A stretch of DNA of 64,000 bases from Pelomonas sp. Root1237 (GTDB taxonomy: Bacteria; Pseudomonadota; Gammaproteobacteria; Burkholderiales; Burkholderiaceae_C). Made by a program: the position numbers and the translations under genes. A model generated the notes under the pieces. It saw only the letters and a list, made by a program, of their open reading frames with translations, had not been told where the DNA came from and ran no database searches. The DNA is taken from the NCBI RefSeq assembly GCF_001425055.1, contig NZ_LMDK01000016.1, positions 409,803 through 473,802 of the forward strand, in the 5' to 3' direction. How positions within the stretch are numbered: position 1 is the stretch's first letter; each line of letters begins with the position of its first letter. This document shows positions 1-64,000 of this stretch, piece after piece.

Positions 1-626
1 ACACTCTCGGGCAGGGCGCCACAGTTGATGGCGACAAACGGGCCGCTTGCGCCACTGGCCGCGTGCAGGGCGCGGGCGACGACCTCCTTGCCGGCACCGG
101 TCTCGCCGTGGATGAGCACGTCTACACGTGCCGGACCGAGGGTGGCGATCAGCGTGCGCAGTTGCTCCATCGCGGCACTCGCTCCCAGCAAGCCGTCGGC
201 GGGTCCGCCGGCAAGCTGGGCCTTCAGCCGCCGGTTTTCCAGCACCAGGCGGCGCTGAGCCAGCGCGCGGCGCACGACCTCGACGAGGTGCTCGGCCGAG
301 AAGGGCTTCTCGATGAAGTCCCAGGCGCCGTCGCGCATGGCCTCCACGGCCATGCCGATGTCGCCGTGGCCGGTCACGAGGATGACGGGCAGCTCGGGGT
401 CCTGCTCGCGCAGGCCTTGCAGCAGCGCCAGGCCACTGTCGCCGGGCAGTTGCACGTCGCAGACGACGATGCCGGCAAAGCCGGGTTGCAGCCAGGCGCG
501 CGCCGCCTCGGCCGAGTCCACGCCCTGGGCCTGCAAGCCCGCCAGCCGCAGGCTCTGCGTGGTGGCCAGGCGGACGTGCTCGTCGTCCTCGACGAGCAGC
601 ACATCGGTGGGTTCAGGCGACGCCAT
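1..626 (-). CDS. dctD: DctD-type sigma-54 response regulator (3' part missing)
   Basis: First 208 codons of an NtrC-family response regulator; the rest lies beyond the window edge. Residues ~7-120 form a receiver domain: acidic cluster VEDDE, phosphoacceptor Asp in VVCDVQLPG, and conserved Thr/Lys in VTGHGD and EKPF. The AAA+ domain follows, with Walker A GETGAGKE near residue 180. The ATG at 626 overlaps the end of the kinase gene by 14 bp, so the two are translationally coupled. By family, it would accept phosphate from the DctB-like kinase and drive sigma-54 promoters, such as the one in front of the neighbouring permease. The DctD name rests on this context and on the receiver sequence; other NtrC-class regulators cannot be fully excluded. 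Confidence 0.88.
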   Translation of the reverse strand, partial: MASPEPTDVLLVEDDEHVRLATTQSLRLAGLQAQGVDSAEAARAWLQPGFAGIVVCDVQLPGDSGLALLQGLREQDPELPVILVTGHGDIGMAVEAMRDGAWDFIEKPFSAEHLVEVVRRALAQRRLVLENRRLKAQLAGGPADGLLGASAAMEQLRTLIATLGPARVDVLIHGETGAGKEVVARALHAASGASGPFVAINCGALPES

Positions 627-2457
627 GCGGTGATTGTGTGATGGGCAGCCTGAGGGTGAACTGCGCGCCGCCTTCCGGTCGGTTGCCGCCTTGCAGCGAG
701 CCGCCCAGCGCGTTGGCGATGGAGGCCGAGATGGACAAGCCCAGGCCCAGGCCATCGCCGCGGCGCTTGGTCGTGAAGAAGGGTTCGAACAGGCGCGCCT
801 GCACGTCGTCGCTCAGCCCGGGGCCGTCGTCGCTCACGCGCAGCAGCGCCTGGCCGGCATCGACCTCGGCCTGCAGCGTCACCGTGCCGCCGCCCTTCTC
901 TGCGCTGGCGTCGATGCCGTTGCGCAGCAGGTTGACGAGCACCTGCTCGATGCGCACCTGCTGGCCCAGCACGGCCAGGCCTTCGGGCACGGGCAGGCAA
1001 TCGAGCCTGACGCGCTGGCGGCGCGCCTCGGCGCTCACCAGGGCCACCGCGGCCTGGAAGGCTTCCACCACCACCACCGGCTGCACGCGCAGCTCGTCGC
1101 GCCGCGCAAAGCCCTTGAGCTGGCCAACGATGGCAGCGATGCGCTGGGTCAGGCTGTCGATGGACTGCAGATTGGTCTCGGCGTCGGCCTGCATGCCGCG
1201 TTCGAGAAAGACGCGGGCGTTGTCGTTCAGCGCCCGCAGCGCCGCCAGCGGCTGATTGATCTCGTGCGTGATGCTGGCGGCCATCTGGCCCAGCACGGCG
1301 AGCTTGCCGGCCTGCACGAGGTCGTCCTGTGTGGCGCGCAGCGTCTGCTCGGTGCGGTGCAGCTCGTCCACGCGCGCCTGCAGCTCGCGGGTGCGCTCGG
1401 CGATGCGCGTCTCCAGGCTGTCGTAGGCGGCACGCAGCTCGCCCTGGGCAGCCAGGCGCTCGCGGGCGCGGCGGCGGCGCAGCTGCAGGTAGGCCAAGGT
1501 CAGCAACAGCGATACCCAGCCCAAGGCGGCAGCCCAGGCACGGCCGGCGGCGATCTGCTCGGCGCCGCGGATCTCGGTGAAGGACAACAGCGTCCAACCG
1601 CGGCCCTGGACCGGCTGCTCGGTGACGAGGGCGCGCAGCTTGGCAGCCGCCGTGGCGATGCGCTCGATGCGCAGTTCGGTCGCCGCGCGTGAGGGCTCGC
1701 GCCCCAGCGCAGGCAGCGGCAGGTCGCCGTATTGCTGGGTGTCGTGCAGCTCTTTGCGCGTGGCATCGGACAGCGGCTGCAGCGTGCGGTACTTCCATTC
1801 CGGCCGGCTGGCCAGGAAAACCACGCCGCGCGCATCGGCCAGCATCAGCTCGCCAGCGCTGCGCGCCCAGTTGGCCTCCATCTCGTCGAGCGACACCTTC
1901 AGCACGACGACGCCCGCCGTGGGGCCGGACAGCCGGTGGGCGATGAAGTAGCCCGGCGTGCCGGTTGTCGAGCCGCGCGCATAGAAGTGGCCGCCGCCGC
2001 TCGCCATCGCGTCGCGGAAGTAAGGCCGGTAGGCGTAGTTCTGGCCGACAAAGGTCTGCGGGTCGCGCCAGTTGCTGGCGGCCAGCGTCAGGCCCTGCGC
2101 GTCGATCAGGAAGATGGCCGCTGCGGAGGCGTCTTGCGCAACGCCTTCGAGCAGCGCGTTGACGGCGGCCTGTTGCGCCTTGGAGTCCGGCTCCGCGAGC
2201 AGGCCGGCCAGCGCAGGGTGGCGGGCCAGCACCTGCGGCACGGCCTCGTACTTGTCGAGTGCGCCGGTCAGCTCGTGCGCGACAAAGCGCAGATGGCGCT
2301 GCGCGTCGTCGCGGGTCTGGGCCAGCGCCAGGTCCAGCGACAGCCGCCAGGCCGCGTACGCGACCGCTGCGCCGCCCAGCACCACCAGCAACAACAGCCC
2401 GAGACTGCGTCGCCAGCGGGCCGGCTTGTTTGCGTCAGTGGTGGGCAGCTTCGGCAT
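613..2457 (-). CDS. dctB: DctB-type C4-dicarboxylate sensor histidine kinase
   Basis: About 614 residues. A cytoplasmic N-terminus is followed by a transmembrane helix (~residues 18-37), a periplasmic double-PAS-like sensor region (NWRDPQTFVGQNYAYRPY, typical of DctB), a second helix near residue 305, a coiled coil, and the HisKA H-box ITHEINQPLAAL. The ATPase domain has N box LVNLLRNGIDA and G boxes DDGPGL and GLGLGLSI. ATG 2457 is preferred, with AAGGA upstream; a GTG at 2484 is an in-frame alternative that would overlap the permease gene further. The gene overlaps the permease 3' end by 23 bp and dctD by 14 bp, indicating one operon. It presumably senses a periplasmic dicarboxylate and phosphorylates the downstream regulator. 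Confidence 0.9.
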   Translation of the reverse strand: MPKLPTTDANKPARWRRSLGLLLLVVLGGAAVAYAAWRLSLDLALAQTRDDAQRHLRFVAHELTGALDKYEAVPQVLARHPALAGLLAEPDSKAQQAAVNALLEGVAQDASAAAIFLIDAQGLTLAASNWRDPQTFVGQNYAYRPYFRDAMASGGGHFYARGSTTGTPGYFIAHRLSGPTAGVVVLKVSLDEMEANWARSAGELMLADARGVVFLASRPEWKYRTLQPLSDATRKELHDTQQYGDLPLPALGREPSRAATELRIERIATAAAKLRALVTEQPVQGRGWTLLSFTEIRGAEQIAAGRAWAAALGWVSLLLTLAYLQLRRRRARERLAAQGELRAAYDSLETRIAERTRELQARVDELHRTEQTLRATQDDLVQAGKLAVLGQMAASITHEINQPLAALRALNDNARVFLERGMQADAETNLQSIDSLTQRIAAIVGQLKGFARRDELRVQPVVVVEAFQAAVALVSAEARRQRVRLDCLPVPEGLAVLGQQVRIEQVLVNLLRNGIDASAEKGGGTVTLQAEVDAGQALLRVSDDGPGLSDDVQARLFEPFFTTKRRGDGLGLGLSISASIANALGGSLQGGNRPEGGAQFTLRLPITQSPHGVA

Positions 2458-3775
2458 CGATCCTTGAGTGTTGGCGCGTGTCACGCATCAACAGATAGAC
2501 GAGCAGCGAGCAGGCGATCACCGCGGTAGCGTACCAATAGAAGCCGCTCTCCATGCCCTGCTGCTTGAACCACAGCGCGATGTACTCGGCGGTGCCGCCG
2601 AAGACCGACACGGCGATGGCATAGGGCACGCCGACACCGGTGGCGCGGATGGAAGCGGGGAAGAGCTCGGCCTTCACGACCGCGTTGATGGAGGTGTAGC
2701 CGCTGACGATGAGCCAGGCGCAGGCGATCAGGCCAAAGGCCTCGTACGGCCCTTGCGCGTGGCGCAGCGCCGTCAACAGCGGCACGGTGAAGATCGTGCC
2801 CAACACCGCAAAGCCCAGCAGCAGCGGCTTGCGGCCGATGCGGTCCGACAGCGCGCCGTAGATTGGCTGCAGCAGGGCCGCGAACACCAGGCTGGCGGCG
2901 GACACGGCCGTGGTCTGCGCGTCGGTGAGGCCCACCGACAGCTTCAGGAACTTCTGCATATAGGTCGTGTAGACGTAGAAGGCCAGCGTGCCGCCCATGG
3001 TCAGGCCGATGACGATCAGGCATTCGCGCGGGTGCTGCAGCAGCAGCTTGAAGCCACCCATGCGGTCCTTGTTGCGCTTCTTCTCAGCCTGGAAGGCCTG
3101 GGTCTCGGGCAGGTCGGACCGCATGACCAGCGCCACGATGGCCAGCAGCGCGCCGATGAAGAAGGGGATGCGCCAGCCCCAGGCCTTGAGCTGGGCGGCG
3201 TCGAGCACGAAGTTCTGCAGCACCAGCAGCACGACGAGCGCCGTCAGCTGGCCACCGATCAGCGTCACGTACTGGAAGCTGGCATAGAAGCCGCGGTGCT
3301 TGGACGTCGCCATCTCCGACAGATAGGTGGCGCTGGAGCCGTACTCGCCACCCAGGCTCAAGCCCTGCAGCAGGCGCGCGAACAGCAGGATGGCCGGCGC
3401 CCAGACGCCGACGGCGGCATAGGTGGGCGAGCAGGCGATCAGCAGCGAGCCGCCGCACATCAGCAGCACCGAGGCCATCAGCGCCAGGCGCCGGCCGTGG
3501 CGGTCGCCGATGTAGCCGAACAGCAGGCCGCCGACGGGCCGGATGAAGAAGCCTAAAGCGAAGATGGCCGCCGTCGACATCGACTGGGCCACCGGGTCGG
3601 ATGATGGGAAGAAGGACGACGAGAAGTAGAGCGAGAAGGCCGCGTAGCAGTAGAAGTCGTACCACTCGACGAGGTTGCCGAGGGAGCCGACGAGGATGGC
3701 CTTCAGGCGGCTGAACTCGATGCGGTCGGGCGCTGCCGCCACAGCGGCCGAAGCCGGGGGATAGATCGCTGACAT
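2435..3775 (-). CDS. MHS-family MFS dicarboxylate/alpha-ketoglutarate permease
   Basis: 446-residue, 12-helix inner-membrane secondary transporter of the metabolite:H+ symporter (KgtP/ShiA/ProP-like) family. Diagnostic motifs are NLVEWYDFYCYA in helix 1, the MFS signature GDRHGRR after helix 2, RLLQGLSLGGEYG in helix 4, and SDRIGRKP in the central loop. ATG 3775 has a GGAG Shine-Dalgarno. A longer in-frame start at 3826 is rejected because it falls inside a sigma-54 promoter. The gene is first in an operon with dctB and dctD. The substrate is inferred to be a C4/C5-dicarboxylate such as alpha-ketoglutarate. Dct systems more often control DctA or DctPQM, so an MHS permease here is a variation. 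Confidence 0.85.
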   Translation of the reverse strand: MSAIYPPASAAVAAAPDRIEFSRLKAILVGSLGNLVEWYDFYCYAAFSLYFSSSFFPSSDPVAQSMSTAAIFALGFFIRPVGGLLFGYIGDRHGRRLALMASVLLMCGGSLLIACSPTYAAVGVWAPAILLFARLLQGLSLGGEYGSSATYLSEMATSKHRGFYASFQYVTLIGGQLTALVVLLVLQNFVLDAAQLKAWGWRIPFFIGALLAIVALVMRSDLPETQAFQAEKKRNKDRMGGFKLLLQHPRECLIVIGLTMGGTLAFYVYTTYMQKFLKLSVGLTDAQTTAVSAASLVFAALLQPIYGALSDRIGRKPLLLGFAVLGTIFTVPLLTALRHAQGPYEAFGLIACAWLIVSGYTSINAVVKAELFPASIRATGVGVPYAIAVSVFGGTAEYIALWFKQQGMESGFYWYATAVIACSLLVYLLMRDTRQHSRIDAEAAHH

Positions 3776-3808
3776 GGGGCTTGTCTCCTGGGTTGTGTGC
3801 CCCAGGAT

Positions 3809-3826
3809 GAGCAGCTTGCGTGCCAA
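3809..3826 (-). promoter_or_regulatory. sigma-54 (-24/-12) promoter of the permease-dctBD operon
   Basis: On the minus strand the sequence reads TTGGCACG-CAAG-CTGCT. It matches YTGGCACG-N4-TTGCW in all but one core base, with exactly 10 bases between the -24 GG (3824-3823) and the -12 GC (3812-3811). Initiation would fall near 3799, about 24 nt before the ATG at 3775. A sigma-54-dependent activator is encoded in the same operon, which makes positive autoregulation likely. Confidence 0.8.
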
Positions 3827-3842
3827 GACCGTGCGTGGCCGT

Positions 3843-3857
3843 GCGCCAGGGTGGCGC
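3843..3857. promoter_or_regulatory. 15-bp dyad upstream of the sigma-54 promoter
   Basis: Perfect inverted repeat GCGCCA-GGG-TGGCGC, centred about 27 bp upstream of the -24 element. It could be an operator or activator site for the DctD-like protein. It lies closer to the promoter than most upstream activator sites, so the role is only a suggestion. Confidence 0.3.
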
Positions 3858-3880
3858 GCGATGCACGCCCCCCCGTCACT

Positions 3881-3936
3881 TCGGCGGATTTCCGCCGAGC
3901 ATGACGCCGCGCAGCCGCCGCTGGCGGAGATCCGCC
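3881..3936 (-). terminator. Paired hairpins after the DUF885 gene
   Basis: Two inverted repeats of nearly the same sequence follow the DUF885 stop codon: GGCGGA-GA-TCCGCC (3923-3936) and TCGGCGGA-TT-TCCGCCGA (3881-3898). They sit between that gene and the permease promoter. Neither has a strong T-tract, so factor-independent termination is plausible but not certain. Confidence 0.45.
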
Positions 3937-3943
3937 GCCGCGC

Positions 3944-5704
3944 TCAGCGCTGCTGGGCGACCCACTCCATGACCAACTCGCGCAGCACCGGCAGCGGCAC
4001 CTGGCCGGCGGTCAGCACGACGCGATGGAAGCCCTTGACCTCGAACTTCGGGCCCAGCGCCTGGGTCGCCTCGGCACGCAGCTTGGTGATCTCCAGCTGG
4101 CCGATCTTGTAGCCCAGCGCCTGGCCGGGCCAGACGATGTAGCGCTCGACTTCGGAGACGACATCGCTCTCGGCCATGGAGGAGTTGTCCAGCATGAACT
4201 TGATGGCCCGCTCCCTCGTCCAGCCCTTGGCATGCAGGCCGGTGTCCACCACCAGGCGCATGGCGCGCAGTTGCTCGTCCGACAGACGGCCGTACCACTG
4301 ATAGGGGTCGGTGAAGAGGCCGAGTTCCTTGCCCAGGCTCTCCGCGTAGAGCGCCCAGCCTTCGACGTAGGCGGTGTAGTTGCTGCCGAAGCGGCGGAAG
4401 GCCGGCAGCGTCGCATCTTCCTGCGCGATGGAGATCTGGAAATGGTGGCCGGGCGAGGCTTCGTGCAGGGACAGGGTCTCCATGCCGAAGATGGGCTGGG
4501 CCTTCAGGTTGAAGGTGTTGACGTAGAACACGCCCGGCCGCGAGCCGTCGGTCGTGCCGTTCTGGTAGGAAGCGCCGGCGGCGCTCTCGGCGCGGAAGGC
4601 CTCGACTTCCTTGACCTCGTAGTCGGCCTTGGGTTGGATGTCGAAGAGCTTGGGCGTCAGGCCGTTGATCTTCTTCTGCAGGTCGCGGTAGCCATTGAGC
4701 AGGTCCTCCGGCTTGCTGAAGTAGAACCTGGGGTCGTCCTGCAGGTACTTGAAAAAACCTTTCAGGTCGCCCTGGAAGCCGACCTCCTTTCGCACGCCCT
4801 CCATCTCGCCGAGGATGCGCGCGACCTCCTTCAGGCCAATGGCATGGATCTGGTCGGGCGTCAGCTTCAGCGTGGTGGACTGCTGCACACGGTGGGCATA
4901 CCAGGCCTTGCCATCGGGCAGGGCCGACCAGCCCGTGCTCTTGCGCGCCTTGGGCATGTACTCGTCGCGCACAAAGGCCAGCAGGCGGGCATAGGCGGGC
5001 AACACGCCCGTCGACAGCAACTTGCGCATCTCGGCCGCAATGCGCTCGCGGTCGGCAGCGGGCACCGCCTCGGGGAAGTTCTTGATCGGCCCCCAGAACA
5101 GGCTCTTCTCGGGGTCGGTCACGGCCAGGGCCGTCAGCTGCGGCAGCACCTTTTCCATGACCGCGCGCGGCTGGGTCACGCCAGCCTTCAGGCCGTCACG
5201 CATGTTGGCGATGCTGCCGTCGAACAGGGGCACCGCCAGGGCCAGGCGCTTGAGCCAGTCGTCGTAGTCCTTGGTCGTCCTGAAGGGCTGGATGGATTGG
5301 CCCGTGCCCATCTGGGCCAGGAAGCTGGGCAGGCCGCCGATCTGGCTGATGGGCTGCATCCAGTCCGGGAAACGCTCGCCAGCCAGGTTCTGCTCCAGGT
5401 CGAGCCTGAGGATGCTGTAGGAGACGCGGTCCCTGGGTTCCAGTTTGGCCTTGCTGAAACCGGTCAGGGCCTTCAATTGCTCCTGCAACTCGCGCTTGGC
5501 CTGGACGCGGTAGGCCGCGGTCGTGGTGTCGATGAGGCGGTCGTTGTAGCGCGGGTCGCCGAGGGATGTGGCGAGGATGGGCTGGCGCTGCAGCGTCAGT
5601 TCCCACTGGGCGTCCAGCCATTGGTGGAAGCGTTCGCTTTCAGAAGGGGCGGCCCACGCGGGCAGGCTGGCGACAAGCAGGCTCAGGGCAAGGCGACGAC
5701 GCAT
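3944..5704 (-). CDS. DUF885 family exported protein (putative metallopeptidase-like)
   Basis: 586 residues with a signal peptide (MRRRLALSLLVASLPAWAAP) that ends near residue 19, so it is probably periplasmic. It is a full-length DUF885 protein. The family hallmark HEASPGHHFQ, near residue 415, resembles a zinc-binding peptidase motif, and EGWALYAE about 30 residues later would supply a third ligand. The family is often described as carboxypeptidase-like, but the substrate is not established. It is transcribed alone, divergently from mfd, with hairpins downstream. Confidence 0.82.
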   Translation of the reverse strand: MRRRLALSLLVASLPAWAAPSESERFHQWLDAQWELTLQRQPILATSLGDPRYNDRLIDTTTAAYRVQAKRELQEQLKALTGFSKAKLEPRDRVSYSILRLDLEQNLAGERFPDWMQPISQIGGLPSFLAQMGTGQSIQPFRTTKDYDDWLKRLALAVPLFDGSIANMRDGLKAGVTQPRAVMEKVLPQLTALAVTDPEKSLFWGPIKNFPEAVPAADRERIAAEMRKLLSTGVLPAYARLLAFVRDEYMPKARKSTGWSALPDGKAWYAHRVQQSTTLKLTPDQIHAIGLKEVARILGEMEGVRKEVGFQGDLKGFFKYLQDDPRFYFSKPEDLLNGYRDLQKKINGLTPKLFDIQPKADYEVKEVEAFRAESAAGASYQNGTTDGSRPGVFYVNTFNLKAQPIFGMETLSLHEASPGHHFQISIAQEDATLPAFRRFGSNYTAYVEGWALYAESLGKELGLFTDPYQWYGRLSDEQLRAMRLVVDTGLHAKGWTRERAIKFMLDNSSMAESDVVSEVERYIVWPGQALGYKIGQLEITKLRAEATQALGPKFEVKGFHRVVLTAGQVPLPVLRELVMEWVAQQR

Positions 5705-5748
5705 GAGGTCTCCAGTTTCGAAGTGGCGCGATGCTAGCCATAGACCTG

Positions 5749-5807
5749 CTGACAGCCAAAGGGCATGGCTTCCCTACAATTTGCCCGAGCCCCGCCTTTG
5801 CGGGGCT
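5749..5807 (+). promoter_or_regulatory. Candidate mfd promoter with 5'-end hairpin
   Basis: A TACAAT -10 hexamer (5775-5780) has a CTGACA -35-like element (5749-5754) at a long 20-bp spacing. The predicted start falls at about 5787, immediately before an 8-bp perfect stem AGCCCCGC-CTTT-GCGGGGCT (5788-5807) that ends 20 nt from the mfd ATG. The transcript would therefore begin with a stable hairpin. Alternatively the hairpin is an attenuator or a terminator for upstream transcription; the following GTTGTCGTTTCT is only weakly T-rich. Confidence 0.4.
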
Positions 5808-5827
5808 GTTGTCGTTTCTAGGTCCGC

Positions 5828-8800
5828 ATGACTCTGCCCTCGCTGCCCGTTGTTCAACCCGGCAAGAAGTTCACCCACCCCCGCCCCGTCGGCTCGGCCG
5901 ACGCCCTGTTGCTCGCGCGCTTCGTGCAGCAGCAGCGCGACGCCGGGCGCATGGCCGCCATCTTCACGGCCGAGCCGGGCGACACGCAGCGCCTGGAAGA
6001 CGAGCTGAAGTTCTTCGCGCCCGAACTCAAGGTCGCCGTCTTCCCCGACTGGGAAACCCTGCCCTACGACAGCTTCAGCCCCCACCAGGACCTGATCTCC
6101 GAGCGCCTGGCCACGCTGTGGGAGCTGCTGCAAAGCAAAAAAACGAAAAGCATCGACGTGGTGTTGATGCCGGCCAGCACCGCGCTGACGCGCCTCGCGC
6201 CACCCAGCTTCCTGGCCGGCACCACCTTCAACTTCAAGCAGAAGCAGCGGCTGGACGAAGCATCGCTGCGCTCGCAGCTGACGCTGGCGGGCTACACCAA
6301 CGTCAGCCAGGTCGTGCAGCCGGGCGAGTACGCCGTGCGCGGCGGCCTGATCGACCTGTTCCCGATGGGCTCGGCCGTGCCCTACCGCGTCGACCTGTTC
6401 GGCGACGAGGTCGATTCCATCCGCACCTTCGACCCCGACACCCAGCGCAGCCTCTACCCGGTGCCGGATGTGCGCCTGCTGCCCGGCCGCGAGTTCCCGA
6501 TGGACGAGGCGGCGCGCAAGAAGTTCCGCGAACGCTGGCGCGAGAAGATGGACGGCGACCCGAGCAAGGCGCGCATCTACCGCGACATCGGCGAGGGGCT
6601 GGCGAGCGGCGGCATCGAGTACTACCTGCCGCTGTTCTTCGAGCAGACAGCCACGGTCTTCGACTACCTGGGTGGCGAGGCCGGCCTGGCCCTGCATGGC
6701 GAGGTTGACGAGGCCATCCAGCGCTTCTGGACCGATACCAGGGAGCGCCACCGCTTCCTGCAGCACGACCCCGAGCGGCCGCTGCTGCCGCCGCAGGAGA
6801 TCTTCCTGACGACCGAGGACTTCTTCGGCCTGACGCACCCGCATGCCGTGCTGTCCGTGCGCGGCAACGACCCGGTGGAGTTCGCGCGGCCGCTGCCGGA
6901 CGTGAGCGTCGAGCGTGGCGCGCAGGAGCCGCTGGCCCGCCTGGCCGCCCACATCAAGGCCACGCCGCAGCGCGTGCTGCTGCTGGCAGAAAGCGAAGGC
7001 CGGCGCGAGAGCCTGCTGGAGCAGTTGCGCGACAGCAAGATCGACACGCCTTCGGTGAAGGACCTGGCCGAGTTCTTCGCGCAGGGCAAGGACGGCGAGA
7101 AGTTCGCCATCACCGCCGCGCCGCTGGCTGAGGGCTTCTTCTGGAACGACGCCGAGCACCCGGTCCAGCTCTTCACCGAGACCGAACTGTTCGCGACCAC
7201 GCCCACCACGCGGCGCCGGCGCAAGCAGGAGCAGGTCAGCGACGTCAACGCGCTGATCAAGGACCTGTCCGAGCTGAAGGTGGGCGATCCGGTCGTGCAC
7301 ATCAACCACGGCATCGGGCGCTACCAGGGCCTGGTCAACATCGACGTGGGCGACGGCAGTTCGGAGTTCCTGCACCTGGAGTACGCCGACAAGGCGACGC
7401 TGTATGTGCCGGTGGCCCAGCTGCACCTGATCGGCCGCTACACCGGCGTGAGCGCCGAGGAAGCGCCGCTGCACAAGCTGGGCTCGGGCCAATGGGAGAA
7501 GGCCAAGCGCAAGGCCGCCGAGCAGGTGCGCGACACCGCCGCGGAGCTGCTCAACCTCTACGCCCGCCGCGCCGCCCGCGAGGGCCATGCCTTCCGCTAC
7601 TCGGGCCACGACTACGAGGCCTTCGCCGCGTCGTTCGGGTTTGAAGAAACGCCCGACCAGCGTGCCGCCATCCACGCCGTCATCCAGGACATGATCAGCC
7701 CCAAGCCCATGGACCGCCTGGTCTGCGGCGACGTGGGCTTTGGCAAGACCGAGGTGGCGCTGCGCGCGGCCTTCGTCGCGGTGATGGGCGGCAAGCAGGT
7801 CGCCATCCTGGCGCCCACCACGCTGCTGGCCGAGCAGCATTACCAGAACATCGTCGACCGCTTTGGCGCCTGGCCGGTCAAGGTGGCGGAGATGAGCCGC
7901 TTCCGCTCGGCCAAGGAGATCAAGGCCGCCATGGAGGGCATCGCCGACGGGACGCTGGACATCGTCGTCGGCACGCACAAGCTGCTGTCCGCCGAGGTCA
8001 AGTTCAACCGCCTGGGCCTGCTCGTCATCGACGAGGAACACCGCTTCGGCGTGCGCCACAAGGAGGCGATGAAGGCCATGCGCGCCGAGGTCGACGTGCT
8101 GACGCTGACGGCCACGCCGATTCCCCGCACCCTCGGCATGGCCTTGGAAGGCCTGCGCGACCTCAGCGTCATTGCCACCGCGCCGCAGCGCCGCCTGGCC
8201 ATCAAGACCTTTGTGCGCGCCGAAAGCAGCGGCACCATCCGCGAGGCGGTGCTGCGCGAGTTGAAGCGCGGCGGCCAGGTCTATTTCCTGCACAACGAGG
8301 TCGAGACCATCGAGAACCGGCGCCAGAAGCTCGAAGAGCTGGTGCCCGAGGCGCGCATCGTCATCGCCCACGGCCAGATGCCCGAGCGCGAGCTGGAGCG
8401 CGTCATGCGCGAGTTCGTGGCCGGCAAGCACAACCTGTTGCTCTGCTCGACCATCATCGAGACCGGCATCGACGTGCCGAGCGCCAACACCATCATCATT
8501 GCCCGTGCCGACAAGTTCGGCCTGGCCCAGCTGCACCAGCTGCGCGGCCGCGTCGGGCGGTCCCACCACCAGGCCTATGCCTACCTGATGGTGCCGGACA
8601 TGCAGGGCCTGACCAAGCAAGCCCTGCAGCGCCTGGACGCCATCCAGGCCATGGAGGAACTGGGCTCGGGCTTCTATTTGGCGATGCACGACCTTGAAAT
8701 CCGCGGCGCCGGCGAGATGCTGGGCGAGCACCAGAGCGGCAACATGATGGAGGTGGGATTCCAGCTCTACAACGACATGCTCAGCGAAGCCGTGCGGTCC

Positions 8801-9292
8801 CTCAAGGCCGGCCGCGAGCCCGACCTGCTGTCGCCGTTTGCCGCCACAACCGAGATCAACCTGCACGCCCCGGCCCTGCTGCCCGATGCCTACTGCGGCG
8901 ACGTGCAGGTGCGGCTGTCCCTCTACAAGCGCCTGGCCACGGCCGAGAAGAACGAGCAGATCGACGCCATGCTCGAAGAGATCACCGACCGTTTCGGCAA
9001 GCTGCCCACGCAGGGCCAGACCCTCTTCGACACTCACCGCCTGCGTGTGCTGGCCAAGCCCTACGGCGTCAGCAAGATCGACGCGGCACCGACGTTGATC
9101 AACATCAACTTCCGCCCCAACCCGCCCATCGACCCGATGCGCGTCATCGAGCTGGTGCAGAAGAACCGCAACATCAAGCTGGTTGGCAACGAGAAGCTGC
9201 GCGTGGAGAAGGCTCTCTCCAGCCCGCAGGACCGCGCCCAGGCCGTGCGGGAGGTGCTGAGGCTGCTGGGGCAGCCGATCAAGACCGATTAA
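5828..9292 (+). CDS. mfd: Transcription-repair coupling factor Mfd
   Basis: 1154 residues, full length. Mfd removes RNA polymerase stalled at DNA lesions and recruits UvrA. The N-terminal UvrB-homology region is followed by the RNA-polymerase-interacting domain (DPVVHINHGIGRYQGL, ~residues 490-505) and the RecG-like motor: Walker A GDVGFGKTEVAL near 633, DEEHRFG near 735, TATPIPRT, and LRGRVGRSHHQAYAYL. The C-terminal TRCF domain is intact. The ATG has only a weak upstream AGG. It is convergent with the downstream regulator gene, with 3 bp between stop codons and no visible terminator. Confidence 0.98.
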   Translation: MTLPSLPVVQPGKKFTHPRPVGSADALLLARFVQQQRDAGRMAAIFTAEPGDTQRLEDELKFFAPELKVAVFPDWETLPYDSFSPHQDLISERLATLWELLQSKKTKSIDVVLMPASTALTRLAPPSFLAGTTFNFKQKQRLDEASLRSQLTLAGYTNVSQVVQPGEYAVRGGLIDLFPMGSAVPYRVDLFGDEVDSIRTFDPDTQRSLYPVPDVRLLPGREFPMDEAARKKFRERWREKMDGDPSKARIYRDIGEGLASGGIEYYLPLFFEQTATVFDYLGGEAGLALHGEVDEAIQRFWTDTRERHRFLQHDPERPLLPPQEIFLTTEDFFGLTHPHAVLSVRGNDPVEFARPLPDVSVERGAQEPLARLAAHIKATPQRVLLLAESEGRRESLLEQLRDSKIDTPSVKDLAEFFAQGKDGEKFAITAAPLAEGFFWNDAEHPVQLFTETELFATTPTTRRRRKQEQVSDVNALIKDLSELKVGDPVVHINHGIGRYQGLVNIDVGDGSSEFLHLEYADKATLYVPVAQLHLIGRYTGVSAEEAPLHKLGSGQWEKAKRKAAEQVRDTAAELLNLYARRAAREGHAFRYSGHDYEAFAASFGFEETPDQRAAIHAVIQDMISPKPMDRLVCGDVGFGKTEVALRAAFVAVMGGKQVAILAPTTLLAEQHYQNIVDRFGAWPVKVAEMSRFRSAKEIKAAMEGIADGTLDIVVGTHKLLSAEVKFNRLGLLVIDEEHRFGVRHKEAMKAMRAEVDVLTLTATPIPRTLGMALEGLRDLSVIATAPQRRLAIKTFVRAESSGTIREAVLRELKRGGQVYFLHNEVETIENRRQKLEELVPEARIVIAHGQMPERELERVMREFVAGKHNLLLCSTIIETGIDVPSANTIIIARADKFGLAQLHQLRGRVGRSHHQAYAYLMVPDMQGLTKQALQRLDAIQAMEELGSGFYLAMHDLEIRGAGEMLGEHQSGNMMEVGFQLYNDMLSEAVRSLKAGREPDLLSPFAATTEINLHAPALLPDAYCGDVQVRLSLYKRLATAEKNEQIDAMLEEITDRFGKLPTQGQTLFDTHRLRVLAKPYGVSKIDAAPTLININFRPNPPIDPMRVIELVQKNRNIKLVGNEKLRVEKALSSPQDRAQAVREVLRLLGQPIKTD

Positions 9293-9295
9293 GCC

Positions 9296-12211
9296 CTAGC
9301 GTCCTTGAACCGGCGCCAGCCCGCGCAACGCGGCATCGGCGCGGTTCAGCAGTTCGGCAAAGCCCTGGCGCTGCGCCAGCTCCACCGCCTCCAGCAGCAA
9401 GGGCCGCGCGTCGCGCGCCGGCAACCCCTCGGCCTGCAGCAGCAGCCCCTCGGCCAGCGGCTCCAGCAGGCCGGCGTCGCGTGCGACGGCCACCTGGCGG
9501 GCGGCAGCGGCCGCGTCGCCGGCCAGCAGGTCCAGCCGCGCGAGGCGGATCAGCAGCAGCGGGTGCTGGCTGCGTGGCAGCAGCGCACGCAAGCGCTCGG
9601 CCAGAGTGGGGTCGGGCGGCAGGCCGCGGGCCTCGCGCAGCAGGCCGCGCAGCCAGGCGAGGTGTGACACGCGCAGCGGGTCGCGGCTGCTCGCCAGCAA
9701 GGGCTCGGCCAAGCCCAAGTCGGCTTCGGCGAGATCGAGGCAGCCGCTCTGCCAGTACAACCGCGCGCGCCGCGTCAGCGCCTCGGCCTCGAACAGGGCC
9801 GAACCTTGCGAGCGGCCCAGCTCCAGCGCGCGGTCCAGCACGCCGCGCGCCTCGCCGTAGCGGCCGGCGCTGGTCAGCGTGAGGCCCAGCATCAGCAGCG
9901 ACAAGGTCTCGGTATGCGCCACGCCCTGCCAGCTCAGCAGGCTGCGCCGCGCCATCTGTTCGGCGCGATCCAGCTCGCCCAGCGCCTGCAGCATCACGCC
10001 CAGGTCGCTCTCGATGGTCAGGCCCCGACAGTAGTCGGGATGGCGCTCCAGCAGCAGCTCGAAGGCATCGCGCGCGGCCCGCACCTGGCCACCGAACCAG
10101 TGGATCTGGCCTTCGTAGCTCAGCAGCGAGGGCCGCGCCGGTGCGAGTTGGCGCAGCTGGCCCAGCAGCGCCCAGGCGGCCGGGATGTCGGGCTCGCGCA
10201 TGGCCAGCTCGATCAACACCTCACAGGCATTGCAGCGCTCGGCCAGCGGCAGCCGCGGCAACAGCGGCCGCAGGCGCTCGGCCAGCGTGGCGGCATGCGC
10301 CAGGTCGCCCGAGAACACGGCGTTGTCCACCAGGCCGGCCAACGCCTGCCCCTGGATCTGCTCGCGCTGCGCCGGGTCGGCCACGGCGCCGGCCAGCTCC
10401 AGCACCTGCTGCAGCGCTTGGCGACCGGCAGGCAGGTCATGCAGTAGCGCACATTCGGCCAGACTGAGCCGGGCTTGCAGCGCCAGCGCCGGCTCGCGCG
10501 ACTCGGCGGCAACGCGCTGCCACAGCGCCTGGGCCTCGTCGTAGCGGCCGCGCAGCTTCTGCTGAGCCGCGCCGCGGTGCAGCCAGGCCAGCGCCGTCTG
10601 CGCCTCGCCGGCGCCCTGCCACAGCGCGGCCACGGCCAGGGGCTCGGCGGCGCCTTCCGCGCGCGCGCCCAGCGCCAATGCGGCCCGTTGTCGCAGCGCC
10701 TGCGCCTCGAAGGCCGGCAGCATCGCGAGAACCGCTTCGCGCACCAGGTCATGCCGGCATTGCAGGGCGCCGTCGGGCTCTTCGCGCAGCAATGCGGCCT
10801 GCAGCGCCAACCGGGCCGCGGGCAGCAATTCGGCATCGGGCACCGCGGCCACGCTGCCCAGCACCGCCAGCGGCAGCGGCCGGGCCAGCACGGCTGCCGC
10901 GCCGACGAGGCCATGCGCCGCCGGGCTCAGGGCCTGCCAGCGCCGCAACAGCAACTCATGCACGCGCGGGGACACGGGCGCGCCGTCGGCCCGGGCCCGC
11001 AGCAGCTCACCCAGCACAAAGGCATTGCCGTGGCTGGCCGCGAGCAGCGCGGGCGCGTCGGCGGCGCGCTGGCCGGCGCGATTCAGCAGCTGCTGCACAG
11101 CTTCCAGCGCCAGCCCCGGCAGCGCCAGGCAACGAACGTCCTGCTGCCGGGCCAGCCAGTCGCGGTGTTCGGCCGGCAGCTCTTCGCCCCGCGCGGCACC
11201 GCGCCAGCGCAGCCGGCCGCGGTGGCTCAGCAGGGCCAGCAGCTCCAGGCTGGCCGCGTCCACCCATTGCAGGTCATCGACCAGCAACAGCGGCCCCAGC
11301 GCCTCCAGCACGCGCGCCAGGCCCTCCAGCAGCCGGGCACGGGCACTCAAGGCGTCCAGCGGCGGCAAGGGCTCGTCGATGGCCAGCTCGGGCAGCAGCC
11401 GCGCCAGGTCCAACCGGTAGGCTGCCAGGCCGCGCTCGGGCTGGCGCAGCAGCGCCCGCAACGTGTCCAGGCGCGGCAGCAGCAGTTCGACGACGGGCCG
11501 GTAAGGCATCTGCGCCAGCCCCTCGCGGCCTTGCAGCACGGGGGCGCCGGGGAAGGCCGCCTTCAGCACGCTGGTCTTGCCCACGCCGGCCTCGCCCAGC
11601 AGCACCAGCGCCGGCGCGGCCTCGCGGCGGATCTGGCCCAGCCATTCAGCGCGGCCGCACAGCGCCTGATCGGTTTCGGTCGGCGGCGCCCCGCCCCGCT
11701 CCAGCAGCACACGCAGCGGCGCCTGCCAGGCTGCGGTGCCGGCGCGTTGCAAAGCGCGCCGAGCGGCTTCGTCCCAGCGGCGTTGCAGCAGCGCGCCATG
11801 GTCGTCGGCCCAGCGCCAGAACTCGTCGAAGCCGGCAAACCTGAAACCCTGCAGCCAGGCCATGGCCGGACGGGCCAGCAGCTCGGCGCCGTCGGCCTCG
11901 GCGCAGGCCATCTCCAGCAAGGCCAGGTCGTGCGGCAGCTGGAGACAGACGCGCTGCCGCTCGGCCACCAAGGCATCGGCCTGGCCGAACCCGGCCAGCA
12001 GCTGGCGCAGCCGGTGCAAGTTGATGCGCAGATGGTGCCGGGCCTGTTCGCGATCGGCATCCGGCCAGAACAGCGCCGCAAGCTGGCCACGCTCCACCCA
12101 GTGGCCCAGGCAGGCCAGATGGATCAGCAGGCAGCCCGGCAGTGTGGCGGGCAGAGGCAGACTTTCAGCGGCATCGGCCTGCCAGGCCGGCGCTCCCAGC
12201 AGCTTGAGCAT
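9296..12211 (-). CDS. BTAD/SARP-like ATPase-TPR transcriptional regulator
   Basis: 971 residues. The N-terminal ~160 residues resemble a bacterial transcriptional activation domain arrangement (HLRINLHRLRQLL is typical), but a DNA-binding winged helix is not obvious. An AAA/STAND ATPase follows, with Walker A LLGEAGVGKTS (~204-214) and Walker B LLLVDDLQWVD (~305). The C-terminal ~450 residues are alpha-helical, TPR-like repeats rich in Leu, Ala and Arg. Family members are signal-integrating activators, often of secondary metabolism or stress genes. The target is unknown; PEP-CTERM genes lie directly upstream, but a link is only positional. Confidence 0.7.
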   Translation of the reverse strand: MLKLLGAPAWQADAAESLPLPATLPGCLLIHLACLGHWVERGQLAALFWPDADREQARHHLRINLHRLRQLLAGFGQADALVAERQRVCLQLPHDLALLEMACAEADGAELLARPAMAWLQGFRFAGFDEFWRWADDHGALLQRRWDEAARRALQRAGTAAWQAPLRVLLERGGAPPTETDQALCGRAEWLGQIRREAAPALVLLGEAGVGKTSVLKAAFPGAPVLQGREGLAQMPYRPVVELLLPRLDTLRALLRQPERGLAAYRLDLARLLPELAIDEPLPPLDALSARARLLEGLARVLEALGPLLLVDDLQWVDAASLELLALLSHRGRLRWRGAARGEELPAEHRDWLARQQDVRCLALPGLALEAVQQLLNRAGQRAADAPALLAASHGNAFVLGELLRARADGAPVSPRVHELLLRRWQALSPAAHGLVGAAAVLARPLPLAVLGSVAAVPDAELLPAARLALQAALLREEPDGALQCRHDLVREAVLAMLPAFEAQALRQRAALALGARAEGAAEPLAVAALWQGAGEAQTALAWLHRGAAQQKLRGRYDEAQALWQRVAAESREPALALQARLSLAECALLHDLPAGRQALQQVLELAGAVADPAQREQIQGQALAGLVDNAVFSGDLAHAATLAERLRPLLPRLPLAERCNACEVLIELAMREPDIPAAWALLGQLRQLAPARPSLLSYEGQIHWFGGQVRAARDAFELLLERHPDYCRGLTIESDLGVMLQALGELDRAEQMARRSLLSWQGVAHTETLSLLMLGLTLTSAGRYGEARGVLDRALELGRSQGSALFEAEALTRRARLYWQSGCLDLAEADLGLAEPLLASSRDPLRVSHLAWLRGLLREARGLPPDPTLAERLRALLPRSQHPLLLIRLARLDLLAGDAAAAARQVAVARDAGLLEPLAEGLLLQAEGLPARDARPLLLEAVELAQRQGFAELLNRADAALRGLAPVQGR

Positions 12212-12242
12212 GGCGCGCAGTGTGCCGTGGCGCTTCCCGCGG

Positions 12243-12989
12243 TCAAGCGCGGCGGCGGCGCAATACCAGCAAGCCGATGCCGGCCGCCAACATCAGCCAT
12301 GCCGAGGGTTCGGGCACCGGCGTCAGCGTGGCGGAGAAGTTGTCCAGGCTGAGGAAGGCGCTGCCGCCGGTGCAGCCGTTGACGCTGTTGCAACTGGTGC
12401 CAAGCGTGTAGCGGAAGCCCACGTAGATCGGCAGGGCGCCCGCGCTGAAGTCGGGGCGCTGCGCGGACCCGGCCACCGGTGGCACCCAGTCGGCCGCCGC
12501 GGCCACGAAGGACCACTGCTGCGACAGGTAGTCGGGCTTGATCATTGCCTTGCCAGTCACGAGGTCGCTGCCGATGACGGTGTAGGTCACGCCGTTTTGC
12601 ATCAGGGCCGGCCGGATGCTGCCAAGCGTGTCGAAGGCAAAGCTGCTGGACAGCCCGCGGATGTCGGCGCTGAATTCCAGCTTCTGCAGCGCGCCCAACT
12701 GCGCCGGGTCGTAGGCCAGCGCCGTATAGAAGGCACCCAGCCGGTTCGCCGAGCTGGACAGGCCGGGGCTGCTCGGCGTGACGTAGCTGATCACCCAGTG
12801 CGAGCCCGGGTTGCCCAGGTTGGCGTCGATGACCATGTTGGCGTCCGCCGGCCCATCGTCGGTGATCTGGACCAGGCTCCAGTCGGCGGCATGGAAGTCA
12901 CCGACCTGCAGGCTCAGGCCCGAGGCGGCGGCATGCGTGGCGAGTGCCAGCGCAAGGCCGGCGACAGAAACAGAGGCGAGGCGAGACAT
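12243..12989 (-). CDS. PEP-CTERM sorted exported protein
   Basis: 248 residues: signal peptide (cleavage after the Ala-rich segment near residue 22), a beta-rich lectin-like domain, and a C-terminal sorting tag with VPEP, a hydrophobic helix and a terminal RRRRA. PEP-CTERM proteins are exported and then processed by an exosortase, usually as extracellular polymer or biofilm components. Start ATG 12989 has a GGAG Shine-Dalgarno; the longer ORF to 13046 lacks one. It is divergent from another PEP-CTERM gene at 13120. There is no exosortase gene in the window. The molecular function is unknown. Confidence 0.85.
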   Translation of the reverse strand: MSRLASVSVAGLALALATHAAASGLSLQVGDFHAADWSLVQITDDGPADANMVIDANLGNPGSHWVISYVTPSSPGLSSSANRLGAFYTALAYDPAQLGALQKLEFSADIRGLSSSFAFDTLGSIRPALMQNGVTYTVIGSDLVTGKAMIKPDYLSQQWSFVAAAADWVPPVAGSAQRPDFSAGALPIYVGFRYTLGTSCNSVNGCTGGSAFLSLDNFSATLTPVPEPSAWLMLAAGIGLLVLRRRRA

Positions 12990-13119
12990 GAGCGAACTCC
13001 ACGGCTTGAGGACGTGGCGGACTCTGCGCGACCAGCGTCTCTGCACCGTCTCAAGCTAGGGGCTGCCTGCGCCCGCGTCCCTGCCTAGACTGCGCCACCC
13101 TGCCGACCGGAGCATCGCG

Positions 13120-13665
13120 ATGAAGAAGCTGGCTTTTGTTGCTGCAGTCCTGCTGCCCACCCTGGCCAGCGCCGCCGGCCTGGAGGGCACGACGGTGGAC
13201 CTGCGCTATGACTTCGACAACGGCACAACCGTCTTTCACACCCAGGACAGCGTCCTTGTCGGCGCCGGCACCGAGCTGAGCTGCCCGGGCGCCGCCCAGG
13301 TCTGCCAGGTGCTGACGTCGCCGACCCAGACCCTGGATTTCGGCGACAGCAGCGTCCGCTATGACTACACCGGCCCGGGCAGCGGCTTCGACAACATTGC
13401 CGTCAACCACTTCCGCTTCGAAAGCCTGTTCGGCAGTGGCACCGCCATCACCGGCGTACAGCTGACGAGCAATGGCATCGCCGGCCTGGACGCGTCACGG
13501 CTGAGCTTCACCGCTCACAGCGTGCAGGTCGACATGCGCGGCCTGCCACTGGCGAGCCAGGCCTTCTTCCAGCTCGACCTGCAGACGGCGCCCGTGCCCG
13601 AGCCGGCCAGCGCCGCGCTGCTGTTGGGCGGTCTCGCGCTTTTGCTTGCCCGGCGCCGCGCATGA
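13120..13665 (+). CDS. Small PEP-CTERM protein
   Basis: 181 residues. A short signal peptide (cleavage near AAG at residues 17-19) precedes a compact beta-rich domain with two cysteines (SCPGAAQVC, possibly a disulfide). The tail carries VPEP, a hydrophobic stretch and terminal RRRA, a canonical exosortase substrate signal. A GGAG motif lies about 8 nt before the ATG. It is divergent from the 12243-12989 gene with 130 bp between them, and serB follows 13 bp downstream, so read-through into serB is possible. No specific function can be assigned. Confidence 0.82.
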   Translation: MKKLAFVAAVLLPTLASAAGLEGTTVDLRYDFDNGTTVFHTQDSVLVGAGTELSCPGAAQVCQVLTSPTQTLDFGDSSVRYDYTGPGSGFDNIAVNHFRFESLFGSGTAITGVQLTSNGIAGLDASRLSFTAHSVQVDMRGLPLASQAFFQLDLQTAPVPEPASAALLLGGLALLLARRRA

Positions 13666-13678
13666 GCGCATCGGGATA

Positions 13679-14425
13679 ATGCGGCCCATTGATGGCCTGC
13701 CCTATCCTGACTCCGTGACCTCCCCCGCTTCTGACGGCCTCGTCCTGCGCGACGGCCCCGCGCTGCCGCCGCTGTCCCATTTCAAGCTTGCCGCCTTCGA
13801 CATGGATTCGACGCTGATCAGCATCGAGTGCATCGACGAGATCGCCGCACTGGCCGGCAAGGGCTCCGAAGTCGCCGCCATCACCGAAGCGGCGATGCGG
13901 GGCGAGATCACCGACTTCAAGGACAGCCTGCGCCGCCGCCTGGCCCTGCTCGCGGGCGTGCCGGCGACCGTGCTGGACCGCGTGCTGGCCGAGCGGCTGA
14001 CGTTCAACCCCGGTGCGCGCGAGCTGTGCGCGGCGTTGAAGGCGGCCGGGCTCAAGCTCGTGCTCGTCTCCGGCGGCTTCACCTTCTTCACCCGCTTCGT
14101 CGCAGCCGAGCTGGGCATGGACTTCGTGCGCAGCAACGAGCTGGAAATCGTCGATGGTGCCCTCACCGGCCGCGTCGTCATGCAGGACTGGGGCGACATC
14201 TGCGACGGCGAGCAAAAGCGCCTGATGCTGCTGCAGAGCTGCGAGTCAGTTGGCTGCCGGCCCGACCAATCAATAGCCGTCGGCGACGGCGCCAACGACC
14301 TGCCCATGATGGGCGCGGCGGGCCTGTCGGTGGCCTATCACGCCAAGCCCAAGGTGCGCGAGCAGGCACGCATTGCCATCAACACAGGCGGCCTGGAGCG
14401 GCTGCTGGAGCTGCTCAGACCGTGA
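13679..14425 (+). CDS. serB: Phosphoserine phosphatase SerB
   Basis: 248 residues. It catalyses the last step of L-serine synthesis (O-phosphoserine to serine) in the cytoplasm. It is a HAD-superfamily enzyme: nucleophile motif DMDSTLI near residue 40, motif II VSGGFTFF, conserved Lys in KPKV, and motif III GDGANDLPMM. The N-terminal extension is short, as in beta-proteobacterial SerB proteins without an ACT domain. The ATG at 13679 gives MRPIDGLPYP; a GTG at 13715 is a possible shorter start. Its stop codon overlaps the GTG of the next (broken) gene, suggesting that serB was once the first gene of a two-gene unit. Confidence 0.95.
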   Translation: MRPIDGLPYPDSVTSPASDGLVLRDGPALPPLSHFKLAAFDMDSTLISIECIDEIAALAGKGSEVAAITEAAMRGEITDFKDSLRRRLALLAGVPATVLDRVLAERLTFNPGARELCAALKAAGLKLVLVSGGFTFFTRFVAAELGMDFVRSNELEIVDGALTGRVVMQDWGDICDGEQKRLMLLQSCESVGCRPDQSIAVGDGANDLPMMGAAGLSVAYHAKPKVREQARIAINTGGLERLLELLRP

Positions 14426-15156
14426 GGCGGCTGGCGGCGCTGCTGCTGGCCACCGTGCTCGCGGGCACGGCGACGGGGCAGCCGCTGCCTTCACCACCCC
14501 CGCTGCGATTCGTTGCGGCCACCAACAACGCCCTGCCCATCGCCGAGTTCGACGCTAACGGGCGCCTGGTCGGCGGCATGGTCAAGGATCTGGGCGAGCT
14601 GATTGCAGCCGGCCTGGACCGCCCGGTCAGTTTTGTGCCGATGGCGGGCAAGCGCGTCAGCGCCGCCCTGCTGGCCGGCGAGGCCGACGCCGTCTGCTTC
14701 GTGCTGCCGGAATGGCTGCAGGGCGACTTCCGCTGGACGCGCGGCCTCATTCCCGATGCCAGCCTCGTCGCAGCCCATGCCGACGCCCCGGCGCTCAAGA
14801 CGCTGGAGCAGGTCGCCGGCCAGCCCCTGGGCACGGTGCAGGGCTACAGCTATCCGCGGGCAGAGCAGGCGCTGGGCAAATGATTCAGGCGCAGCGACGT
14901 GCCCGGCATGGCGGCCAACCTGCGGCGGCTGGCCGCGGGCAAGGTGCGGTATGCGCTCGTGGAGAAAACCTCGCTGCAGTTCTTCCTGCGCGAGCAGCCG
15001 AACGCGCCGGTGCGCATCGCCTGGGTCATCAACCAGTTCGACGCGCGCTGCGCCTTCTCGCCGCGCTCGGGTGTGCCCTTCGCCGAGCTGGCCTCGGTGC
15101 TGGACCGCCTCGTCAGCGACGGCAGCGTGGAGCGGGTGCTCGCACGCTACCGCTGA
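14422..15156 (+). pseudogene. Periplasmic solute-binding protein gene interrupted by an in-frame TGA
   Basis: A 245-codon reading frame with a single premature stop. The GTG at 14422 overlaps the serB stop and is followed by a signal peptide and a family 3-like solute-binding domain (PLRFVAATNNALPIAEFD, GRLVGGMVKDLGE). At 14881-14883 a TGA interrupts the frame, yet the same frame continues with convincing protein sequence (FRRSDVPGMAANLRR to VERVLARYR) to a natural stop at 15154. One base change (TGG to TGA) would explain it. Either a recent nonsense mutation or a sequencing error is possible. The ligand is unknown; amino-acid-type by fold. Confidence 0.8.
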
Positions 15157-15984
15157 TCAGCCCCGCAGGCGCCGGCGCGCCACGCCACCCATGACGGCCA
15201 GGCCGGCCAGCATCAACGCGTAGCTCTCGGGTTCGGGCACGGCCGTGACGGCCAGCACGTCGGCGACGATGGGCGTCGAGTTGGACCCGGCGACGGTCGT
15301 CCAGTTGGCGTTCACGGCCAGGGCTGACTTCAGTTGCGCCATCGAGCTGAAAGGCGCGTCGTTGGTCGTGACCTGCGCCGTGAACTGCGTGTAGCGCGTC
15401 GCCGTCGCGGCGTCGACCTTGTACTCGCGCAGTTGGATGCCGGAAAGGCCGGTCGCGGCAGTGGGATTGTCGGACGAGGTGTAGGTGCCGCGGTTGGAAA
15501 GTGCGCCCAGGAAGGTGATGGCCGAGGCCTGGTAGTTCGTCGCATAGGACGCGGCCTGGAAGGCGTAGAGGATGTCGCCGCCGCTGGAGATGTTGGACGC
15601 GCCGCCGTTCAGGTTGACGACCACGCCGTTGGCAGTGCCGCCGGCCGTGCCGGACTTGGCCGCGTACTGGCCGTTGACGCCCGTGCCCAGCAGCGCCACC
15701 GACGTACCTGCATTCACCTTGGCGCTGGCCGTCCAGGACCAGAAGGTCTCTGCCGTCGTCGAGAACACACCGGCGGCCGACGTCGTCTGCAGCACGTTGG
15801 TGTCGGTGAAGTAGATCGTCGTGCCCGCGGCGATGTCGACGAAGCTGACGAAGGACCAGCCGCCGACCGTCGTGTTGCCATTCACGCCGGTGAAGGCGAA
15901 TTGGGTGTTGCTCAGCGAGGTGCCGGCAGCCTGGACGGTGCCGATGGAAGCGGCCAGGGCGATCAGGGTCAGGGACTTGTTCAT
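15157..15984 (-). CDS. PEP-CTERM exported protein
   Basis: 275 residues. A signal peptide (MNKSLTLIALAASIGTVQAA) is followed by a Thr/Ser/Gly-rich beta domain with motifs such as GWSFVSFVDIAAGTTIYFTD, and a C-terminal VPEPESYALML helix ending in RRRLRG, the PEP-CTERM sorting tag. It is the third gene of an apparent operon with the pectate lyase and another PEP-CTERM gene, 32 bp from its upstream neighbour. Its stop codon directly abuts the stop of the broken binding-protein gene on the other strand. Function unknown; probably a secreted or surface-matrix protein. Confidence 0.83.
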   Translation of the reverse strand: MNKSLTLIALAASIGTVQAAGTSLSNTQFAFTGVNGNTTVGGWSFVSFVDIAAGTTIYFTDTNVLQTTSAAGVFSTTAETFWSWTASAKVNAGTSVALLGTGVNGQYAAKSGTAGGTANGVVVNLNGGASNISSGGDILYAFQAASYATNYQASAITFLGALSNRGTYTSSDNPTAATGLSGIQLREYKVDAATATRYTQFTAQVTTNDAPFSSMAQLKSALAVNANWTTVAGSNSTPIVADVLAVTAVPEPESYALMLAGLAVMGGVARRRLRG

Positions 15985-16016
15985 GGATGGTCTCCGTTGT
16001 GTTGTCGTGGTTGGAA

Positions 16017-16757
16017 TCAGCGGGCGCGCCGGCGTCCGACGGCCAGGGTCAGCAAGCCGCCCAGGGCCAGCAGGGCCGAGCCCGGCTCGGGAACGGGGGC
16101 GGCGGCGAGCACGAGGTTGTCGAGCGACACGCCGTAGTAGCTGTCGCGGTTGGTCAGCGAGAAGCCGGCGATGTCGGCCGCCCCGCCCGTGCGTGCGAAG
16201 GCATAGCGGCCATCGCTGCGGCCGCTCAGATCAACGGCCTGGATGAGGCTGCCGTCGGTGCGGTACAGGCTCAGCGTGATCGCGCCGCCGTCGGCATCGC
16301 GCAGCTGCAAGCCCAGGGCCGACACGGGCGAGGCGAAGCGGGCCGAGATCGCGCCGAAGCCGTCGGCCGCGCCGGCCTGCGGGCCGACGCCGAACAGGGC
16401 CAGGCCGTCGGCGTCACCATAGTTGTAGGCGCCGAGGTTGGCGCCGGCTGCGCCGGCCAGCAGCGTCAGGCCCACGCTGGGCGCGCCGATGCTGAGGTCG
16501 TCGAACCAGTCCTGCGCCACTGCGCCCGGCCGCGGCGCCTTGGTCACGGCCAGCTCCTGGCCGGCGAAACGCTCGCCGAACTGCATGCCGCCACTGCTCA
16601 GCAGGCCATCGATGGCAGCGCCATCGGTCAGCTCGGAGAAGGTGACGGCGGCACCGCCGAGCGAGGCATAGGCCACCTCGTTCGTCGCACCGGCCTGGGC
16701 CGCGCTCACGGTGAGGCCGAGCAGCAGCGCGGCCAGGGGTTGAAGTCGGAATCGCAT
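16017..16757 (-). CDS. PEP-CTERM exported protein, second gene of the pectate lyase operon
   Basis: 246 residues, with a signal peptide (MRFRLQPLAALLLGLTVSAAQAG), a beta-sandwich-like body resembling concanavalin/PEP-CTERM lectin-type domains (ISARFASPVSALGLQLRD), and a VPEPGSALLAL tail ending in RRRAR. A much longer ORF in the same frame (to 17969) is a shadow over the lyase gene; ATG 16757, with GGAG close upstream, is the real start. Only 17 bp separate it from the pectate lyase stop, so the two are very likely co-transcribed. Confidence 0.83.
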   Translation of the reverse strand: MRFRLQPLAALLLGLTVSAAQAGATNEVAYASLGGAAVTFSELTDGAAIDGLLSSGGMQFGERFAGQELAVTKAPRPGAVAQDWFDDLSIGAPSVGLTLLAGAAGANLGAYNYGDADGLALFGVGPQAGAADGFGAISARFASPVSALGLQLRDADGGAITLSLYRTDGSLIQAVDLSGRSDGRYAFARTGGAADIAGFSLTNRDSYYGVSLDNLVLAAAPVPEPGSALLALGGLLTLAVGRRRAR

Positions 16758-16774
16758 GTTGTGGTCTCCTTTTT

Positions 16775-19417
16775 TCAGCGGCCGCCGCCGACGATGCTGA
16801 CGTTGTCGAAATCGGCCGTGACGACCGCGCTGTTGCTGCCCGATGAGAGGGCCAGGCCGACGTAGAGGCTGGCGGCCGTCACGTTGACGTTGGTCTTCTC
16901 GGCCCAGGTCACGCCGTCGGTGGACGCGGCGGAATACAGCGCATTGCCGCGCCGCTGCACGCGCACCCAGACGGGCGGCGTGGACGCTGCAAAGCCAGCC
17001 AGGTTGGACTTGTTGTTGCCGTTGATGGCGGCGCGGATCTCGCCGGTCGTCGAGTAGCGCGCCGTCCAGGCGTAGACCGGGCTGCCCGTGATGCCATCCG
17101 CCGCGACGACACCGGCACGCGCCGAGTCGGCATTGCCGCCCTGCGTCACGACGCGGGCCGTGAAGGTGAAGTCCCCTGTCAGCGCCGTGTACTTGAAGTT
17201 GAAGGTGTAGGGGCTGCCGGTGTTGATGGCACCAGCGCCGGACAGCGTGTAGGTGCCGGTGGCCTGCACATAGGCGGCAGCGGGCACGATGGCGGTGACC
17301 AGCGGGCTCATGGCCTGCTCGCCGCTGCCCGTGCTGCAAGGCAGGGTCACGGTGCAGGCCGTGCCTGGAATCAAGGGCGGCGGATTGGGCGACGGACTGG
17401 GCGCGGGTGTCGGGGCTGGCGCCGGCGTGGGCGATGGGCTGGGTGCGGGGCTTGGCGTCGGGCTGGGCGTCGGGGATGGGCTGGGCGCCGGCGAACCGGG
17501 CAGCGGCGCGGGCACGGGGCCCTGTGCGGCGAACAGGCCCACGCGACCGGCACCGGCCGCCGCCTGCACGGCACCGCGCGCGGCGTCGGCCGTGCGCAGC
17601 GTGTAGGCATACGGCGGCACCCAGTTTTGCGCCACCGGCACGCCCTCGCAGCCCTGCAGCTCGATGTCGACAACGGCGGTCATCGGCTTGCCCAGGTCGT
17701 CCTTGTCGCTGATGAAGCGATGACCGCTGCTGCGCATCGAGATCGCGTCCTTGCCGCCGGCCAGCTTGCCGCAGACCTCCTTGGGCTTGAGGCCGGTGAA
17801 TTCGTAGAAGTTGTTCTCGTTGATGACGTCGGACTGGTAGCGCGCGTCCAGGCCCGAGCCGAACTTCATGTCGTTGTCGCTCGTCGTCGTGCTGCCGGTG
17901 ACGAGGTTGTTGTACATGTGCAGCTGGCCGAAGCGCACCAGCGGCAGGCGGCTGTAGGCGTAGTTCCACCAGTTGCCGGTCAGCGTCACGTGCAGGCGGC
18001 CGGCGTCGCTCCAGGCGCGGCCGGAGTCGCCGTTGCCGATCAGGCTGTTCTTGTGGTGCTTGCTGAAGACGCTGTTGGAGACGGTCACGTAGTCGCTGCC
18101 ACGCACCACGTCCAGCGCGCCGTCGTGGCGCGTGTCGCTGGCCAGCGAATCGGGCGTGTCGCCATCGCTGATGGTCACGTGGTCGAGCCAGATCTGCTGG
18201 CCGCGCGTGACAGTCAGGCCGTCCATGTAGGCGTTGTCGCTGTCCTCGGGGTTGACGTCCCAGGGCGTGTCGATGGCCAGGTTGCGCAGGATGATGTTGC
18301 GCGTCCAGGTCGGGTAGGCCTCCGGGTCCTTGCCCGCCGCGACCCAGGTCTTGAAATCGGCCTCGGGGTCGCCGCCGGGCGCCAGTGCGGCCTCGATGCC
18401 GATCAGCAGTTGCGTGCCGGTGATGCGCGCCGGGCGGCCGTTGCTGTCGTTGATACCGACCAACGTCGTGTTGGACGGGATGGAGAAGGAGCCGCCGTTC
18501 TTCTGGTCCAGGAAGCCCGTGTATTCCTCGAACACCGTGTTGCCATCGCGCCAGCGGAAATCGATGTGGCCGACGATGCGGATGATCTTGGGCTCGTTCT
18601 TCGCCTCGCGCAGAGCCGCCAGCAGCTGCTCCTTGTTGAACACCGTATAGACGCGGTTCGCCGCGGCCGAAGAGCCGCCGGTGACCAGCACCCTGCCCTT
18701 GCGCGACCGGTTGTGCCAGCCGGTGTCGGGTGCCGTCTCGCGCTCGAAGGTCAGCTGGCCGCCGGTCGGGTCGACGGTGGCGAACTGCCAGGCCGGCAGC
18801 TTGGGCGCCGCGCGATAGTTGCTCGGGTTGTGCAGGCCGCTGATGGTGACCGGCGCCGCGTAGCTGCGCGTGCCGACGTCGAAGAGCAGCGGCGCGGTCG
18901 TGTCGGTCAGGTTGACGGCGTCGATGACCGGCGCGGGCGGCGGCGGTACCGGGCGCGGGTCACGCACCGCCAGGGCCTTGGCGGTTGCCGTCTCAGTGCT
19001 GGCTGCCGGTGCATCAAGGCGGCTAGCCGAGGCCTGCTCGCTCGACTGCGGCGAGGCGATGCTCGCGGGGTTCTCCTGGCCTCCCCCGCAGGCCAACAGG
19101 CCAAGCGAGATGGACGAGGCCAGCAGGCCCAGCTTGGGCCGAGTCCACCGAATCAGGGGACTAGTGCCCCCCGCCGAGTCGAGAAAGGGGGCTGGGGTAG
19201 GCGCGGCTTGCAGCTCAGGCTGGGAGCCTGGGCTAGAGTCGCAACACCCCCCTGCCCCCTTTCCCGGCTCGGCCCGAAGGGTGAGCGGCAAAACGGCCGC
19301 ACTCGTCGTTGAAACTGCTCGCCAGGTGTCCAACCTGGCTCCGCGTTTCGCCTCGATTGCGGCCGTTTTGCCGCTCACGGGGGGCACTAGCCCCCTGATT
19401 CGGTGGACTGGGGTCAT
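16775..19417 (-). CDS. Pectate lyase (PL1) lipoprotein with interrupted leader
   Basis: 880 codons as read. The catalytic PL1 beta-helix spans roughly residues 190-590: IWLDHVTIS, DGALDVVRGSDYVTVS, FSKHHKNSLIG, and SRLPLVRFG carrying the likely catalytic Arg. A Pro/Ser/Thr linker of PSPTPSP-type repeats leads to a C-terminal beta-sandwich of ~190 residues that may bind carbohydrate. A lipobox (LGLLACGGG) lies ~110 residues in because a 268-bp inverted-repeat element occupies codons ~3-92. Without it the protein would begin M-T-R-P-K-L-G-L-L-A, a normal lipoprotein signal. ATG 19417 has GGAG 7 nt upstream. Export of the present form is doubtful. Confidence 0.82.
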   Translation of the reverse strand: MTPVHRIRGLVPPVSGKTAAIEAKRGARLDTWRAVSTTSAAVLPLTLRAEPGKGAGGCCDSSPGSQPELQAAPTPAPFLDSAGGTSPLIRWTRPKLGLLASSISLGLLACGGGQENPASIASPQSSEQASASRLDAPAASTETATAKALAVRDPRPVPPPPAPVIDAVNLTDTTAPLLFDVGTRSYAAPVTISGLHNPSNYRAAPKLPAWQFATVDPTGGQLTFERETAPDTGWHNRSRKGRVLVTGGSSAAANRVYTVFNKEQLLAALREAKNEPKIIRIVGHIDFRWRDGNTVFEEYTGFLDQKNGGSFSIPSNTTLVGINDSNGRPARITGTQLLIGIEAALAPGGDPEADFKTWVAAGKDPEAYPTWTRNIILRNLAIDTPWDVNPEDSDNAYMDGLTVTRGQQIWLDHVTISDGDTPDSLASDTRHDGALDVVRGSDYVTVSNSVFSKHHKNSLIGNGDSGRAWSDAGRLHVTLTGNWWNYAYSRLPLVRFGQLHMYNNLVTGSTTTSDNDMKFGSGLDARYQSDVINENNFYEFTGLKPKEVCGKLAGGKDAISMRSSGHRFISDKDDLGKPMTAVVDIELQGCEGVPVAQNWVPPYAYTLRTADAARGAVQAAAGAGRVGLFAAQGPVPAPLPGSPAPSPSPTPSPTPSPAPSPSPTPAPAPTPAPSPSPNPPPLIPGTACTVTLPCSTGSGEQAMSPLVTAIVPAAAYVQATGTYTLSGAGAINTGSPYTFNFKYTALTGDFTFTARVVTQGGNADSARAGVVAADGITGSPVYAWTARYSTTGEIRAAINGNNKSNLAGFAASTPPVWVRVQRRGNALYSAASTDGVTWAEKTNVNVTAASLYVGLALSSGSNSAVVTADFDNVSIVGGGR
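19142..19409. repeat. 268-bp nested inverted-repeat element (MITE/REP-like) in the pectate lyase leader
   Basis: Outer arms of 31 bp (19142-19172 and 19379-19409) match at 30 of 31 positions when inverted. Inside are two further hairpins. One has arms near 19173-19197 and 19248-19273, with a smaller hairpin at about 19212-19233. The other is a perfect 21-bp inverted repeat at 19281-19301 and 19358-19378. There is no coding capacity for a transposase. The element sits directly after the start codon of the lyase and keeps its reading frame open. Confidence 0.8.
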
Positions 19418-19875
19418 GGCATGTCTCCTGGCGCGCTCGTACAGCGCGCGCTTTGTCTTTGTTGGGCATGCCGCCCCCTGGGCTCGAGCGTTCGCAAGGA
19501 AGCAGGCGCAGGCCCGCCTGGCACCGACCCGTCAGGGGTCAGGCGCGCAGCGCTTCAGCAATGGCAGGGGACGGGGGATCGGCGGCAGGCCGAGATGGCG
19601 CTTCGGCCCTCGCGGCACCGGCTCGCTTGGGCGTCAAACAGGGGAGCGGGCACAGCAGGCGCCTCGCACTGCGTCGGCTGACGAAACCCCGGCCACCCGG
19701 CGGTATCCGGTCAGCGGTTTCGGCTCAGCGAGCAGTTGGAACAGTGTTTCGTTTTTGGGATTGACGGTCAACGCCGGGCAATCCCTGAGGGCATTTGTTC
19801 AGGGGGCGAGGCGAACCCGCAGGCAGCGTTGTCGGCCGCTCGCACGATGAACGCCTCACCGTCATGACGGCCGAG
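19418..19875. other. Non-coding stretch upstream of the pectate lyase operon
   Basis: About 460 bp without a convincing gene. It presumably holds the promoter of the minus-strand lyase/PEP-CTERM operon and the 3' flank of the S4 gene. An imperfect inverted repeat is visible near 19673-19730 (CGAAACC and GGTTTCG arms flanked by GCTGA). I looked for a cyclic-di-GMP riboswitch and a -24/-12 promoter and found neither. Confidence 0.4.
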
Positions 19876-20106
19876 TCAATCGCCGCTCGGCCCCTGGATC
19901 ACCCTGACCTGCTGACCGCCAAACTCAACGAGCTGGCCGGCGCGCATCTTGGCCGTCTTGCGCAACTCGACTTGGCCGTCCACTTTCACCTCACCGGCCG
20001 TGATCAGCGCGCGGGCCTGGCCGCCGCTGTCCGCCAGGCCGGTGGCTTTGAGCAATTTGTCGAGTTCGATGAACTCGCCGCGCAGTGGGAGGTCGATGGC
20101 AGGCAT
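19876..20106 (-). CDS. Small S4-domain RNA-binding protein (YbcJ-like)
   Basis: 76 residues from ATG 20106, essentially one S4 domain: FIELDKLLKATGLADSGGQARALITAGEVKVDGQVELRKTAKM, as in E. coli YbcJ. Such proteins bind structured RNA, probably rRNA. An upstream in-frame ATG at 20181 would add 25 residues and has a GGTGGG-like sequence in front, but the family length favours the shorter form. It is a single gene, divergent from the PEP-CTERM gene with its sigma-54 promoter. Confidence 0.78.
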   Translation of the reverse strand: MPAIDLPLRGEFIELDKLLKATGLADSGGQARALITAGEVKVDGQVELRKTAKMRAGQLVEFGGQQVRVIQGPSGD

Positions 20107-20288
20107 GCCGGGATTGTCGTCGCCGCGCTCCCGCGCGCGCTGCTCCACGTGGCCGTATGCTGGCCCGCGCAAGGTCATCATTTATTCCCACCCCCCTAGA
20201 ATATCTATGTCGAAAACATTGACAGTCATTTCATTCGGACACACCCGTGAATAGGAATTAGTGTGTACCAACAATGACTTAGGTAACT

Positions 20289-20304
20289 TGGCACGGGTGG
20301 TGCT
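20289..20304 (+). promoter_or_regulatory. sigma-54 (-24/-12) promoter of the PEP-CTERM gene
   Basis: TTGGCACG-GGTG-GTGCT has GG at 20290-20291 and GC at 20302-20303, exactly 10 bases apart, close to YTGGCACG-N4-TTGCW. It lies about 60 bp upstream of the ATG at 20363, in an AT-richer patch (20190-20290) that could hold activator sites. PEP-CTERM genes are known to be controlled by sigma-54 with the PrsK/PrsR two-component system; those genes are not in this window. Confidence 0.75.
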
Positions 20305-20362
20305 AACGGAGGTTGTCTGGCGGTTTTTTCCGCATCTTCAGCAACCCTCAAGGGAGTTCTCG

Positions 20363-21100
20363 ATGACCAAGTTCCTTACCTCCGTGGCACTTGCCGCAGG
20401 CCTGATGGCCGCTGGCAGCGCCAACGCCTACCTCGTCTTCACCGGCGTCGACAACAACGGCAATGCCAGCGCACAAGTCGCTCCCACGAATTCGAGCGCT
20501 GCTGAAACCAGCTTCAAGAGCAACCTCGTCGGCGTTGGCACGGAAAACTTCGAAACCCGTGCTGGCGGCGCGCCGCTGGCCCTGGACTTCGGCGCTGCCG
20601 GCACCGCCACGCTGAACGGCGCTGGCTCTGTCGCCACCAACACCGCCGGCAACACCAACGGCGCTGGCCGCTACTCTGTCCCCGGTGGCACCCGCTACTG
20701 GGAAGTGTCTGCCGGCGGCGGCAGCCCCTTCCAAGTCGACTTCACCAATTCCCTGGCAGCCTTCGGCTTCTACGGCATTGACCTGGGCGACTTCGGCGGC
20801 ACCCTGACGCTGGAACTCTCCAAGGGCGGCGTCGTGGTCGGCTCGCAAGTCGTCACCACCGCAGCGCAGAACGTCGCTGACGGCAGCGTCCTGTACTTCG
20901 GCCTGATCGCCTCCAACGCCTCTGAAGAATTCGACCGGATTCGCTTCCTGTCGACCGTCGGCTCCGGCGACATCTTCGCCTTCGACAGCTTCACGATCGG
21001 CACCAAGGAACAAGTGCGTCAGCTGCCCGAGCCGGCCAGCCTGGCACTCGTCGCCGGTTCGCTGCTGGGCCTGGGCCTGGTGCGCCGTCGCCGCGCCTGA
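20363..21100 (+). CDS. PEP-CTERM exported protein under a sigma-54 promoter
   Basis: 245 residues. Signal peptide MTKFLTSVALAAGLMAAGSANA, a Gly/Thr-rich body with FETRAGGAPLALDFGAAGTA and FGFYGIDLGDFGGTLTLEL (lectin-like beta fold), and a LPEPASLAL tail ending RRRRA. AGGGAG lies 7 nt before the ATG; the longer ORF from 20261 starts upstream of the promoter and is not real. It stands alone, with a sigma-54 promoter in front and a strong terminator behind. The codon choice (for example GCT and GAA) seems a little different from its neighbours, which may mean high expression. Function unknown. Confidence 0.85.
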   Translation: MTKFLTSVALAAGLMAAGSANAYLVFTGVDNNGNASAQVAPTNSSAAETSFKSNLVGVGTENFETRAGGAPLALDFGAAGTATLNGAGSVATNTAGNTNGAGRYSVPGGTRYWEVSAGGGSPFQVDFTNSLAAFGFYGIDLGDFGGTLTLELSKGGVVVGSQVVTTAAQNVADGSVLYFGLIASNASEEFDRIRFLSTVGSGDIFAFDSFTIGTKEQVRQLPEPASLALVAGSLLGLGLVRRRRA

Positions 21101-21120
21101 TAGAGCTTCAGCTCACGCCC

Positions 21121-21150
21121 AAACGGCGGCCTTCGGGCCGCCGTTTTTTC
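21121..21150 (+). terminator. Intrinsic terminator after the PEP-CTERM gene
   Basis: Perfect 11-bp stem AAACGGCGGCC-TTCG-GGCCGCCGTTT followed by TTTC. The UUCG tetraloop and T-run make this a textbook terminator. It also faces the convergent ThDP-enzyme gene and could act in both directions. Confidence 0.92.
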
Positions 21151-21190
21151 TTGGGTCGCGCCGTTTTGCACCGCCGCGTGCAATGTCAGC

Positions 21191-22906
21191 TCAAGCGTGA
21201 CCGACCTTCAGCGCCGCTTCGCGGATGGCGGTCAGCGTCGTGCGCGAGGTGCTGACGTCGGACGACAGCCGCAGGTGGATCAGCGCCGGCCGGCCCGCCG
21301 CTATTGCCGCATCCAATGCCGGGCCGACCTGCTCCGTGCTCTCGGCCTTGAAGGCCACGAAGCCGAAGGCCTCGGCGAGTTGGGCGAAGTCGGGGTTGAA
21401 GAGGTCACTGCCCGACACGCGGCCCGGGTACTCGCGCTCCTGGTGCATGCGGATGGTGCCGTAGGTGCCGTTGTCCACGACCACGACGAGCAGCTTCTTG
21501 GCGCCATAGCCGGTGGCCGTGGCCAGTTCCTGGCCCGTCATCAGGAAGTCGCCGTCGCCGGCGATGTTGACGACCCAGCGGTCCTGCTGCAGCAATGAGG
21601 CAGCGACCGCGGCGGGCACGCCATAGCCCATGGCGCCCGAGGTTGGCGCCAGCTGGCTGCGGCCCTCGCGGTGCAGCGCCGTGTAGCGATGGAAGCGGTG
21701 CAGCCAGCCGCTGTAGTTGCCGGCGCCGTTGGTGAAGATGGTGCCCTCGGGCAGCTTGGCGTCGATGAGGCGGATGACCTCGGCCATGTCCAGCGGCGCC
21801 ACCGGCACGGGCACGAGGTTGGCCTCGTAGTCGGCATGGGCCGACTCAGCCCATGCGCGCCAGGGGATGTCGGCGGGCGGCGTCAGCGCGGCCAGGGCCG
21901 GGGCGGCCGCGCTCATGCTCGCGTTGATGAGCAGCTCGGCCGTGTAGACGCGGCCCAACTCCTCGGCACCGGCGTGGATGTGGATGAGCGCTTGAGCGGG
22001 CCTTGGCGCCTGCAGCAGCGTGTAGCCACCGGTCGTCATCTCGCCCAGGCGCGGGCCGATGGCGAGGATGAGGTCGGCCTCCTTCACGCGCGCGGCCAGC
22101 CGGGCATTGATGCCGATGCCCACGTCGCCGGCGTACAGCGGATGGCGGTTGTCGAACAGGTCCTGGAAGCGGAAGGCGCAGCCGACCGGCAAGCTCCACG
22201 CCTCGGCAAAGGCCTGCAGCGCGGCGGTGGACTCAGGCGTCCAGCCACCGCCGCCGGCGATGACGAAAGGCTTCCTGGCCGCTGCCAGGCGCTCGCACAG
22301 CTCGGCCAGGGCGGCCGGCGTCGGCGCCGCTTCGGCGGGACGCACGGGCGGCAGCACGGGCGCCGTGATGGGTTGGGTCAGCATGTCCTCGGGCAACACC
22401 AGCACAACCGGGCCGGGCCGGCCCTGCATGGCGGTGTGAAAGGCACGAGCCACGTACTCGGGCAGGCGCTCGGCGTCGTGCACCTCGCCCACCCACTTCG
22501 CCATGCCCAGCGTGCCGGGGCCGAACATCTGGCGGTAGTCCACCTCCTGGAAGGCCTCGCGGTCGCGCTGATCGCTGGCGACCTGGCCGATGAAGAGGAT
22601 CATCGGCGTCGAATCCTGGAAGGCCGTGTGCAGGCCAATGCTGGCGTTCGTGGCGCCCGGGCCGCGGGTCACGAAACAGATGCCGGGCCGGCCGGTCAAC
22701 TTGCCCTGCGCCTCAGCCATGAAGGCCGCGCCGCCCTCCTGGCGGCAGGCGATGAAGCGGATCTTGTCGGCGTACTCGTGGAAGCCATCGAGCACGGCGA
22801 GGTAGGACTCGCCAGGAACGCCGAAGGCCGTGTCGACGCCCTGGGCAATCAGTGCCTCGACCAGCTTGTGGCCGGCCAGACGGGGGGTGGTAGCTTGTCT
22901 AGTCAT
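21191..22906 (-). CDS. Thiamine-diphosphate-dependent enzyme, acetolactate-synthase-like
   Basis: 571 residues with the three ThDP-enzyme domains. The N-terminal Pyr domain carries the activating Glu in ACRQEGGAAFMAEAQGKLTG; a central domain follows; the C-terminal PP domain has the GDGDFLMTGQELATA...NGTYGTIRMHQ motif that binds Mg-ThDP. It resembles IlvB-type large subunits, but there is no ilvN-like regulatory subunit next door. A catabolic acetolactate synthase or another carboligase/decarboxylase is equally possible. It is transcribed alone. Confidence 0.8.
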   Translation of the reverse strand: MTRQATTPRLAGHKLVEALIAQGVDTAFGVPGESYLAVLDGFHEYADKIRFIACRQEGGAAFMAEAQGKLTGRPGICFVTRGPGATNASIGLHTAFQDSTPMILFIGQVASDQRDREAFQEVDYRQMFGPGTLGMAKWVGEVHDAERLPEYVARAFHTAMQGRPGPVVLVLPEDMLTQPITAPVLPPVRPAEAAPTPAALAELCERLAAARKPFVIAGGGGWTPESTAALQAFAEAWSLPVGCAFRFQDLFDNRHPLYAGDVGIGINARLAARVKEADLILAIGPRLGEMTTGGYTLLQAPRPAQALIHIHAGAEELGRVYTAELLINASMSAAAPALAALTPPADIPWRAWAESAHADYEANLVPVPVAPLDMAEVIRLIDAKLPEGTIFTNGAGNYSGWLHRFHRYTALHREGRSQLAPTSGAMGYGVPAAVAASLLQQDRWVVNIAGDGDFLMTGQELATATGYGAKKLLVVVVDNGTYGTIRMHQEREYPGRVSGSDLFNPDFAQLAEAFGFVAFKAESTEQVGPALDAAIAAGRPALIHLRLSSDVSTSRTTLTAIREAALKVGHA

Positions 22907-22936
22907 GTTGAGACTTTAGCTGGCGGCTGCTCCACT

Positions 22937-23374
22937 TCAGCGGCTCCCGTTGACTGCCCGTTCTATGGCCCGCTCCCTCAGCGTGTCGTCACGCGTCAGG
23001 TCCAACGCCTTGTGAAGCGACGACGGTCCGCTGCTGGATTCGGCCGGCTTGCTGACCGGCGTGGCCGGCAGCACGTTGACGGGCGCTGCGGTCACGGCCA
23101 GCTCCTGGTGGCCGGGCGGGCACTCGACATTCGTATACGAAACCTGCTGGCCTTTGACACATTTGCGCAAGCCTGCCGGCCGGGACCTGGCCGACGTGGA
23201 GGTAGCGGCATCGGCCGCCGGGCGGGCGGCGACCAACGGCTCGCCGAGGCTCGGTGCCGATGTGCTTGACGCGCGCGCTGCCCCCAGCCATGCCTGAAGC
23301 TGTTCCTGCTTCTGCCAGACCAGGCCGAGTGCGGCAAGAAGAATCGTCGCAATCGCAAGGCTACGCAGTGACAT
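22937..23374 (-). CDS. Membrane-anchored small protein with a CX-rich motif
   Basis: 145 residues. An N-terminal membrane anchor (SLAIATILLAALGLVW) is followed by an Ala/Ser/Pro-rich linker and the motif KCVKGQQVSYTNVECPPGH. Two cysteines with a central YTN and CPPG resemble the DUF4124-type envelope proteins of beta-proteobacteria. The C-terminal half is low-complexity. ATG 23374 is chosen because the hydrophobic segment begins there; an upstream GTG at 23437 is possible. No function is known. Confidence 0.6.
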   Translation of the reverse strand: MSLRSLAIATILLAALGLVWQKQEQLQAWLGAARASSTSAPSLGEPLVAARPAADAATSTSARSRPAGLRKCVKGQQVSYTNVECPPGHQELAVTAAPVNVLPATPVSKPAESSSGPSSLHKALDLTRDDTLRERAIERAVNGSR

Positions 23375-23469
23375 GGCAGAACCGGGAAAACGTGGTGGCG
23401 ACCACTTTACCGGCGAGGCGAACGTCACATCGGGCACGTCCTACCTGAGTTCCCCGCTGAAGGAGCCCG

Positions 23470-24030
23470 TCAGGGCGCCAGCGTGCGCACGAGACGCACC
23501 AGCTGCTTCTCGCGCTTGGGACTGCTGCGCACCGCGCCGCCAGGCTGCTCCACCACCCAACCCGTCTGAGGGGACAGCCGGTCGACCTGCCGCTCGGTCG
23601 TGCCGCGCTGCACGTTGGCGTAGCTGTAGGTGTTCACGGCTTCGCTCTCGATGCGCACGGTACTGGTCCAGTACCAGCCACTGGGCGCATCGGGCATGAG
23701 CACGGCGGCTTGCTGCTTGCCGCCCATGTGTTCGGGCAGGCGCTTGAACTCCTGCGCGCGGGGCACGCGCCAGAGCCGGCCTTCGGCCTCGCTGCGTGTG
23801 CGGGCCGACACCAGCGCCTCGGCATGGGTGAAGAGCTTGATCTCGCCGTCGCAGCGTCGACCATCCCAGTGCCTGCCCTCCACGCAGCGTGACCACGCCA
23901 GCCCGGCGGCAGCGTCGATCAGCTCTTGGCCATCGGCACTGGGCGTGAGCTTGGGAGCGGCGTCCTCCGCCATCACGGCGCAAGGCATGGCCAGAGCAAG
24001 AGCCAAGGCGGCAATCACGCAGGTTCGCAT
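23470..24030 (-). CDS. Exported DUF1566 (Lcl C-terminal)-like protein
   Basis: 186 residues. A signal peptide (cleavage after VMA at residues 19-21) precedes a DUF1566-like domain: GLAWSRCVEGRHWDGRRCDGE, RLWRVPRAQEFKRL, GWYWTSTV, VRLVRTL. Two cysteines in the first motif probably pair. Members are surface or periplasmic proteins with a fold like C-type lectins or formylglycine-type domains, and of unknown role. It ends 11 bp... upstream of it lies the lipoprotein gene 24041-25366, 10 bp away, so they are likely co-transcribed. Confidence 0.7.
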   Translation of the reverse strand: MRTCVIAALALALAMPCAVMAEDAAPKLTPSADGQELIDAAAGLAWSRCVEGRHWDGRRCDGEIKLFTHAEALVSARTRSEAEGRLWRVPRAQEFKRLPEHMGGKQQAAVLMPDAPSGWYWTSTVRIESEAVNTYSYANVQRGTTERQVDRLSPQTGWVVEQPGGAVRSSPKREKQLVRLVRTLAP

Positions 24031-24040
24031 ACGGTCTCCA

Positions 24041-25366
24041 TCATCGTCCGGCCGCCTGCACCAGCGCGGCGGCCTCGGTTGGGCTCACGGCCCCCTCGCC
24101 CGCCAGCTCGACGACAACGAGATAGCCCGCCAGGTCATTGCGCGGGCTGGCGGCCGCATAGGTCTGCGCCAGCGTCAGCTGCCGGCTGGCAAGAAGGCGG
24201 CCGGTGGCGGGGTCCCAGTCTTCGTTGGAGATCATGCAGCCCTGCTGCGGCGTACCGGGAAAGTAGCTCGTGCCGGCGTAGTAGGCCGGATTGAGGGTCG
24301 TGCCGTGGATGAGCAGCTCGTCGCGCCCGGCGCGGCCGGCCAGCCAGGCTTCCTTGATGGCGGCGAAGCTGCGCCAGCTGGGCGGCAGAAAGCTCTCGTA
24401 CAGCGCCTCGCTCCAGGCGGCCGGCGTGTCGGCATGCTCGAACTCGGCCACCGTCGCCTCGACGGGCAGCTTGCTGTGCAGATAGGGCGTGGGGCCGATG
24501 TTGGGATTGGTGGCCGTGCCGGCGCCGACGATGGTGAAGACGCCCTGCGGCGTGTTGCCATTGGTGATGGTGCCGGGCAGGCCGCTGCGTGACAGCGCCA
24601 GCTGGGGCTGGGCGAAGAGCTGGCCGCGCGCATCGCGCACGAAACGGCCGTCGGCAGCACGCACCAGCACCAGGCCCATGTCGGCACGGCCACGGCGTTG
24701 CAGGCTGTAGATGACGGGCAGGCCCGGGCGCAGCGGCGCGGCGAGCAGGTCGGCCAGCGGCGGCTGGGCCATGCGCACCGGGGCCACGTCGTCCATCAAC
24801 GCCACCAGGCGCGGGTCGTCGCGCCACTGCGGGAACTGGCGCGGCACGAGGTCGCGGATGAATTCCGCGTAGCCGGGGTTCATCGCTTTCAGCGTGTAGG
24901 CCGCGATGGCAAAAGGCTTGCTCGCCGTGAGCTGGGTCAGCAGCGGCTGCAACGCGGCCTGCACTGCAGCTTCGTTCGGGGCCGCGTACAGAGCACGCGC
25001 CGCGGTCAGCAGCGCACGCTGGTAGTCCACGTCCCGGCTGGCCAGAGTCGGCAGGGCCTGCAGCAGCAGCGGCCGGGCGGCGTCGATCTCCAGGTTGTAC
25101 TGCGCCACCAGGTCAAACAGCTTGGGCAGCGCCGCGTCGCGCTCGGGGCCGGGCGGCAGGGCGATGCGGGCACGGATGTCGGCCAGGGCCGCCTCGCGCT
25201 GAGCACGTTCGCCCGCCGTCGACATGGCGGGCCAGCTGAAATCGACCGGGCGCAGCGCCAGCAGTTCGGCGGCGCTGTAGCGCTTCTCGGTGGTTGGCTG
25301 GGGCTTCAGGGGTGCACAGGCGGCAAGGGCGAGCGCGAGCAGGGTGAGGAGGAGACGGGCGATCAT
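24041..25366 (-). CDS. Lipoprotein with L,D-transpeptidase-like motif
   Basis: 441 residues. A lipoprotein signal with lipobox ALAAC places it in the membrane facing the periplasm. The N-terminal half is helical. The C-terminal half contains TPQGVFTI, LLIHGTT and a following GCM around residues 290-395, an arrangement like the His and Cys motifs of YkuD-type L,D-transpeptidases, although the spacing is not classical. If active it would cross-link or modify peptidoglycan. This is inference from motifs; the family assignment needs a profile search. It pairs with the DUF1566 gene 10 bp downstream. Confidence 0.55.
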   Translation of the reverse strand: MIARLLLTLLALALAACAPLKPQPTTEKRYSAAELLALRPVDFSWPAMSTAGERAQREAALADIRARIALPPGPERDAALPKLFDLVAQYNLEIDAARPLLLQALPTLASRDVDYQRALLTAARALYAAPNEAAVQAALQPLLTQLTASKPFAIAAYTLKAMNPGYAEFIRDLVPRQFPQWRDDPRLVALMDDVAPVRMAQPPLADLLAAPLRPGLPVIYSLQRRGRADMGLVLVRAADGRFVRDARGQLFAQPQLALSRSGLPGTITNGNTPQGVFTIVGAGTATNPNIGPTPYLHSKLPVEATVAEFEHADTPAAWSEALYESFLPPSWRSFAAIKEAWLAGRAGRDELLIHGTTLNPAYYAGTSYFPGTPQQGCMISNEDWDPATGRLLASRQLTLAQTYAAASPRNDLAGYLVVVELAGEGAVSPTEAAALVQAAGR

Positions 25367-25463
25367 GGGGCAGGGAAATTTGCAGGCTGCTGTCGAAATC
25401 GCGCGGCCCGCTTCGTCATAGTGTCAGGCAAGCGCCTTTCATCACCCTTCACAGGAGATTCCC

Positions 25464-26036
25464 ATGAACCGACTGACTCTGCTCCCCGTCTTGTTCGCCG
25501 CCACGCTAGCCCAGGCCGCACCCGCCACCTATGTCGTCGACCCGGCCCACACCTACCCCAGCTTCGAGGCCGACCACATGGGTATGTCCTTCTGGCGCGG
25601 CAAGCTGACGAAGAACTCGGGCACCATCGTCTTCGACAAGGCCAATGGCAGCGGCAGCGTCGACGTGCAGATGGACCTGGCCAGCATCGACTTCGGTCTG
25701 GAAGCCATGAACGGCTGGGCCAAGGGCAAGGATTTCTTCAACCTGGAGAAGAGCCCGGCCAGCGCCAGCTTCAAGGGCCGCTTCGAGGGCGCGACAGGCG
25801 GCGTGCCGACCCGGCTCGTTGGCGAGCTGACGTTGAACGGCAAGACCAAGCCGATGACGCTGGCCATCCACCAGCTCAAGTGCATGCCCCACCCGATGTT
25901 CAAGCGGGACTGGTGTGGTGCCGACGCCTCGGGCTCGTTCAACCGCGAAGACTTCGGCCTCACCGCGGGCAAGGACTGGGGCTTCAAGATGGATGTGAAC
26001 CTGCGCATCCAGGTCGAGGCCGTCGTCAAGGAGTGA
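25464..26036 (+). CDS. YceI family periplasmic protein
   Basis: 190 residues. Signal peptide (MNRLTLLPVLFAATLAQA) followed by the complete YceI lipocalin-like domain: YVVDPAHTYPSFEADHMGMSFWRGKL, GSVDVQMDLASIDFG, FFNLEKSPASASFKG, and TLNGKTKPMTLAIH. YceI proteins bind isoprenoid-type lipids in the periplasm. AGGAG lies 8 nt before the ATG. The gene is followed within 4 bp by a copy of the ~139-bp intergenic repeat and then a terminator shared with the convergent peptidase gene. Confidence 0.92.
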   Translation: MNRLTLLPVLFAATLAQAAPATYVVDPAHTYPSFEADHMGMSFWRGKLTKNSGTIVFDKANGSGSVDVQMDLASIDFGLEAMNGWAKGKDFFNLEKSPASASFKGRFEGATGGVPTRLVGELTLNGKTKPMTLAIHQLKCMPHPMFKRDWCGADASGSFNREDFGLTAGKDWGFKMDVNLRIQVEAVVKE

Positions 26037-26038
26037 TG

Positions 26039-26178
26039 AAGCCCCTCGCCTGGTCTCGCCCCGCTGAACGCGGGCGAGTCCAGTCGGTCCCCCGCGGGGA
26101 CGCCGATGCTTGCGGCATTGAGCCGCAAGCACATCGCTTTACGCGGGCCGGCTAGGGAGCGGCCCGGCGCTCGGTCCG
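26039..26178 (-). repeat. ~139-bp structured intergenic repeat, copy A
   Basis: Minus-orientation copy of a repeat also present at 31555-31693 and 43807-43945. Shared blocks are GGGCCGCTCCC, GCCGGCCCG, the hairpin GATGTGCTTGCGGC-TCAAT-GCCGCAAGCATC, the CGGGGGACCG block, CGCCCGCGTTCAGCG and GCGAGGGGCT. The GAGGGGCT end is 3 bp from the yceI stop codon. Confidence 0.88.
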
Positions 26179-26189
26179 CATGAAAACGA

Positions 26190-26213
26190 AAAACCGGCCC
26201 CTGGAGGCCGGTT
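26190..26213 (-). terminator. Bidirectional terminator between yceI and the S46 peptidase
   Basis: Perfect 9-bp stem AAACCGGCC-CCTGGA-GGCCGGTTT. Read on the minus strand it is followed by TTCGTTTTC, suitable for ending the S46 peptidase transcript; on the plus strand a shorter T-run follows. Confidence 0.8.
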
Positions 26214-26231
26214 TGCATTGGACGCGCTAGC

Positions 26232-28409
26232 TTACTTCACACCCATCTCGTCGAGCAGCCGCGTCGTCTTGTCCACCGTGCTCATCTGCCAAAGCATGTA
26301 GCGCGCGTCCAGCGAGATGCTGCGGACCATCTTGGGGTCGAAGCTCCAGTCCGAGATCACCGCGTCCAGCGTGCCGTCGAACAACAGGCCCACCAGTTCG
26401 GCGTTCTTGTTCAGCACCGGGCTACCGGAGTTGCCACCGGTCGTGTCCAGCGTGGACAGGAAGTTCACGGGCACCGAGTCCAGGCCCTTCACGTAGTACT
26501 TGCCGAAGTTGCGCGCCTTGATGGCGGCAAGCTGCTCGGCGGGCGCATTGAACTCGCCGCCGGCCTCGTCGGGCCCCTTGTGCTTGGCGACGATGCCGCG
26601 CAGCGTCGTGAACGGCGTCCAGGTGCTGCCGTCTGTGCCGGGGTTACGGCCCTCGACCTTGCCGTAGCTGATGCGCAGCGTGCTGTTGGCATCGGCGTAG
26701 ACGGCTTCGCCGCGGCTGGCGTGGTAGTCGATCATGGCCTGCTGCACGCCGGCGTAGGCCTTCTGCAGCTTGCCGCCGAGTTCCTTGTCGCGGTTTTCGA
26801 GGCGGCGATCATCGTCGTACAGCGCGACGGCGGCCTTGATGAAGGCGTCGTCGCTGGCCTTGAAGGCCGCCACGTCCTTGTCCAGCCAGGCCATGCGCAC
26901 GGCGGTGTCGGAGAGCTTGCTGCCCGCGTAGAGCTTGTCCAGCTGGGCACGGATGCTGGCTTCGTCCTGACCAGTCTTGAGGCCGTATGCATCCACCCAG
27001 GCCGGGTTCAGCGTGTTGGCCGGCTGGGCCAGGTACTGGGCCAGGAAGTGCGAGGCCAGGCGCTTGTCGGTCTGCTCGTCGTAGCGGCGGTCCAGCGTCT
27101 GCTGGGCGGCGCGCAGGCGCGGCAGGTCGCGCTCCTGGTAGCCGGACTTGCGCTCGGCATCAGGCTTGGCGCGCTCCTGCGCCACGAGGTAGAGCTGGCG
27201 GGCCGAAGTCAGCAGGGCGGGCGTCATGAAATTGGCCAGCAGCTCGGCGCGCGTGATGGCCTCGCGCTCGGCCAGCAGGCTTTGCGCCGCGGCGACATCG
27301 GCGCCATAGCGGGCCTTGCGCTCCGGCGAACCGTTGACCCAGGCCCTGAGCTTGTCGAACTCGGCCTTCTTGCGGGCCAGGATGTCGCTGCCGTCGTAGC
27401 TCTGCTGCTGGCCCTGCAGGTTCTTGTAGTAGTTCTGCAGGCCTTGCATGCGCGCGGCCATCTTGATCTCGCCATCACGGCGGCCGGCGGTCTCGGCCTT
27501 GATCAGGTCGATGGCCTCGCCCATCACGCGGGCCTGCGTGGGCTGCTGCCAACCGAAGGCGAAGTCGACCTCGGTGGGCAGGCGGTGGCGGTCGGTGCGG
27601 CCCGGGTAGCCGGCCACCATGACGAAGTCGCCGGCGTTCAGGGGGCTGCTCGCCATCTTCAGGTGATGCTTGGGCAGATAGGGCTTGTTGTCCTTGCTGA
27701 ACTCGGCCGGCTTGCCGTCCGGGCCGACATAGGCGCGGTAGAAGCTGTAGTCGCCGGTGTGGCGCGGCCAGACCCAGTTGTCGGCGTCGCCGCCGAACAG
27801 GCCCACGCCGGTGGCCGGCGCGTGCACGAGGCGCACGTCGCGGATCTCGAGCTGCTTGATCAGCTGGTACTGCAGGCCGCCGAAGAAGGCGTAGACGTTG
27901 CAGCGGTGGCCCTTGTCGGCCTCGCAGGCGGCCACGAGGCTCTTCTCGGTCGCCTCGATGGCGTCGGTGCGGGCCTTGCCGGTCAGGGCGCGGGTCTTGT
28001 CGTTGAGGATCTCGGTGCTGACGTCCTTCAGGTCCACGGTCACCCACATGCGGCTGCCGGGCGCGGCGGGCAGTTCATCGGCCAGCGTGGCGGCGTAGAA
28101 GCCGTTCTTCAGCAGGTCGCGGTCGGGCTTGGAGTTGTACTGGATGCTGCCGTAGGCGCAGTGGTGGTTGGTCACCGCCAGGCCCTGGGGCGACACGAAG
28201 CTGGCCGTGCAGCCACCCAGCGACACCACGGCACCCATCGGGAAGTCGGTCAGATCCTTGAGCTTGGCCGGGTCCATGGCCAAACCTCCGGCCTTCAGGC
28301 TCTTGGCGATCTGCGGCAGTTGCTTGGGCATCCACATGCCTTCGTCGGCATGGGCGGTGGCTGCGGCCAGGGCCGCGAGGGCCAGCAGCGAAAGGGAGTG
28401 ACGTTTCAT
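26232..28409 (-). CDS. S46 family dipeptidyl-peptidase (DPP7/DPP11-type)
   Basis: 725 residues with signal peptide (MKRHSLSLLALAALAAATAHA), so periplasmic. Chymotrypsin-like S46 exopeptidase that removes dipeptides from peptide N-termini. Catalytic His is in TNHHCAYG (~82-83) and Ser663 is in GGNSGSP; the conserved VWPRHTGDYSFYRAY lies between. The residue after FD in LLFDGTLD is Gly, which resembles DPP7 (hydrophobic P1) rather than the Arg of DPP11. Start ATG 28409 is chosen because the signal peptide begins there; the ORF extends upstream without support. It is a single gene with a terminator. Confidence 0.9.
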   Translation of the reverse strand: MKRHSLSLLALAALAAATAHADEGMWMPKQLPQIAKSLKAGGLAMDPAKLKDLTDFPMGAVVSLGGCTASFVSPQGLAVTNHHCAYGSIQYNSKPDRDLLKNGFYAATLADELPAAPGSRMWVTVDLKDVSTEILNDKTRALTGKARTDAIEATEKSLVAACEADKGHRCNVYAFFGGLQYQLIKQLEIRDVRLVHAPATGVGLFGGDADNWVWPRHTGDYSFYRAYVGPDGKPAEFSKDNKPYLPKHHLKMASSPLNAGDFVMVAGYPGRTDRHRLPTEVDFAFGWQQPTQARVMGEAIDLIKAETAGRRDGEIKMAARMQGLQNYYKNLQGQQQSYDGSDILARKKAEFDKLRAWVNGSPERKARYGADVAAAQSLLAEREAITRAELLANFMTPALLTSARQLYLVAQERAKPDAERKSGYQERDLPRLRAAQQTLDRRYDEQTDKRLASHFLAQYLAQPANTLNPAWVDAYGLKTGQDEASIRAQLDKLYAGSKLSDTAVRMAWLDKDVAAFKASDDAFIKAAVALYDDDRRLENRDKELGGKLQKAYAGVQQAMIDYHASRGEAVYADANSTLRISYGKVEGRNPGTDGSTWTPFTTLRGIVAKHKGPDEAGGEFNAPAEQLAAIKARNFGKYYVKGLDSVPVNFLSTLDTTGGNSGSPVLNKNAELVGLLFDGTLDAVISDWSFDPKMVRSISLDARYMLWQMSTVDKTTRLLDEMGVK

Positions 28410-28528
28410 GGAGCGGTTCGGCAAAAAGACGAAACCGCGAGGGTAACTCGGGGGCGGCAAATCCCCGGGGTGAGGAAAGGCAGGCTTCGGCTGGCGGGAA
28501 GCCCCGCGATCAGGGGACGGTCAGCCCC

Positions 28529-28897
28529 TCAATGCGTCATACCGATCCATTCGCCGGCGGATTGATAAGCCTCGAACAGGTCCAACGCCAGCTCGCGCAG
28601 GCCGGGGTGGTCGCTGGCGTGGCCGTCGGCCAGGCGCTCGTAGGCGTACTGGCGGTCGTAGAGCATGCGCGTCGGGTTGATGGCCAGGCCGGCATCGTTC
28701 ATCAGCTGGCCAAAGCGCAGCAGGTCGCGGCTGTTGACCGGACCGCTGGTGGCGCCCGCCACCGTCAGGCCGAGAGCGCGGATGTCGCCGAGATTGACGC
28801 CCTGCGCGATCTTCAGGCCGCTCCAGGCATGACCCGGGTCGCCCAGGCCGCGGGGTTCGTCGGCGGGGATGGGGATCAGGTGCAGCGGGATGAGCAT
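28529..28897 (-). CDS. Hypothetical protein
   Basis: 122 residues from ATG 28897, which has GAGG 8 nt upstream. The longer reading frame to 29131 overlaps the cupin gene on the same strand and has no credible protein character. The sequence is soluble and acidic (GLGDPGHAWSGLKIAQGVNLGDIRALGLTV and AYERLADGHASDHPGLREL), with no membrane segment or motif I recognise. It lies 109 bp downstream of the cupin-ECF-cupin genes and could be part of that transcript. Confidence 0.6.
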   Translation of the reverse strand: MLIPLHLIPIPADEPRGLGDPGHAWSGLKIAQGVNLGDIRALGLTVAGATSGPVNSRDLLRFGQLMNDAGLAINPTRMLYDRQYAYERLADGHASDHPGLRELALDLFEAYQSAGEWIGMTH

Positions 28898-29006
28898 GAC
28901 GGGCCTCGGACAGCTTGGCTGTGATGGCTGCCATCGTGCCGGGGCCTCGGCAAAACAAAGACCGGATAAAGCCCGAAAAGACCGGGCTTGTCCGCGCTGA
29001 TGCCGC

Positions 29007-29834
29007 TCAAGTGAACTGCAGGTCGAGATCGCCGTGCGCGTAGATGATGACGCCCGTGTCAGTCTCGGTGATGCGGTGGCCGGTGCCCGCGGGGGCCAGT
29101 TGGTAGTCGCCTTGCTGCAGCAGGACGTCATCGAGGAAGAGCTCGCCCTGCACCATCAGGCATTCCTCGTCATGGCCGTGGCTGTGCACGGGCACGCTGG
29201 CGCCGGGGTCGGCACGGTAGAGCAGCGCGGCCTGGCCGCCGCCCGCCCACAGCACGCGCCGGCGGATGCCGGGCGCGAACTCGGGCCAGCCGGCCTCGGC
29301 GTCGCGCACCAGCGTGCGCTCGCTGGCGTGGCCCTCGGCCTCGCGCACGAAGACATGGGCGCCATCGCGGGTGGCGAGCTGCGGCGTATTGCCGGCGGGC
29401 AGCAGCAGGAAGTCGCGCAGCCCCAGAAGCTCGCCATCCACATCGACGCTGCCGCGCACGACGAGGAATTCGCGTGCGCCGGCAGCGGCCAGGTCCAGGC
29501 GGGCGCCGGGCTGCAGCTCGATGACGCGGGCCGCACGCGGTTCGCCCGGGCGCAACGCCTGGCCCTCGGGGGCACGGTAGAGCCAGCGTTGATGGACGCC
29601 GTCGGCCAGCGCCTCGGGCTCGGTGCGGCGACGGCGCACGGTGACCATGCCGCGCTCGGCGTCGAGCGATTGCTGCAGGCGGCCGCTCAGGCGTTCACCG
29701 AGGCGGCCGGGCGACGCGGGGGCCGCCCAGGCGCTTGCAAAGGGTTCACTGAGCAACGGCGTCATGTCGTCACCCGCATCGGATTCGGGGCTGGATTCGG
29801 GGGCGGATTTGGAGGTAGGGGGCAGCGTCGTCAT
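29007..29834 (-). CDS. Double-cupin ChrR-like protein, third gene of the ECF operon
   Basis: 275 residues. Two cupin folds are visible: one around residues 95-165, and a second around 185-270 with the metal-binding core PVHSHGHDEECLMVQGELFLDD. Cupins of this kind occur in ChrR anti-sigma factors, but the N-terminal zinc anti-sigma domain (H-X3-C-type) is not apparent. It follows the ECF gene by 12 bp. It could sense metal or reactive oxygen and modulate the sigma factor, or be its target. An Asp/Ser-rich start precedes the first domain. Confidence 0.75.
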   Translation of the reverse strand: MTTLPPTSKSAPESSPESDAGDDMTPLLSEPFASAWAAPASPGRLGERLSGRLQQSLDAERGMVTVRRRRTEPEALADGVHQRWLYRAPEGQALRPGEPRAARVIELQPGARLDLAAAGAREFLVVRGSVDVDGELLGLRDFLLLPAGNTPQLATRDGAHVFVREAEGHASERTLVRDAEAGWPEFAPGIRRRVLWAGGGQAALLYRADPGASVPVHSHGHDEECLMVQGELFLDDVLLQQGDYQLAPAGTGHRITETDTGVIIYAHGDLDLQFT

Positions 29835-29846
29835 GGCGTCCTCCCT

Positions 29847-30560
29847 TCAGGCCGGCAGCGCATGCGCGCCAGTGTCGCCCAAGGCCTCGCGCAGTGTGAT
29901 CAAGGCGCGGCGGATCTGGGATTTGACGGTGCCCAGCGGCAGGCTGGTCTGGCTGGCGATCTCTTCATGCGACAGGCCATTGAAGAAGGCCAGCGCGACG
30001 AGCTGGCGCGGCTGGGGCTTGAGCAGCAGCAGGGCGCGATGCAGTTCGGCATGGCCCTGGGCCACGGACAGCAGCTCGTCGCCGGACTCGGCCGCGGGCG
30101 CCGACAACGGCACGCTCTCTTCGTCGAGCTCCTCATGCTGGAAGCGAGCCTCGCGGCGGATCGCGTCGATGGCGCGCGAGCGGGCCATGCCCAGCAGCCA
30201 GGTCAACGGCCGACCGCGCTCGGGGTCAAAACGCGGCGCCTGGCGCCAGACCTGGAAAAACACCTCCTCGGCCACTTCTTCAGCCAGCTGGCTGCGGCGT
30301 ACCAGCCGCAGCACCAGACCGTAGACGCGCGACAGCGTCGCTTCATACAGGGCCAGCAACGCGCGCTCGTCGTGGTCGACGATGCCCTCGATCCAGGCGG
30401 CAAGCTGGGCATCGTCCAGCGACGGGCAGCCGGGCTTGGCGGCAGCCGCCTCGATGGCACCGCCCTCTTCCATATCGGCGTCCGGCAGCTCGACGTCGTC
30501 GAACAGCAGCGCCGCATTGGGTGGCTCGTCGACAGCTTCGGTGGGGTGTGGCAGGGTCAT
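29847..30560 (-). CDS. ECF-type RNA polymerase sigma factor
   Basis: 237 residues. Region 2 is DERALLALYEATLSRVYGLVLRLVRR...AEEVAEEVFFQVWRQAPRFD with the -10-binding TWLLGMARSRAIDAIRR; region 4 is LSHEEIASQTSLPLGTVKSQIRRAL, a helix-turn-helix for -35 recognition. About 55 extra residues, acidic and Ala/Pro-rich, precede region 2, which is unusual for an ECF factor. It sits between two cupin genes in a compact operon (9 and 12 bp gaps) and no classical anti-sigma factor is adjacent. The context resembles RpoE-ChrR oxidative-stress modules. Confidence 0.92.
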   Translation of the reverse strand: MTLPHPTEAVDEPPNAALLFDDVELPDADMEEGGAIEAAAAKPGCPSLDDAQLAAWIEGIVDHDERALLALYEATLSRVYGLVLRLVRRSQLAEEVAEEVFFQVWRQAPRFDPERGRPLTWLLGMARSRAIDAIRREARFQHEELDEESVPLSAPAAESGDELLSVAQGHAELHRALLLLKPQPRQLVALAFFNGLSHEEIASQTSLPLGTVKSQIRRALITLREALGDTGAHALPA

Positions 30561-30569
30561 GTGATGTCC

Positions 30570-30977
30570 TCAAACCAACAGTTGGTCCGCATGCGGCTCG
30601 GCGCCGCGCAGAAAGATGGTGGCACCCGTCTCGGTGCTGATGCTGGCGTGCAGGCTGCCCGCGCGGGCCAGGTGGTAGCCCCCGGGGCCAACCTCGATCT
30701 GGCTGCCGACCTTGAGCGTGCCTTCCAGCACCAGGCATTCCTCATCCACCGGGTGGCGGTGGGCCTCGAGCCGGGCGCCGGGCGCCAAGCGCAGCAGATA
30801 GCTCAGAATGCCCTCGTTCTCATGCAAGACCTTGATCTGCACGCCGTCGCCGAAAGGCTGCCAGCCGGCCGCACCCGCGGGCACGGTCAGGTGGCTGTCG
30901 TCGGTGTCGGCCACGCGCTCCAGCAGGCGCCGGCGGATGGCGCGGGCCTGGGCGGGGGTGGCGATGGTCGAGGTCAT
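30570..30977 (-). CDS. Single-domain cupin (ChrR-like), first gene of the ECF operon
   Basis: 135 residues. One cupin domain with metal ligands in LEAHRHPVDEECLVLEGTLKVG and a second motif in ARAGSLHASISTETGATIFLRG. The N-terminal 45 residues (RRRLLERVADTDDSH) are helical. It is the promoter-proximal gene of the operon, 9 bp before the ECF gene, and is homologous in its cupin core to the gene at 29007. The most economical reading is a sensory or anti-sigma partner of the ECF factor. The ATG has no obvious Shine-Dalgarno. Confidence 0.78.
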   Translation of the reverse strand: MTSTIATPAQARAIRRRLLERVADTDDSHLTVPAGAAGWQPFGDGVQIKVLHENEGILSYLLRLAPGARLEAHRHPVDEECLVLEGTLKVGSQIEVGPGGYHLARAGSLHASISTETGATIFLRGAEPHADQLLV

Positions 30978-31030
30978 GTAAGGCTGATACGCAGCGGTAA
31001 GAATTCCGGATGCAGCGTAAACCTAGGCAT

Positions 31031-31043
31031 CTACCCTGGGTAG
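31031..31043. promoter_or_regulatory. Perfect dyad in the divergent cupin-ECF/SRPBCC promoter region
   Basis: CTACCC-T-GGGTAG is a perfect 13-bp inverted repeat midway in the 85-bp divergent region. It is a plausible operator for a regulator of both the ECF operon and the SRPBCC gene. A possible ECF-type promoter for the left operon (GCATCC, 18 bp, TATC) lies just beside it, but I could not confirm it. Confidence 0.35.
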
Positions 31044-31062
31044 CCTGGCGTATCCCCTTTGC

Positions 31063-31548
31063 ATGCCTCAAGTCGCCTTTTTTGACCTTGTCAGCCACTG
31101 GCGCCTGGATGCGCCGGTCCCCCGCGTCTGGCAGGCCATCACCCAGACCGAACACTGGCCGCTGTGGTGGCCAGGGGTCGTCGCCGTGAAACGCCTCGTC
31201 GACGGCGACGCCCAGGGCGTGGGCCGCCAGCAGCAGCTCACCTTCCGCACCGGCCTGGGCTACCGGCTGCACCTGGTGCTGGAGGTGACGGAAGTGCTGC
31301 GCGAAGAGCGCCTGCGCGCCCGGGCGGGCGGCACGCTGGCAGGGGAAGGCATCTGGCTGATGAAGCAAGCCCTGCCGGAGGCGGGCGGGCATACCGACGT
31401 CACCTTCGTCTGGCGCGTCACCCTGCCGCCAGGCATCCTGCGCTGGCTGGCGCCGGTGCTGGCGCCCTTGTTTCGCTGGAATCACAAGCGGGTGATGCGG
31501 GCGGGTCGGATCGGGTTGGTCCAATATCTGGCGGTGATAGGTGGGTGA
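31063..31548 (+). CDS. SRPBCC (START/polyketide-cyclase-like) family protein
   Basis: 161 residues with a helix-grip fold signature: HWRLDAPVPRVWQAITQTEHWPLWWPGV at the N-terminus and an amphipathic C-terminal helix (WNHKRVMRAGRIGLVQYLA). Such domains bind hydrophobic ligands in a deep pocket; the ligand here is unknown. It is cytoplasmic, without a signal peptide, and is divergent from the cupin-ECF operon, so it may belong to the same regulon. The ATG lacks a clear Shine-Dalgarno. Copy B of the intergenic repeat follows. Confidence 0.8.
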   Translation: MPQVAFFDLVSHWRLDAPVPRVWQAITQTEHWPLWWPGVVAVKRLVDGDAQGVGRQQQLTFRTGLGYRLHLVLEVTEVLREERLRARAGGTLAGEGIWLMKQALPEAGGHTDVTFVWRVTLPPGILRWLAPVLAPLFRWNHKRVMRAGRIGLVQYLAVIGG

Positions 31549-31554
31549 GCCTTT

Positions 31555-31693
31555 GCGGGCCGAGTGCCGGGCCGCTCCCAAGCCGGCCCGCCTTGGCGAT
31601 GTGCTTGTGGCTCAATGCCGCAAGCATCGCCGTCCCCTTGGGGGACCGGCTGGGTTCGCCCGCGTTCAGCGGCGCGAGACCGGACGAGGGGCT
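31555..31693 (+). repeat. ~139-bp structured intergenic repeat, copy B
   Basis: Plus-orientation copy of the repeat at 26039 and 43807. It begins 6 bp after the SRPBCC stop and its GAGGGGCT end lies 7 bp from the dcd stop codon on the other strand. It fills the whole convergent gap and may serve as a transcription barrier. Confidence 0.88.
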
Positions 31694-31700
31694 GTCAAGT

Positions 31701-32267
31701 TCATGCCTTGGGCAGCGTCACTCCCACCTGCCCCTGGTACTTGCCGCCGCGGTCCTTGTAGCTGACCTCGCAGACCTCGTCGCTCTCGAAGAACAGCACC
31801 TGGGCGCAGCCTTCGCCCGCGTAAATCTTGGCCGGCAGCGGCGTGGTGTTGCTGAACTCCAGCGTCACATAGCCTTCCCACTCGGGCTCGAAGGGGGTCA
31901 CGTTGACGATGATGCCGCAGCGGGCATAGGTGCTCTTGCCCAGGCACACCGTCAGCACATTGCGCGGGATGCGGAAGTACTCCATCGTGCGCGCCAGCGC
32001 GAAGCTGTTGGGCGGGATGATGCAGACGTCCTTGTTGATGTCGACGAAGCTGTTCTCGTCGAAGTTCTTCGGGTCCACCACCGTGCTGTGGATGTTGGTG
32101 AAGACCTTGAATTCGGGCGCGCAGCGGATGTCGTAACCGTAGCTCGATGTGCCGTAGCTGATGATCTTGCGGCCGTCCTGCTCGCGCACCTGACCGGGCT
32201 CGAAGGGCTCGATCATGCCGTGCTCCTGGCACATGCGGCGGATCCATTTGTCGCTCTTGATACTCAT
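31701..32267 (-). CDS. dcd: dCTP deaminase
   Basis: 188 residues, the usual length. It deaminates dCTP to dUTP in pyrimidine deoxynucleotide synthesis. Family motifs: [32 protein letters not shown], the active-site region [23 protein letters not shown], and [19 protein letters not shown]. Start ATG 32267 gives [10 protein letters not shown], the conserved N-terminus; the ORF to 32504 overlaps the upstream gene and is not real. It lies 14 bp after the solute-binding-protein gene and is probably co-transcribed with it, followed by repeat copy B. Confidence 0.96.
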
Positions 32268-32281
32268 CTCGTTTTCCTTGT

Positions 32282-33853
32282 TTAGCGCGGCGTCACGCCG
32301 TCGAAATACATGCCGCCATCCAGATCCAGGATGAAGCCTTTGACCGCTGCGCGCTCGGGCACGGCCAGGCGCCCGTGGGCGATGGGTGTCCAGGGCAGCT
32401 CCGTCATCGCGATGCGCTGGGCCTTGGCGTAGATGGCCTTGCGGTCTTCCTGCTTCAACGCTTGCCTGGCTTCGGCCAGCAGCTTGTCGTAGGCCGGGTT
32501 GCACCAGAAGCTGCCGCTGGCGGAGCCGCAGGCGAGCTGGCCGGCCGTGTTGGCGGGTTCGGGGTCGCCGTTCCAGCCGCTGAGCGCGGCTTCATGCTCG
32601 CCGGCATCGATGCGGCGCAGGTATTCGCCCCACTCATAGGTGACGATGCGCGCGTTGACGCCGACCTTGGCCCAGTCCGACTGGATCATCTGCGCCATGC
32701 GCTGGCCGTTGGGGTTGTAGGGGCGCACCACCGGCATGGCCCACAGCGTGATGTCCAGTGGCAGCACGCCGGCCTTCTGCAACATGGCACGGGCCTTGGC
32801 AGGGTCGTGGGGCACGGGCTTGAGCGTGGCGTCATGGGCCCAGTTGGCGGCCGGGATGACGCTGCTGGCCAGCACGCCGGCGTCGCCGTAGACGGTGCGG
32901 ACGATGGCCGCCTTGTCGATGGCCATGTCCAGGGCCTGGCGCACCTCGACCTTGGACAGGGCCGGGCGCTTGGTGTTGTAGGCCAGGATGCCGATATTCA
33001 TGCCGGCCGCTGTCGCCAGTTTGATGTTGGGGTCCTTCTTCAACTCGTCCAGCTCGGCCGGGCCGACCGGGTAGGCGATGTCGCATTCGTCGCGCTTGAG
33101 GCGCTGGGCGCGCACGCTGGCATCGGTCGTGATCGCGAAGACGAGCTGGTCGGCGCGCGGCCTCTCGTCCTTGCGCCACCACGTCTGGTGCTTCACGTAG
33201 CGGATGACACTGTCGGCGCGAAAGCTCTTGAACTGGAAGGGGCCGGTGCCGACGGGCATCTGCGTGATGCGCTGCGGCGTGCCGGCCTTGAGCAGCTGGG
33301 CACCCAGCTCGGCCGACTGGATCATCGTGAAGGCGAAGCTCAGCGCCGATAGGAAGGAGGCGTCACGCTCGGCCAGCGTGATGCGCACCTGGTGGTCGCC
33401 CAGCTTCTCAACCTTGGTGACGAGCTTCTCCCAGCCGAAGGACATCACATAGGGCGACACGCTGGGCAGGGCCTTCGCAAACGCGCTGTCACGGCTCAAC
33501 AGGCGGCCGAAGGTGAAGATGACGTCGTCGGCATTGAACTCGCGCGTCGGCTTGAAGCCTTCGACGGTATGCCAGGTCACGCCTCGGCGCAGCTCGAAGG
33601 TGTAGGCCAGGCCATCGGGGCTGATGCTCCAGCTCGTTGCCAGGCCAGGAATCAATTGATCCGTGCCGCGCTTGACCTCGATGAGGTTGCTGAAGATGGG
33701 CATGTGGGCGACATGGTCGATGCCGCTGTCGGTCATCGCCGGGTCGAAGGTCTTGGGGCTGCCGGCGGCGCAGAAGCGCAGCGTCGTGTCGGCCTGGGCG
33801 ATCAGCGGCAGGGCCAGCAGCAGTGCGGCCAATCGCTTCAATTCCGGCTTCAC
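32282..33853 (-). CDS. ABC-type peptide/oligopeptide solute-binding protein (SBP_bac_5)
   Basis: 523 residues with a signal peptide ([21 protein letters not shown]). Full-length DppA/OppA-type periplasmic protein: [51 protein letters not shown], and [18 protein letters not shown]. It would deliver dipeptides or related ligands to an ABC importer, but no permease or ATPase genes are nearby. Its ATG overlaps the stop of the amidohydrolase gene (ATGA, 4 bp), so they are translationally coupled and may share a ligand. Confidence 0.9.
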
Positions 33854-35856
33854 TTGATGATCTCCGCCGAGGGCACGAAGGGCAGGATGCCCATGGATTG
33901 GTAGAGGGCCGAGGGCGGCAGCGCTTGCTCGCCCTTGATGACCAGCGCAATGCGCCGGATGGCGCGGATGTCGGCCACCGGGTCGCCGTCGATCAGCACG
34001 AGGTCGGCGCGCTTGCCGCGCTCGATGCTGCCAATCTCGCTCAGGCGGTCGCTGTATCTGGCGCCGTTCCAGGTCGCGATCTTCAGCGCCTGCGCGGCGG
34101 GGATGCCGGCCTGCACGTAGAGCTCCAGCTCGCGCTGCAGCGCAAAGCCGGGCGTTGCGTCCGTACCCGCCACCAGCGGGATGCCGGCTGCATGCATGCG
34201 GCGCAGCAAGTCCATCATGACCTTCCAGCTCGCGCCCCAGCGCCGGGCCTTGGTGTCGTCCATGTCGACTTCGGCCGACAGATAGCTGCGCTGCAGCACA
34301 GCCGGCCAGTTCGCGGACACCATTGCATAACTGGGATTGGGCTGACCCTGGCGCTGCGTGTACTGGGCCTCGAAGGCCGTCATCGTCGCATCGACGACCG
34401 TGCCCTTCTTCTTCAGCAGGGCCAGGAAGTCCTGCGTGCGGCGGTCATTGAGCTTGAGGTCGGCCGCTTTGTCGCCGGGCAGGTTGAAACGCAGCAGGGT
34501 GCGCGTGTCGTCGCCCTTGCTGACCAGGAAGTTCAGCGTGACCTGGTTGATGTGGTGCAGCTCGTCATAGCCCGCCTCGACCGCCTGGCGCGCCGTCATG
34601 AAGGCCGGCACATGGCCCCCGGTGCGCAGGCCCAGCTCGCGCGCATGCGCCACCATGGGCTTGACCCACTCGGGGCGGATGGAGTTGTAGAGCTTGAGCT
34701 GGCGGTAGCCGTGGGCGGCGTACCAATCAATGGCGGCCAGGGCCTCGTCCAGGTTGTCGGCCACGAAGTCGGACTGCGAAGAGAACGGGCTCTTGCCCTC
34801 GATGAAACCATTGGCCGCGATGCGTGGGCCGAGCACCTCGCCGCGCTCGATGCGGCCTTTCAGTTCGGCCAGGTCGGCATTGCTGTTGCCGACATCGCGC
34901 ACGGCCGTCACGCCCGCGGCCAGGTTCAGCAGCAGCGCGCTGGCGTCCAGGTGGGCATGCATGTCGATGAAGCCCGGCAGCAGCGTGCGGCCCTTGCCGC
35001 TGATGCGCTGGGCAGGCTCGGCGTTCTTCAGGCTGCCGGGCTTGGCTATTGCCGCGATGCGCCCCTCGAGCAGGTAGACATCGGACGGCCCGCGCAGCAC
35101 AGCGGCCTGCGAGTCGAACCAGCGCACGCCTTCGATGACGGTCAAGCCGGGCAGCGGCTTGGGCAGGGTCTTGGCCAGGCGCTCCAGCCGCGCCAGTTGC
35201 GCAGCCTTCTGCACGTCGGACAGCCGGTCCATCTCGGCCTCGAAGCCCTGCAGCAGCGTGCCGCCCCAGCCCGGCGAGACCTGGGCGAACAGCGCCTGGT
35301 TGTCCTCGCGCAGCCAGAGGTAGCTGGGATCGAGATCCAGGCCGTCGATGGCGTACAGGCCAACCTCGAAGCTGGCACCGGCCGGCTTGAGCGTCTGCAC
35401 GCGCTCGATGCTGATCTGGCCCACCGGCAACGCGGCCGCGCGGTGGTCGGAGCGCTGCAGCAGGGTGCGCGCCAGGCGGCCGGCCCAGGCCGGGCTGGCC
35501 TGCACGGGCAGATAGACGAGATCGCGGCCCACGCCGGGCTTGTCGCCGCGGTCCACGGGCGAGCGCCAGCTGGCACGGCCGTCCTTGAGCTCGAAGCTTT
35601 CGTCGATGCGCGCGCCGTAGGTTGAGACGCCCTCGGTGCGGTAGGCCGCCCAAGTGCCGTCTGCGGCCAGTTCCAGCACCTCCTTCTGGTCGGGCCCGCG
35701 GCCGTTGTTGCGGTAGCTGTAGTCGGTCTCGAGGCGGGTGGCCGTTTCGGTGACCTTGAGGTGACCGCAGGCGGTCTTGGCACACACCACGGTGTAGGTC
35801 TGGGCCTGGACAGCGCCGGCAACACACAGCGCGAACAGCAAGGGCAGCAGCTTCAT
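33850..35856 (-). CDS. Exported amidohydrolase-superfamily enzyme
   Basis: 668 residues with signal peptide (MKLLPLLFALCVAGAVQA). After a ~270-residue N-terminal domain the amidohydrolase barrel begins: GKGRTLLPGFIDMHAHLD with the HxH metal pair, later HVPAF, HHINQ, and the catalytic Asp in LVAGTDATPG. The C-terminus ADLVLIDGDPVADI closes the composite beta domain. It resembles imidazolonepropionase-like or prolidase-like amidohydrolases, which here act in the periplasm. The N-terminal domain is unusual for the family. It is coupled to the downstream peptide-binding protein gene, consistent with peptide or amide scavenging. Confidence 0.85.
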   Translation of the reverse strand: MKLLPLLFALCVAGAVQAQTYTVVCAKTACGHLKVTETATRLETDYSYRNNGRGPDQKEVLELAADGTWAAYRTEGVSTYGARIDESFELKDGRASWRSPVDRGDKPGVGRDLVYLPVQASPAWAGRLARTLLQRSDHRAAALPVGQISIERVQTLKPAGASFEVGLYAIDGLDLDPSYLWLREDNQALFAQVSPGWGGTLLQGFEAEMDRLSDVQKAAQLARLERLAKTLPKPLPGLTVIEGVRWFDSQAAVLRGPSDVYLLEGRIAAIAKPGSLKNAEPAQRISGKGRTLLPGFIDMHAHLDASALLLNLAAGVTAVRDVGNSNADLAELKGRIERGEVLGPRIAANGFIEGKSPFSSQSDFVADNLDEALAAIDWYAAHGYRQLKLYNSIRPEWVKPMVAHARELGLRTGGHVPAFMTARQAVEAGYDELHHINQVTLNFLVSKGDDTRTLLRFNLPGDKAADLKLNDRRTQDFLALLKKKGTVVDATMTAFEAQYTQRQGQPNPSYAMVSANWPAVLQRSYLSAEVDMDDTKARRWGASWKVMMDLLRRMHAAGIPLVAGTDATPGFALQRELELYVQAGIPAAQALKIATWNGARYSDRLSEIGSIERGKRADLVLIDGDPVADIRAIRRIALVIKGEQALPPSALYQSMGILPFVPSAEIIK

Positions 35857-35871
35857 GAGGCGGTTTCTGTC

Positions 35872-36360
35872 TTAGGTGGCGCGGACTTTACTGAGGGAGG
35901 CGACACCCTTGTTTGCGAGCATGTCCGCGCGCTCGTTGCCGGGGTCGCCCGCATGGCCCTTGACCCAGCGCCAGTCGACCGTATGCAACTTGCGCAGCGC
36001 GTCCAGCCGCTGCCAGAGGTCGGCGTTCTTGACCGGCTTGCCGTCGGCCGTCTTCCAGCCACGGCGCTGCCAGTTGATGATCCATTCGGTGATGCCCTTG
36101 CGCACGTATTCGCTGTCCAGGTAGACGACGACGTCGCAGCTGCGCTTGAGCGAGGCCAGGGCCTCGATGGGCGCGGTCAGCTCCATGCGGTTGTTGGTCG
36201 TCTCGCGCTCGCCGCCGAAGAGCTCCTTGTCGTGGCCGCCGCTGCTCAGCCAGGCACCCCAGCCGCCAGGGCCGGGGTTGCCCTTGCAGGCGCCGTCGGT
36301 GTAGATGGTGACCTGCGGGCGCTTGATAAGGGTGGTGGGCTTGGGGGTCGGTTCGGTCAT
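35872..36360 (-). CDS. rnhA: Ribonuclease HI
   Basis: 162 residues. It degrades RNA in RNA-DNA hybrids. Catalytic carboxylates: Asp in [19 protein letters not shown], Glu in [13 protein letters not shown], Asp in [12 protein letters not shown], and Asp in [10 protein letters not shown]. The start at 36360 overlaps the methyltransferase stop by 4 bp (ATGA). The longer frame upstream is the shadow of that gene. Its position beside a methyltransferase and gloB matches the conserved gloB-yafS-rnhA order of proteobacteria. Confidence 0.96.
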
Positions 36361-37088
36361 TCTTTTTTGTGGTGGTTGTTCAGCGCAACGGCGGGCGCCT
36401 TTTTTGCCGCTGCACGCGAGTTCTTGGCCAGGCCGATCATGCGCATGCCGTGCACGCGCTTGACCGCCTGGATGAAATAGACCGCACCCAGCACCGGCCA
36501 CCAGCGCGAGCCGATGCCGTCGACCCAGCGCCAGCGCTGCAGCCACGCCTCGGAGCGCAGCGGTGGCCGATAGATGCCGAAGCGCGCCGCCTCGACGTCA
36601 AAACTCAGCAGCTTGAGCCAGTCGCGCAGCCGCCAGTAGCCGATGAAGTCGCCATCACGGGGCAGATAGGGCTCGCCGCGGCGCTTGAGGCGGCCGAGGT
36701 TCTGGCGCAGGCCCCAGAGGCTGGCCGGGTTCAGGCCGAAGACGATGAGCCGCCCCTCGGGCCGCAGCACGCGCTCGACTTCGCGCAGCAATGCGTGGGC
36801 GTCGGGCGCCAGCTCCAGCGCGTGCGGCAGCAGCACGAGGTCGAGGCTGGCGCTTTCGAAAGGTAGCGCGTCAAAATCGCAAAGCAGGTCACGACCGGCC
36901 AGCCAGCGGTGGGGCATGCGGTTGGTCTGCAGACCGTTCAGTTCGGGCAGGCCGAGTTGTAAGGCGTGAAACCCGAACAAATCGGTCACGGCTGCGTCGA
37001 CCTGGGCCTGCTCCCAGGCAAGCAGATGGTGCCCGGGCGGGGTTTGCAGCCAGGCTGTCAAATCTATACTCGGCGCTTTATCTGTCAT
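36357..37088 (-). CDS. SAM-dependent methyltransferase (YafS-like)
   Basis: 243 residues. Class I methyltransferase core: [26 protein letters not shown] is the motif II/III region and [23 protein letters not shown] is typical of the YafS/Methyltransf_11 group. The glycine-rich SAM-binding loop is weak. The substrate is unknown. It is divergent from gloB with 12 bp between start codons, and its stop overlaps rnhA. This is the ancestral order next to rnhA and gloB. Confidence 0.85.
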
Positions 37089-37100
37089 GGGTTGGCGCCA

Positions 37101-37898
37101 TTGACGCTCAGTTTGACGCTCACGCCGCTTCCTGCATTCGACGACAACTACCTCTGGCTGCTGGACAACGGCCGCGAGGCCCTCGTCGTCGACCCCGGCG
37201 ACGCCGCGCCGGTGGCTGCGGCGCTGGATGCCCGGGGCCTGACGCTGGCGGGCATTCTATTGACCCACCACCATGGCGATCACGTCGGTGGCGTCGACGC
37301 ACTGCGGCCGCGCCTGCAAGGCCCCATCTACGGCCCCGTCCACGAGGAGCTGCCTGAGCCAGTACAGCGCCTGCATGGCGGCGATGCGGTCGAGTTGCTC
37401 GGCCTCAAGTTCGCCGTCATGGACGTGCCCGGCCACACCGCGGGTCACATCGCCTACTTTGCTGCTGACGTCCCTGGCAGCGACCCCCTGCTCTTCTGCG
37501 GCGACACCCTCTTCAGCGCCGGCTGTGGCCGCCTCTTCGAAGGCACGCCGGCGCAGATGCATGCCTCGCTGCAATCCCTGGCCGCGCTGCCGTCCGAGAC
37601 CCAGGTCTGTTGCGCCCATGAATACACCCTGTCCAACCTGCGCTTTGCGCGCGAGGTGGACCCGGCCAACGCGGCGCTGGCGACCTATGCCGCCTGGTGC
37701 GAGGCCGAACGCGCCGCCGGCCGGCCCACGCTGCCCGGCCGCATCGGCAACGAGGTGCGCATCAACCCTTTCCTGCGTTGTACCGAAGCCGCTCTGCGTG
37801 AGGCCGCTCGCCGCCACGCCCCCCTCAAACTCCCGGCCGCGCCCAGCCCGGTCGATGTGTTCGCCACCCTGCGCGAATGGAAGAACGGATTCCGATGA
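37101..37898 (+). CDS. gloB: Hydroxyacylglutathione hydrolase (glyoxalase II)
   Basis: 265 residues. Hydrolyses S-D-lactoylglutathione to glutathione and D-lactate. Metallo-beta-lactamase fold with THHHGDHVGGVDAL for the two metals, further ligands in VPGHTAGHIAYF and FCGDTLFSAGCGRLFEG, and CCAHEYTLSN. No in-frame ATG lies near the conserved start; TTG 37101 (or TTG 37113) must be used, a rare choice. The stop overlaps the mltD ATG (ATGA). Confidence 0.93.
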   Translation: MTLSLTLTPLPAFDDNYLWLLDNGREALVVDPGDAAPVAAALDARGLTLAGILLTHHHGDHVGGVDALRPRLQGPIYGPVHEELPEPVQRLHGGDAVELLGLKFAVMDVPGHTAGHIAYFAADVPGSDPLLFCGDTLFSAGCGRLFEGTPAQMHASLQSLAALPSETQVCCAHEYTLSNLRFAREVDPANAALATYAAWCEAERAAGRPTLPGRIGNEVRINPFLRCTEAALREAARRHAPLKLPAAPSPVDVFATLREWKNGFR

Positions 37899-39454
37899 CC
37901 CTGATTCACCGACTCTCTCCCCTGGTGTTGGCTGCCCTGCTTGCCGCCTGCGCCACCACCGCTCCGGTCGATCCCGCCAGCCTCGACACCCCGCCTACCC
38001 CACTCCCCGTTGCCGCTGAACCTGCCCCCGCGCCGCTGACGCTCGCGGCACCCGCGCCGGTGCGCGCCATCGCGGCCGAGCTGCTCGAGGACAACCTGCG
38101 CCCCGGCGAGAAGGTCGACCTCGACGCGCCGGATGTGAACGCCGACCTCTGGGCCCGCGTGCGCAAGGGCTTCCAGCTGCAGGACCTGGACGACGACTGG
38201 GTGCGCAAGGCCGAGGCCTGGTACACCGCGCGCCCCGACTACGTCGAGCGCATGACGACGCGCGGCAGCCGCTACCTCTTCCACATCCTGGACGAAGTCG
38301 AGAAGCGCGGCATGCCGGCCGAGCTGGCACTGCTGCCCTTCGTGGAGAGCGCCTTCGTCACGCATGCCGTGTCCACCGCCAAGGCCACCGGCATGTGGCA
38401 GTTCATGCCCGCCACCGGGCGCGACTTCGATCTCAAGCAGAACATCTTCCGCGACGACCGACGCGACGTGCTGGCCTCCACCCGCGCCGCGCTGGACTAC
38501 CTCGGCCGCCTGCACAAGCAGTTCGGTGACTGGCATCTGGCGCTGGCGGCCTACAACTGGGGCCAGGGCAATGTGCAGAAGGCGGTGGCGCGCAATCAAA
38601 AGCTCGGCCTGCCGACCGACTACGCCAGCCTGAAGATGCCCGATGAAACGCGCTACTACGTGCCCAAGCTGCAGGCGGTGAAGAACATCGTCTTCGCACC
38701 CGATCGCTATGCGCTGACGCTGCCGGTGGTGGCCAACCACCCGTATTTCCTGAGCGTGAAGATCGAGCGCGACATCGACGTGGCCCTGGCCGCCCAGCTT
38801 GCCGGCATCACGCTGGAAACCTTCCAGCAGTTCAACCCGCAGATGAACAAGCCGGTCATCCTGGCCGCCGCCACGCCCCAGGTGCTGCTGCCTTATGACC
38901 AGGCCAGTGCCTTCGCCGAGAACCTGGCCCGCCACAGCGGCCCGCTCGCGAGCTGGACGGCCTGGGTCGTGCCCAAGACCATGAGCCCGGGCGAGGCCGC
39001 CAAGCGTGCCGGCACCAGCGAAGCGCTGCTGCGCGACATCAACAAGATTCCGCCCAAGATGCTCGTGAAGGCCGGTTCGACGCTGCTGGTGCCGCGCGGC
39101 GAACACATCGTCGCCGACGTGTCCGAGCGCCTGGCTGACACCGCCGCGCTCAACCTCGCGCCCGACGCGCCGCCGCTGCGCCGCGTGACACACAAGGCCG
39201 GCAAGGCTGACACCGTGGCCACCATCGCCGCCCGCTACAAGGTGCGCAGCGAGCAGGTGGCGCAGTGGAACAAGCTGGCCGCCAACGGCCGCCTCAAGCC
39301 GGGCCAGGCCGTCGTCGTCTACACCGCCTATTCGCCGGCCAAGGCGCCGGTGGCCAAGGCGACGCCCGCCAAGGTCGTGAAGGTGGCCGCCAAGGCGCAG
39401 CCCAAGGGCAAGGGCGGCAAGGGCCGCACCGTCGTGGCCGCGGCCACGCCCTGA
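37895..39454 (+). CDS. mltD: Membrane-bound lytic murein transglycosylase D
   Basis: 519 residues. Lipoprotein signal with lipobox LAACAT; cleaves peptidoglycan glycan strands to 1,6-anhydro products. The SLT domain holds the catalytic Glu in LALLPFVESAFVTHA, and continues with GMWQFMPATGRDFDLKQ and LAAYNWGQGNVQKA. C-terminal LysM-type repeats (THKAGKADTVATIAARYKV, ~residue 430) bind peptidoglycan. A Lys/Ala-rich tail ends the protein. It is coupled to gloB through a 4-bp overlap, as in many proteobacteria. Confidence 0.94.
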   Translation: MTLIHRLSPLVLAALLAACATTAPVDPASLDTPPTPLPVAAEPAPAPLTLAAPAPVRAIAAELLEDNLRPGEKVDLDAPDVNADLWARVRKGFQLQDLDDDWVRKAEAWYTARPDYVERMTTRGSRYLFHILDEVEKRGMPAELALLPFVESAFVTHAVSTAKATGMWQFMPATGRDFDLKQNIFRDDRRDVLASTRAALDYLGRLHKQFGDWHLALAAYNWGQGNVQKAVARNQKLGLPTDYASLKMPDETRYYVPKLQAVKNIVFAPDRYALTLPVVANHPYFLSVKIERDIDVALAAQLAGITLETFQQFNPQMNKPVILAAATPQVLLPYDQASAFAENLARHSGPLASWTAWVVPKTMSPGEAAKRAGTSEALLRDINKIPPKMLVKAGSTLLVPRGEHIVADVSERLADTAALNLAPDAPPLRRVTHKAGKADTVATIAARYKVRSEQVAQWNKLAANGRLKPGQAVVVYTAYSPAKAPVAKATPAKVVKVAAKAQPKGKGGKGRTVVAAATP

Positions 39455-39462
39455 GCCTTATT

Positions 39463-39855
39463 TCAGCGAACGAGGAACAGTGCGACGCAGGCCGCCAGGC
39501 CTGCAGCCCACACCAATGAGCGCAGCGAGGCGCGGTCCGCCACATAGAGGCCAATAAAGGCCAGGCGCGCAGCGACGAATCCCACGGCCAGCGCATCCAC
39601 GCTGCCCTGCGCGGCCTGGTGCTGATGGGCGACAAAGAGGCCGGCGACGAAGATGGGCAGGGCCTCCCAGCTGTTGGCCTGGGCCGCGTTGGCCCGCGCC
39701 TGCCAGCCGTCGAGCTTGGCCAGCCATTCGCGCGGCTGGTTGTTGTCGAAACCGCCATCACGCCTGCGCTTGCCGAAGCCCTTGGACTTGGCCAGGAATG
39801 TGCAGCCCAGGGGCAGCAGGCAGGCGACGAGCAGGCAGAGTTGGGCAATCGTCAT
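39463..39855 (-). CDS. MAPEG-family membrane protein
   Basis: 130 residues with about four hydrophobic helices: N-terminal LCLLVACLLPLGCTFLA, LPIFVAGLFVAHQ, and the last two near residues 85-130. The central block NNQPREWLAKLDGWQARANAAQANSWEALP is typical of bacterial MAPEG proteins (eicosanoid/glutathione-related membrane family). The catalytic role is not established. It is convergent with mltD (8 bp apart) and lies 10 bp downstream of recR. Confidence 0.85.
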   Translation of the reverse strand: MTIAQLCLLVACLLPLGCTFLAKSKGFGKRRRDGGFDNNQPREWLAKLDGWQARANAAQANSWEALPIFVAGLFVAHQHQAAQGSVDALAVGFVAARLAFIGLYVADRASLRSLVWAAGLAACVALFLVR

Positions 39856-39865
39856 CCGGGCTTCC

Positions 39866-40447
39866 TCAGCGTCGATCAGTCAAGGCATGAGCTATGGTGC
39901 CCAGGTCCACGTATTCGAGCTCACTGCCAACCGGCACGCCGCGCGCAAGCCGCGTCGACTTGATGCTCCGGGCGCGCAGCGCCTCGGCCAGTACATGGGC
40001 CGTGGCCTCGCCCTCGGCGGTGAAGCTGGTGGCGAGGATGACTTCCTCGACACCTTCCTCGCTCGCCCGCGCCAGCAATTCGGCCGCGCCGATCTGGCGC
40101 GTGCCCACACCATCGAGCGGCGACAGCCGCCCCAGCAGCACGAAGTAGTAGCCGCGATAGGACGCGGTGCGCTCCAGCGCCGCCTGGTCGGCCGGCGTCT
40201 CGACGACGCACAGCAGCCGCGCGTCGCGGTCGGCGTCCGCGCAGACGCTGCAGATCGGCGTTTCGCTGAAGGTATGGCAGCGCTCGCAATGCTTGATGTG
40301 CTCGCCCGCCGCCGTCAGCGCATCAGCCAGACGCGGCATGGCCAGCCGGTCATGCTGCAGCAGGTGGTAGGCCATGCGCTGGGCCGACTTCTGGCCCACG
40401 CCGGGCAGGCGCTTGAGCGCCTCGATGAGGGTCTCGAGCGCGGTCAA
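39866..40447 (-). CDS. recR: Recombination protein RecR
   Basis: 193 residues, full length. Works with RecFO to load RecA at gaps. N-terminal helix-hairpin-helix ([20 protein letters not shown]), a C4 zinc finger ([16 protein letters not shown]), and a TOPRIM domain with LCVVETPAD and the [10 protein letters not shown] motif. In the dnaX-ybaB-recR order conserved across bacteria. 7 bp from ybaB. Confidence 0.97.
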
Positions 40448-40454
40448 GTCGAGA

Positions 40455-40781
40455 TCAAAACGGGAACTTCATGCCGGGGGGCATCGGCATGCCTTGAGTC
40501 AGCTTGCCCATCTTCTCGGAGCTGGTCGCCTCGGCGCGGCGGGCTGCGTCGTTGAAGGCGGCGGCGACGAGGTCTTCCAGCATGTCCTTGTCATCGGCCA
40601 GCAGGCTGGGGTCGATGGTCACGCGGCGAACCTCGTGCTTGCAGGTCATCAGCACCTTCACGAGCCCGGCGCCACTCTGGCCCTCGACCTCGATGTTGGC
40701 GAGTTCGTCCTGCGCCTTCTTCAGGTTGTCTTGCATCGCCTGGGCTTGCTTCATCAAGCCGGCGAGTTGGCCTTTCATCAT
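40455..40781 (-). CDS. ybaB: YbaB/EbfC family nucleoid-associated protein
   Basis: 108 residues. Small DNA-binding dimer: [61 protein letters not shown] is the conserved YbaB core. It lies between dnaX and recR with 7-15-bp gaps, the usual arrangement. The C-terminal Met/Pro-rich tail ([13 protein letters not shown]) is common in beta-proteobacterial members. Confidence 0.95.
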
Positions 40782-40795
40782 GATCGTGTCCTTGT

Positions 40796-42643
40796 CTACG
40801 GAGTGGGCGTCAGCGGCTGCACCGAACCGGGCAGGATGCGTGCCGACGGGAATTGGGAAAGCAGTGTCCGCGTCATCGGATGCTGGGCGGCGAGGTCTTC
40901 GGCCGCACGCTGCTGGGCTTCGGCCCGGGCGACCGTGCGCAGGGCGATGGAGTCTTCGGCCACGCCGACCTCAATGTCGAGCTTTGCGTCGAGGGCCGCT
41001 TCGAGTTTGCTGACCAGGGCCGGCGCGCGCAGCGATTCGCGCTCGACGCGCAGCGTCCAGACCTCGCGGCCGTCGGCGCTGGCGCAGCCCAGGGCCTGGG
41101 CCTGGCGGGCCAGCTCGCCCGTCATGCCCACCAGGTTGAGGGCCGCGATGCGCTCGGCCCACTGCGCACCTTCGGGCGTCTCGCGCAGCTCGGCGCGGCG
41201 CGGCGCTTCGGGCTCGCGAGCCGCAGCAGCCACCGGCGCGGGCGCGTCATCCGCTTCCATCCACGGCGGCGGCGCATCGTCGGGCGGCGGGCCATCCATG
41301 TCGTCATCGGCCTGCGCCTCGACTTCGACCGGGCGCGGGCGCAGTCGGTCGCTGAGCCTGGGGGCGGCCGGCTCGGCCACCACGGGCGCCGCGACCACCG
41401 GGACCGGCGCGACAACCTTGGGCACCGCCACCGGCGCCGGTGGCGCCACCTTGGGCAGCGGCACGGCGACAACCGCCTTGGCCACTGCCGCCGGCCTCAC
41501 CAGGGCCGCGGCCTTGATGGGCTTGGGGCTCGTGCCGGCCGGCCGGAAGGCCAGCATGCGCAGCAGCACCATCAACAAACCCGCATATTCGTCTGGCGCC
41601 AGATGCAGCTCGGCGCGGCCATGCAGGGCCATGCTGTACATCAGCTGGATCTCGTCGGCCGGAAGTAGAGCAGCCAGGCGGCGGATCTCGGCGGTTTCGG
41701 TGTCGGCATCGTCCAGCGCCATCGGCGCGGCCTGGGCCAGGGCCATCTGCTGCAGCAGCGTGGCCAGGTCCTCCAGCGTGCCGGCGGCCGACAGGCCCGC
41801 GCCACGCAGCGCATCGGCCTGGGCCACGACGGCCTCACCGCTCGCCGCAGCCAGCGCATCCACGATGGCCACGACATGGCCGCGGTCGACGCTGCCCAGC
41901 ATCTGGCGCACGCCGGCTTCAGTCAGCGACCCCGCGCCGAAGGCGATGGCCTGGTCGGTCAACGACAGCCCGTCGCGCATCGAGCCGCGAGCCGCACGCG
42001 ACAGCAGGCGCAGCGCGCCCGGTTCGGCCGGTACGCTCTCCGCGCCCAGCACATTGCCCAGGTGCATCTGCACGTCCGCCGCCGCCATGGGCCGCAAGTT
42101 GAACTGCAGGCAGCGCGACAGCACGGTGACCGGCACCTTCTGCGGATCGGTCGTCGCCAGCACGAACTTCAAGTAGTCGGGCGGCTCCTCCAGCGTCTTC
42201 AGCATCGCGTTGAAGGCAGTGTTCGAGAGCATGTGCACTTCGTCGATCATGTAGACCTTGAAGCGCCCGACGACCGGCTTGTAGACGGCCTGGTCGAGCA
42301 GTTGCGAGATCTCTTCGACACCGCGGTTGGAGGCCGCGTCCAGCTCGACGTAGTCGACGAAGCGACCCGAATCGATATCCCGGCAGGCATGGCAGACGCC
42401 GCAGGGCTGGGCCGTGATGCCGCCTGTGCCGTCCGGCCCGGTGCAATTGAGGCTCTTGGCGAGGATGCGCGACACCGTCGTCTTGCCGACGCCGCGGGTG
42501 CCGGTGAACAGATAGGCGTGGTGCAGGCGCCCCTGCGTCAAGGCATTGGCGAGGGCCTGCACGACGTGCTCCTGCCCGACGAGCTGCTCGAAACTCTGCG
42601 GGCGGTATTTGCGGGCCAGGACCTGATAACTCATGCCGGTCAT
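40796..42643 (-). CDS. dnaX: DNA polymerase III subunits gamma and tau
   Basis: 615 residues. AAA+ clamp-loader subunit: [24 protein letters not shown] start, Walker [11 protein letters not shown], four-cysteine zinc module ([10 protein letters not shown] region), Walker B with DEVHML, sensor [12 protein letters not shown], and SRCLQFNL. A Pro/Val/Ala-rich linker leads to the tau-specific C-terminal domain. ATG 42643 has GGAGGG upstream; ATG 42634 is a close alternative. I saw no obvious frameshift heptamer with slippery A-runs, so a separate gamma form is unproven. Confidence 0.96.
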
Positions 42644-42675
42644 TCTATGAGGGGCCCTCCGTCGATAATTGGCGG

Positions 42676-43788
42676 ATGACCAGTACCGCAGCCCCCCTCA
42701 CCTACGACCAAGCCGGCGTCAACTACGACCTGATCGACCCGCTGAAGATCACGGCCCAGCGCGCCGCCGCCGCCACGGCGACCCACCTCGCCGGCCACGG
42801 CTTCACCGAGGTCAAGGCCTCGCGTGGCGAGTCGGCCTATGTCGTCGACGTGGGGCCCTTCTATTTGGCCTCCATCGTCGAATGCCTGGGCACCAAGACC
42901 CTGGTGGCCGACGAGATGGCCAAGCTGACGGGCAAGAGCTTCTTCGCCGGCATCGCCCAGGACACCATCGCGATGGCCGTCAACGACCTGATCACCGTCG
43001 GCGCCACGCCGCTGGTCGTGCAGGCCTACTGGGCCGCCGGCGGCAGCGACTGGTTCGGCGACGCCCAGCGCGCCCAGGCCCTGGTGGCCGGCTGGAAGGC
43101 CGCCTGCGACACCTGCCAGGTCGCCTGGGGTGGCGGCGAGACGCCGGCCCTGGCCGGCATCGTCGAGGACGGCCGCATCGACCTGGCCGCGTCCTGTACC
43201 GGCCTCATCAACCCGAAGGAACGCCTGTCAGTGGGCGACAAGCTCGGTGCCGGCGACGCCATCGTGCTGCTGGCCTCCAGCGGCATCCATGCCAACGGCC
43301 TGAGCCTGGCACGCAAGCTGGCCGAGCGCCTGCCCCAGGGCTACCTCACCGAGATCGAGCCGGGCGTCAGCTACGGCGAGGCCCTGCTGGCGCCGACGGC
43401 CCTGTATTCGCCCGTCACCGAAGCGCTGTGGAAGGCCGGCATCGCGCCGCACTACTGCGCCAACATCACCGGCCACGGTTGGCGCAAGCTGCTGCGCCAC
43501 CCGAGCCAGCTGACCTACCGCATCCATACCGTGCCGCCCAAGACGGCGGTGCTGGACTTCATCCAGAAGCAAGCCGGCCAGGACGACCGCGAGGCCTATT
43601 CGACGCTGAACATGGGCGCGGGCTTTGCCATCTTCGTCAAGGCCGAGGACGCCGAGCGCACTGCGCAGGTGGCGCGCGACTGCGGCATTGAGGCCTGGGT
43701 GGCCGGCACGGTGGAAGCGGGCGAGAAGCAACTGCTGATCGAGCCGCTGGACATCCGCTTCAGCGAAGACGACCTACACCTGCGCTGA
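42676..43788 (+). CDS. Divergent PurM-like (AIR synthase-related) protein
   Basis: 370 residues with the PurM/PurL ATP-binding fold: TYDQAGVNYDLIDPLKI, CLGTKTLVADEM, MAVNDLITVGATPLVVQAYWA, and LLASSGIHANGLSLARKLAE. These parallel the canonical PurM motifs AGVDI and GVGTK, but several are changed, and the length exceeds typical ~345-residue PurM. It may be a true phosphoribosylformylglycinamidine cyclo-ligase of a variant clade or a paralogue acting on another substrate. A canonical purM is not in the window. The gene is alone, with repeat copy C after it. Confidence 0.7.
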   Translation: MTSTAAPLTYDQAGVNYDLIDPLKITAQRAAAATATHLAGHGFTEVKASRGESAYVVDVGPFYLASIVECLGTKTLVADEMAKLTGKSFFAGIAQDTIAMAVNDLITVGATPLVVQAYWAAGGSDWFGDAQRAQALVAGWKAACDTCQVAWGGGETPALAGIVEDGRIDLAASCTGLINPKERLSVGDKLGAGDAIVLLASSGIHANGLSLARKLAERLPQGYLTEIEPGVSYGEALLAPTALYSPVTEALWKAGIAPHYCANITGHGWRKLLRHPSQLTYRIHTVPPKTAVLDFIQKQAGQDDREAYSTLNMGAGFAIFVKAEDAERTAQVARDCGIEAWVAGTVEAGEKQLLIEPLDIRFSEDDLHLR

Positions 43789-43806
43789 TATGTGGTGTGA
43801 CGCTCC

Positions 43807-43945
43807 ACGGGCCGAGCGCTGGGCCGCTCCCGAGCCGGCCCGCCATGGCGATGTGCTTGCGGCTCGATGCCGCAAGCATCGCCGTCCCCTCGGGGGACCG
43901 ACCGGGGTCGCCCGCGTTCAGCGCGGCGAGACCGGGCGAGGGGCT
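43807..43945 (+). repeat. ~139-bp structured intergenic repeat, copy C
   Basis: Plus-orientation copy of the repeat at 26039 and 31555. It fills the gap between the purM-like gene and SirB2. Its terminal GAGGGGCT ends 2 bp before the SirB2 ATG, so the GAGGGG appears to act as the Shine-Dalgarno of that gene. Confidence 0.88.
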
Positions 43946-43947
43946 CC

Positions 43948-44334
43948 ATGAGTTGGTATTACACGCAGATGATCCAGTGGCATGTGCTGCTGGCTTGGTG
44001 CAGCGTGGGCCTGTTCTTCGTGCGCGGCCTGCTGGTCCAGTTCGGCAGCCCACAGCTGCAGGGTTTTGCCAAGGACGCCCGCCTGCTGGTGCTCGTCTTC
44101 GGCGTGAATGCCTGCCTCGTCGTCACGGGCCTGAGCCTGTGGGGTTCCATCGGCTACCACCCCATCCGCGACTGGTGGCTGGGCGCGAAGCTCATCGCGC
44201 TCGTGGGCTACATGATCTGCGGCCACTGGGCCATGAGCCAGGCGCGCCTGCATCTGTTGGGCTATCTCACCGCACTGGCCCTGCTGACCCTCGCGATGGA
44301 CCTTTCGATCAACCGGCAATTTCTCCCCGGTTAG
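43948..44334 (+). CDS. SirB2-family membrane protein
   Basis: 128 residues with four predicted transmembrane helices (WHVLLAWCSVGLFFVRGLLV, LLVLVFGVNACLVVTGL, LIALVGYMICGHWAM, LGYLTALALLTLAMDL). SirB family inner-membrane protein; the family was named from invasion gene regulation but has no clear biochemical role. ATG 43948 is chosen over the longer frame from 43867, which reads through the repeat. Its last codons overlap the promoter region of ffs. Confidence 0.82.
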   Translation: MSWYYTQMIQWHVLLAWCSVGLFFVRGLLVQFGSPQLQGFAKDARLLVLVFGVNACLVVTGLSLWGSIGYHPIRDWWLGAKLIALVGYMICGHWAMSQARLHLLGYLTALALLTLAMDLSINRQFLPG

Positions 44335-44344
44335 AATCTCGCTC

Positions 44345-44439
44345 GACGGGCCTCCCCGCATGGAAGCGCGCCCAACCGGGTCAGGTGGGGAACCAAGCAG
44401 CCCTAAGCGTTGCAACCAGTGCCGGGGGTAAGGCTCGTC
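44345..44439 (+). ncRNA. ffs: 4.5S signal recognition particle RNA
   Basis: About 95 nt. The universally conserved SRP core is present: GGTCAGG, then TGG-GGAA-CCA closing the GGAA tetraloop, then AGCAGCC. Relative to E. coli (TCC-GGAA-GGA) the tetraloop stem shows compensatory change, strong support for a real RNA. Ends pair as GACGGGCC with GGCTCGTC, and CCCC with GGGG further in. A -10 hexamer TAGAAT (44332-44337) lies 8 nt upstream, inside the SirB2 stop region. The RNA binds Ffh to target membrane proteins co-translationally. Exact ends are approximate. Confidence 0.93.
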
Positions 44440-44480
44440 ACCCTCCCCCAGTCTTCATTGCGTTCCGATCAACCCGGCGA

Positions 44481-44909
44481 TCAACCCGGATTTTTTGGGG
44501 TTTCGACGGTCCGCACGGTCAGCGTCGTCATCTGGCCGCCGGCCTCCACGCTGCCCACAACCTGGCCTTCGCGCACGCGGCGTTCGCACATCTCGCGATC
44601 TTCCATGGTGGGCTGAGCCTGGCAGCGTTTGAGCGCATTCGCCGCCCACTGCTCAGGACGGTCGCCTGGCGAGATCAGCTTGCCCTGGCGCGCCTGGGCA
44701 TAGGCCGCGCCGGCCTCGCGCAGGCAGACGTCACGCGGCTGGTTGGTCTGGCCGGTCATGCAGTTGGCCCGTTCGCGCTCGTACTGCAGGCGCTGAGGGT
44801 CGACGTTCTTGGCCCGGGGCGCTGCCTGGGCGATGCCGCCAATGGCCATGAGGCCGGCGGCCAGCCAGGCGGTGGCCAGGCGACATCGTGAGCTGTGGTA
44901 CTGGGTCAT
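44481..44909 (-). CDS. Exported hypothetical protein
   Basis: 142 residues with a signal peptide (MTQYHSSRCRLATAWLAAGLMAIGGIAQAA). Mature part is helical and polar, with three cysteines at RANCMTGQ, RDVCLREAG and CERRVREG, suggesting disulfides. ATG 44909 has AGGAG upstream, so the longer frame is rejected. It is the last of three genes (gap 49 bp after the OmpA-like protein) that look like one envelope operon. I do not recognise the family. Confidence 0.75.
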   Translation of the reverse strand: MTQYHSSRCRLATAWLAAGLMAIGGIAQAAPRAKNVDPQRLQYERERANCMTGQTNQPRDVCLREAGAAYAQARQGKLISPGDRPEQWAANALKRCQAQPTMEDREMCERRVREGQVVGSVEAGGQMTTLTVRTVETPKNPG

Positions 44910-44958
44910 CTCAATCTCCTGTGATGCGTGATGACAGCGATGTGGCGCAATGTGGCGA

Positions 44959-45885
44959 TCAGCCACGCGCGCGGACCGGCTGGTTATCGTTAGAGATGTA
45001 AACCTCGACGCGGCGGTTCATTGCGCGGTCGGACGTGCTTGAGTTGCTGGCCACCGGGTAGGCCTCGCCATAGCCGCGGGTCGCGACACGGGTCGGGTCG
45101 ACACCCTGGGCGCGCAGCGCTTCGGCCACGGCCTGCGAGCGGCGCTGCGACAGCGTCAGGTTGGCCGAGTCGCTGCCGACGCTGTCGGTGAAGCCCTCGA
45201 TCAGCACGCGGCGGTCGGGATGCTGGGTCAGGTAGTGGGCCAGCTTGGCGATGGACGTCTGCGCGGCAGGCTTGATCTCGGCGCGACCGAATTCGAACAG
45301 CACGTCGCCCAGCGTGACCAGCATGCCGCGGTCGGTCTGGCGGGCCTGCAGATCGGCCAGCTCCTGCGCGAGTGCGGCAGCCTGGGCCTGGGCCTGGGCG
45401 GCGTCCACGTTGGCGGCGGCCGCCTGCTGGCGAGCGGCGTTGGCGTCGGCATTGGCATTGGCGGCTGCGATCTGAGCGTTGGCGGCCTGGTTCTGGGCAA
45501 CGTTGGCGCGGTTGGCATTGGCATCGGCGCGGGCGCGCTCGCGGTCGGCCTCGGCGGACTTGATGGCCTCTTCTTCCGTGGCAGCGCGGCCGATGGCCAT
45601 CGCCGTGCGCGCCTGGGTCGATGCGACATAGGCCGCGGAGTCGATGTCAGCGGGCGACTCGCGCTTGGCACTCAGCTCTTCGGCTCGGCGCAGCGAATCA
45701 GCGGCCTTCTTGGCGTCCAGCGAGGCGTACTTCAGCACGGCCGGGTCAGCCTCGGCGCTGCGCACATTGGAGCGAGCCTGTTGCAGGGCGGGCGTGACGG
45801 TGGGGGCGCTGGCACAGCCCGCGAACAGGGCGGTTGCAGCGGCCAGGGCGGTCAGTGTCGAAACAAATCGGGTAGGGGAAGTCAT
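44959..45885 (-). CDS. OmpA-family lipoprotein with DUF4398
   Basis: 308 residues. Lipobox FAGC at residue ~24. A DUF4398-like helical region (QQARSNVRSAEADPAVLKYA) leads into an Ala/Asn-rich coiled coil (RADANANRANVAQNQAANAQ) and then a C-terminal OmpA peptidoglycan-binding domain: DVLFEFGRAEIKP, RVLIEGFTDSVGSDSANLTLSQRRSQAVAEAL, and VATRGYGEAYPVASN. It anchors the outer membrane to peptidoglycan. The neighbouring gene encodes a short relative with only DUF4398. Same operon as the flanking genes (18 bp gap). Confidence 0.9.
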   Translation of the reverse strand: MTSPTRFVSTLTALAAATALFAGCASAPTVTPALQQARSNVRSAEADPAVLKYASLDAKKAADSLRRAEELSAKRESPADIDSAAYVASTQARTAMAIGRAATEEEAIKSAEADRERARADANANRANVAQNQAANAQIAAANANADANAARQQAAAANVDAAQAQAQAAALAQELADLQARQTDRGMLVTLGDVLFEFGRAEIKPAAQTSIAKLAHYLTQHPDRRVLIEGFTDSVGSDSANLTLSQRRSQAVAEALRAQGVDPTRVATRGYGEAYPVASNSSTSDRAMNRRVEVYISNDNQPVRARG

Positions 45886-45903
45886 GGCAATCCTTTCAAT
45901 GAA

Positions 45904-46272
45904 TCAGGAACGGTTCAGCTGCGCCCGCAACTGCTGGATGCTTTCGCGCACCTCTGCCAGCGCGCGGCTGGAGCGGGCGGTGCGGGCAGTCGCCTGGGCC
46001 AGGGCCGCATCGGCCGCGGCTTCATCGGCCAGATGGCGGGCCGCCACATAGTCCTTGCGGGCCATGGCGACGTTGGCACGGGCCAACTTGTCGCGGGCCG
46101 TGGACAGCTCCGCGGGTGCTTCTGCGGCATTGCCGCTGGCCTGGTCGACAGCGGAATTGGCCACCGCCATCTGCTCCTTCGGGGCGTCGCCCGTCGTGGC
46201 ACATGCGGCCAGGGCAGCAGCGGCAAGCACCGCCAACGCGACCCCTCGGCCATTCATCGAATGGTGATTCAT
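45904..46272 (-). CDS. DUF4398 lipoprotein
   Basis: 122 residues. Lipobox LAACAT; the rest is a single helical DUF4398-type domain (MAVANSAVDQASGNAAEAPAELSTARDKL, AARHLADEAAADAALAQAT) that shares sequence style with the N-terminal part of the adjacent OmpA-like protein. ATG 46272 has AGGAG 8 nt upstream; a longer frame to 46317 has none. First gene of the three-gene envelope operon. Confidence 0.85.
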   Translation of the reverse strand: MNHHSMNGRGVALAVLAAAALAACATTGDAPKEQMAVANSAVDQASGNAAEAPAELSTARDKLARANVAMARKDYVAARHLADEAAADAALAQATARTARSSRALAEVRESIQQLRAQLNRS

Positions 46273-46387
46273 ACGAACTCCTGTTGTTTGACATACCCGG
46301 CGTTCGAGCATCGCCACCCGCCGGTTCGGGTTCTCTCAGGATGCCTAACGAGTATTCGCGACGGAGGGCCCGGCCCCAGTCGGAGGG

Positions 46388-46402
46388 CCGGTGCGGCACC
46401 GG
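46388..46402. other. Perfect 15-bp dyad between kinase and DUF4398 genes
   Basis: CCGGTGC-G-GCACCGG lies in the 192-bp gap that separates the kinase stop from the DUF4398 operon start. The one-base centre is too tight for an RNA hairpin loop, so a protein operator is more likely than a terminator. No promoter was recognised nearby. Confidence 0.35.
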
Positions 46403-46464
46403 TCAGCGTGGGGCCTCAAGCGGTGTGGGATTTGCCCTACAGCGGCGTTAGGGCCGCACGCGCC

Positions 46465-48861
46465 TCAGCCAGTGGCTTGGCGGAAGGCCATCACGGCCTG
46501 GTTGCGAAGGGTGCGCAGCAGCGAGAGTTCCTTCTCGCCCAGTTGCACGGCGCCGGCCAGAGCGTGGTCGGCGTAGATGAGCCCCAGGGGCGAACCCTTC
46601 AGCATGAGCGGCAGCAGCAGGAAGCTCTGCGCCTGCAACTCGCCACGGAACCAGCTCGGCAGCCGCGGGGCGATGTTGGCGGCACGCGCATCCTGGATCA
46701 GCGTGTCGGCGCCCTTCAGGCAGACGGCGGCGAACAGGTCCAGCGGCTGGGCCGTCAGGTCGATGCGCAGCAGCGGCGCAAGGCGCTCCACATCGGCGCC
46801 CACGCCGAGCCGCCCGGTGAGGGCCTGGCCGCGCGCATCGCGCAGGCAGAACAGGACACGTCGAAAGCCCAGCGCGCGATAGATGGTCTCCAGGATCATG
46901 CGCAGCACGGCATTGAGCTGGAACTGCTCGACCATCGCGTCGGTGATGTCCTGCACGCCGGCGGCCAACAACTGCGTGGCCTGATCGGCGGGCGAAACCG
47001 CGCGCTGGTCCTGGGTGCGCTCCAGCACCTGGGTGGGCGCGAGTTCGTGCGCTGTCAGCGAGTCGTGCGCCGAGGGCGTCAACGGCGCGAGCAAGCGCTG
47101 CGCACGCGAGTCCTTGGGCAGGTGCAGCTCCAGCGCCTCGGTCATCTGCGCGAGGTGCTGGCGCGCCGTGTCCGCGGCCTTCTCGAAGGTTTCTGCGCTG
47201 AGCCCCAGGGCGCGCGAATGGCGCTGGGCCATGGCACGCAGCTTGGCGTGCGCCTGCTCGGGCGGCGTGTTCAGGATCAGGTCGGCCATGTCGTTGCTGG
47301 CGCGGGCCAGCCAGCGCTGGCGCTCGGTGCCGTCTTCCAGCAGGCGCTGCGGCGCCTCGCCCACCGGGCGGCGCATGGCGCGCTGCAGGCTGTCGGGCAG
47401 GCCCCATTGCCGGGCCACACCCAGGCCCAGGGCCTCGTAGCTCATGCCCAGCACCTGAGCCGACGCGGCGGCCTCGCTGATGGCGGGCTGGCCGTCCTCA
47501 GTCGGGCTGACGAGGCGGCGCACGGCGTCGGCCTCTTCGGGAAAATAGAACTCGGTCAGCGAGCGGCCGAGGTGATGGAACATCGCGCCGAGAAAGGCCT
47601 CCTCGGCCTCACGCGGGTTGGGGCAGAGTTCGCGCGCCAGCGACGCCGCCATCAGCGAGCGCAGATAGTCCTCGCGCAGCCGCTTGGCGTGGCCCTTGTT
47701 CTCCATGCGCTCCAGCAGCACCAGGCTCAGCGCCAGGTTGCGGATGCCGGCAAAGCCGATCAGGGCCACCGCGCGCGACACCGTGCTGATGCCGCCACCA
47801 CCGGCGTGCCGGTACTGGGCCGTGTTGACCAGGCGCAGCAGCTTTTGCGTCAGCGCCACGTCCTTCAGGATCTCGTTGGACAGGCTGGCCAGGCTTTCGT
47901 TCTCGGACTGCGTCAGGCGCTGGATGCGTTGAATGGCGTCGGACAGCGCCGGGAAATCGCTCTTGTGGCGCATGCGGCGCAGCAGAAAGTCCAGCACCGG
48001 CGCGTCCTGGGCCTCGGCGTCGGGCTCGGCGACAGGGCGCAGCCAGGCGGCCAGTGCGTCGCGCAGCAGGGCCGCACTCGGCCAGCGCGCCGATGGCTCG
48101 CGCGCCAGGCCGCGCTGAACGATGGCGCGCAAGGCGTCATCCACGCTGCTGTCCAGGCCCGACGGCAGCATGAGGTCGGTGGTCTGCACGCGCTGGATGG
48201 TGCGCCAGGGATCGGGGTCGTGGTTGAGGCGCTGGCCGCTCAGCATCTCGGCCAGCATGATGGCCGCAGCGAACACGTCCATCTGCGGATGCGGCGGCGC
48301 ACCGCGCGCGGCCTCGGGTGAGATATAGCCCGGCGTACCGACGATGCGTGATGGTGCGTTGGTGTCGGTCGAAACCCGCGCCGCGATGCCGAAGTCCATC
48401 ACGCGCGGCCGCCCGCGAGCGTCGAGCAGGATGTTGCTGGGCTTGAGGTCGCGGTGCACGAGGCCGGCGGCGTGCGCTGCGGTGAGGCCGTCCAGGATGC
48501 CCAGCATGAGGGTGACGGCCTCGGCCGCCGTCGGGCGGGGGCCGGCGCGCAGGCGCTGGCTGAGCGTGCCGCCGGACACGTATTCGAAGACGAGATAGGA
48601 ACGCCCACCCTGGGCGTCGGCCTCGAAGACCGGCACGATGTTCGGGTGGGTCAGCCGGCTGACGGCGCGGGCCTCGTGCAGCCACTCGTCGAGGGTGCCG
48701 GGCTCGCTGGAATCGGCAAACTGGGCCTTCAGCAGCTTGACGGCGACCTCGCGGTCCAGCAACGGGTCGTGGGCAAGCCAGACCGTGGCCTGCGCGCCCT
48801 CGCCCAGGCGCTGCAGCAGACGGAAGCGACCGAGTTGGGGGGGCAGGTCGTCGTCGGCCAT
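46465..48861 (-). CDS. Ser/Thr protein kinase-HDOD-GAF signalling protein
   Basis: 798 residues. Active-looking Hanks kinase (residues ~12-275): P-loop LGEGAQATVWLA, catalytic Lys VAVKLL, HRDLKPSNILLD, DFG, and GTPGYISPE. An HDOD domain follows (~300-500, LSNEILKDVALTQKLLRLVNTAQYR, FLGAMFHHLGRSL), then a GAF-like C-terminal domain (~640-795, VEQFQLNAVLRMILETIYRALGFRRVLF). No transmembrane helix is seen. It starts 9 bp after a second kinase-HDOD gene on the same strand, so the two likely form a complex or cascade. Confidence 0.88.
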   Translation of the reverse strand: MADDDLPPQLGRFRLLQRLGEGAQATVWLAHDPLLDREVAVKLLKAQFADSSEPGTLDEWLHEARAVSRLTHPNIVPVFEADAQGGRSYLVFEYVSGGTLSQRLRAGPRPTAAEAVTLMLGILDGLTAAHAAGLVHRDLKPSNILLDARGRPRVMDFGIAARVSTDTNAPSRIVGTPGYISPEAARGAPPHPQMDVFAAAIMLAEMLSGQRLNHDPDPWRTIQRVQTTDLMLPSGLDSSVDDALRAIVQRGLAREPSARWPSAALLRDALAAWLRPVAEPDAEAQDAPVLDFLLRRMRHKSDFPALSDAIQRIQRLTQSENESLASLSNEILKDVALTQKLLRLVNTAQYRHAGGGGISTVSRAVALIGFAGIRNLALSLVLLERMENKGHAKRLREDYLRSLMAASLARELCPNPREAEEAFLGAMFHHLGRSLTEFYFPEEADAVRRLVSPTEDGQPAISEAAASAQVLGMSYEALGLGVARQWGLPDSLQRAMRRPVGEAPQRLLEDGTERQRWLARASNDMADLILNTPPEQAHAKLRAMAQRHSRALGLSAETFEKAADTARQHLAQMTEALELHLPKDSRAQRLLAPLTPSAHDSLTAHELAPTQVLERTQDQRAVSPADQATQLLAAGVQDITDAMVEQFQLNAVLRMILETIYRALGFRRVLFCLRDARGQALTGRLGVGADVERLAPLLRIDLTAQPLDLFAAVCLKGADTLIQDARAANIAPRLPSWFRGELQAQSFLLLPLMLKGSPLGLIYADHALAGAVQLGEKELSLLRTLRNQAVMAFRQATG

Positions 48862-48870
48862 GAATCCAGC

Positions 48871-50646
48871 TCAGGAGCCGCCGCGGGCGGACAGACGTTC
48901 GCGCAGCGAGGACGACGGCGCGCCATCGTCGGCCGGCGCGGTCGCAGGCGGCTTGTGCGCGCCCGGGTTCAAGGCTTCCATGACTTCGCGCAGGCCGACG
49001 CCCAGCGCCTTGGCATAGCGCCGCGTGGCCACTTCCAGCGCCGGGCGGCGCCGCGCCTCGGGCAGGCCGAGGGCGTCGACCAGTTCGTTGGCGAAGCTGC
49101 AGGTCAGGCGGATGGCGTCGGCATCGCTGCGCACCGGATGCACGGCACCGTCCAGCGGCTGGCGGCGGATCATCTGCAGCAGCTCGTCACCCAGGCCCCA
49201 GTGCCGCGCCACCGCGGCGCCCATGGCGTCCAGGTCGCAGCCCAGCACGGCGTAGGCCGCCGCCTGCTCGCTCATCGCGGGCGGGTTGGGCTGCTCTTCG
49301 GTGGGCTCGGGCGGCACCATCAGCTGGCGGATCTGCTGGGCGTCATCCGGGAAGTGGTATTGCAGCAGCAGGCGGCCCAGGTTCTGCATGACCGTGATCA
49401 GGTGCACGACCTCGCCGTCATAGCCCGCCGGGCGCAGCGCCTGCGCGACCTGGGCAGCCTTGGTGACGCGAGCCATCAGCTGGCGCAGCATCTCGGCAGC
49501 CATCGGCGCCAGCGGCCCCGGCCAGGGCTTGAGCGCGTTGGCCGCGAGCTGCACGCCGTCCAGGCCCAGCATCTGGATGGCGCGCTGCATGTTCAGCACC
49601 GTTTCGCCGTGGTGGCCGCTCTGCCTGAGCGCGTTGTTCACGCGGCGCACCAGCTCCAGGCTCAGGGCCATGTCCTTCAGCACGAATTCGGACAGCGCAC
49701 TGGCATGCTGAGACTCCAGGCCTGAACCGCCCGTGAAGCGGTGCAAGCCGGTCATCGTCGTCGGCAGGTGGCCGATGCGCTGCAGCTTGTCCATCAGCAA
49801 TGCGACGGGGCCGCCGCTGTCGTGCGCCGCCGACGTGCGCCAGCCGTCCAGTGCACGCCAGAAGCTGCGCGCAAGGTGGTAGCGCTGGCGCAGCTGGCGC
49901 TCGGTCGCCCGGTTGCAGATGGCGCGCAGCGGGTCGGCGATGGGGTGAGGCGTCTCCCAGCCCAGGCGCACCATTTCACGCCCGAGGGGCTGCATCTGCT
50001 GCACGACGTGCTGCAGGTCGTTTTCCTCCAGCACGGGCTTGCCGCTGAGGATGCGGTTGAGCAGCAGACCGACACAGAGCACGTCCTCCTCGGCCGACTC
50101 GCGCACCGCACGGCGCGTCACGGCGTTGAAATCCACCGTGGCCGGGAAGACCTCCTGCGCGACTTCCAGGCCAATGAGGCGCACCTTGTCGCCGGCGTCG
50201 ATGACGAGGCTGGCGGTCTGGATGTCCCGGTGGGCGTGGCCGGCCTCATGGGCGAAGGCCAGGCCTTCGAGCAACTGGGCAATCCAGCCGGCCGCGTCGA
50301 TGGGCAGGGGCGCGTTCTGGCGCGCCAGGCGCTCGTCCAGCGTCTCGCCCAGGGCGCGGTCGTAGGCCACATAAGGCCAGTTCTCGATCTGGCCGATCTC
50401 GAACGGACGTGCCAGGTTGGGGTGCTGCACCCGCTCGGCACCTTGGGCCATGCGCAGCCAATGCTCCAGCGCGGCCGCGCTGTTGGGCTTGTCACGCGGC
50501 ATGCAGAGCATCAGCTCCTGGCCATGGCGGGGGTCGAAGACGCCCCAGATCAGGCTGCGGGCGCTCTTGGACAGCAACGCGCGCAGCTCGAAGCGGCCAA
50601 AGCTCTTCGGCGGTGGGGCGGCGGGGCTGGAACTGGAATCAGGCAC
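48871..50646 (-). CDS. Pseudokinase-HDOD protein
   Basis: 591 residues from a GTG start. The N-terminal domain aligns with the kinase fold but lacks key residues: no clear glycine loop or VAVK lysine, catalytic loop HRDIQTASLVID with Lys and Asn lost, and no DFG (VRLIGLEVAQE instead). A complete HDOD domain follows (LSEFVLKDMALSLELVRRVNNALRQ, LITVMQNLGRLLLQYHF). It is upstream of, and 9 bp from, the active kinase-HDOD gene and shares architecture with it. Likely a regulatory scaffold for its partner. Confidence 0.82.
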   Translation of the reverse strand: MPDSSSSPAAPPPKSFGRFELRALLSKSARSLIWGVFDPRHGQELMLCMPRDKPNSAAALEHWLRMAQGAERVQHPNLARPFEIGQIENWPYVAYDRALGETLDERLARQNAPLPIDAAGWIAQLLEGLAFAHEAGHAHRDIQTASLVIDAGDKVRLIGLEVAQEVFPATVDFNAVTRRAVRESAEEDVLCVGLLLNRILSGKPVLEENDLQHVVQQMQPLGREMVRLGWETPHPIADPLRAICNRATERQLRQRYHLARSFWRALDGWRTSAAHDSGGPVALLMDKLQRIGHLPTTMTGLHRFTGGSGLESQHASALSEFVLKDMALSLELVRRVNNALRQSGHHGETVLNMQRAIQMLGLDGVQLAANALKPWPGPLAPMAAEMLRQLMARVTKAAQVAQALRPAGYDGEVVHLITVMQNLGRLLLQYHFPDDAQQIRQLMVPPEPTEEQPNPPAMSEQAAAYAVLGCDLDAMGAAVARHWGLGDELLQMIRRQPLDGAVHPVRSDADAIRLTCSFANELVDALGLPEARRRPALEVATRRYAKALGVGLREVMEALNPGAHKPPATAPADDGAPSSSLRERLSARGGS

Positions 50647-50891
50647 GGCAGACGTGGGCGGGGTGTAACAGATGGTGTTCCTGCATTGGACTCCAGGCCA
50701 GGAGGGTCCAGCTTGCAGGCAAGCGTCGAAATGCGACGGAATTCCCTGGCAGTCCAGGTCTTGCGTGCATCAGCTCACATCTTGGCCCGGATCGTGTCCG
50801 TTTTACACCGGCATTGCGCCTGATGCGTAGGCCGTCGCCGCAATCCGGCTTCAGGCTGTGAGCTGACTCCAGACTTTGTGGCTGCGACATA

Positions 50892-50908
50892 ACTTGCCTG
50901 CGGCAAGT
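50892..50908 (-). terminator. Hairpin downstream of hrpA
   Basis: ACTTGCC-TGC-GGCAAGT forms a 7-bp stem about 25 bp after the hrpA stop codon, followed on the minus strand by TTATG. The T-run is weak. The remainder of the 286-bp gap (50647-50932) should carry the promoter of the kinase operon; no consensus hexamers stood out. Confidence 0.5.
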
Positions 50909-50932
50909 GAGTCTGCGCCGCAAGGTTCGATC

Positions 50933-53900
50933 TCAGCCCGTCAGCTGAGACCAAACCTTGTCCAGCCTCTTCACGCTGACGGGTTGCGGCGTGCGCAGTT
51001 CCTGCGCGAACAGGCTCACCCGCAGTTCCTCCAGTTGCCAGCGGAAGTCGTCGAGCCTCGCGTCGCGAACACCCTTCAGCTCTGCCATGCGGCGCGTGTA
51101 GCGCTGCTCCAGCGGCTTGACCTCGCTCATCAGCTTGGCGTCTCGGTCCGGGTCGGCGCGCAGCTTGTCCAAGCGCGCGGTGATGGCCTTCAGGTAGCGC
51201 GGCAGGTGCTGCAGCTGGGCCCAGGGCGTGTCCAGCGCAAAACGCTTGGGCACCAGGCGCTGCAACTGCGCAGTGATGTCATCGCCGACATCCTTGGCTG
51301 GCCGAGAGTCTTTCAGTTTGCGACTCGCATTGGCCAGCTCCTGCAGCACGGCATGCGCAGCGCGGGCCACTTCCTGCGCAATGAGATTCAGGCGGCTGCG
51401 GCCTTCTTCAATGCGCTTCTTGAAGCTGATCGGATCGGTCGGCAGAGGGTCGGCCAGGAAGGCGCGGTCCAGGGCCACGCCGATGATCTGGTCACGCAGG
51501 TCCTCGGCCGTACCCAGGCCCATGTAGAGCACGGACATGCGTTGCAGGTCGGGAATGTTCTTTTCCAGGAACTTCAAAGGTTCCTTGAGCTGCAGTGCGA
51601 TCAGCCGGCGCAGGCCGGCGCGGTGCTTCGCGGCAGCGACCTCGGGTTCGTCGAAGACCTCGATCTCGACGTGGGCGCCCTTGTCGATCAGCGCCGGGAA
51701 GCCGATCAGCGTCTGGCCGCCAGAACCCGGTTTCTGGACTTCGAGCAGCTCGGGGAGTTCGCCAAAGGTCCAGTCGGTGTAGGCCTGAGCGGCATCGCGC
51801 ACGGGTGCCGCGGGCTTGACGATCTCGGCGCGGATGCCGCGTTCGGGCTGGGACTTCGGAGCCGGTTCCGCCGCCGGCAGCTTCAGGGCGGCCAATGCTT
51901 GGAAGGCCGATCGCGCCTGCCCGCCCAGCTCCGCCTTCAACGCGGCGAGCTGGCGGCCCTGGCCGAGCTGGCGGCCATGCTCGTCGACGACGCGGAAGTT
52001 CATGAACAGGTGGGGCGCCAGTTGCTCGAGCTTGAAGTCGTTGCGCTGCACGGCGATCTGGCTGCGGTCCTTCACGGCCCTGAGCAGCGTGTCCACCAGT
52101 CCACCCTGGCAGAACGGCTGCAGCTCGATGAACTCGGCGACGAAATCCGGCAGCGGCGTCAGCCGCGCGCGCGGTTTCTGGTGCAGGCTCTTCAGCAGCG
52201 CCGTCACCTTTTGCGCCAGCATGCCCGGCACCAGCCATTCGGCGCGTTCCTCGCTGACCTGGTTGAGCGCAAAGATGGGCACGGTCACCGTCAGGCCATC
52301 GCGGGCGTCGCCGGGCTGGTGCAGATAGGTCGCCGCGCAGTCCACGCCACCCAGGCGGATGACCTTGGGGAAGGCTTCGCTGGTGACGCCCGCGGCCTCG
52401 TGGCGCATCAGCTCGTCCTGGCTGAGTTGCAAGAGCTTGTCGTTGCCCTTGCTGGCCTCGCGCCACCATTTCAGCAGCGTCGCGCCGGAGAACACGTTCG
52501 CCGGCAGCTTGTCGTCGTAGAAGGCGTAGATCAGCTCGTCGTCCACCAGCACGTCCTGGCGGCGTGACTTGTGCTCCAGCGCTTCGACCTTGGCGATCTG
52601 GCGGCGGTTGTGGGCCAGGAAGGGCAGCTGCCGCACCAGCTCATCCGGCAGGTCGTCGTTGACAAGGCCCTCGCGGATGAAGATTTCCCGCGCGGCCTTG
52701 GGGTCCACACGGCCAAAGTTCACGCGCTTGTTGCTGTACAGCACGATGCCGTACAGCGTCGCCCGCTCCAGCGCCACGACCTCGGCGGCCTTCTTCTCCC
52801 AGTGCGGCTCCAGCAGCTGGGTCTTGATCAGGTGGCCAGCGATGGGCGGGAGCCACTGTGGCTCGATGTTGGCGATGCCGCGGCCGTACAGGCGCGAGGT
52901 GTCCACCAGCTCGGCCGCGACGATCCAGCGGCCCGGTTTCTTGGAGAGATGCGCGCCGGGGTGGCGGTAGAACTTGATGCCGCGCGCGCCGAGATACCAG
53001 TCCTCGTCGTCGCTCTTCTGGCCGATGTTGCCCAGCAGGCCGGCCAGCATGGACAGATGCAGTTGCTCGTAGGTGGCCGGGCTCTGGTTCAGCCGCCACC
53101 CATGCTCAGTGACGACCGTGAGCAGCTGCGAATGCACGTCGCGCCACTCGCGCACGCGGCGGATGCTGATGAAGTTCTCGCGCAGCAACTGCTCGTGGCG
53201 GCGGTTGCTGAGCTTGTGCTCCGTGCCACCGCCCTTCGACTCTTCCAGCCACTTCCACAGCTTCAGGTAGCCGCTGAACTCGCTCTTCTCGTCGTCGAAC
53301 TTCTTGTGCTTCTCGTCGGCGGCCTGGGCGGCTTCCATCGGCCGGTCGCGCACGTCCTGGCCGCTGAGCGCCGATGCGATGACCAGCACTTCCGACAGCG
53401 CCTCACGCGTCTTGGCCTCCAGGATCATGCGGCCCACGCGTGGGTCCAGCGGCAGGCGCGACAGCTCCTTGCCCAGCGGCGTCAGCTCGTTGTCATCATC
53501 GGTGGCGCCCAGCTCGGCCAGCAGCTGGTAGCCGTCCGCAATCGCCTTCGGCCGCGGTGGCTCAAGGAACGGGAAGCGCTCGACCTCGCCCAGGTGCAGC
53601 GCCTTCATGCGCAGGATCACACCCGCCAGCGACGACCGCAGGATTTCCGGGTCGGTGAACTTGGGCCGCTCGTTGAATTCCTTCTCGCTGTAGAGGCGAA
53701 TGCAGATGCCATTGCTCACCCGCCCGCAGCGGCCCGCGCGCTGGTTGGAGGCCGCCTGGCTGACCGGCTCGATCAGCAGCTGCTCCACCTTGTTGCGGTA
53801 GCTGTAGCGCTTCACACGCGCCAGGCCGGGGTCGATGACGTAACGGATGCCCGGCACCGTCAGCGAGGTCTCGGCCACGTTGGTGGCCAGCACGATGCGG

Positions 53901-54775
53901 CGCTGGCCGTGCGGCTCGAACACCTTGTCCTGCTCTGCTGGCGACAACCGCGCGAACAGCGGCAGCACCTCGACGCCGGGTGGATGGTGCTTGCGCAGCG
54001 CCTCGGCCGCCTCACGGATCTCGCGCTCGCCGGGCAGGAAGACGAGCACATCGCCGCCGCCCTCGCGCCACAGCTCGTCCACCGCATCGGTGATCGCGTT
54101 GTTCAGGTCGTACTCGCGGCTTTCCTCGAAGGGCCGGTAGCGCTGCTCGACGGGGAACAGCCGGCCCGACACCGTCAGCACCGGCGCGGGACCTTTGCTC
54201 GACTCGAAATGCCGCGCAAACCGGTCCGCGTCGATGGTGGCCGACGTGACGACGATCTTCAGGTCCGGCCGGCGCGGCAGCAGCTCACGCAGGTAGCCGA
54301 GCAGGAAGTCGATGTTGAGGCTGCGCTCGTGGGCCTCGTCGATGATGAGGGTGTCGTAGGCCTTCAGCAGCGGGTCGCTCTGCGTCTCGGCCAGCAGGAT
54401 GCCGTCCGTCATCAGCTTGACCGAGGCGGTCTTGGCCAGGCGGTCCTGGAAGCGGACCTTGTAGCCGACGACGTCGCCCAGCGGCGTCTTCAGCTCCTCG
54501 GCAATGCGCTTGGCCACGCTGCTGGCGGCGATGCGCCGCGGCTGGGTGTGGCCGATCAGGCCGCCACCGTTGATGCGCCCACGGCCCATCGCCAGCGCGA
54601 TCTTGGGCAGCTGGGTGGTCTTGCCAGAGCCGGTCTCGCCGCAGACGATGACGACCTGGTGCTCGGCCATCGCCGCGGCGATCTCATCGCGCCGCGCGGA
54701 GACCGGCAGGGATTCAGGGAATGAAATGGAGAGAGCCGGCTTCACGGGCCGGCTCTCGGGATTCGGAGCTGTCAT
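50933..54775 (-). CDS. hrpA: ATP-dependent RNA helicase HrpA
   Basis: 1280 residues, full length. DEAH-box helicase involved in mRNA processing and ribosome rescue: Walker A VVIVCGETGSGKTTQ, DEAH in IIDEAHERSLNID, SAT in VVTSATID, and QRAGRCGRV. Helicase-associated and OB domains follow, then the long DUF3418 C-terminus typical of HrpA. ATG 54775 (MTAPNPESRP) is chosen; upstream frame sequence belongs to the VOC gene region. It follows the VOC gene by 26 bp, and the gap holds a hairpin over the ribosome-binding area. Confidence 0.95.
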   Translation of the reverse strand: MTAPNPESRPVKPALSISFPESLPVSARRDEIAAAMAEHQVVIVCGETGSGKTTQLPKIALAMGRGRINGGGLIGHTQPRRIAASSVAKRIAEELKTPLGDVVGYKVRFQDRLAKTASVKLMTDGILLAETQSDPLLKAYDTLIIDEAHERSLNIDFLLGYLRELLPRRPDLKIVVTSATIDADRFARHFESSKGPAPVLTVSGRLFPVEQRYRPFEESREYDLNNAITDAVDELWREGGGDVLVFLPGEREIREAAEALRKHHPPGVEVLPLFARLSPAEQDKVFEPHGQRRIVLATNVAETSLTVPGIRYVIDPGLARVKRYSYRNKVEQLLIEPVSQAASNQRAGRCGRVSNGICIRLYSEKEFNERPKFTDPEILRSSLAGVILRMKALHLGEVERFPFLEPPRPKAIADGYQLLAELGATDDDNELTPLGKELSRLPLDPRVGRMILEAKTREALSEVLVIASALSGQDVRDRPMEAAQAADEKHKKFDDEKSEFSGYLKLWKWLEESKGGGTEHKLSNRRHEQLLRENFISIRRVREWRDVHSQLLTVVTEHGWRLNQSPATYEQLHLSMLAGLLGNIGQKSDDEDWYLGARGIKFYRHPGAHLSKKPGRWIVAAELVDTSRLYGRGIANIEPQWLPPIAGHLIKTQLLEPHWEKKAAEVVALERATLYGIVLYSNKRVNFGRVDPKAAREIFIREGLVNDDLPDELVRQLPFLAHNRRQIAKVEALEHKSRRQDVLVDDELIYAFYDDKLPANVFSGATLLKWWREASKGNDKLLQLSQDELMRHEAAGVTSEAFPKVIRLGGVDCAATYLHQPGDARDGLTVTVPIFALNQVSEERAEWLVPGMLAQKVTALLKSLHQKPRARLTPLPDFVAEFIELQPFCQGGLVDTLLRAVKDRSQIAVQRNDFKLEQLAPHLFMNFRVVDEHGRQLGQGRQLAALKAELGGQARSAFQALAALKLPAAEPAPKSQPERGIRAEIVKPAAPVRDAAQAYTDWTFGELPELLEVQKPGSGGQTLIGFPALIDKGAHVEIEVFDEPEVAAAKHRAGLRRLIALQLKEPLKFLEKNIPDLQRMSVLYMGLGTAEDLRDQIIGVALDRAFLADPLPTDPISFKKRIEEGRSRLNLIAQEVARAAHAVLQELANASRKLKDSRPAKDVGDDITAQLQRLVPKRFALDTPWAQLQHLPRYLKAITARLDKLRADPDRDAKLMSEVKPLEQRYTRRMAELKGVRDARLDDFRWQLEELRVSLFAQELRTPQPVSVKRLDKVWSQLTG

Positions 54776-54794
54776 TGCGGCGGGATTGTCCCGC
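54731..54794 (-). promoter_or_regulatory. Hairpins over the hrpA translation start
   Basis: Two inverted repeats bracket the hrpA ATG. GCGGGA-TTG-TCCCGC (54780-54794) overlies the region where a ribosome-binding site should be; no good Shine-Dalgarno is visible. GAGAGCCGGC-TTCACGG-GCCGGCTCTC (54731-54757), a perfect 10-bp stem, lies in codons ~7-15. Together they could lower or regulate translation, but the coding hairpin may simply reflect codon content. Confidence 0.4.
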
Positions 54795-54801
54795 AAGCGC
54801 T

Positions 54802-55194
54802 TTATTCGCTGCGCGGGAAGTAGCTGATGACCTGGATCACGGCGCCCTGCGGGTCTTGCAACACGGCCATGCGGCCGATCGTCGGAATGTCGAAGGGGCC
54901 GGCGCAGACCGTACCGCCGAGGCTTTTGGCCTTCTCGACGGTCGCGTCGCAGGACTCGACCGTGACATAGGCACCCCACATGGCCGGGCCGGGTGCCGGC
55001 GGCGTCATGACGCCACCGACCGCGACGTCACCGACCTTGATGACGTGGTAATCGCCCTGGCCCATGTTCATCGTGTCAAAGGTCCAGCCAAACAGGCTGC
55101 CGTAGTACTCGCAGGCGGCCTTGGGGTTGGGCGTGCCCAACTCATTCCAGCTGAAGGCGCCGGGGGTCATGTAGACGTCTTGATAGTCCTTCAT
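54802..55194 (-). CDS. VOC family (glyoxalase/bleomycin-resistance-like) protein
   Basis: 130 residues, two beta-alpha-beta-beta-beta modules: PGAFSWNELGTPNPKAACEYYGSLFGWTFDTM at the start and YVTVESCDATVEKAKSLGGTVCAGPFDIPTIGRMAVLQDPQGAVIQVI at the end. Likely a small metal-dependent enzyme or binding protein; substrate unknown. It is divergent from argA and precedes hrpA by 26 bp. Confidence 0.87.
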   Translation of the reverse strand: MKDYQDVYMTPGAFSWNELGTPNPKAACEYYGSLFGWTFDTMNMGQGDYHVIKVGDVAVGGVMTPPAPGPAMWGAYVTVESCDATVEKAKSLGGTVCAGPFDIPTIGRMAVLQDPQGAVIQVISYFPRSE

Positions 55195-55280
55195 CGCGGT
55201 CTCCGGGTGGTGGGGCGGCCATCGTCGGGGCCGAACATGACAGCGTCAAGTGACCCGCGTCACGGGCGACAATTCGGCCC

Positions 55281-56624
55281 ATGACCGGTCTTGTCTTTCC
55301 CCACACCTTCGTGCCCTGGTTCCGCGCCGTGGCGCCGTATATCCATGCCTACCGCGGCGAGACCTTCGTCGTCGGCATGCCGGGCGAGCTGATCGCGGCA
55401 GGCAAGCTCAATGCCTTCGTGCAGGACCTGGCCATCCTGCATGCCATGGGCATCAAGATCGTCCTGGTGCACGGCTTTCGGCCGCAGGTCAACGAGCAAC
55501 TCGCTGCCAAGGGCCAGACGCCCCGCTTCAGCCATGGCCGCCGCATCACCGACGCCGTGGCCCTGGATTGCGCCCAGGAGGCCGCCGGCCAGCTGCGTTT
55601 CGAGATCGAGGCGGCCTTCAGCCAGGGCTTGCCCAACACGCCGATGGCCAATGCGACGGTGCGCGTCGTCTCCGGCAATTTCCTGACCGCGCGACCGGTC
55701 GGCATCGTCGACGGCGTGGATTTCCAGCATTCAGGCCTGGTGCGCAAGGTCGACGCCGCGGCCATCCAGCGCGCCATGGACATTGGCGCCATCGTGCTGC
55801 TGTCCCCCTTCGGCTTCTCACCCACGGGTGAGGCTTTCAATCTGTCGATGGAAGACGTGGCCACGTCCACAGCCATCGCGCTGCAGGCCGACAAGCTGCT
55901 GTTCGTCTGCGAGGTCGACGGCGTGCCCGAGAACCCGGACGACCCGGACAGCCCCATCGATACCGAGCTGGCCGTGGCCGACGCCGACCGCATGCTGGCC
56001 AAGGCCGGCCCGGCGCCCCAGCCGACCGATGTCGCCTTCTACCTGCGCCATTGCGCCGAGGCCTGCCGTGCCGGCGTCGAGCGCTCGCACATCATCCCGT
56101 TCGCGGTGGATGGCGCGCTGCTGCAGGAGGTCTACACCCATGACGGCATCGGCACCATGGTCGTCGACGAGAAGCTGGAGAGCCTGCGCGAGGCCAGCGC
56201 CGACGACGTGGCCGGCATCATCCAGCTCATCGAGCCCTTCGAGCGCGACGGCACCCTCGTCAAGCGCAGCCGGACCGAGATCGAGCGCGACGCCGAGCTC
56301 TACACCGTCATCGAGCACGACGGCGTCATCTTCGGCTGCGCCGCCCTTTACCCCTATGTCGAGGCGCGCACCGCCGAGATGGCCGCACTGACCGTCTCCG
56401 CCGAAGTACAAGGTCAGGGCGACGGCGACCGCCTGTTGAAAAGAATCGAGCAGCGCGCCAAGGCCCAGGGCCTGGACAGCATCTTCGTGCTGACGACGCG
56501 CACCATGCATTGGTTCATCAAGCGCGGTTTCCAGCAGGTGGACCCGGAATGGCTGCCCGAAGAGCGCAAGCGCAAATACAACTGGGACCGGCGCTCGCTG
56601 GTGCTGGTCAAACGATTCAACTAA
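55281..56624 (+). CDS. argA: Amino-acid N-acetyltransferase (N-acetylglutamate synthase)
   Basis: 447 residues. First step of arginine synthesis: acetyl-CoA plus glutamate to N-acetylglutamate. N-terminal amino-acid-kinase domain (IKIVLVHGFRPQVNEQLA, ATVRVVSGNFLTARPVGIVDGVDF) and C-terminal GNAT domain (EIERDAELYTVIEHDGVIFGCAALYPY, AALTVSAEVQGQGDGDRLLKRIE). This matches the classic ArgA fusion. ATG 55281 has no clear Shine-Dalgarno. Divergent from the VOC gene. Confidence 0.95.
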   Translation: MTGLVFPHTFVPWFRAVAPYIHAYRGETFVVGMPGELIAAGKLNAFVQDLAILHAMGIKIVLVHGFRPQVNEQLAAKGQTPRFSHGRRITDAVALDCAQEAAGQLRFEIEAAFSQGLPNTPMANATVRVVSGNFLTARPVGIVDGVDFQHSGLVRKVDAAAIQRAMDIGAIVLLSPFGFSPTGEAFNLSMEDVATSTAIALQADKLLFVCEVDGVPENPDDPDSPIDTELAVADADRMLAKAGPAPQPTDVAFYLRHCAEACRAGVERSHIIPFAVDGALLQEVYTHDGIGTMVVDEKLESLREASADDVAGIIQLIEPFERDGTLVKRSRTEIERDAELYTVIEHDGVIFGCAALYPYVEARTAEMAALTVSAEVQGQGDGDRLLKRIEQRAKAQGLDSIFVLTTRTMHWFIKRGFQQVDPEWLPEERKRKYNWDRRSLVLVKRFN

Positions 56625-56703
56625 GCCCCGCCGGGTTCGCCCAAACGGCCGCCGCGCTAAAGTGCCGGCCGTTTCTCATTTCTCGTGTTTGTAGGAGTCC
56701 GCC

Positions 56704-56982
56704 ATGCCCCGCACCGTTCAATGTGCCTATCTGAAGAAGGAAGCCGAAGGGCTGGACTTCCCGCCCTACCCGGCTCATACCGAACTCGGCAAGAAGGTGT
56801 GGGAAAGCGTCAGCAAGGAAGCTTGGGCGGCCTGGATGAAGCATCAGACCATGCTAGTCAATGAAAACCGCCTCAACCTCGCCGACCAGCGTGCCCGCCA
56901 ATACCTGATGCGCCAGGCTGAACAGTTTTTCTTCGGCACAGGTGCCGAAGCGGTGGCGGGCTATGTACCGCCATCGGCCTGA
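56704..56982 (+). CDS. yggX: Oxidative-damage protection protein YggX
   Basis: 92 residues. Small iron-trafficking protein that protects Fe-S clusters. Conserved sequence: [39 protein letters not shown] and [34 protein letters not shown] with the single Cys near the N-terminus. A GGAG lies 9 nt upstream. Its C-terminal segment [18 protein letters not shown] is repeated, diverged, ~70 bp downstream. Confidence 0.96.
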
Positions 56983-57047
56983 GCGCAGCTCAGGTGAAAA
57001 ACTGTGGGGGATGCTCATCTGCGCGCAGCGCAGGTGATGCAGCCACC

Positions 57048-57110
57048 AACAATTTCTTTGGTACCGGTGCGGAACAAGTGGCCGGCTACGTGCCGCCGGC
57101 CAACGAATAA
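57048..57110 (+). pseudogene. Duplicated yggX 3'-end remnant
   Basis: The plus strand reads N-N-F-F-G-T-G-A-E-Q-V-A-G-Y-V-P-P-A-N-E followed by TAA, clearly related to the last residues of the preceding yggX product. It has no start codon of its own. A 15-bp direct repeat with one mismatch (56983-56997 and 57023-57037) flanks the junction. Most likely it is a leftover of recombination between two yggX alleles. Confidence 0.75.
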
Positions 57111-57310
57111 GCGCAAATCACCGCATATGTGCAGGGCCGGGACGCAAGTCGCCGGCCTTTTCTCTTTCAGTTTTGCAAGGCTGCCGTCGCAGCAGAACGC
57201 CGGCCGGCCCCGCCAAATCGGCAAATAGCCCGAACCAGCAAGAAACTCGTCGCAACCGACCAACGAAAACTCTTGCATTTATGCTGCCCGTCGGGATTTA
57301 ATTCGCCTAC

Positions 57311-57375
57311 GGAGATACTCGCGGTCAATCGGCCCCAAGGCTCCGGGGCCGCGGCGGTCAATGTCGCGAGTCTCC
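57311..57375 (+). promoter_or_regulatory. Structured leader in front of the H-NS-like gene
   Basis: Two nested stems: outer GGAGA/TCTCC plus CTCGCG/CGCGAG (57311-57323 with 57365-57375), inner CGGCCCC/GGGGCCG (57330-57336 with 57345-57351). GCGGTCAAT occurs on both sides of the inner stem. The whole 57111-57403 interval contains no gene. It may be a cis-acting RNA or a DNA structure near the hns promoter. Confidence 0.5.
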
Positions 57376-57403
57376 CCGCTCAAATCGCAAGAGGAATAGC
57401 AGC

Positions 57404-57700
57404 ATGTCCACTCTGAAAGAACTCCTGGCCCAGCGCGAGGCACTTGATCAACAGATCAGCCAAACCAAGGACCGCGAACGCAGCGAAGCGGTGGCCAAGG
57501 TGAAATCCCTGATGAGCGAATATGGCCTGACGGTGGCCGACCTCAGCACGCGCACGCCCAAGCCGGCCAAGGTGTCCAAGGTGGCCGCCAAGTATCGCAA
57601 CCAGGCCACCGGTGAAACCTGGAGTGGCCGGGGCCTGCAGCCCAAATGGCTCAAGGCTGCCGTTGCAGGCGGTGCCAAGCTGACCGATTTCTCCGTCTGA
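57404..57700 (+). CDS. H-NS-like histone family protein
   Basis: 98 residues. N-terminal oligomerisation helix (LKELLAQREALDQQISQTKDRERSEAVAKVKSLMSEYGL) and C-terminal DNA-binding region YRNQATGETWSGRGLQPKWLKAA, which matches the H-NS consensus (YR-P-TG-TW-GRG-P-W). Short members of this kind are abundant in Burkholderiales and silence AT-rich DNA. AGAGGA precedes the ATG. A terminator follows at 57800. Confidence 0.93.
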   Translation: MSTLKELLAQREALDQQISQTKDRERSEAVAKVKSLMSEYGLTVADLSTRTPKPAKVSKVAAKYRNQATGETWSGRGLQPKWLKAAVAGGAKLTDFSV

Positions 57701-57799
57701 CCGGCAATTCCTGCAGGCCAATTGCCCGGCATACGCCGGCGATTTGACTGCGGGGTTTGAACAGATTCCCGCTGCCGGCGCCCGCTGGCGCGACCGACC

Positions 57800-57838
57800 A
57801 GGGCCATCCATCTACGGGATGGCCCTTTTCCTTTTTGG
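57800..57838 (+). terminator. Intrinsic terminator after the H-NS-like gene
   Basis: Perfect 10-bp stem AGGGCCATCC-ATCTACG-GGATGGCCCT followed by TTTCCTTTTT. It lies 100 bp after the hns stop, so the intervening 57701-57799 is probably a 3' UTR. Confidence 0.85.
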
Positions 57839-58028
57839 TGCAGGTCCCGCCTAAACTGCGCCATGCCTTTCGTCACGCTGCCAGCGACCCTGTGCCTGGG
57901 GTTTTCCCAGGGATCGTCGCGCCATGGCGGCGACGAGATTGCGGCGATGCCGGATTTTTGCCACCCATTCACCTGGCCAGCGCCCTGCGTGCGCGCGCTG
58001 ACCCAGGTATCGGCCTGAGGCCCCGGCC

Positions 58029-61000
58029 ATGGATCTGCATTCCGGCCACCCGGAATCCGACGAACACGCCCCAGACCTGAGCGTCCAGGCGCCGCCCTCC
58101 ACGACCCTGCCACCTGGCCCGCGCCGCATCCATGACCGCCGCCGCGGCTGGCGCCGTCTGCGCCGCGTCGGCCTGGCCGCGCTGGCCGGCCTGGGGGGCG
58201 GCCTGGTTACCGCCTGGGGGCTCGCCGCCGATGCACTGCCGCCTCTGCTGCGCATTCCCCAGCCCGCTGCGGCCATGCCAGCGCAGGACCTGCTGGTGCC
58301 CATGCTGCTGGCGGCTCTGGGCCTGCTGACGCTATGGCGGCTGAGCGCCTGGGTGCTGCCGCTGGTCATGGCGGGCTTGCTGCTGGGCGCCGGGCTGCCC
58401 TTGCTGGCGCGCTCGCCCGCGGATCCGGCAGCAGCACTGGACCTGCTGATCTCGGCACCCGTGCTCACGGCGCTGGCCCTGCCCCTGCTCGCGATCGCTT
58501 TGAATCGCACGCTGATGCGCCGGCTGCGCCTGACGGGCCGGCTCACTGGTCGCCGCGAAGTCCTTCTTTTCGGCCTGCTGGGTGGACTGGCCGCACCGGT
58601 ACTGGCTGGCCTGTTCGCACTGGCAGCCTCGATGGCCGCGGGGCTGACCCGGAGCGGCGCGCTTGGTGGCGCGCTGGAACTCGCGGCCGCCTGGGGCTTT
58701 GGGCTGCTCTGCGCCGGTACCTGCCTGCAGGCCAGCACCCAACGCCCGCGCCGCGGCGGCCGCTGGGCCGCCCGCATGCTGGCCACAGCGGCCGTTCTTG
58801 CCCAGGCGGCCCTGATCTGGCTGCCGGAGGCCGGCGCCGCGCTGCTGTTGCCACATCTGCTCCTCTGTCTGCATGCCCTGCAAGCCTCGCCTCGCGCCAA
58901 TGCCATGCTGGGTGCCGGCCTGCTGGGTCTGTGGGCACTCAGCGCGCCGCCGGCCCTGCTCTCCTATGCCTTGGGCGCTGGCTTCGCCTTGCTGCCACTG
59001 GTCCATATCGCGCTGAGCCACCACCAGTTGCGCGACCGGGACGGCTGGCGCAGCGCCCTGGATGCCCAGGGCCTGGCCCTGGCCGAGTGGCGCCTGCCCG
59101 AGGGCCGCCGCCACGCGTCGGCGCGCTGGCAGGCCCTGACGACGCCCGTCGACGGCACCGCAGCCGGCACTGCGCCGCTGGACTGGGTACGCCTGGCTCA
59201 CCCGCGCGACCGCGAACCGGTGCGCCGTGCGCTGCGCGAGCTGCTGGCCGACCCGCAGCTCAACCAACTGGGCGTGTCGCTGCGGCTGGCGGCCGACGGC
59301 GGCGACTGGCGCTGGCATGAGCTGCAGGCCCATGTCCCGCTGCGCGACCGCCAGGGCCGCGCGCGTGGCCTCATCGCAACGCTGGCGGATGTCAGCTGGC
59401 GCCACACGGCCGAGGAACGCGAGCGCATGTCGGCCACCCTCTTCCAGCAGGCCAGCGAGGGTCTGGCTGTCATCGACACGCAGTGGCGCGTCGTCGAGGT
59501 CAACTCAGCCTATTGCGACATCCTGCATGCACCGCGCGAGGCTCTCGTCGGCCGGCCGGCCACACCGCTGAGCATCGCCAATCTGCAGCGCAGTGGCCAC
59601 GAGACCGTCGAGCTGCAGACAGCGCTGAATGATGGCCTGTCATGGAGCGGCCAGCTGCAGGCCGAGCTTGAGGACGGCGGCCGACACGTCTTCTCGGCCA
59701 AACTCAGCCCCGTGCCGGAGCCCGACGGCGTCAGCCCGAGGTGGCGGCTGCTCAGCCTGACCGACCTCGGCGAGAGCCTGCGCCAGCAGGACCTGCTGCG
59801 CCGCAGCCTGCGCTTTGACGTCGCCACCGGCCTGCCCAACCGCGACGAGTTCATGCGGCGGCTGCAGCTGGCCCTGGTCGCGGCCAACCGCGACGGCTTC
59901 AGGCTCATTGTCGGCCTCATCGACCTCGACGACTTCGCCCGCGTCAACGCGGAGCACGGCCAGCTTGTCGCGGATTCCGTGCTGCTTCAACTCAGTGGCC
60001 GATTGCAAGCCACATTGCGCGGCTCGCGTGGCGCCGCGCCAGATACCGCCGACCAGCTGGCCCGGCTGCATGGCGACGAGTTCGCCGTGCTGATGCGCGT
60101 GCAGACGCCCGAAGAGGCCCAGCGCGCCGCCGACCGCCTGCTGGCGGTGCTGTCCACGCCGGTCGCCATCCGCGAGAACCGTGTCGGCAGCGGCCTGGCC
60201 ATTGAAATCGGCGCCAGCATGGGCGCCACCCTCTATCCCCAGGACGACGCCGACCCGGAAACGCTGCTGCGCCACGCCGGCCACGCCCTCTACCGCGCCA
60301 AACATGCAGGCCGCGGCGGCATCCAGTTCCATGACCCGACGCTGGACCAGCGCGATGAGGCCGGCATGATTGCCGTCGCGCGACTCCAACGCGCCCTGGA
60401 CAGCAATGAACTGCTGCTGCACTACCAGCCGCAGATCGACCTGCGCAGCGGCCAGGTCATGGGTGTGGAAGCCCTGCTGCGCTGGCAGCACCCCGAGCGC
60501 GGCCTGCTCGCACCGGCGCATTTCCTGCCGCTGGTCGAGGCGACCGGCCTGGCCGTGCAGATCGGCGACTGGGTCATCGAGCAGGCCCTGGCGCAGGCGA
60601 TGGCCTGGCTGCGCGCCGGTGTCAACGATGGCAAGGGTCTGCCGGTCAGCGTCAACGTCGGCGCCCGCCAGCTGCGCCGCCACGACTTCCCGCAGCGCCT
60701 GCAGGAACTCATCCAGCGCCAGTCGCCTGAGGTCGCCCATCTGCTGCACCTGGACGTGCTGGAGTCCGACGCACTGGTCGAGACGGTCGCCACCCAAGCC
60801 CTCATCCAGCGCTGCCTGAGCCTGGGCATTGGCATCGCGCTGGACGACTTCGGCGCCGGCTACTCGCGGCTCAGTTCACTCAAGCGTCTGCCTGTGGACA
60901 CCCTCAAACTCGACCGTAGCTATGTGCAGGGCATGCTGGGCGATGCCCAGGACCTGTCGCTCGTCGAGAGCGTCATCGGCCTGGCGCGCAATATCGGTTG

Positions 61001-61190
61001 TGCCGTGCTGGCCAAGGGTGTCGAGAGCCGCGCCCATGCGCGCGAGCTGTTGCGCCTGGGCTGCCGCCTCGGCCAGGGCAACGGCATTGCCGCAGCCATG
61101 CCCGCTTCGGCGCTGCCCGTCTGGATGCAAACTTTCGGCAACAGCGACTGGATTGCGCAGTTGCGCAGCCCGTCCCAGGCCAATCTCTAA
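58029..61190 (+). CDS. Membrane PAS-GGDEF-EAL protein with degenerate catalytic motifs
   Basis: 1053 residues. About eight hydrophobic helices (residues ~45-325), two PAS-like regions (~340-600), then GGDEF and EAL domains. The GGDEF motif reads HGDEF and no RxxD inhibitory site precedes it. The EAL domain has GVEALLRW and DDFGAGYSRL, but the conserved AEGVE is AKGVE and the FE-T-E region is LDVLES. Both catalytic activities are therefore doubtful and it may be a cyclic-di-GMP receptor. It precedes dnaG by 9 bp, so the two may be co-transcribed. Confidence 0.88.
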   Translation: MDLHSGHPESDEHAPDLSVQAPPSTTLPPGPRRIHDRRRGWRRLRRVGLAALAGLGGGLVTAWGLAADALPPLLRIPQPAAAMPAQDLLVPMLLAALGLLTLWRLSAWVLPLVMAGLLLGAGLPLLARSPADPAAALDLLISAPVLTALALPLLAIALNRTLMRRLRLTGRLTGRREVLLFGLLGGLAAPVLAGLFALAASMAAGLTRSGALGGALELAAAWGFGLLCAGTCLQASTQRPRRGGRWAARMLATAAVLAQAALIWLPEAGAALLLPHLLLCLHALQASPRANAMLGAGLLGLWALSAPPALLSYALGAGFALLPLVHIALSHHQLRDRDGWRSALDAQGLALAEWRLPEGRRHASARWQALTTPVDGTAAGTAPLDWVRLAHPRDREPVRRALRELLADPQLNQLGVSLRLAADGGDWRWHELQAHVPLRDRQGRARGLIATLADVSWRHTAEERERMSATLFQQASEGLAVIDTQWRVVEVNSAYCDILHAPREALVGRPATPLSIANLQRSGHETVELQTALNDGLSWSGQLQAELEDGGRHVFSAKLSPVPEPDGVSPRWRLLSLTDLGESLRQQDLLRRSLRFDVATGLPNRDEFMRRLQLALVAANRDGFRLIVGLIDLDDFARVNAEHGQLVADSVLLQLSGRLQATLRGSRGAAPDTADQLARLHGDEFAVLMRVQTPEEAQRAADRLLAVLSTPVAIRENRVGSGLAIEIGASMGATLYPQDDADPETLLRHAGHALYRAKHAGRGGIQFHDPTLDQRDEAGMIAVARLQRALDSNELLLHYQPQIDLRSGQVMGVEALLRWQHPERGLLAPAHFLPLVEATGLAVQIGDWVIEQALAQAMAWLRAGVNDGKGLPVSVNVGARQLRRHDFPQRLQELIQRQSPEVAHLLHLDVLESDALVETVATQALIQRCLSLGIGIALDDFGAGYSRLSSLKRLPVDTLKLDRSYVQGMLGDAQDLSLVESVIGLARNIGCAVLAKGVESRAHARELLRLGCRLGQGNGIAAAMPASALPVWMQTFGNSDWIAQLRSPSQANL

Positions 61191-61199
61191 AATCCACGG

Positions 61200-63080
61200 G
61201 TGATCCCGCCCGGCTTTATTCAGGACCTGCTCTCCCGCGTCGACATCGTCGACGTGGTGGGTCGCCATGTCGAGCTCAAAAAGGCGGGCATCAACCACAA
61301 GGGTCTGTGCCCCTTCCATGGGGAAAAGTCGCCGAGCTTCATCGTCAGCCCGAGCCGCCAGACCTACCACTGCTTCGGCTGCGGCGTGCACGGCAATGCC
61401 ATCGGCTTCCTGATGGAACACACCGCTGCGACCTTTGTCGAAGCGGTGGAGGACCTGGCCCAGCAGGTCGGCATGCAGGTGCCGCAGGACGAACGCAGCC
61501 CCGAACAGCGCGAGCGCGCCAAAGCCGACAAAGCCAGGCAGCAGAGCCTGACCGATGTGCTGGCCCGCGCGGCGGAGTTCTACAAGGCCCAGCTGCGCCA
61601 GGCGCCCCGGGCCGTCCAGTACCTGAAGGGCCGCGGCCTGACCGGCCAGATCGCAGCCCGCTTCGGCCTTGGCTATGCGCCCGAAGGCTGGCGTTCGCTG
61701 GCCAGCGGCTTCCCCTCATACGACGATCCGCAACTCGTCGAATCCGGCCTGGTGATTTCGCCCGACGTCGAGCCCGGCGAGGATGCCAAGCGCTACGACC
61801 GCTTCCGCGACCGCATCATGTTTCCCATCCGCAACGTGCAAGGCGAGGTCATCGGCTTCGGCGGCCGTGTGCTGGACAAGGGCGAGCCCAAATACCTGAA
61901 CTCGCCCGAGACGCCCGTCTTCATCAAGGGCCGCGAACTCTACGGCCTCTACGAAGGCCGCCAGGCAATGCGCCAGCGCGGCCATGCCCTGGTCGTGGAA
62001 GGCTATATGGATGTCGTCGCCCTCGCTCAATACGGCATCGGCAATGCCGTTGCAACGCTGGGCACGGCTTGCACGGCCGAGCATGTGCACAAGCTCTTCC
62101 GGCATACGGACATGGTCGTTTTCAGCTTTGACGGCGACGCCGCTGGCCGCCGCGCTGCCGGCCGGGCGCTTGAAGCCGCCCTGCCCCACGCGACCGAAAC
62201 CCACGCCGTCAAATTCCTGTTCCTGCCCACCGAGCACGACCCGGACTCCTATGTGCGTGAGCTAGGCGCGGAGGCTTTCGAACGCTGCATCGAGGGTGCC
62301 GTACCGCTGTCGCGCCAGCTCATCACGGTCGCCGCCGAGGGCTGCGACCTCGGCACACCCGAAGGCCGCGCCCGCATGTTGAACCAGGCCAAGCCCCTCT
62401 GGGCCCTGCTGCCGGAAGGTCTGTTGCGCCGCCAGCTGCTCGGCGAACTCGCCCGCCAGGGGCAGTTGCCCGAGGCCGAGCTGCAAGCGCTGTGGCTGGG
62501 CGCACCCGCACCTGCCGCGGGTGCCACCAAGGAGACGGCGGCACCCGCCGAAAAGCCGCGTTGGCAGCCCAAAGGTGAATGGAAGCCGAAGGGGGAATGG
62601 AAAGGCAAAGGCGACTGGAAGTCGCGCCGCGATGCCGAGCCTCGCCCCGCCGGTCCGCGGGTTACGCCGGCGACCGCCGCCGACCACGCCACCCGACTCT
62701 TGCTGCAGCACAGCGAGCTCTGGGACAGCCTGCCCGACGAGGACCGCGTCCTGCTGCACGACCTGCCCGGCGGCCATGGCGAACTCGTCCATTGGCTGGA
62801 GCGCCACCTGACCCACCACGGCGCCAGCCCCTGGGCCGTCGTCCAGGCTGGCCTGGCGGCGGAGGGCCATGCGGAGGCCGTGCATCGGCTGGTGCGCAGC
62901 GTGCAGGAACTGGGCATCGAGGAGTCCGACCCGGCTGGCGACCTCGCCAGCGCGATCACCGCGCTGCGGTCCCGAGCCCCTGCCGCATTGCCCGGCGGCA
63001 GCGGCGCCACCGACGAGGAACGGCGCCTGGCGCTGGAGGCGTTGGCCCGGTTGCGCGAGCGCCATGGCGTGCAAAGCTAG
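61200..63080 (+). CDS. dnaG: DNA primase
   Basis: 626 residues from a GTG start. Synthesises RNA primers at the replication fork. N-terminal zinc ribbon CPFHGEKSPSF...YHCFGCGVHGN, RNA polymerase core RFRDRIMFPIRN and GFGGRVL, TOPRIM metal site VVEGYMDVVAL and SFDGDAAG, and a C-terminal DnaB-binding helical domain. A Lys/Trp/Gly-rich linker (WQPKGEWKPKGEWKGKGDW) separates core and C-terminus, lengthening it slightly. It is 9 bp behind the GGDEF-EAL gene and upstream of rpoD. Confidence 0.97.
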   Translation: MIPPGFIQDLLSRVDIVDVVGRHVELKKAGINHKGLCPFHGEKSPSFIVSPSRQTYHCFGCGVHGNAIGFLMEHTAATFVEAVEDLAQQVGMQVPQDERSPEQRERAKADKARQQSLTDVLARAAEFYKAQLRQAPRAVQYLKGRGLTGQIAARFGLGYAPEGWRSLASGFPSYDDPQLVESGLVISPDVEPGEDAKRYDRFRDRIMFPIRNVQGEVIGFGGRVLDKGEPKYLNSPETPVFIKGRELYGLYEGRQAMRQRGHALVVEGYMDVVALAQYGIGNAVATLGTACTAEHVHKLFRHTDMVVFSFDGDAAGRRAAGRALEAALPHATETHAVKFLFLPTEHDPDSYVRELGAEAFERCIEGAVPLSRQLITVAAEGCDLGTPEGRARMLNQAKPLWALLPEGLLRRQLLGELARQGQLPEAELQALWLGAPAPAAGATKETAAPAEKPRWQPKGEWKPKGEWKGKGDWKSRRDAEPRPAGPRVTPATAADHATRLLLQHSELWDSLPDEDRVLLHDLPGGHGELVHWLERHLTHHGASPWAVVQAGLAAEGHAEAVHRLVRSVQELGIEESDPAGDLASAITALRSRAPAALPGGSGATDEERRLALEALARLRERHGVQS

Positions 63081-63098
63081 GGTTTACCTGTCACGGTT

Positions 63099-63127
63099 TT
63101 GCAATTCAGCCGCAAATGGCTGATAAT
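63099..63127 (+). promoter_or_regulatory. Sigma-70 promoter in front of rpoD
   Basis: TTGCAA (63099-63104) and GATAAT (63122-63127) with a 17-bp spacer, a strong housekeeping promoter. It lies ~295 bp upstream of the rpoD ATG, so the transcript has a long leader. The gap 63081-63421 holds no gene. Confidence 0.7.
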
Positions 63128-63421
63128 CTTGCGTTTTCCGCGCGCGTCAACAAGAGTGACGGCAGAGAGATGCCGGCCCCGGCCACCCAGCGACACTGGG
63201 TAACCCATCAGGGTTTTAATGGCCAAAACATCCGCCAGCTCTGCATACCAAACGATCACGCCAGCTTGTTCGCGCCACGCCAGGGTCCCTCGATCACTCG
63301 CTGATTGATACCTTGACGACGAAAGCCACCGCCCCCTGCCCCGCCGGCTTGACGCCGAGCCCGGGTTGGCCGCGGTGGCTGCCGCATTTCTGAATTGACC
63401 GCGCAAATACGAAGGACCTGC

Positions 63422-64000
63422 ATGACCGCCAAGAAGACCGCGCCCAAGGCCAGCCCCGCTCCTGCCGAAGAACTCAAGAAGAAGACGGCCGTGAAGGCCG
63501 CTGCCGAGGCGCCCGCCAAGACCGCGAAGGCGGCGGCCAAGCCTGCCACGAAGACGGCCAAGACCGCCGTGGCCGAAGAGGACAAGCCCAAGCGCGGCCG
63601 CAAACCCAAGGCGGCCACCGAGACCAAGAAGGTCGGCAGCAAGAAGGAAGCCGAGGACGAGGAAGACTTCTCCGACATCGAGGCCGAAATCGAAGGCGAA
63701 GAGGCCGAAGTCGTCGAGGAAGTGGCTGCGGTCGAGGAAGAAACGGTCAAGGCCAAGCCCTTGCGCATGAAGGTCAGCCGCGCCAAGGAGCGCGCGCTGA
63801 TGCGTGAATTCGGCCTGGAAGAGACCGCGCTGACGGAAGAAGAAGCCGTCAAGCGCCGCTCCGAGCTGAAGACCCTCATCAAGATGGGCAAGACGCGTGG
63901 CTTCCTGACACACCAGGAGATCAACGACCACTTGCCCGAGAAGCTGGTCAGCGAGGAAATCCTCGAGGCCATCATCTCCATGCTCAACGACATGGGCATC
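63422..64000 (+). CDS. rpoD: Primary sigma factor RpoD (C-terminal part missing)
   Basis: First 193 codons; the frame is open to the window end. The N-terminal ~70 residues are Lys/Ala-rich (MTAKKTAPKASPAPAEELKKK, with KPKRGRKPKA) and are followed by an acidic stretch (EDEEDFSDIEAEIEGEE) typical of Burkholderiales RpoD. Region 1.1 follows, with LKTLIKMGKTRGFLTHQEINDHLPEKLVSEEILEAIISMLNDMGI. ATG 63422 is preceded by AAGGA. Its place after dnaG is the classic macromolecular-synthesis order, without rpsU. Confidence 0.95.
   Translation, partial: MTAKKTAPKASPAPAEELKKKTAVKAAAEAPAKTAKAAAKPATKTAKTAVAEEDKPKRGRKPKAATETKKVGSKKEAEDEEDFSDIEAEIEGEEAEVVEEVAAVEEETVKAKPLRMKVSRAKERALMREFGLEETALTEEEAVKRRSELKTLIKMGKTRGFLTHQEINDHLPEKLVSEEILEAIISMLNDMGI

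Follow-up and report, generated by a model that had tools for sequence, protein, structure and literature searches.

Between the start codon and the lipoprotein signal of a pectate lyase gene of Pelomonas sp. Root1237 lies a long nested palindrome through which the reading frame stays open, raising the question of what this element is and what it does to the gene. We analysed it within a 64,000-nucleotide stretch of the genome, hereafter the window, to which all window coordinates refer.

The element inside the lyase gene

The lyase is encoded on the minus strand by an 880-aa ORF (16775–19417) that reads through the element and matches PF00544 (Pectate_lyase_4); a search of this ORF against NCBIfam gave no match. 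Read on the lyase strand from 19417, the ATG (19415–19417), which lies outside the element, is followed by five bases, by 268 bp of palindromic sequence down to 19142 and then, in frame, by the lipoprotein signal core RPKLGLLASSISLGLLAC (19088–19141). The element (19142–19409) thus occupies the space between start codon and lipobox and consists of 31-bp termini and two hairpin arms. The 5' half of its terminal stem, AGTCCACCGAATCAGGGGGCTAGTGCCCCCC (19379–19409), found in the Root1237 genome only at this insertion, pairs with the 3' half (19142–19172) with one mismatch. Enclosed by the stem are arm A with its conserved tip (19281–19378), a 9-nt linker read from the sequence as CCCTTCGGG (CCCGAAGGG on the plus strand; 19273–19281) and arm B (19174–19272), a hairpin inverted relative to arm A. 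The arm model R1 introduced below matches arm B on the plus strand with 76.6 bits and arm A with 98.1 bits, the latter score being that of an arm whose Root1217 counterpart was used to build R1. With terminal and two inner inverted repeats recovered, the coordinates, strand and nesting given in the preliminary description of this 268-bp element hold, as does its observation that the original Shine-Dalgarno sequence is kept: besides the ATG, a Shine-Dalgarno-like AGGAG is present at 19425–19429 (minus strand, read from the sequence).

The same description called the element three-way foldable. Folded as minus-strand RNA, it closes into a multi-branched structure with a predicted energy of −211.5 kcal/mol (z = −17.4), a stability equalled by 0 of 200 shuffled sequences. 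In the predicted fold of the lyase mRNA, the folded piece opens with 16 unpaired nt that include the AUG, and the stem begins at +9. Rfam returned 12 matches for window positions 18900–19800, all below the gathering score; the microRNA-like ones among them scored far below it and were rejected as generic hairpin matches.

To see how the element relates to the reading frame, we compared the gene with its orthologues L012, L013, L020 and L022. In these, the Lys codon of the K-P-K/R motif begins 12 nt after the A of the ATG, and the corresponding window codon, CGG, begins 276 nt after it. The net insertion is therefore 264 nt or 88 codons, by which distance the lipoprotein signal core is also removed from the start relative to the four orthologues. 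It had been proposed that taking out the element leaves an ordinary M-T-R-P-K-L-G start; since 268 is not a multiple of three, removal alone gives no such clean start, and the difference between 264 net nucleotides and a 268-bp unit means that the frame can have been kept only if another small change occurred or the ancestor differed in length. Loss of the 268 bp (266 plus a 2-bp duplication) would put CGG 8 nt after the A of the ATG and out of frame, which makes the suggested switch by precise excision unlikely.

The lyase is still under purifying selection. Against the other carrier of the element, L011, dN/dS of the mature protein is 0.213, a value inside the range of the other 13 computed pairs (0.171–0.426), so that the gene does not look abandoned. 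With 88 added codons ahead of the lipoprotein signal and a very stable predicted mRNA structure from +9, we would expect the element to lower translation and to impair or change lipoprotein processing and export, and as the gene is conserved, some function probably remains. The lyase is flanked by two proteins with a C-terminal VPEP/LPEP-type motif, which we take to be the PEP-CTERM sorting motif (15157–15984, minus strand; 20348–21100, plus strand).

A family of two-arm elements and their ends

BLAST found relatives of the window element at six other places in the Root1237 genome, five of them through arm A alone; arm B alone retrieved only itself at E below 0.3. All six are nested palindromes as well, with different stems. 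From an alignment of 21 arms (A1) we built the arm model R1, which gave at least 84 arm matches in this genome at E ≤ 0.1, a lower bound because 150 of 14605 candidates were scored. The loci taken cover 79 of these 84 matches, the five weakest being omitted. Altogether 103 R1 matches fell into 47 loci; 83 arms were used (the 79 plus four second arms), and the 20 dropped rows comprised 18 instances of the same arms on the opposite strand and two weak ones. Of the 47 loci, 11 carry a single arm and 36 carry two (plus, then minus), following one plan: terminal stem, arm, linker of about 9 nt running CCC..GGG, inverted arm, terminal stem. The outer CCC and GGG of the linker are invariant across 30 aligned elements.

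Including the terminal stem, the two-arm elements measure 263–270 bp in 30 of 36 rows; the other six, the window copy among them, read 273–288 bp where pairing was followed into the flank. Likewise, the stem is 29–34 bp long in 30 of 36 rows, and the 39 bp read for the window copy include chance pairing of the flank. The dispersed copies bear out the idea of a multi-copy family, and together with the 31-bp inverted termini enclosing only arms and linker, without a transposase, they agree with the earlier view of a non-autonomous, foldable, MITE-like element. The proposed route to this result failed: GTCCACCGAATCAGGGG, searched with up to two mismatches, occurs in the Root1237 genome only as the window pair, so that the interior arms recur and the termini do not. 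Nor did the termini serve elsewhere in the genus, where 19 other genomes yielded the Root1217 pair and eight two-mismatch matches in five genomes (reversed control, three), with a single weak arm match (E 0.047) as the most that the loci of these eight offered. We consequently rejected the window termini as a family mark, there being no second copy in their own genome. The gene context of the 36 copies, judged by GC periodicity, was ambiguous. A separate sequence of about 100 bp shared by four contig ends of this genome (starts of C17, C21 and C19, end of C16; L214, L215, L216 and L220) suggests another multi-copy element.

An end sequence of the family led us to a resident IS at the end of contig C1 (L208), whose ends, TAGGGCCTGTTAACACTA, share the same 16-bp start. 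By coordinates it measures 823 bp from GGG end to CCC end, with an N beside it in the scaffold. The IS is also seen at L206 and L207; contigs C1, C12 and C16 break in copies of it, C12 and C16 at their starts. Its transposase lies in two frames that match PF13340 and PF01609 as well as NF033580 (IS5 family), the latter with 100.7 and 133.1 bits, the second above and the first below the cut-off of 110 set for the whole protein. The frames are split around a run of A, a possible programmed frameshift. Among the 36 two-arm copies, 29 match GGGCCTGTT at seven or more of nine positions, compared with 1.8% of shuffled ends. The window copy does not share these resident ends: with three of nine positions it is the lowest of all 36, followed by L150 with four.

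TA dinucleotides are strongly enriched next to the copies. In the Root1237 genome, where both ends are recognisable in 29 of the 36 copies, TA adjoins both ends in two of these, one end in 17 and neither in 10, amounting to 21 of 58 flanks versus a background of 1%. Seven copies were fetched from the genome G010: five (L189–L192 and L194) carry TA on both sides, L193 on one and L195 on none. Over 263 positions, the five with TA on both sides show at most two differences from one another, with three of them the same throughout. The window copy has no TA flank, CA and TC adjoining its GTCC..GGAC ends. It is atypical, as its ends recur nowhere in its own genome and TA flanks are lacking.

One way to account for this would be a nested insertion, in which an element of about 224 bp, GTGCCCCCCG...CGGGGGGCAC, flanked by TA at the inner CTAG, entered an earlier 18-bp palindrome, AGTCCACCGAATCAGGGG-GCTAG-TCCCCTGATTCGGTGGACT. 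The missing TA at the outer ends would then be explained, and the resulting junctions, C-TA/GTG...CAC/TA-G, also border four of the five recent copies in G010, where the remaining one has T-TA..TA-G. Nonetheless we consider such an event unlikely, because the 31-bp stem is in keeping with the stem lengths of the other two-arm elements, a CTAG would by our estimate fall into a 31-bp stem by chance in about one case in ten, and the outer palindrome by itself is present in no orthologue with a visible N-terminus.

In other genera, arms are found between other ends, namely CTAGTGTCCTGAGTC, CTAGTGTAGTGCTTC and CTAGAAACC, for none of which a transposase was found. Among the matches listed, one 1.4-kb pair in G175, examined as a candidate autonomous element with CTAGTGTCCTGAGTC ends, was discarded as two short repeats around a KpsF-like gene and no transposon. 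At L221 (G175, C106), a palindrome of the GTCATTCCCGCG type takes the place of an arm between CTAGTGTCCTGAGTC ends, and from this locus ends and interiors look modular. A mini-element with little beyond its ends was seen in G010 (C16:12262–12335), where two CTAGGGCCTGTTAAC ends face each other 74 bp apart.

Carriers, covariation and distribution

Whether relatives have an empty site was assessed at 12 orthologous lyase loci. Ten (L012, L013 and L015–L022) are without the element, one (L011, Pelomonas sp. Root1217) carries it, and L014 could not be judged as its N-terminus is missing. Most relatives are thus empty where the preliminary description had asked for a comparison. A second empty locus was seen for the element of L136, whose site in G008 (C5) matches on both flanks and lacks the element; the alignment ends 4 bp before and restarts 15 bp after it (81% and 72% identity), so this is no base-exact empty site. 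Between the two lyase carriers, 264 of 268 positions of the element, 471 of 482 upstream and 114 of 142 directly after it are identical. A profile against 40 kb of the near relative G002 showed long BLAST segments of 88–95% identity and mosaic bins; positions 19251–19750, in element and 5' UTR, are 99.2–99.6% identical between the carriers, and the lyase bins range from 0.70 to 0.93. High identity next to a diverged lyase makes both local recombination and constraint possible, and either may lie behind the sharing of the window copy. Over window positions 1–27644, identity to G002 varies from 0.70 to 0.996 in 250-bp bins, a mosaic that suggests recombination between lineages.

These data bear on whether the element, beyond mere insertion, has been domesticated to control the lyase in cis, as a regulatory RNA or a switchable leader. 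The frame is open in both carriers, the lyase is conserved, the element and the 5' UTR are about 99% identical in surroundings of 88–95%, and a very stable predicted mRNA structure adjoins the start codon. The roughly 90 open codons stressed in the preliminary description do exist, but are not notable: at least one of six frames is open in 30 of the 36 two-arm elements, and 55 of all 216 frames (25%) are open anyway. As the known carriers are two strains only and taking out 268 bp leaves the gene out of frame, we regard a domesticated leader as improbable.

What has been preserved in the family is its pairing. In the 21 arms of A1, 28 of 33 arm pairs show compensatory change, and in 30 whole elements, chosen for variety from among the copies, 74 of 83 predicted pairs show double change. 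The 30 elements contain 697 doubly changed cells versus 214 ± 12 in shuffles, counts that related rows inflate; their paired cells amount to 90.4% compared with 36–44% for slid structures, the structure being derived from the same alignment and hence somewhat favoured, and covariation reaches 0.686 against 0.183 when shuffled. In some rows the model misplaces pairs by one or two bases. Stem sequences have diverged widely, with a median between-locus identity of 0.35 over the initial 20 nt of each arm and 0.53 in the tip flank, and the outer stem sorts the 83 arms into 16 groups.

A further observation concerns mismatches. Read in arm direction, the arm stems contain 78 G-T versus 29 A-C combinations (raw count; of the 83 arms, 81 were included and two with poor pairing left aside). 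With one count per cluster and position, and under a filter that differed slightly, the ratio is 36:18 (P = 0.02). On the genomic strand the asymmetry is gone (53:56). Since the excess appears only in arm direction, an orientation that was set by the model and could bias the count slightly, it gives a hint of a role for the single-stranded fold of each arm. The strong compensatory evolution and the G-T over A-C asymmetry would also suit a family of structured functional RNA genes instead of a mobile element, but this is very unlikely in view of the inversion of the two arms, the IS5-family-like ends, the TA flanks, the identical dispersed copies in G010, the contig-end copies of G135 and G090, and Rfam, in which 12 related loci gave 0 matches at gathering score and the window hits were sub-threshold.

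Relatives of the arms extend well beyond Root1237. R1 found matches in 45 of 150 genomes of the order at E ≤ 1e-4 (strict filter; no more than 27 candidates scored in any genome) and in 23 of 299 genomes of the phylum at E ≤ 1e-6, the Root1237 genome included in both counts. Judging from the lyase orthologues, which belong to Pelomonas and Roseateles, these are the order Burkholderiales and the phylum Pseudomonadota. Nine loci from the phylum search were inspected (L243–L251); five of them (L243, L244, L245, L247 and L249) have two arms and a CCC..GGG linker, and the remaining four are degraded, single or off-centre. The near relative G002 holds 15 arm matches at E ≤ 0.001, compared with the 84 of the Root1237 genome, a difference that speaks for mobility. 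On plasmids, the window element itself found no match and L055 one short partial match, and other copies retrieved relatives from Variovorax, Azotobacter, Halomonas and Pseudomonas aeruginosa. These overlie no listed feature in gene tables that are incomplete and, for two records, almost empty; the P. aeruginosa copy falls into the gap separating two annotated genes. Phages gave no match, and the tip pattern was not found in viral contigs.

Interpretation and comparison with known systems

The window element is, very probably, one copy of a structured, non-autonomous foldback MITE family with dozens of copies in its own genome. Our assignment draws on direct observation of architecture, copy number, compensatory variation, empty loci, TA flanks, identical dispersed relative copies and resident IS ends. 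A typical copy of about 268 bp has a terminal stem of about 30 bp, an arm of about 98 nt, the CCC..GGG linker of about 9 nt, an inverted arm of about 98 nt and the return of the stem. The family was most likely moved by IS5-type transposases, an IS5-family transposase acting in trans. The arms may be kept because something recognises their single-strand fold or because that fold protects the element, and pairing them in inverted orientation would give each strand a forward arm. In the lyase gene, a copy with foreign or diverged ends would have inserted directly after the start codon and become common to two related strains. Its ends could be those of another IS or the product of divergence, or reflect nested insertion at the inner CTAG.

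More tentatively, the elements could represent parasitic DNA that occurs across the phylum and forms a class by its shape and not its sequence. Two homologous arms in inverted orientation would make up a cloverleaf core that swaps termini between transposase lineages, and the arms, folded as single strands, would be read by a shared host factor. The end types seen so far are GGGCCTGTT, GGAGGCTGTCGG, TGTCCTGAGTC, TGTAGTGCTTC and AAACCGCGGTTG, with a transposase found for GGGCCTGTT only. If this picture is right, one structural plan has been kept across distant proteobacteria while the stems drifted, for which reason sequence searches show mostly fragments. It makes testable the role of a fold in a MITE, the matching of changing palindromic arms and the combination of one core with different ends, and the window copy offers a natural case of a foldable element between start codon and lipoprotein signal. 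The structured MITE family is without an Rfam match, and parts of it may already be described, for instance among Pseudomonas repeats.

Several known systems come close. The Rickettsia palindromic elements found in ORFs likewise place a palindrome in frame within a protein gene. They occur in other taxa, and the in-frame location seen here concerns one insertion only. REP and REPIN sequences, marked by a RAYT transposase and a GTAG-footed REP, share the hairpins in inverted pairs and the dispersed copies, whereas the elements described here measure about 268 bp and mostly have IS5-family-like ends. The MITEs of the IS5 family are also short, lack a transposase and combine inverted termini and dispersed copies with an enrichment of TA flanks; most copies in the Root1237 genome likewise have ends like those of the resident IS. 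They differ in that the window copy's own ends depart from the resident IS ends and, for the family, in the interior, where two homologous arms in inverted orientation form a conserved cloverleaf and the stems keep pairing while their sequences vary.
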